NCBI GenBank assembly: GCA_003507475.1
Contig: DNVQ01000015.1
Location: forward strand, 45,102-59,955
Direction of reading: 5' to 3'
Length of the DNA stretch: 14,854 bases
From: Candidatus Moraniibacteriota bacterium
GTDB lineage: Bacteria; Patescibacteriota; Minisyncoccia; Moranbacterales; UBA9337
Below, piece after piece: positions 1-14,854 of this stretch. A program made the position numbers and the translations under genes. Position 1 is the stretch's first letter. Every line of letters begins with the position of its first letter. The notes beneath the pieces were generated by a model that made no database searches, had not been told where the DNA came from, and saw nothing but the letters and a program-made list of their open reading frames with translations.

Positions 1-2123
1 CCCCCCAAAGAATAGCCGGCTAGTCCTTGCGCCATTTGCATAACCTGTTCTTGATAAACGGCTACTCCATAAGTTTTACTTAAGATTGGCTCCAGTTTAG
101 GATGGATATATTCTATTCTTTTGCGTCCATGTTTTCTATCGATAAAATCAGGAATCCAATCCATCGGACCCGGTCGATAAAGAGCCACCATAGCAATTAC
201 ATCTTCAATGTTATTTGGTTTCAATTGTTTGAGATATCTTTTCATACCTGAAGATTCTAATTGAAACACTCCGGTTGTGTGAGCGGTTTGCAATAATTTG
301 TATGTTTCTTCATCATCCAGTGGAATGTTGTCAATATTAATTTTCACTCCCTTGGTTTTTTCTATGATATTGATAGCATTTTGGATGATAGTTAAATTTT
401 TAAGACCCAAAAAGTCCATTTTTAACAAGCCGATTTTTTCTACATAACTGCTTTTGGTAGAAGAAGAGTATTGAGTTACTAATCCATCTCCTTTGCCGGT
501 AATTCTTTGAAGAGGAGAGTAATTAGTAACCGGTTCTTTGGTAATAACTACTCCGCAAGCATGCATGGAGGCATGACGGCACACTCCTTCTAATTTTTTA
601 GCGCTGTCGATAAGTTTTTTGGCATCTTTATCTGAATTATAAAAATTGCTAAATTCCGGCACATCTTCCAAGGCTGCTGCGATAGTAGAAAACATCGGAA
701 TCATTTTGGCGGTTTTGTCGCAATAATCATAAGGATAATCAAGTGCTCTTCCTGCATCACGGATAGCAGCGCGAGCTGCCATTGTTCCAAAGGTAATAAT
801 TTGAGCTACGTGGTCATTGCCGTATTTTTTTCGCACGTATTCAAGCACTTCATCCCGTCTATCATCAGCAAAATCCATATCAACATCAGGCATGGAAATT
901 CTCTCTGGATTTAAAAATCTTTCAAAAAGTAAATCATATTTAATAGGATCAAGATTGGTAATACCCACTAAGTAAGAAACGAAACTCCCGGCTGCGCTTC
1001 CTCTTCCTGGTCCCACCACAATTCCTTGCTGTTTGGCCCAGTTAACGAAATCTTGTACGATTAAAAAGTAAGAAGGAAATCCCATTTTTTCGATAATTGA
1101 AAGTTCATATTCCATTCTTTCTTTATGCTCTTTTGTGATAGCGGAACCATATTTTTTTTCTAAACCTTGCTGGGTCAGATGTCTTAAATAACTTTTATCA
1201 TCATAACCTTCTGGCACTTCAAAATGGGGCAACTGAGTTTCTCCAAGAGGAATATTATAGTTACATTGCGCAACTATTTCTTGAGTATTGGAAATAGCTT
1301 GAGGAGTATCTTTAAAAAATTCTTCCATTTCCTCTGGAGATTTCATATATAAGTGAAAATCCATTAAGCTCAACCTATCTTTTTCATGAACCTTGCGATT
1401 CATTTGAATGCAAAGAAGAATGTCTTGGGTTTCTGCATCTTCGGCTCGAGTATAATGAATATCTCCCGTGGCTACCACCGGTATGCCTGTTTCTTGAGAT
1501 ATTTTTATCATTCCTCCGTTAGCAAATTTCTGATCGCTTTGCCCAGGATGATGTTGAAGTTCCATGTAGAAGTTTCCGCGACCGAAAACTTTATCATACC
1601 AGAGAGCTGCATCTCTGGCTTCTTCGTAAGTTTTTTTGTTGATAGCTTGAGGAATTTCTCCCTGAATACAGCCGCTCATACAAATCAATCCTTCTGAATA
1701 TTTCTCTAAAACTTCTTTATCAATTCTAGGTTTGTAATAAAAGCCTTCCAGGTGAGCAATGGAAACTAATTTCATCAAATTTTTGTAGCCTTTTTCGTTT
1801 TTAACTAATAATGTCAGATGGTAACGAGTTTTATCTTCGGCGGTGTTATTTTTGCTAGTCCGGCTGCCGGCTGTCAGATACATTTCGCAACCAATAATTG
1901 GCTTAATGCCAGCCTCTTTGGCTTTTATAAAAAATTCTACTACGCCATACATTACTCCATGATCAGTGAGGGCTAGTGAATCCATGCCTAATTCTTTGGC
2001 TCTTTTTATCAAATCATCTATTTTAGCTAATCCATCCAAGAGGGAATAGTGACTGTGCACATGAAGATGGGTAAATTTATTGGCTGGTTTGTCGGATGTA
2101 TTGATTTGAGTATTGTTTTCCAT
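1..2123 (-). CDS. dnaE: DNA polymerase III subunit alpha, N-terminal part (runs off the window)
   Basis: Replicative DNA polymerase of the C family; the first 707 codons are in the window and the rest lies beyond base 1. The start is the ATG at 2123-2121. It has no SD in front, only an A/T-rich leader. An N-terminal PHP domain opens with HLHVHSHYSLLDG (residues 19-31), followed by ALTDHG and GDIHYTRAED. The metal-binding histidines look intact, unlike the degenerate E. coli PHP, which fits a metal-dependent proofreading role known for such DnaE proteins. The palm follows, with GPGRGSAAGS and PDVDMDF (412-418; D413 and D415), and KMDFLGLKNL with the third catalytic aspartate at D570. The sequence leaves the window at QMAQGLAGYSLG. 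The reading frame is unbroken. DnaE rather than PolC is indicated by the domain order, with no exonuclease inserted in the PHP. Confidence 0.97.
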   Translation of the reverse strand, partial: MENNTQINTSDKPANKFTHLHVHSHYSLLDGLAKIDDLIKRAKELGMDSLALTDHGVMYGVVEFFIKAKEAGIKPIIGCEMYLTAGSRTSKNNTAEDKTRYHLTLLVKNEKGYKNLMKLVSIAHLEGFYYKPRIDKEVLEKYSEGLICMSGCIQGEIPQAINKKTYEEARDAALWYDKVFGRGNFYMELQHHPGQSDQKFANGGMIKISQETGIPVVATGDIHYTRAEDAETQDILLCIQMNRKVHEKDRLSLMDFHLYMKSPEEMEEFFKDTPQAISNTQEIVAQCNYNIPLGETQLPHFEVPEGYDDKSYLRHLTQQGLEKKYGSAITKEHKERMEYELSIIEKMGFPSYFLIVQDFVNWAKQQGIVVGPGRGSAAGSFVSYLVGITNLDPIKYDLLFERFLNPERISMPDVDMDFADDRRDEVLEYVRKKYGNDHVAQIITFGTMAARAAIRDAGRALDYPYDYCDKTAKMIPMFSTIAAALEDVPEFSNFYNSDKDAKKLIDSAKKLEGVCRHASMHACGVVITKEPVTNYSPLQRITGKGDGLVTQYSSSTKSSYVEKIGLLKMDFLGLKNLTIIQNAINIIEKTKGVKINIDNIPLDDEETYKLLQTAHTTGVFQLESSGMKRYLKQLKPNNIEDVIAMVALYRPGPMDWIPDFIDRKHGRKRIEYIHPKLEPILSKTYGVAVYQEQVMQMAQGLAGYSLG

Positions 2124-2440
2124 AAAAATCTGAATTATTTGATAAAAATTAATCCCGCAATAAAACCAAATATTGGCTGGAGACTTGCGCTTTGTTTATT
2201 TTCCAAATCGCCTTCGGCTTATATTGTGCAAACTTGGTTATTGCTACTGGGTTTTGTGCAGGGATAATTTTTTCTAAAAATCTGCGATTATATTATGGTA
2301 AAAATATCCCGCAACAAAACTCAATATTATTTGAAGCATATAGATTGTTTTGCTTTTCAAAAATCGCCTTCGGCTTAGTTGGTGTTAACTTGATTATTGC
2401 TACCTGGTTTTGTGCAGGGATAATTTTTCCTAAAAATCTT
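2123..2440. repeat. Imperfect tandem duplication, period 152-156 bp
   Basis: The boundary motif TAAAAATCT occurs at 2123, 2275 and 2431. AAATCGCCTTCGGCTTA begins at 2205 and again at 2361, and GTTTTGTGCAGGGATAATTT begins at 2251 and again at 2407, both exactly 156 apart. Copy 1 is 2123-2274 (152 bp) and copy 2 is 2275-2430 (156 bp); a third copy begins and stops. The inner motif GCCTTCGGC is self-complementary. The first boundary falls on the dnaE start codon. The copies differ at many positions, so the duplication is old or the repeat was acquired twice. Confidence 0.8.
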
Positions 2441-2459
2441 TGATTTTTAGGAAAAATTA
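2421..2459. repeat. Perfect 18-bp hairpin with a 3-base loop
   Basis: Arm 2421-2438 (TAATTTTTCCTAAAAATC) pairs base for base with 2442-2459, leaving loop TTT at 2439-2441. The left arm is the end of the tandem repeat, so the palindrome was completed by adding its reverse complement. The stem is A/T-rich and no gene ends into it, so a terminator role is unlikely. It could be a leader structure for dnaE or the scar of an inverted duplication. Confidence 0.85.
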
Positions 2460-2698
2460 AAAACCACAACGTAAAGGCAGGGTTTTAAATATAATATTTT
2501 ATTATTTATAAACATTTTTTTATCCTATCTTCATACACCAGATTTCTCTATGGCTTTTGCAAGTTAGAATTAAGTTCTTATTTACCAAATTATATTAACA
2601 TGGAATGTTTAATTTGGGAAGAGGGGTGGTTAAAATTATCAATTATCAATTTTCAATGAATTTTTGATACTTTAATTTTTAAAAATATTGTTTCTGTC

Positions 2699-2727
2699 TT
2701 GACTTTTCTATTAAAATATGATTAAAT
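2699..2727 (+). promoter_or_regulatory. Possible sigma-70 promoter of the small membrane gene
   Basis: TTGACT (2699-2704) is followed after 17 bases by TTAAAT (2722-2727), a fair match to -35 and -10. Transcription would start near 2734, just ahead of the strong SD. The -10 is a four-of-six match, so this is tentative. Confidence 0.4.
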
Positions 2728-2732
2728 TTTAA

Positions 2733-2986
2733 GTCGACAAACAAGGAGGAGCTATGAATGATTACGGAATAGTAGTGGGCAGTATTGGTAATCACTTGAT
2801 TACGAGTTCTGAGGTTTGGGATGTTTTGGTTGGAGGATTTGCTTTGTTGGGAGTTGTCCTTTTTGTGGTGGGGATATTTAAGCCCAGTATTCCCAAAAGA
2901 AAAACCAATATGGTTTTGGGTGGATTAATGGCAGTGATTGGATTTTTTAATATCATATTCCATCATATTTTTTAGTTGTCGACAAA
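2733..2986. repeat. GTCGACAAA direct repeats bracketing the small membrane gene
   Basis: GTCGACAAA occurs at 2733-2741, between promoter and SD, and again at 2978-2986, just after the stop codon. The second copy sits in a perfect 10-base palindrome, TTGTCGACAA (2976-2985). They could be operator half-sites, target-site duplications or chance. Confidence 0.5.
2754..2975 (+). CDS. Small two-helix membrane protein, function unknown
   Basis: 73 residues, no family recognised. The start is fixed by a full SD, AAGGAGG at 2743-2749, four bases before the ATG. Residues 22-43 (WDVLVGGFALLGVVLFVVGIF) and about 52-71 (MVLGGLMAVIGFFNIIFHHIF) are strongly hydrophobic and are joined by a short basic loop (KPSIPKRKTN). 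The protein is therefore probably a helical hairpin in the inner membrane with the basic loop on the cytoplasmic side. It stands alone between divergent dnaE and a repeat-rich gap, with its own likely promoter and a possible terminator at 3001. The gene is bracketed by GTCGACAAA copies at 2733 and 2978. The length, SD and even hydropathy make a real gene likely; the role is unknown. A toxin-like or holin-like role cannot be excluded, but nothing shows it. Confidence 0.72.
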   Translation: MNDYGIVVGSIGNHLITSSEVWDVLVGGFALLGVVLFVVGIFKPSIPKRKTNMVLGGLMAVIGFFNIIFHHIF

Positions 2987-3000
2987 TTTTTTGCAATAAG

Positions 3001-3026
3001 CCCTGAAAGGATATTTCCAATCGGGG
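3001..3026 (+). terminator. Possible terminator of the small membrane gene
   Basis: CCCTGA (3001-3006) can pair with TCGGGG (3021-3026) with one wobble, and an inner GG/CC pair stacks above. The following bases are TTTAAAATTT, a weak U tract. It lies 26 bases past the stop. Confidence 0.35.
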
Positions 3027-3067
3027 TTTAAAATTTCTTAAATTAATATTTATATTTACATCATATT

Positions 3068-3106
3068 ATGCTAACGTGTTAAAATGCCAAAATGTTAATA
3101 TGCTAA
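3068..3106. repeat. Dispersed TGCTAAcrTGTTAA motif, two copies
   Basis: ATGCTAACGTGTTAA (3068-3082) is repeated exactly at 4655-4669. ATGTTAATATGCTAA follows at 3092-3106, and a near copy (ATGTTAACATGCTGA) lies at 11081-11095. All are in or at the edge of intergenic DNA. Confidence 0.7.
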
Positions 3107-3160
3107 TATGATTTAGGATTTAAAAAATGTACGTAAATATGTAAGTAATTTTTTTATTGG

Positions 3161-3275
3161 CGTCATTGCGAGTCAGTATTCTGATGTGGCAATCCGTGAT
3201 GAGATTGCCACGCAAATTTTGGGTACCCCGAATATGCAATTGTAACGGGGCGGGCATAATTTACTCGCAAAGACG
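3161..3275. repeat. Nested inverted-repeat element of the CGTCATTGCGAG type
   Basis: The outer arms CGTCATTGCGAGT (3161-3173) and ACTCGCAAAGACG (3263-3275) are complementary except for one base. Inside, GTGGCAATC (3186-3194) pairs perfectly with GATTGCCAC (3203-3211), and CCCCG (3226-3230) pairs with CGGGG (3246-3250). From memory, elements with the ends CGTCATTGCGAG and GTGGCAATC recur in many unrelated bacterial genomes as dispersed repeats, with no known function. No transposase is present, so this copy is non-autonomous. Confidence 0.8.
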
Positions 3276-3303
3276 ATGAAAAAATAATGTTTTTAAAAAA
3301 TAA

Positions 3304-3330
3304 TGGACGAAAGACTTGGTCTTTCGCCCA
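3304..3330 (-). terminator. Rho-independent terminator of the 4433-3353 operon
   Basis: Read on the minus strand, TGGGCGAAAGAC pairs with GTCTTTCGTCCA around loop CAA: a 12-bp stem with one mismatch, followed by TTATTTTTT. It begins 22 bases past the stop of the unknown gene. Confidence 0.78.
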
Positions 3331-3352
3331 TTGGTATAGACAAGAAAACTGG

Positions 3353-3661
3353 TTATTTCTTGTTTTCATACTTGAAATAAGACGGTTTATAGGCAGTGGA
3401 GGCGCAAAGATTTTTGAGCCAATCCAGGACGGCTGTTGAAATTGATGATCCGACTCCTCTGAACAGTTGAGTCACTCCGTTACAATATTCCGGAGCGGAT
3501 TTACCCACTACGCAACTGTCATAATGAACGGGAGCAAAATTTATATCTGCACCCATTTCAAATTCTTGAGTTATCAAGTGCTGGACATTCGAATCTTTAG
3601 AGAGTTTTTTGGGCAGAGAAAAAGGGGATTTCGAAATTACGAGCGCAACGTAGTATCTCAT
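3353..3661 (-). CDS. Unknown 102-residue protein in operon with a TIM-barrel protein
   Basis: No family recognised. The start ATG (3661-3659) has a full SD, AAGGAGG (complement of 3669-3675), seven bases upstream, so the gene is probably real. The sequence begins MRYYVALVISKSPFSLP, a plausible beta strand and loop, and ends with a basic tail (YFKYENKK). It has three cysteines (in DSCVVG, PEYCNG and KNLCAS) and no membrane segment or signal peptide; it is probably a small cytosolic protein. The gene starts 28 bases after the stop of the sugar-isomerase-like gene and is followed by a clear terminator, so the two are likely co-transcribed and may act together. A repeated-in-tandem shadow frame lies on the opposite strand but lacks an SD. 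Confidence 0.7.
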   Translation of the reverse strand: MRYYVALVISKSPFSLPKKLSKDSNVQHLITQEFEMGADINFAPVHYDSCVVGKSAPEYCNGVTQLFRGVGSSISTAVLDWLKNLCASTAYKPSYFKYENKK

Positions 3662-3689
3662 AGGAAGACCTCCTTAAGGTTGAGTTTTT

Positions 3690-4433
3690 TTATACTTCCA
3701 AATATTCTCGGATAAAAGCTAGTTCAATGGCAGGCTCATTCGGGTTTTCGAAAATACTTTCGATGATAATGGGAACGTTCGGTGAAAGGTATTGTAATGA
3801 TTTTACAATTTCTTTGGCACCTGGAGTTTTGAAAAGCGGTTCATGAAACCCAGTTCCGCTCAGATGAATTCCAACCAACTTAACTCCATTGGATAAGAAT
3901 GTTTCAATTGTATTAGCAATTGATGCAATGCTATTGCCATTTGTAATCCAATGATTGACATCAAAGACTAGACCAATAGCTGGGTATTTTTTAAAAAATT
4001 CTAGCAAGGAATGCAAATCTCGGAAAGATTTTTTGCGATCATCCATATTTTCAATGGCTAATGGAAGAGAAAAATTGTGATTAAACATCTGATAAAATTT
4101 ATCCCATCCAGCTATCATATTTGGATGTATTACTGCATATCCAAATGATTTACATCGGATAAAAATTTCGTAAGTTCGATTCAGGATATCAATTGTTTTA
4201 AAAATTCCCCCTCCGTCAGACATGTCGACTGGCAGGTGTAAAGATACATGTTGAAAGTACCTGTCTATTATTTTGCTTAGATTCTTGCTAGGAGGTTGAG
4301 ATTTTATGCGATGCCAATTGACCTCAATAGTTTCACATCCCAAGTTTTTCACAAAATTAATAGATTCTTTTGCTAGGGGATCTGAAAATTCAAAGAATGT
4401 TCCAGTGGAAAAACCAATTAGTCTTTTTGGCAT
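3690..4433 (-). CDS. Sugar phosphate isomerase/epimerase-like TIM-barrel protein (AP endonuclease 2 superfamily)
   Basis: 247 residues, near the usual 250-280 of the xylose-isomerase-like TIM-barrel superfamily. The barrel starts at IGFSTGTFFEF and alternates strands and helices. The candidate metal and active-site residues fall at the expected strand ends: H66 (SLHLP), H103 (VIHPN), E128 (LAIENM), D158 and H161 (FDVNHW), H190 (GIHLSG) and E225 (IIIESIF). This fits a divalent-metal enzyme acting on a sugar or a related substrate. The superfamily also includes endonuclease IV and cobamide-remodelling enzymes, so the substrate cannot be named. No signal peptide is present, so it is probably cytosolic. 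The start ATG at 4433 has an AAGGAG SD eight bases upstream. It is the first gene of a two-gene operon with the unknown protein at 3661-3353. Confidence 0.85.
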   Translation of the reverse strand: MPKRLIGFSTGTFFEFSDPLAKESINFVKNLGCETIEVNWHRIKSQPPSKNLSKIIDRYFQHVSLHLPVDMSDGGGIFKTIDILNRTYEIFIRCKSFGYAVIHPNMIAGWDKFYQMFNHNFSLPLAIENMDDRKKSFRDLHSLLEFFKKYPAIGLVFDVNHWITNGNSIASIANTIETFLSNGVKLVGIHLSGTGFHEPLFKTPGAKEIVKSLQYLSPNVPIIIESIFENPNEPAIELAFIREYLEV

Positions 4434-4490
4434 AATCTTTTCTCCTTGAAAATTTTCTATTTAATTAATAAAAGGTGCTGTTTAATCGTT

Positions 4491-4509
4491 AACAACTTTA
4501 TAAGTTGTT
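4491..4509. promoter_or_regulatory. Inverted repeat in the divergent intergenic region
   Basis: AACAACTT (4491-4498) and AAGTTGTT (4502-4509) are perfect inverted copies around TAT. They lie between two divergent genes and 10 bases before a TATAAT, a position that would suit an operator. The loop is short, so it could equally be a small hairpin. Confidence 0.4.
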
Positions 4510-4518
4510 TAAAAAGTG

Positions 4519-4524
4519 TATAAT
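4519..4524 (+). promoter_or_regulatory. Candidate -10 box (TATAAT) upstream of rnhB
   Basis: A perfect TATAAT preceded by TG (TGTATAAT, 4517-4524). No good -35 lies 16-18 bases upstream. The distance to the rnhB start is about 145 bases, so a long leader would be implied. The same TGTATAATTA string occurs at 13224 ahead of another gene. Confidence 0.35.
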
Positions 4525-4646
4525 TAAAATACGGAAAAAGCAAGAAGAAGTTAGTTTATAAAGTTTTAAAGTTCATAAGGTTTATAAAGTATGAATTTTG
4601 AAATATATTGCTAAATTGTTTTAATGTTTTCTTGTTTTTTGTTAAA

Positions 4647-4673
4647 GTGTTAATATGCTAACGTGTTAAGATG
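4647..4673. repeat. Dispersed TGCTAACGTGTTAA motif touching the rnhB start
   Basis: ATGCTAACGTGTTAA at 4655-4669 is an exact 15-base copy of 3068-3082, and the homology continues as GTTAAGATG against GTTAAAATG. The last ATG is the first possible start codon of rnhB, so the repeat supplies the gene's 5' end. Confidence 0.75.
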
Positions 4674-5459
4674 ATGCCAAGTATGAAAAATAAAGTTATA
4701 ATCGAATCTACGTTTGAAGTTGAAAAAAGTCTTTTGGGTAAAGATTATGATTTTATTATTGGAGTAGATGAAGCGGGAAGGGGACCGCTAGCTGGCCCCG
4801 TAGTTGCTGCGGCAGTAGTCTTACGAAATTCTAAAATTCCAAACTCTAAATTCAAGATAAATTCAAATGATCAATTAACCCCTCCTCAGTCCTCCCCTTG
4901 GGAAGGGGAGGAGGATGTATTTATGGAATCATGTCAAGAGGGAGAGGAGCGGATGTGGGATTTGATTAAAGATTCAAAAAAGTTGAGTGAAAAAAGAAGA
5001 GAGGAAGTTTTTGATTTTATCCATAAAAATTTTTATGTGGGAGTGGGGATTTGCAATCATGAAACAATTGATCGGGTAAATATTTTAGAAGCCACATTTT
5101 TGGCGATGAAAAAAGCTGTCGGAGAACTAAAAAAGCAAATTAAAAACCAGGGAGAAAAAATGATAATTTTGGTTGATGGTGATAAAATAATCCCCAATTT
5201 TTCATGTGCGCAAAAATCAATAGTGAGCGGAGATAAGCTAGTGAAGTCAATTTCGGCTGCTTCAATTATTGCCAAAGTTACGAGGGATAGGATGATGGAT
5301 GAATTTGATAAAAAATACCCAGCCTATCAATTTGCTAAACATAAAGGATATGGCACTCAGATTCATGTCGCAGCTCTAAAATTAAACGGTCCTTGCGAAA
5401 TTCATCGGCGCACCTTTGCACCCGTCAGAAACGCGATTAATGATAGATGGAAGAAGTAA
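4671..5459 (+). CDS. rnhB: Ribonuclease HII with an in-frame repeat-derived insertion
   Basis: Cleaves RNA in RNA-DNA hybrids and excises single ribonucleotides from DNA in the cytoplasm. The family signatures are GVDEAGRGPLAGPVV (D33, E34), DSKKLSEKRRE (101-111), LVDGD (D169), SGDKLVKSISAASIIAKVTRDRM (D188), HKGYGT and HRRTFAPV, which supply all four catalytic acids. It is 262 residues, longer than the usual ~200. About 39 extra residues lie between VVL and DSKKL (roughly 52-100), where E. coli has a ten-residue loop. The extra DNA combines an AATTCCAAACTCTAAATTC-like stretch with a G/C-rich palindrome, both of dispersed-repeat type. The start is uncertain: ATG at 4671 or 4683 (M5), both without an SD. 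It is the first gene of the rnhB-rpmF-nusB-rnc block. Confidence 0.95.
   Translation: MMPSMKNKVIIESTFEVEKSLLGKDYDFIIGVDEAGRGPLAGPVVAAAVVLRNSKIPNSKFKINSNDQLTPPQSSPWEGEEDVFMESCQEGEERMWDLIKDSKKLSEKRREEVFDFIHKNFYVGVGICNHETIDRVNILEATFLAMKKAVGELKKQIKNQGEKMIILVDGDKIIPNFSCAQKSIVSGDKLVKSISAASIIAKVTRDRMMDEFDKKYPAYQFAKHKGYGTQIHVAALKLNGPCEIHRRTFAPVRNAINDRWKK
4826..4960 (+). repeat. Repeat-derived insertion inside rnhB
   Basis: The segment coding residues ~52-97 has two parts. About 4826-4870 (ATTCTAAAATTCCAAACTC and onward) resembles the A/T-rich TTCCAAATT-type DNA found between genes at 5460-5600. 4881-4917 contains the arms TCCTCCCCTT (4890-4899) and AAGGGGAGGA (4903-4912), a perfect 10-bp stem with loop GGG. 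The encoded peptide TPPQSSPWEGEE resembles peptides made when such a palindrome is translated in other bacteria (recalled, not searched). The boundaries are approximate. Confidence 0.75.
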
Positions 5460-5460
5460 A

Positions 5461-5600
5461 ATTTCCAAATTCTAATTTCCAATTTCCAAATAAAACTCAA
5501 ATATCAAAATCCAAACAATGTCTTTGCGGTTTAAAAATTCAAAAATTAGGGCTTTATTTGATATTTGACATTGAGATTTTGAAATTTATTATCCTCCTCT
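5461..5600. repeat. A/T-rich inverted-repeat element between rnhB and rpmF
   Basis: The stretch begins ATTTCCAAATTCTAATTTCC and ends in complementary DNA. TCAAATATCAAA (5497-5508) is a perfect inverted match to TTTGATATTTGA (5557-5568). The same 12-mer recurs at 7385-7396 upstream of smc. A 68-codon frame that overlaps the rnhB end (5447-5653) only reads this repeat. Confidence 0.7.
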
Positions 5601-5682
5601 TGCCAAAAATAAAAAGAAGTGATAAATTAAAACAGCAAGAGTTTAATCAGTAAATACGTTTAAGTTATAGCAATTCAAATAT

Positions 5683-5895
5683 ATGCCAGTACCAAAACAA
5701 CGACATAACACTGCTCGAAAAGGACGAAGAAGAGCCGGTCAAGTTATCAAAGTAAAAAATATCATCAAAGTCCAAGCTGCTAAATGCAGTAACTGTGAAG
5801 AAAAAATCCTTCCTCATCGTGCTTGTCCCAAATGCGGTTTTTACAAAGGAAGAGAAGTTATAAAGACATCAAAAACATCTAAAAATAAAAAATAA
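5683..5895 (+). CDS. rpmF: 50S ribosomal protein L32
   Basis: 70 residues, close to the family length of about 57-65 with an added lysine/threonine-rich C-terminus. It opens with MPVPKQRHNTARKGRRRAG, the canonical L32 start, and carries a four-cysteine zinc ribbon, C35-x2-C38 and C48-x2-C51 (KCSNCEE and ACPKCGFYKG). It belongs to the large ribosomal subunit. It is the zinc-binding form, so expression should be independent of zinc-sparing paralogues, none of which are seen here. There is no SD before the ATG, only an A/T-rich leader (CAATTCAAATAT). It lies 223 bases after rnhB, past a repeat element, and 43 bases before nusB, with which it is probably co-transcribed. Confidence 0.97.
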   Translation: MPVPKQRHNTARKGRRRAGQVIKVKNIIKVQAAKCSNCEEKILPHRACPKCGFYKGREVIKTSKTSKNKK

Positions 5896-5903
5896 ATAAT
5901 TTT

Positions 5904-5925
5904 TCAAAGAAAATTAGTTCTTTGA
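5904..5925. promoter_or_regulatory. Hairpin in the rpmF-nusB spacer
   Basis: TCAAAGAA (5904-5911) and TTCTTTGA (5918-5925) form a perfect 8-bp stem with a six-base loop, ending 13 bases before the nusB ATG. No U tract follows, so it is more likely an RNA processing or translation-control structure than a terminator. It could be chance in A/T-rich DNA. Confidence 0.35.
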
Positions 5926-5938
5926 GATACAAATTAAC

Positions 5939-6454
5939 ATGGCAAATAGGCATCTTCAAAGGTCAATAGCGATGCAGTCTTTGTTTGAGTGGGATTTTAA
6001 TGGCTCAAATAAAGATAGTGTCTTAGGTATTGTTGATAAAAATATTAAAGAATTAGCAATTGGAATAGAAGAGACGGATCTTGTTTTGAATTTAGTAGAG
6101 GGTGTTTTAAAAAATCAGACTGATATTGATGAACTTATCGAGCAATGTGCTCCTGAGTGGCCGCTTAGTCAGATTACCATAGTAGACAGGAATATTCTAA
6201 GAATAGGAATATATGAGTTGCTTTATGGAAATTACGAAAATGTTCCACCAAAGGTGGCTATTAATGAAGCCATTGAATTAGCTAAAACTTTTGGCGGACC
6301 TAATTCGGCTAAATTTGTGAATGGAGTTTTGGGTACTATTTATAGAGAGATGGGGGAGCCGTTGAAAGATGACGACAAAAAAAAGAAAGAAGCTAAGCAG
6401 GAAGAAAGAAAAAAGCAGGAAGATGCTCAAAAAATTATTCAAGAAAATAATTAA
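5939..6454 (+). CDS. nusB: Transcription antitermination factor NusB
   Basis: RNA-binding helical protein that, with NusE (S10), binds boxA and keeps RNA polymerase going through rRNA operons. It starts [20 protein letters not shown], typical of the family (R-x6-A-x2-L-F). It continues through [25 protein letters not shown] and [29 protein letters not shown], the most conserved C-terminal NusB segments. At 171 residues it is about 30 longer than usual. The extra part, residues ~142-171, is a lysine/glutamate-rich tail ([19 protein letters not shown]) that is probably disordered or a lone charged helix. No SD precedes the ATG. It follows rpmF by 43 bases and precedes rnc by 98. Confidence 0.96.
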
Positions 6455-6552
6455 TTATTTTTTTAAAATAATTTTTAATTAAAAGTTTTTAATCTTTCGT
6501 CTGATAAAAAGGCGATTTTTTAAAAGTTTGTAATTAGAAATTCTTAATTGAG

Positions 6553-7242
6553 ATGACAAAAATCGACTTTGCAAAAAGTATTGGAATAAAGTTTAATAAC
6601 CCTGATTTGATTCAGGAGGCTTTGACGCACCGTTCTTATTTAAATGAAAATAAGAAATATAAATTGAATCATAATGAGAGATTAGAATTCTTGGGTGATG
6701 CAGTTTTGGAATTAGTGGTAACTGACTATTTATTTAAAAATTATAAAAATAATCAAGAAGGTGAAATGACCAGCTGGAGAGCCGCTTTGGTAAATGGAGA
6801 AATGCTAGCAAAAATTTCAGCTGACTTGGGAGTAGATGATTACGTGCTCATGAGCAAGGGAGAATCCAGCGATAAGGGTAGAGCTAGGCAATATCTTTTG
6901 GCCAATGCGCTAGAGGCTATTATTGGAGCAATTTATCTTGACCAAGGGTATGCGGTGGCGGAAAAGTTTATTTTAGAAAATATTGTAGTTAAAATTGACG
7001 ATGTTATAAGTAATAAATTATATCTTGATCCCAAAAGTTATTTTCAAGAAAAATCTCAAGAACATTTTAAGATGACGCCTTCTTATCGAATATTAAAAGA
7101 GGAGGGCCCTGATCATGATAAGAATTTTACTGTAGGCGTTTATATCGGAGATGATTTAGTAGCCAAAGGTAATGGCTCCAGCAAACAAGAAGCTCAGCGA
7201 GAAGCTGCTCAGGCAGGATTGACGGCGAAGGGATGGATGTAA
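6553..7242 (+). CDS. rnc: Ribonuclease III
   Basis: Cuts double-stranded RNA and matures rRNA precursors in the cytoplasm. 229 residues, the normal length. The RNase III signature is NERLEFLGDAVLELVV with E42, E45 and D49. The second catalytic segment reads LLANALEAIIGAIYLDQG; E121 is present, but the position of the E. coli metal ligand D114 is N118. The C-terminal double-stranded-RNA-binding domain (about 157-227) starts DPKSYFQEKSQE and has the classic end GNGSSKQEAQREAAQAGL. The start ATG follows AATTCTTAATTGAG with no SD. It lies in the order nusB-rnc-smc; rnc-smc linkage is common in bacteria such as Bacillus. An A/T-rich hairpin with a T tract lies 96 bases downstream. Confidence 0.96.
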   Translation: MTKIDFAKSIGIKFNNPDLIQEALTHRSYLNENKKYKLNHNERLEFLGDAVLELVVTDYLFKNYKNNQEGEMTSWRAALVNGEMLAKISADLGVDDYVLMSKGESSDKGRARQYLLANALEAIIGAIYLDQGYAVAEKFILENIVVKIDDVISNKLYLDPKSYFQEKSQEHFKMTPSYRILKEEGPDHDKNFTVGVYIGDDLVAKGNGSSKQEAQREAAQAGLTAKGWM

Positions 7243-7337
7243 AAATTTCAATATTCAATAATCCCGCCTGCAACGTTGTAGCACTGCGGGCAGGCAATAC
7301 TCATTCAATTTTCAAATACTTCAATTTAAAAAAATGT

Positions 7338-7366
7338 AAAGTATATACCTAAGTATATACTTTTTT
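7338..7366 (+). terminator. Probable terminator after rnc
   Basis: AAAGTATATAC (7338-7348) and GTATATACTTT (7353-7363) form a perfect 11-bp stem with loop CTAA, followed by further T residues (six in all from 7361). The stem is A/T-rich, so termination may be weak. It would separate rnc from smc. Confidence 0.5.
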
Positions 7367-7372
7367 AATGCC

Positions 7373-7563
7373 AAAATCCCAATTTCAAATATCAAATGAA
7401 TGACTAAATGCTAAACTTGAAATAAATTTGGATTTTTAAGTTTTTTAGTAGGTAATGACAGCTTGTTATATTTTAATCATGAGGGTGTTGAGTTAAACTG
7501 ATGAAGATTGTTTTTTATTAAGCATACATTTGAAGTTTATTTGAAATTTGGTATTTGGATTTT
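7373..7563. repeat. Imperfect inverted element upstream of smc
   Basis: The left end AAAATCCCAATTTCAAATATC (7373-7393) is loosely complementary to the right end ATTTGAAATTTGGTATTTGG (7539-7558 and onward to TTTT). It carries TCAAATATCAAA (7385-7396), the same 12-mer as the element between rnhB and rpmF, so the two belong to one dispersed family. Confidence 0.55.
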
Positions 7564-7669
7564 GTTATTTTTCGAGATATTTCCTAATTTTAATATTTGT
7601 AGTACAATTGGTTTATAGCGTGTAACATCTTGTTTAATGCTGAATGTTTTATTGTGTGTTTAAAATACT

Positions 7670-10000
7670 ATGTATCTAAAAAAACTTGAAATAATTGGAT
7701 TTAAATCTTTTGCCAATAAGACTGTTATAGATTTTATGCCTTCAGATTCGATCGGGGAGGTCAATGGTACAAACAAAAGTGGTGAAAGAAAAAAAATGGG
7801 CATTACGGCAATTGTGGGTCCTAATGGAAGCGGTAAATCTAATATCGCTGATTCTATTCGTTGGGTGATGGGTGAGCAGTCGATGAAAAATTTGCGAGGT
7901 AAAAAATCGGAAGATGTTATTTTTGCTGGAAGTGGAAATAAAGGTAAATTGAATTATGCCTCAGTTTCTCTACACTTAGATAATTCTGATAAGAAAATCC
8001 CGTTAGATTTTTCAGAAGTAATTATTCGAAGAAAAATTTACAGAAGCGGTGAAAGTGAGTATCTTATTAATGGCTCCAAGGTAAGATTGGTAGATATTAC
8101 TGATTTATTGGCTAAGGCCGGAGTAGGAAAAGATAGTTATAGTGTGGTTAATCAGGGAATGAGTGACGCTGTTTTGAATGCTTCAATAAGCGAGAGAAAA
8201 TCAATTTTGGAAGATGCGGCTGGAGTAAAGCAATATCAAATTAAAAAAGAAAGAGCACTTAAAAAACTTGAAGCAACTAGTAAAAATCTTTTGCAGGTCA
8301 GTGCACTTTTGGGTGAAATCGAGCCTCACTTGAAGATTCTAAAAAGACAATCTGATAAAGCTCAAAAAGGGGCAGAAATAAAAGCTAAGCTAAGAGAGCT
8401 TCAGGAGAAGTATTTCGCTTTTTTGTGGCATTCTTTTCAGACTGAAAGAGAAGAATCTTTTAGACAAAAAGAGGATTTAGGTAGGGAGGTGATGCTGATT
8501 CAAAGAGATTTGGATAAGCTTAATGATTTTGTGGAAAGTGAATCTCAAAAAATGAGACAAAATAAAAAGCAGGATGAATTAAAATTTGAGAGAGATAAAG
8601 TTTACAGAGTTATTAATATTGCAGAAAAAGAAATAATGATGACTGAGGGAAAGATGGAAATTTTAAGAGATAGAATTAGGCAGCAGGGAATTATAAAAGA
8701 GATTTTAGTAGATAAAAGATATATCCAGGAGGAATTGGAAAAAATTCACCAAGCTCAAAGAGAGTTAAGCGATAGAATAGGGAAGATTACAACCTTGGAA
8801 GAATTGCAGGAACTGAAGGAGTTTATTATAAATATAGAAAAAAATATTGTAGTTTTGAAAGGAGATATCGGCAAGGGTAAGGTGGAGGGAAAGAAGACTC
8901 AAGAGCAGATAGAAGAGGAAAAGAGGGGCAATAAAGAATTGGTAGAAATGAGCGGGCATTTGGAAAAATTAAGAAAAGAAGTTCAGACAGCGAGAGAAAA
9001 AATTGCTCAGATAAATGCGCAGATTCAACAAGAGGTAGAAAAAGACGTTAAGGCTCGCGAAGAATTCTTTGTAGCGGAGGAAAAATTAAGAGAAGGACAA
9101 AAAAGAATAGATATTGCCAAAGATAAATTTAATGATGCCAAGGTGTCTCTGGCTCGAATTGAAGTGCGCGAAGAAGACTTGATTGCAGAGGCTAAAAATA
9201 ATTTAAATGCGGATATTAATAATCTTAACTTTGATGGCGAGAAAATTGATCGTTATGATACAGAACAAAAAATTTCCAGATTAAAAATTCAATTGGAGCA
9301 AATTGGAGGAATTGATCCCTTAATTGTACAGGAATACGAAGAAACCAATAAGCGTTACGAAACTTTGCAACAGGAATCAAAGGACCTGGAAAGTGCGATT
9401 ACCTCCTTGTTGGAAATTGCCAAAGAGATGGATAAGAAAATTGATGTTGTTTTTGCTGAGGCATTTGGAAAAATTAATGATGAATTTTCTAAATACTTTA
9501 AGATAATTTTTGGGGGAGGAAAAGCCAGTTTGGTAAAGACTAAAAAGAAAAAATTTGTAAAAACTAAAGAAATCGAGAATGATGGTTTGGATGTGGAAAA
9601 AGGTGATAAGTTAGATGAGGAAATTGAGGATTTGGAGAATAATGACAAAGATGAAATCGGAATAGATATTTATGCTTGTCCTCCAGGAAAGAAAATTTCC
9701 AATCTATCCATGCTTTCCGGTGGAGAAAGATCCCTGACTTCTTTGGCGTTGCTTTTTGCGATTATTTCATATAATCCACCTCCTTTTTCTATGTTGGACG
9801 AAGTTGAGGCTGCACTGGACGAGGCTAATTCAAGAAGATTTAGTAAGATTTTAAAAACCCTATCAACTCAGACTCAGTTTGTGGCTATCACTCATAATAG
9901 GGAAACAATGCGTCAAGCCTCCTATCTTTACGGAGCTACTATGAGTGAAGATGGAGTGTCAAAATTATTATCGATAAAATTAGAGGATAAGGAAGGATAA
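7670..10000 (+). CDS. smc: Chromosome segregation ATPase SMC, short form without a recognisable hinge
   Basis: ABC-type ATPase that organises and separates chromosomes. Both head halves are complete: MYLKKLEIIGFKSFANKT, Walker A GPNGSGKS (50-57), ABC signature LSGGER (682-687), Walker B FSMLDEVEAALDE (D710, E711) and a FVAITHN switch (H-loop). It is 776 residues against the usual ~1150-1200. The stretch between heads, about 190-555, is charged coiled coil throughout. It contains no globular hinge with the usual glycine-rich motif and no CxxC zinc hook. Possible turning points are G371-T375 and G398-G407. Two head insertions stand out: ~21 residues before GITAIVG (about 23-43), and a charged stretch at about 623-661 before YACPPGKK. 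The start lacks an SD. No scpA or scpB is adjacent. Confidence 0.93.
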   Translation: MYLKKLEIIGFKSFANKTVIDFMPSDSIGEVNGTNKSGERKKMGITAIVGPNGSGKSNIADSIRWVMGEQSMKNLRGKKSEDVIFAGSGNKGKLNYASVSLHLDNSDKKIPLDFSEVIIRRKIYRSGESEYLINGSKVRLVDITDLLAKAGVGKDSYSVVNQGMSDAVLNASISERKSILEDAAGVKQYQIKKERALKKLEATSKNLLQVSALLGEIEPHLKILKRQSDKAQKGAEIKAKLRELQEKYFAFLWHSFQTEREESFRQKEDLGREVMLIQRDLDKLNDFVESESQKMRQNKKQDELKFERDKVYRVINIAEKEIMMTEGKMEILRDRIRQQGIIKEILVDKRYIQEELEKIHQAQRELSDRIGKITTLEELQELKEFIINIEKNIVVLKGDIGKGKVEGKKTQEQIEEEKRGNKELVEMSGHLEKLRKEVQTAREKIAQINAQIQQEVEKDVKAREEFFVAEEKLREGQKRIDIAKDKFNDAKVSLARIEVREEDLIAEAKNNLNADINNLNFDGEKIDRYDTEQKISRLKIQLEQIGGIDPLIVQEYEETNKRYETLQQESKDLESAITSLLEIAKEMDKKIDVVFAEAFGKINDEFSKYFKIIFGGGKASLVKTKKKKFVKTKEIENDGLDVEKGDKLDEEIEDLENNDKDEIGIDIYACPPGKKISNLSMLSGGERSLTSLALLFAIISYNPPPFSMLDEVEAALDEANSRRFSKILKTLSTQTQFVAITHNRETMRQASYLYGATMSEDGVSKLLSIKLEDKEG

Positions 10001-10013
10001 AACCAGGGTTTTT

Positions 10014-10079
10014 GTCATCCTCGAAAGTAAAATTTCTTGACGATTTTACGAGTCCTAGAAATTTACTTATCGGGGATCT
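10014..10079 (+). repeat. Left 66-bp arm of the GIY-YIG unit
   Basis: It starts GTCATCCTCGAAAGTA and ends ACTTATCGGGGATCT. It is inverted relative to 10414-10479, with 11 mismatches clustered in the middle. Within the arm, ATCCTCGA pairs with TCGGGGAT and AAATTTCT pairs with AGAAATTT, so each arm is also a foldback hairpin. Confidence 0.9.
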
Positions 10080-10113
10080 CCAAAAAATAAATCAAAATAC
10101 AATTGCGAAATAT

Positions 10114-10407
10114 ATGAAAAATTATTATGTTTATATATTAACCAATAAAAAACAAGGTATTCTTTATGTGGGAATTACAAATAATTTAGAAAGAAGAATA
10201 TATGAATATAAGAATAAAAAAATCAAAGGTTTTACGGAAAAATATAATTTAGATAAATTGGCTTTTTATGAGGATACAAGTGATGTATCGTTTGCTATTC
10301 AAAGAGAAAAACAATTAAAAAAGTGGAACAGACAATGGAAAATAGATTTGATAGAAAAAGATAATCCTGAGTGGATAGATTTGGCAAGCAGTTGGTATGG
10401 AGAATAA
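10114..10407 (+). CDS. GIY-YIG superfamily endonuclease, UPF0213/YhbQ-like
   Basis: 97 residues from the ATG at 10114 (a TTG at 10012 in the same frame would add 34 residues translated from the left arm, which is unlikely to be native). The fold signature is YYVYILTNKKQGILYVG (the 'GIY' at 5-7 and 'YIG' at 18-20), followed by ITNNLERRIYEYK with the conserved arginine R27. The usual histidine of the family at position 32 is tyrosine. E65 in AIQREKQLKKW is the likely metal-binding glutamate. The ending KWKIDLIEKDNPEW is typical of the short single-domain family. Members are DNA nucleases or of unknown role. No SD is seen. It is enclosed by inverted 66-bp arms, which suggests a part in mobility. 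Confidence 0.92.
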   Translation: MKNYYVYILTNKKQGILYVGITNNLERRIYEYKNKKIKGFTEKYNLDKLAFYEDTSDVSFAIQREKQLKKWNRQWKIDLIEKDNPEWIDLASSWYGE

Positions 10408-10413
10408 ATATTA

Positions 10414-10479
10414 AGATCCCCGATAAGTGAATTTCTATCGCTCCTTGAGTCGCTAAGAAATTCTACTTTCGAGGATGAC
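10414..10479 (-). repeat. Right 66-bp arm of the GIY-YIG unit
   Basis: The reverse complement starts GTCATCCTCGAAAGTAGAA and ends CACTTATCGGGGATCT, 83% identical to the left arm. It begins seven bases after the nuclease stop codon. It folds on itself: ATCCTCGA against TCGGGGAT, GAATTTCT against AGAAATTC, and GCGA...GCGA near the tip. A minus-strand frame through it encodes the same MSSSKVEFL peptide as the left arm. Confidence 0.9.
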
Positions 10480-10562
10480 AAGTTCGATAATATTGTTATC
10501 CTTATCTCTATTAGCAGTGAATTTTAATTGATCAATTATTGTAATCTAATAAGGTAATTAAA

Positions 10563-10940
10563 ATGAAACAAAAGAAAAAAATATTAATCGTGGAAGATGA
10601 GGCTCCATTATCAAGAGCCTTGAAAGATAAATTTGAGAGTGAAGGCTTTGAGGTTATGGTAGCGGAAAACGGGGCAGTTGGATTGGAAGTGGCACTCAAG
10701 GAACTACCTGATATGATTTTATTGGATATCGCAATGCCAGTCATGGATGGACTGGAGATGCTGAAGTTGCTTAAGGAAACCGAAGCGGGAAAAAAGATTA
10801 AAGTGATAATTTTAACTAATTACGGAGATATGGATAAATTTGTCCTTGCTAAAGATTTGGGAGCCGATGATTATTTGGTAAAGGCCGATTGGGGGATGGC
10901 GGATATTGTGGCAAGGGTGAATAAGTTTATCTGGTACTAA
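10563..10940 (+). CDS. Single-domain response regulator (CheY-like receiver)
   Basis: 125 residues, one receiver domain with no output domain. It starts KKILIVEDEAPL with the acidic pair E11-D12. The phospho-acceptor is D55 in MILLDIAMPVMDG; T85 (IILTNYG) and K107 (YLVKADW) complete the switch. It is a cytoplasmic phosphorylation target that must act by protein contact or as a relay. There is a weak SD (AAGG, 10551-10554) eight bases before the ATG. It lies after the GIY-YIG unit and is convergent with the histidine kinase at 13168-11114, the obvious partner candidate, although they are not one operon. A good terminator follows 35 bases after the stop. Receivers of this kind are common in CPR genomes. 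Confidence 0.95.
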   Translation: MKQKKKILIVEDEAPLSRALKDKFESEGFEVMVAENGAVGLEVALKELPDMILLDIAMPVMDGLEMLKLLKETEAGKKIKVIILTNYGDMDKFVLAKDLGADDYLVKADWGMADIVARVNKFIWY

Positions 10941-10975
10941 GTAAAATTAAAAGTTAAAAATATTTCTTATTGTAG

Positions 10976-10999
10976 AGACGCAGCACTGCTGCGTCTTTT
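10976..10999 (+). terminator. Rho-independent terminator of the response regulator
   Basis: AGACGCAGC (10976-10984) and GCTGCGTCT (10988-10996) form a perfect 9-bp G/C-rich stem with loop ACT, followed by TTTTAT counted from 10996. The surrounding string TGTAGAGACGC resembles a palindromic dispersed repeat seen in other bacteria (recalled, not searched). The minus-strand side has no U tract. Confidence 0.68.
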
Positions 11000-11011
11000 A
11001 TGTTAACTAGA

Positions 11012-11037
11012 AAAACCAAAGCCCTCGGACAGGTTTT
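11012..11037 (-). terminator. Weak terminator candidate of the histidine kinase
   Basis: On the minus strand AAAACC pairs with GGTTTT around a 14-base loop that can form an inner CC/GG pair, followed by TTCTAG. It lies 77 bases past the kinase stop. The stem is short. Confidence 0.3.
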
Positions 11038-11080
11038 GAAATTGGCATTTTGACATTTAAAACTAATGTTCTTTGCTAAT

Positions 11081-11095
11081 ATGTTAACATGCTGA
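11081..11095. repeat. Dispersed ATGTTAACATGCT motif after the kinase gene
   Basis: ATGTTAACATGCTGA differs by two bases from ATGTTAATATGCTAA at 3092-3106. Related half-copies (TTTGCTAATATG before it and GGTTAGTATG after it) flank it. It lies 18 bases beyond the kinase stop codon. Confidence 0.55.
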
Positions 11096-11113
11096 AAGGT
11101 TAGTATGTTGGCT

Positions 11114-13168
11114 TTAGCATTTATTTTGTAATTTACAAACAACCTCGCTTATTTCTTTGGTTCCTTTTTTTGGTCGCATACCCAAGAGAGGGAAGGAGAC
11201 AAAAAAGGTAGTTCCTTTATTTTCAATAGATTGGAAACTCACTTTTCCCTTGGAATGTTCAATAATTGATTTTACTAGATATAACCCTAAGCCAGTACCT
11301 TCGGTTTCTGTCTGGCGAACATTGTCTGCTCTAAAGAACTTAGAAAATATATTTGTTGCTTGACTTTCTGGGATACCCATCCCATTATCAGTTACTTCAA
11401 TATTTAGATTGTGCGCATCTTGATTTATTTTTAATTCTACTTTTCCTTTGGCGGGGGTATATTTTATGGAATTAGAAAGAAGATTTTGAAAAATAATTCG
11501 CATTAGTTTTGGATCAACATTTATTTCTGGAAGAGTTTTGTCGTAATCTTTTTTTATTTTTATATCTTTTTCTAAAGATCGTGGAGTTAATTCTTTAACC
11601 ACCTCATCGGCCATTTTTAATATATTTGTTTGTTTGGGCTCTACTAAAAATGTTCCCATCTCTAAACGAGATACATTTAGCAATGAATTTACAAGTTCTA
11701 TCATCCTTTGATTGCCATAATATATCTCTTGAAGATAATTTTTTTGATGAGAATTTATCTTTCCGGCATCTCCCGCTAAAAGCATCTCGGCGTACCAATT
11801 TATAGAAGAAAGAGGCGTTCGCAATTGATGAGAAGCCAAAGAAACAAACTCTGTTTTGGCCTTATCTATTTCATATTCATGAGCAATGTCTCTAAAAACT
11901 ATTACACAACCGATAACTTTACCTTCCTTATCTTTAAGGGGAGAGGCACTATCTGCGACAGGAATTTTTTGACCGAATTTATTTATTAGCAACGTGTGTG
12001 GGGGCATTTCATGAATTGTCCCTGTTTTGATAGCTTCTTTTATGAATCCGTCGTTTCTTTTTGTCTCGTCAGAATCACTGAAAAATTGGAGTATTTCGTA
12101 ATACTTTTTACCCAAAGCTTCCTCGGCAGAATATCCCGTTATTGATTCCGAGGTTTTATTGAACATGGTTATCTCCAAATGAGTGTTTATTACAAAAACT
12201 CCGTCTCCAATACTTTTTAAAATAGAATCTGTTTTATTCTTTTCAGATTCAATTTGGTTTTTTTGGCTGGCTATTTCCATGGTTCTTTTGGTCACTTTAT
12301 CTTCCATGTTTTTTACCAAGTCAGTTAATTCGTCTGCCATTTTGTTAAAATTATCAGCAATCAATCCAAATTCATCTTTTCTGTCCATGTGTATTCTGGT
12401 TGATAAATTTCCACTAAATTTTGTTATATCTTGAGCAATTTCTGTGATGGGATTAAGGGTGTGTCTAAGGTAGAAAAAAAGAAAAATTGGAAAGAATGTC
12501 AGTATTGTTCCTAAAATTAAAAAAATAGAAAGCTTCATCTTTTTTTCATGAGCAACAATTTGATCGGCTGAAATATCTACTCCTATTAAAGCTATCGGAT
12601 TATTATTTTCATCGATAATAGGAGCATAGCCGCTTAACCAGCAACCCCATTTATCGCAGGCTGTTTCATAGTCGGCGGTCTTTTGCTCAAAAGCTTTTTT
12701 CATTTCAGGAAAGCTGGATATGTCAAATTCCTCCCCCAGGGCTGCCTCTTTTTCGTCATCTTCAATTATTCCATTTTCATTGAGATCTTCAGTCTCAGCT
12801 GAATCAACTAAGAATTTTAAAATATTTTCGTTGTCCGACTTTTCCATTATATAGGTCGAGTCAATGTTTTCATCACTGGCTACTATATTTTTTAAATTTT
12901 CTTTTATTTCAAAATGGATGGGACTCTCGCCATTTCTTTGGGATTGAATTTCTTTGACTTTCGAACTATCTATGGTGTGAGCAGCAGTGGATGCAATTGC
13001 AATAAGTTTATTTCGAAGAACTTCACGAACTAAGTTTTGAGTATGATTATAGACTAGTAATCCGCAAATTATAGTTATGGCAATAACTAGAATTTCTATA
13101 GTGAAGATAAGTTTGGTTTTAAATTTAATTCCTTTGCTTTGAATAATTTCAAACAGTCGATGTGTCAT
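11114..13168 (-). CDS. Membrane sensor histidine kinase (Cache-like sensor, HAMP, PAS, HisKA, HATPase)
   Basis: 684 residues. One membrane helix at about 20-41, an extracytoplasmic sensor at 42-211, a second helix at 212-234, HAMP at 235-290, a short coiled coil, then PAS at about 313-428. The H-box is FVSLASHQLRTPLSSINWY with phospho-acceptor H447. The ATPase part has the N box NLLSNSIKYTP, G1 box DNGMGIP, F box FSKFFRADN and G2 box GTGLGLYLVKSI. The sensor reads like a Cache/PDC domain (WGCWLSGYAPIIDENNNPIALIGVDIS) and has an EF-hand-type loop, DLNENGIIEDDE (128-139), plus a C171/C176 pair. The role is membrane signal sensing and phosphotransfer, perhaps to the convergent receiver at 10563. 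No SD precedes the ATG. Confidence 0.96.
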   Translation of the reverse strand: MTHRLFEIIQSKGIKFKTKLIFTIEILVIAITIICGLLVYNHTQNLVREVLRNKLIAIASTAAHTIDSSKVKEIQSQRNGESPIHFEIKENLKNIVASDENIDSTYIMEKSDNENILKFLVDSAETEDLNENGIIEDDEKEAALGEEFDISSFPEMKKAFEQKTADYETACDKWGCWLSGYAPIIDENNNPIALIGVDISADQIVAHEKKMKLSIFLILGTILTFFPIFLFFYLRHTLNPITEIAQDITKFSGNLSTRIHMDRKDEFGLIADNFNKMADELTDLVKNMEDKVTKRTMEIASQKNQIESEKNKTDSILKSIGDGVFVINTHLEITMFNKTSESITGYSAEEALGKKYYEILQFFSDSDETKRNDGFIKEAIKTGTIHEMPPHTLLINKFGQKIPVADSASPLKDKEGKVIGCVIVFRDIAHEYEIDKAKTEFVSLASHQLRTPLSSINWYAEMLLAGDAGKINSHQKNYLQEIYYGNQRMIELVNSLLNVSRLEMGTFLVEPKQTNILKMADEVVKELTPRSLEKDIKIKKDYDKTLPEINVDPKLMRIIFQNLLSNSIKYTPAKGKVELKINQDAHNLNIEVTDNGMGIPESQATNIFSKFFRADNVRQTETEGTGLGLYLVKSIIEHSKGKVSFQSIENKGTTFFVSFPLLGMRPKKGTKEISEVVCKLQNKC

Positions 13169-13216
13169 TTTTTTTGCTTTTTAAGAATATATTATTAAGG
13201 TTTCTTTTATGATATT

Positions 13217-13231
13217 ATTATAATGTATAAT
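13217..13231. promoter_or_regulatory. Candidate divergent promoter region
   Basis: Within the 87-base gap between two divergent genes, TATAAT occurs on the plus strand at 13219-13224 and 13226-13231, and on the minus strand as the complement of 13217-13222. No good -35 boxes are visible. TGTATAATTA (13224-13233) repeats the string at 4517. Confidence 0.35.
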
Positions 13232-13255
13232 TAGATAAAATAAAAATATTAAAAT

Positions 13256-14440
13256 ATGGAAAATGAAACAAAAAATGAATCTCGGGAACTTATTGATTAT
13301 ATAGTTGGTAAAATTCAGACCGGCATCTCTCACGATGAAATAAAAAAGCAGCTTCGCTCAGTTGGGTGGTCGGAAGAAGAAGTGGATAGTGCTTATGCTA
13401 CAGGACTCGCAAAATACGGGGTACCGGTGCCGGCAAGAAATGTGCAAGCAGCTTTTAGTAAAAAATCAACAACGGTTGAAATAGTTGCGAATTTTTTCTC
13501 TTTCATTCTTTTGGGAATTTTTGCTACTTCTTTGGGCATGTTGCTTTATGGAGTGATTAATTATTTCTTTCAGGATAAATTAAATAATTATTATCGAAGT
13601 GGGGCTATGTCTTCAGAGACGATTCATTATTCTATCGCTGCTTTAATTATCAGTTTTCCTCTGTATTATCTTGCGATGCGATTTTGGTTTAAGAGATTTA
13701 GAGAAGATGAAGGAAAAGTCGAATCCCTCCTTACTAAGTGGATTACTTATTTGGTTTTGCTTGTATCAGCTATTACAATAGTGGGGGATTTAATTGTGGT
13801 AATTTTTAGTATGCTTCAAGGCGAGCTCACAATTCGTTTCTTCTTAAAAGCCTTAACTATATTTATGATTGCTGGAGGAGTTTTTGGATTTTATTTTATG
13901 GAAAGAAAAAAGGTTCAATATAAAAAAGATATACCGAGAAAAGTTTTTGTTATTTTTGGCTGGGCAGTAACGGGAGTGGTGGTTGTTTCTATAATTTTGG
14001 GGTTTATGGCAAGCGGCTCGCCAAAAACTGAAAGGATGAGAAGTTTTGACAATACGCGCGCTCAGGATTTGCAAAATTTAGCTAATTGTATAAGTTCTTA
14101 CGCAAATGAGCATAAAGCCATGCCGGAATCATTAGCTGTTTTACTGGAAGATTCTGCTTATGGCCATTGTAGCCAGAGCAAAGATCCCGAAACTGATGCT
14201 CTTTATGAATATAGGGTGATTAATAAGTCATATAAAAGTGGCGAGGTTACAAAAGGAGATTTTGAGTTATGTGCAGAATTTTCTCTTAATTCTCAGGAGA
14301 CCGAAATGAATAATAGATATGGTTATTACGACAATTCGAAATGGTTTCAGCATAATGCAGGAAGAAATTGTGATAAAGAAAGCATAGTTATCGAAAATAA
14401 CAATATAATTAATAACATGAAGGCGGTTCCTCAATACTAA
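13256..14440 (+). CDS. DUF5671-type multi-pass membrane protein with pilin-like C-terminal domain
   Basis: 394 residues. Residues ~8-50 form a small helical domain (ELIDYIVGKIQTGISHDEIKKQLRSVGWSEEEVDSAY) of the type that precedes membrane regions in CPR proteins. Hydrophobic helices follow at about 75-105 (DUF5671-like, EIVANFFSFILLGIFATSLGML), 126-146, 163-185, 194-214 and 229-252, so about five segments. The C-terminal ~140 residues start TRAQDLQNLANCISSYANEH and resemble the globular part of pilin-like proteins (LPESL-type loop, cysteine pairs, YEYRV); they probably face outside. The function is unknown. No SD precedes the ATG. It is divergent from the kinase, with 87 bases between starts. 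A strong terminator lies 34 bases beyond the stop. The DUF5671 call is from memory. Confidence 0.85.
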   Translation: MENETKNESRELIDYIVGKIQTGISHDEIKKQLRSVGWSEEEVDSAYATGLAKYGVPVPARNVQAAFSKKSTTVEIVANFFSFILLGIFATSLGMLLYGVINYFFQDKLNNYYRSGAMSSETIHYSIAALIISFPLYYLAMRFWFKRFREDEGKVESLLTKWITYLVLLVSAITIVGDLIVVIFSMLQGELTIRFFLKALTIFMIAGGVFGFYFMERKKVQYKKDIPRKVFVIFGWAVTGVVVVSIILGFMASGSPKTERMRSFDNTRAQDLQNLANCISSYANEHKAMPESLAVLLEDSAYGHCSQSKDPETDALYEYRVINKSYKSGEVTKGDFELCAEFSLNSQETEMNNRYGYYDNSKWFQHNAGRNCDKESIVIENNNIINNMKAVPQY

Positions 14441-14473
14441 TTATTTATCTGTAATAAGGAGGGAGTCAAGTAA

Positions 14474-14509
14474 AAAAGGAGCTTGGGAATATTTTCCCAT
14501 GCTCCTTTT
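14474..14509. terminator. Bidirectional terminator between convergent genes
   Basis: AAAAGGAGC (14474-14482) pairs with GCTCCTTTT (14501-14509). After one T/T mismatch TGGGAA (14484-14489) pairs with TTCCCA (14494-14499) around loop TATT. The A-run on one side and T-run on the other allow use on both strands. It serves the genes ending at 14440 (plus) and 14530 (minus). Confidence 0.82.
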
Positions 14510-14529
14510 GAAATCTGTTTAGCATTTCG

Positions 14530-14796
14530 CTATTCCACTTTGAATACTTCAACTTTGTTCCCTATCCGTAATAACTCTCCATCAGGTGTTACCGCTGTAA
14601 GTGGGGAAGAATTTATGGCAATTGGATATAGTGTTTTATCAAATTTTTCCTGCTGTTTCCATTTTTTTATTATGCTTGCAAAAGAGATGTAGTCAGCTGC
14701 TGATAACTTTAATTTCATACAAATTGGAGAGTGGGGGTCATTGGTAAGTTTGAATTTTTCACCACCTCGCAGTTTTCCGAAGGTTATTTTACTCAT
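14530..14796 (-). CDS. Unknown 88-residue protein
   Basis: No family recognised with confidence. The start ATG (14796-14794) has a clear SD, AGGAGG (complement of 14805-14810), eight bases upstream. The protein begins MSKITFGKLRGGEKF and ends GELLRIGNKVEVFKVE; the end is beta-rich, with PDGELLRIGNKVEV. A central segment is lysine-rich and helical (SIIKKWKQQEKFDK). It has no membrane segment or signal peptide, so it is probably cytosolic. It ends 21 bases from the bidirectional terminator. Its strong SD makes it like the other small accessory genes of the window and unlike the core genes. It could be a small regulatory or binding protein; nothing further can be shown. Confidence 0.72.
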   Translation of the reverse strand: MSKITFGKLRGGEKFKLTNDPHSPICMKLKLSAADYISFASIIKKWKQQEKFDKTLYPIAINSSPLTAVTPDGELLRIGNKVEVFKVE

Positions 14797-14854
14797 GTTG
14801 ATTTCCTCCTGTTTTTGTAAATATATTTATGGATATGGTTGGCTTTAGGAACTA

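Follow-up and report, generated by a model that had tools for sequence, protein, structure and literature searches.

A GIY-YIG nuclease gene between two CGTC-type REP hairpins: a likely autonomous member of a REP-like mobile family

Why does a GIY-YIG nuclease gene of only 97 codons lie between two inverted hairpin arms? The locus that raises this question belongs to Candidatus Moraniibacteriota bacterium (GCA_003507475.1, contig DNVQ01000015.1), of which we analysed positions 45,102-59,955, a stretch of 14,854 nucleotides called the window here (G000:C1:45102-59955 in our genome set). The genome is a 1.2-Mb draft of 62 contigs. An original prediction, made from the bare sequence, proposed a minimal mobile unit that resembles REP/RAYT systems in its logic but uses another enzyme. 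The features of the site are the following, in window coordinates (class A is defined below):

7670..10000, + strand, smc, left neighbour of the site (context)
10012..10079, + strand, upstream REP arm of CGTC type, long form, tag TTGTC outward, stem starting with AT
10114..10407, + strand, class A GIY-YIG nuclease gene, 97 aa, Pfam GIY-YIG E-value 8.5e-18
10414..10481, - strand, downstream REP arm, inverted copy, tag TTGTC outward
10563..10940, + strand, response regulator, right neighbour of the site (context), directly after smc in genome G001

The 97-residue GIY-YIG gene had been predicted between the arms and behind smc, and both the Pfam match and the end of smc at position 10000 agree with this. 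The arms, predicted at 66 bp, lie within an inverted pair of 68 nucleotides each (10012-10079 and 10414-10481), which are 84% complementary with 334 nucleotides in between. They were also expected to be self-folding, which is borne out by their folding as single-stranded DNA (-12.4 and -12.6 kcal/mol, z -3.6 and -4.0) and by the covariation of the stem described below. The peptide MSSSKV, noticed earlier in both arms, can indeed be read from each of them because the arms are copies of one repeat. It is the start of a mechanical 131-residue open reading frame with a TTG start, gives no evidence of a peptide, and was rejected as a signal. Rfam gave only two matches, both far under the gathering score, which we read as chance.

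The arms do not occur only at this site, a restriction that the original prediction had counted as evidence against itself. With the upstream arm and its flanks as query, 27 matches were found in the own genome at an E-value of at most 0.001 (query and downstream arm counted), and a looser pattern with up to three mismatches found 58 places compared with 6 for the reversed control. A regular expression pulled 23 copies from the 27 loci, and after removal of one identical copy and four of other length, 18 copies of 65 nucleotides were aligned for covariation. With a stem model drawn from these same aligned arm sequences, 98.5% of the stem cells were paired (shuffled mean 93.0) and 26 stem cells were changed on both sides (shuffled mean 8.6), values that none of the 500 shuffles reached; slid-stem controls paired at most 49.5%. 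Two further measures were unconvincing, namely the pairs with a double change (5 vs 3.4 shuffled, 22/500 as high) and the further pair types (13 vs 14.1 shuffled, 482/500). Some long REP copies (L016, L017, L018, L022 and L026) have a nested insert inside the stem, which in four of them is CCCGCCTGC...GCGGGCAG.

REPs have been sorted into a GTAG and a CGTC super-family (Di Nocera 2013, PMC3733652). According to the passages on the latter in that publication, CGTC REPs have the tag CGTC, TGTC or CCTC, a stem of 8-9 bp nearly always starting with AT, a loop of 4-5 and mostly a CCA tail, occur chiefly as one kind of inverted dimer, are known from five phyla and include dRS3 and RPE-4/6, with heterodimers in many of the families (section 14). 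These passages report that CGTC REPs are not accompanied by transposase genes, state that they "apparently lack a dedicated transposase" and leave the matter to future work (PMC3733652).

The window arms carry such an unpaired tag (TTGTC) at one end. Positions 1-2 of the stem are complementary AT, since all 18 own-genome copies have AU in columns 4-64 and UA in columns 5-63, a figure partly built in because the copy extraction required AT beside the tag. Copies are dispersed and inverted dimers predominate: among the matches listed for six genomes, 35 of the 37 REP pairs at most 200 bp apart are +-, two are ++ and none is -+ (nested matches dropped; one more +- pair, in G022, left out). The arms thus share the tag, the AT foot, the dispersal and the inverted pairs with the CGTC super-family, including dRS3 of Neisseria and RPE-4/RPE-6 of Rickettsia, which the cited passages report without an enzyme (PMC3733652). 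They differ from it by a longer, bulged stem of about 20 pairs and by a tail of CTC or CTT in place of CCA. The form with short stem and CCA fits many other class A loci, and the upstream arm of the related unit C50 is also of the short form. Close REP doublets in G019 and G011 are almost always hetero-pairs with one ATCC and one ATTC member (9/9 and 9/10, counted by hand).

Class A comprises the matches to the window protein of at least 64 bits in 54 related genomes, 37 in total, which are found in 23 of these genomes. All other listed matches have at most 43 bits, one of those (G036:C26) being a fragment at the end of a contig. Class B denotes the remaining, UPF0213-like GIY-YIG genes. In 36 aligned class A members 20 columns are invariant, including Y7, Y18, G20, R28 and E65, all five of which the window protein keeps. 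Together with the fold, it has the conserved Tyr, Tyr, Arg and Glu of a GIY-YIG nuclease; we take these columns of class A to be the catalytic ones. At position 32 (window 10207-10209) the window protein has a Tyr in place of the His that is nearly invariant in the class (EYK instead of EHK), and judging from this substitution its activity may be reduced; the C50 copy keeps the His.

The AF2 model of the class A protein has a mean pLDDT of 93.3, and its closest solved folds are the UPF0213 protein BH0048 and the branched-DNA nuclease Slx1. Slx1-like stand-alone prokaryotic GIY-YIG proteins, UPF0213 (described in parts of PMC1564403), have the same minimal single-domain fold and are the nearest solved structures. 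Membership in UPF0213, a family named in the original prediction, is nevertheless a poor fit and was rejected, since the nearest solved UPF0213 chain is matched at an E-value of 0.018 and the protein scores apart from the class B genes. The family counts 1607 proteins at an E-value of at most 0.001, and two of the window protein's nearest relatives are named Parcubacteria group and Moranbacteria. Such a large family and the Slx1-like fold would suit a domesticated nuclease that serves the host at CGTC REPs, for example by resolving cruciforms, and rides along with them. The patchy presence of class A (23 of 54 related genomes) and its broken copies (L071 and L081 with stops, TYG73 with a frameshift) argue against this, and we regard it as unlikely. 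The class A open frames of L072, L075 and L076 extend back into the upstream REP (VIPGLTRDL, SFPRRRESS), and frames of this kind are a possible source of wrongly placed start codons.

To score the arms around the genes, we used a detector that required GTC followed by A or G and a stem of 7 or more pairs, allowed a single mismatch in the stem, and looked up to 250 bp away. A locus was called bracketed if it had a '+' CGTC-type REP upstream and a '-' one downstream (tags outward). Of 127 class A loci given, 5 had short flanks, and 77 of the 122 that could be scored were bracketed, namely 3/3 of the own genome, 18/32 of the relatives, 49/77 of the genome contigs and 7/10 of the plasmid records. 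The genome contigs are the best 80 of 327 relatives, so that close relatives are over-represented, and the plasmid records are 10 of 33. The UPF0213-like class B genes differ, with no CGTC-type REP bracket in any of 60 loci (63 given, 1 without gene call and 2 with short flanks) and a single arm in seven. Random windows in class A loci were bracketed in 7/277 cases and shuffled flanks in 1/121. These controls come from a run in which 121 of 126 class A rows and 34 of 36 class B rows were scored and 31 rows fell between the score limits and stayed unclassified. With a looser detector used before, the values were 66/100 for class A, 7/258 for random windows and 3/100 for shuffled flanks.

Out of the 45 class A loci that failed the two-sided test, 26 had one arm and 19 had none; in the selection that we viewed, imperfect REPs were seen by eye at several loci (for example L107 and L129) and none at others. 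Some arms among the 77 look partly spurious (L110, L145, L169 and L173), and at L180 the downstream arm chosen looks spurious while a better one is visible. Unlike the GTC of the tag, its first base was not required by the detector; it is T or C in 77 upstream and 74 downstream arms of the 77 bracketed loci. The CCA tail, likewise not asked for, was found in 37/77 upstream and 40/77 downstream arms. Arms are more alike within a locus (0.83) than between loci (0.66, permutation p 2e-4). Aligning the upstream with the downstream flanks gave no information, since the open frames extended into the arms.

Bacteria named in the 80 contig titles include Bacteroidetes, Ignavibacteria, Omnitrophota, Planctomycetes, Chloroflexi, cyanobacterial genera, Proteobacteria, Nitrospira and Patescibacteria. 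One N. gonorrhoeae record, given here as a description only, has a class A gene with dRS3-type repeats on both sides. No class A match at an E-value of at most 1e-5 was found in the phage collection. IMG/VR contigs (L268-L309) hold 42 class A-like loci, of which 21 of 35 scorable ones are bracketed (1 duplicate, 6 with short flanks), and some of these loci may be proviruses or host contigs. On plasmid p1 of Planktothrix agardhii (L186) the class A gene has a type IIL restriction gene on one side and DISARM drmA on the other. The record of S. meliloti Ak57 (L181) has two matches, and its upstream flank ends in an apparent second class A gene followed by a REP, possibly a tandem pair of class A genes.

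REP numbers were compared across the 54 genomes with the pattern GTCATYCY...RGRATC, for which the reversed control gave 0-4 per genome. The median is 49 REPs in the 23 genomes with class A vs 5 in the 31 others (p 6.5e-5; within-family permutation p 3e-4), and at least 10 REPs are found in 20/23 vs 12/31. Some genomes are REP-rich without class A (G006 with 152, G052 with 70, G038 with 34, G019 with 33 and G028 with 29) and some are REP-poor despite it (G007 with 1, G036 with 2 and G042 with 3). The CGTC REPs could instead be moved in trans by a RAYT/Y1 or other transposase and have settled around a possible repair nuclease, which would then be a passenger. A Y1 transposase match is present in 31 of the 54 genomes, and G006 and G052 fit this account as REP-rich genomes without the class A gene. 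The median REP numbers, however, are 50 with class A only (n=7), 5 with Y1 only (n=15), 43.5 with both (n=16) and 2.5 with neither (n=16), and Y1 presence alone gives p 0.096. Y1/RAYT in trans is a weak candidate for the REP mover on these numbers and was discarded. The class B genes of the same genomes, bracketed in none of the 60 cases, and the published report that CGTC REPs are not accompanied by transposase genes (Di Nocera 2013, PMC3733652) likewise speak against a passenger, an account to which we give little credence.

A mobile unit should leave sites with and without it, and both are found. In G001, the only genome of the same genus searched, the same response regulator begins 47 bp behind smc (88% identical), and the gap contains neither a REP nor the nuclease gene. 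The unit is therefore not fixed downstream of smc, the second finding that the original prediction had set against itself. Eight other genomes of the family lack this neighbour pair and are uninformative on the site. The units C1 and C50, whose proteins are 89% identical, are homologous from a point within the upstream arm up to the tag of the downstream one, where the similarity fades and only chance-like matches follow. The neighbours of class A units differ between loci.

On Sphingobium plasmids the gap between fnrL and a response regulator is a filled site in 7 records, whereas 4 records do not have the gene there. Compared with the filled site, TYG74 misses a piece of 353-354 bp, and in TYG74 and TYG64 one double-tagged palindrome remains that resembles the outer halves of the two arms; in TYG72 and TYG65 this gap is occupied by different sequence. 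The empty Sphingobium site can be explained equally well by a deletion between the short direct repeats of the arms and by an insertion into the palindrome. No target-site duplication was identified, as the flanks in G001 are too diverged and the Sphingobium sites are open to deletion. The Novosphingobium loci L193/L194 were not used as empty sites; the gene is absent there but the entire intergenic stretch differs. A clean empty site was not found in Rhizobium CIAT894.

At a nearby Sphingobium site, an 85-bp doublet is present in TYG71 and TYG73 and absent in TYG46 and TYG74. Doublets of 85-88 bp have both the REPs and the inner spacer ends CCCGCT and AGCGGGACC in common with the gene-bearing unit, and this points to a single element family for doublets and unit. 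Their common ends are as expected if the doublets are putative non-autonomous relatives of an autonomous element. Doublet-like places number 2-12 per Sphingobium record among those listed, records without a class A match included; such plasmids, counted as plasmids and not with their chromosomes, still have 10 (TYG64), 8 (TYG65), 4 (TYG72) and 2 (TYG74) places.

These sites also bear on two accounts in which the REPs are not spread by the nuclease. The flanking hairpins might be RNA elements of a housekeeping nuclease in an immobile unit, and passages of Di Nocera 2013 (PMC3733652) describe REPs as plausibly transcribed and as possible RNA elements. Against this stand the dispersal of the repeat far from the gene, the differing neighbours, the empty sites and the result that no terminator-like site was found in 9900-10620 of the window, and we hold it to be highly improbable.

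The strongest rival is homing into REP sites, which has its first step in common with our preferred explanation. I-TevI and I-BmoI are GIY-YIG homing endonucleases, which resemble the window gene in having the GIY-YIG fold in a selfish gene. The window protein differs in its 97 residues with the GIY-YIG domain only and in the hairpin arms around its gene: Pfam gives GIY-YIG and an overlapping weak T5orf172 match and no NUMOD match or other extra DNA-binding domain of the kind seen in homing endonucleases, and the NCBIfam model for group I intron endonucleases reaches 23 bits compared with a cut-off of 56. A free-standing homing endonuclease could still cut REP sites that lack it and be copied by gene conversion into the space between the two arms of an existing doublet. 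The arm types that often differ at one locus (L070, L076), as in doublets, the solo palindromes at the empty sites of TYG74 and TYG64 and the known use of this fold in homing (in parts of PMC1564403) agree with such a course. REP numbers that track class A presence and the inner spacer ends common to doublets and unit speak against it, and we see it as possible though rather doubtful.

We consider it likely, from comparison of sequences, that the unit at 10012-10481 is an autonomous member of a REP-like mobile family whose nuclease, together with host joining, would spread the REPs. This explanation is favoured by the recurrence of the bracket, its specificity for one class, the solo and paired dispersal, the homology ending at the tag, the empty sites and the doublet ends. 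The proposal of a minimal mobile unit thus gains support from the 27 matches and the empty site in G001, and it is exceeded by the class-wide bracket, the filled and empty Sphingobium sites and the doublets that share the ends of the unit. The class A enzyme probably spreads the CGTC REPs.

Our best reading is a mobile system of REP/RAYT-like kind that is driven by a GIY-YIG nuclease, with cutting and movement as inferred steps. The nuclease would recognise the GTC tag plus hairpin, either as a single strand at a fork or as a cruciform. GIY-YIG enzymes hydrolyse DNA and are not known to form a lasting covalent intermediate, so joining would fall to host repair or replication, which would copy the bracketed segment to a new or already REP-bearing site. 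TnpA-REP has been reported to cut single-stranded REPs with the aid of GTAG (in passages of PMC8266576); by analogy, the nuclease may cut at the foot of the tagged hairpin, and gene-less paired REPs may be mobilised in trans.

REPtrons, which combine GTAG REPs with RAYT/TnpA-REP of the HUH Y1 type, likewise have an enzyme gene framed by dispersed tagged palindromes and REPIN-like short doublets. They differ in their HUH tyrosine transposase and GTAG tag, compared with a single-domain GIY-YIG protein and the tag GTC here; the window unit has no HUH Y1 transposase beside GTAG REPs. According to passages of PMC6006769, a REPtron does not transpose as a whole. The repeats were already known and the logic is REP/RAYT-like, with an unrelated enzyme. 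In the open-licence PMC literature (titles, abstract starts and some passages, with preprints and most subscription work outside this scope), no GIY-YIG genes linked to CGTC REPs were found.

We lean slightly towards a wider claim, that class A proteins are the enzymes so far missing from the entire CGTC REP super-family, with dRS3, RPE-4/6 and their relatives. Prokaryotic mobile elements of a new kind would then exist, with a structure-specific hydrolytic nuclease of some 95 residues that acts on tagged hairpins and, together with host repair, replaces a transposase and drives both units and doublets. If true, this would explain the spread of CGTC REPs and carry the REP/RAYT principle over to an unrelated enzyme fold, and it would provide a very small hairpin-directed DNA mover that is open to bench study.
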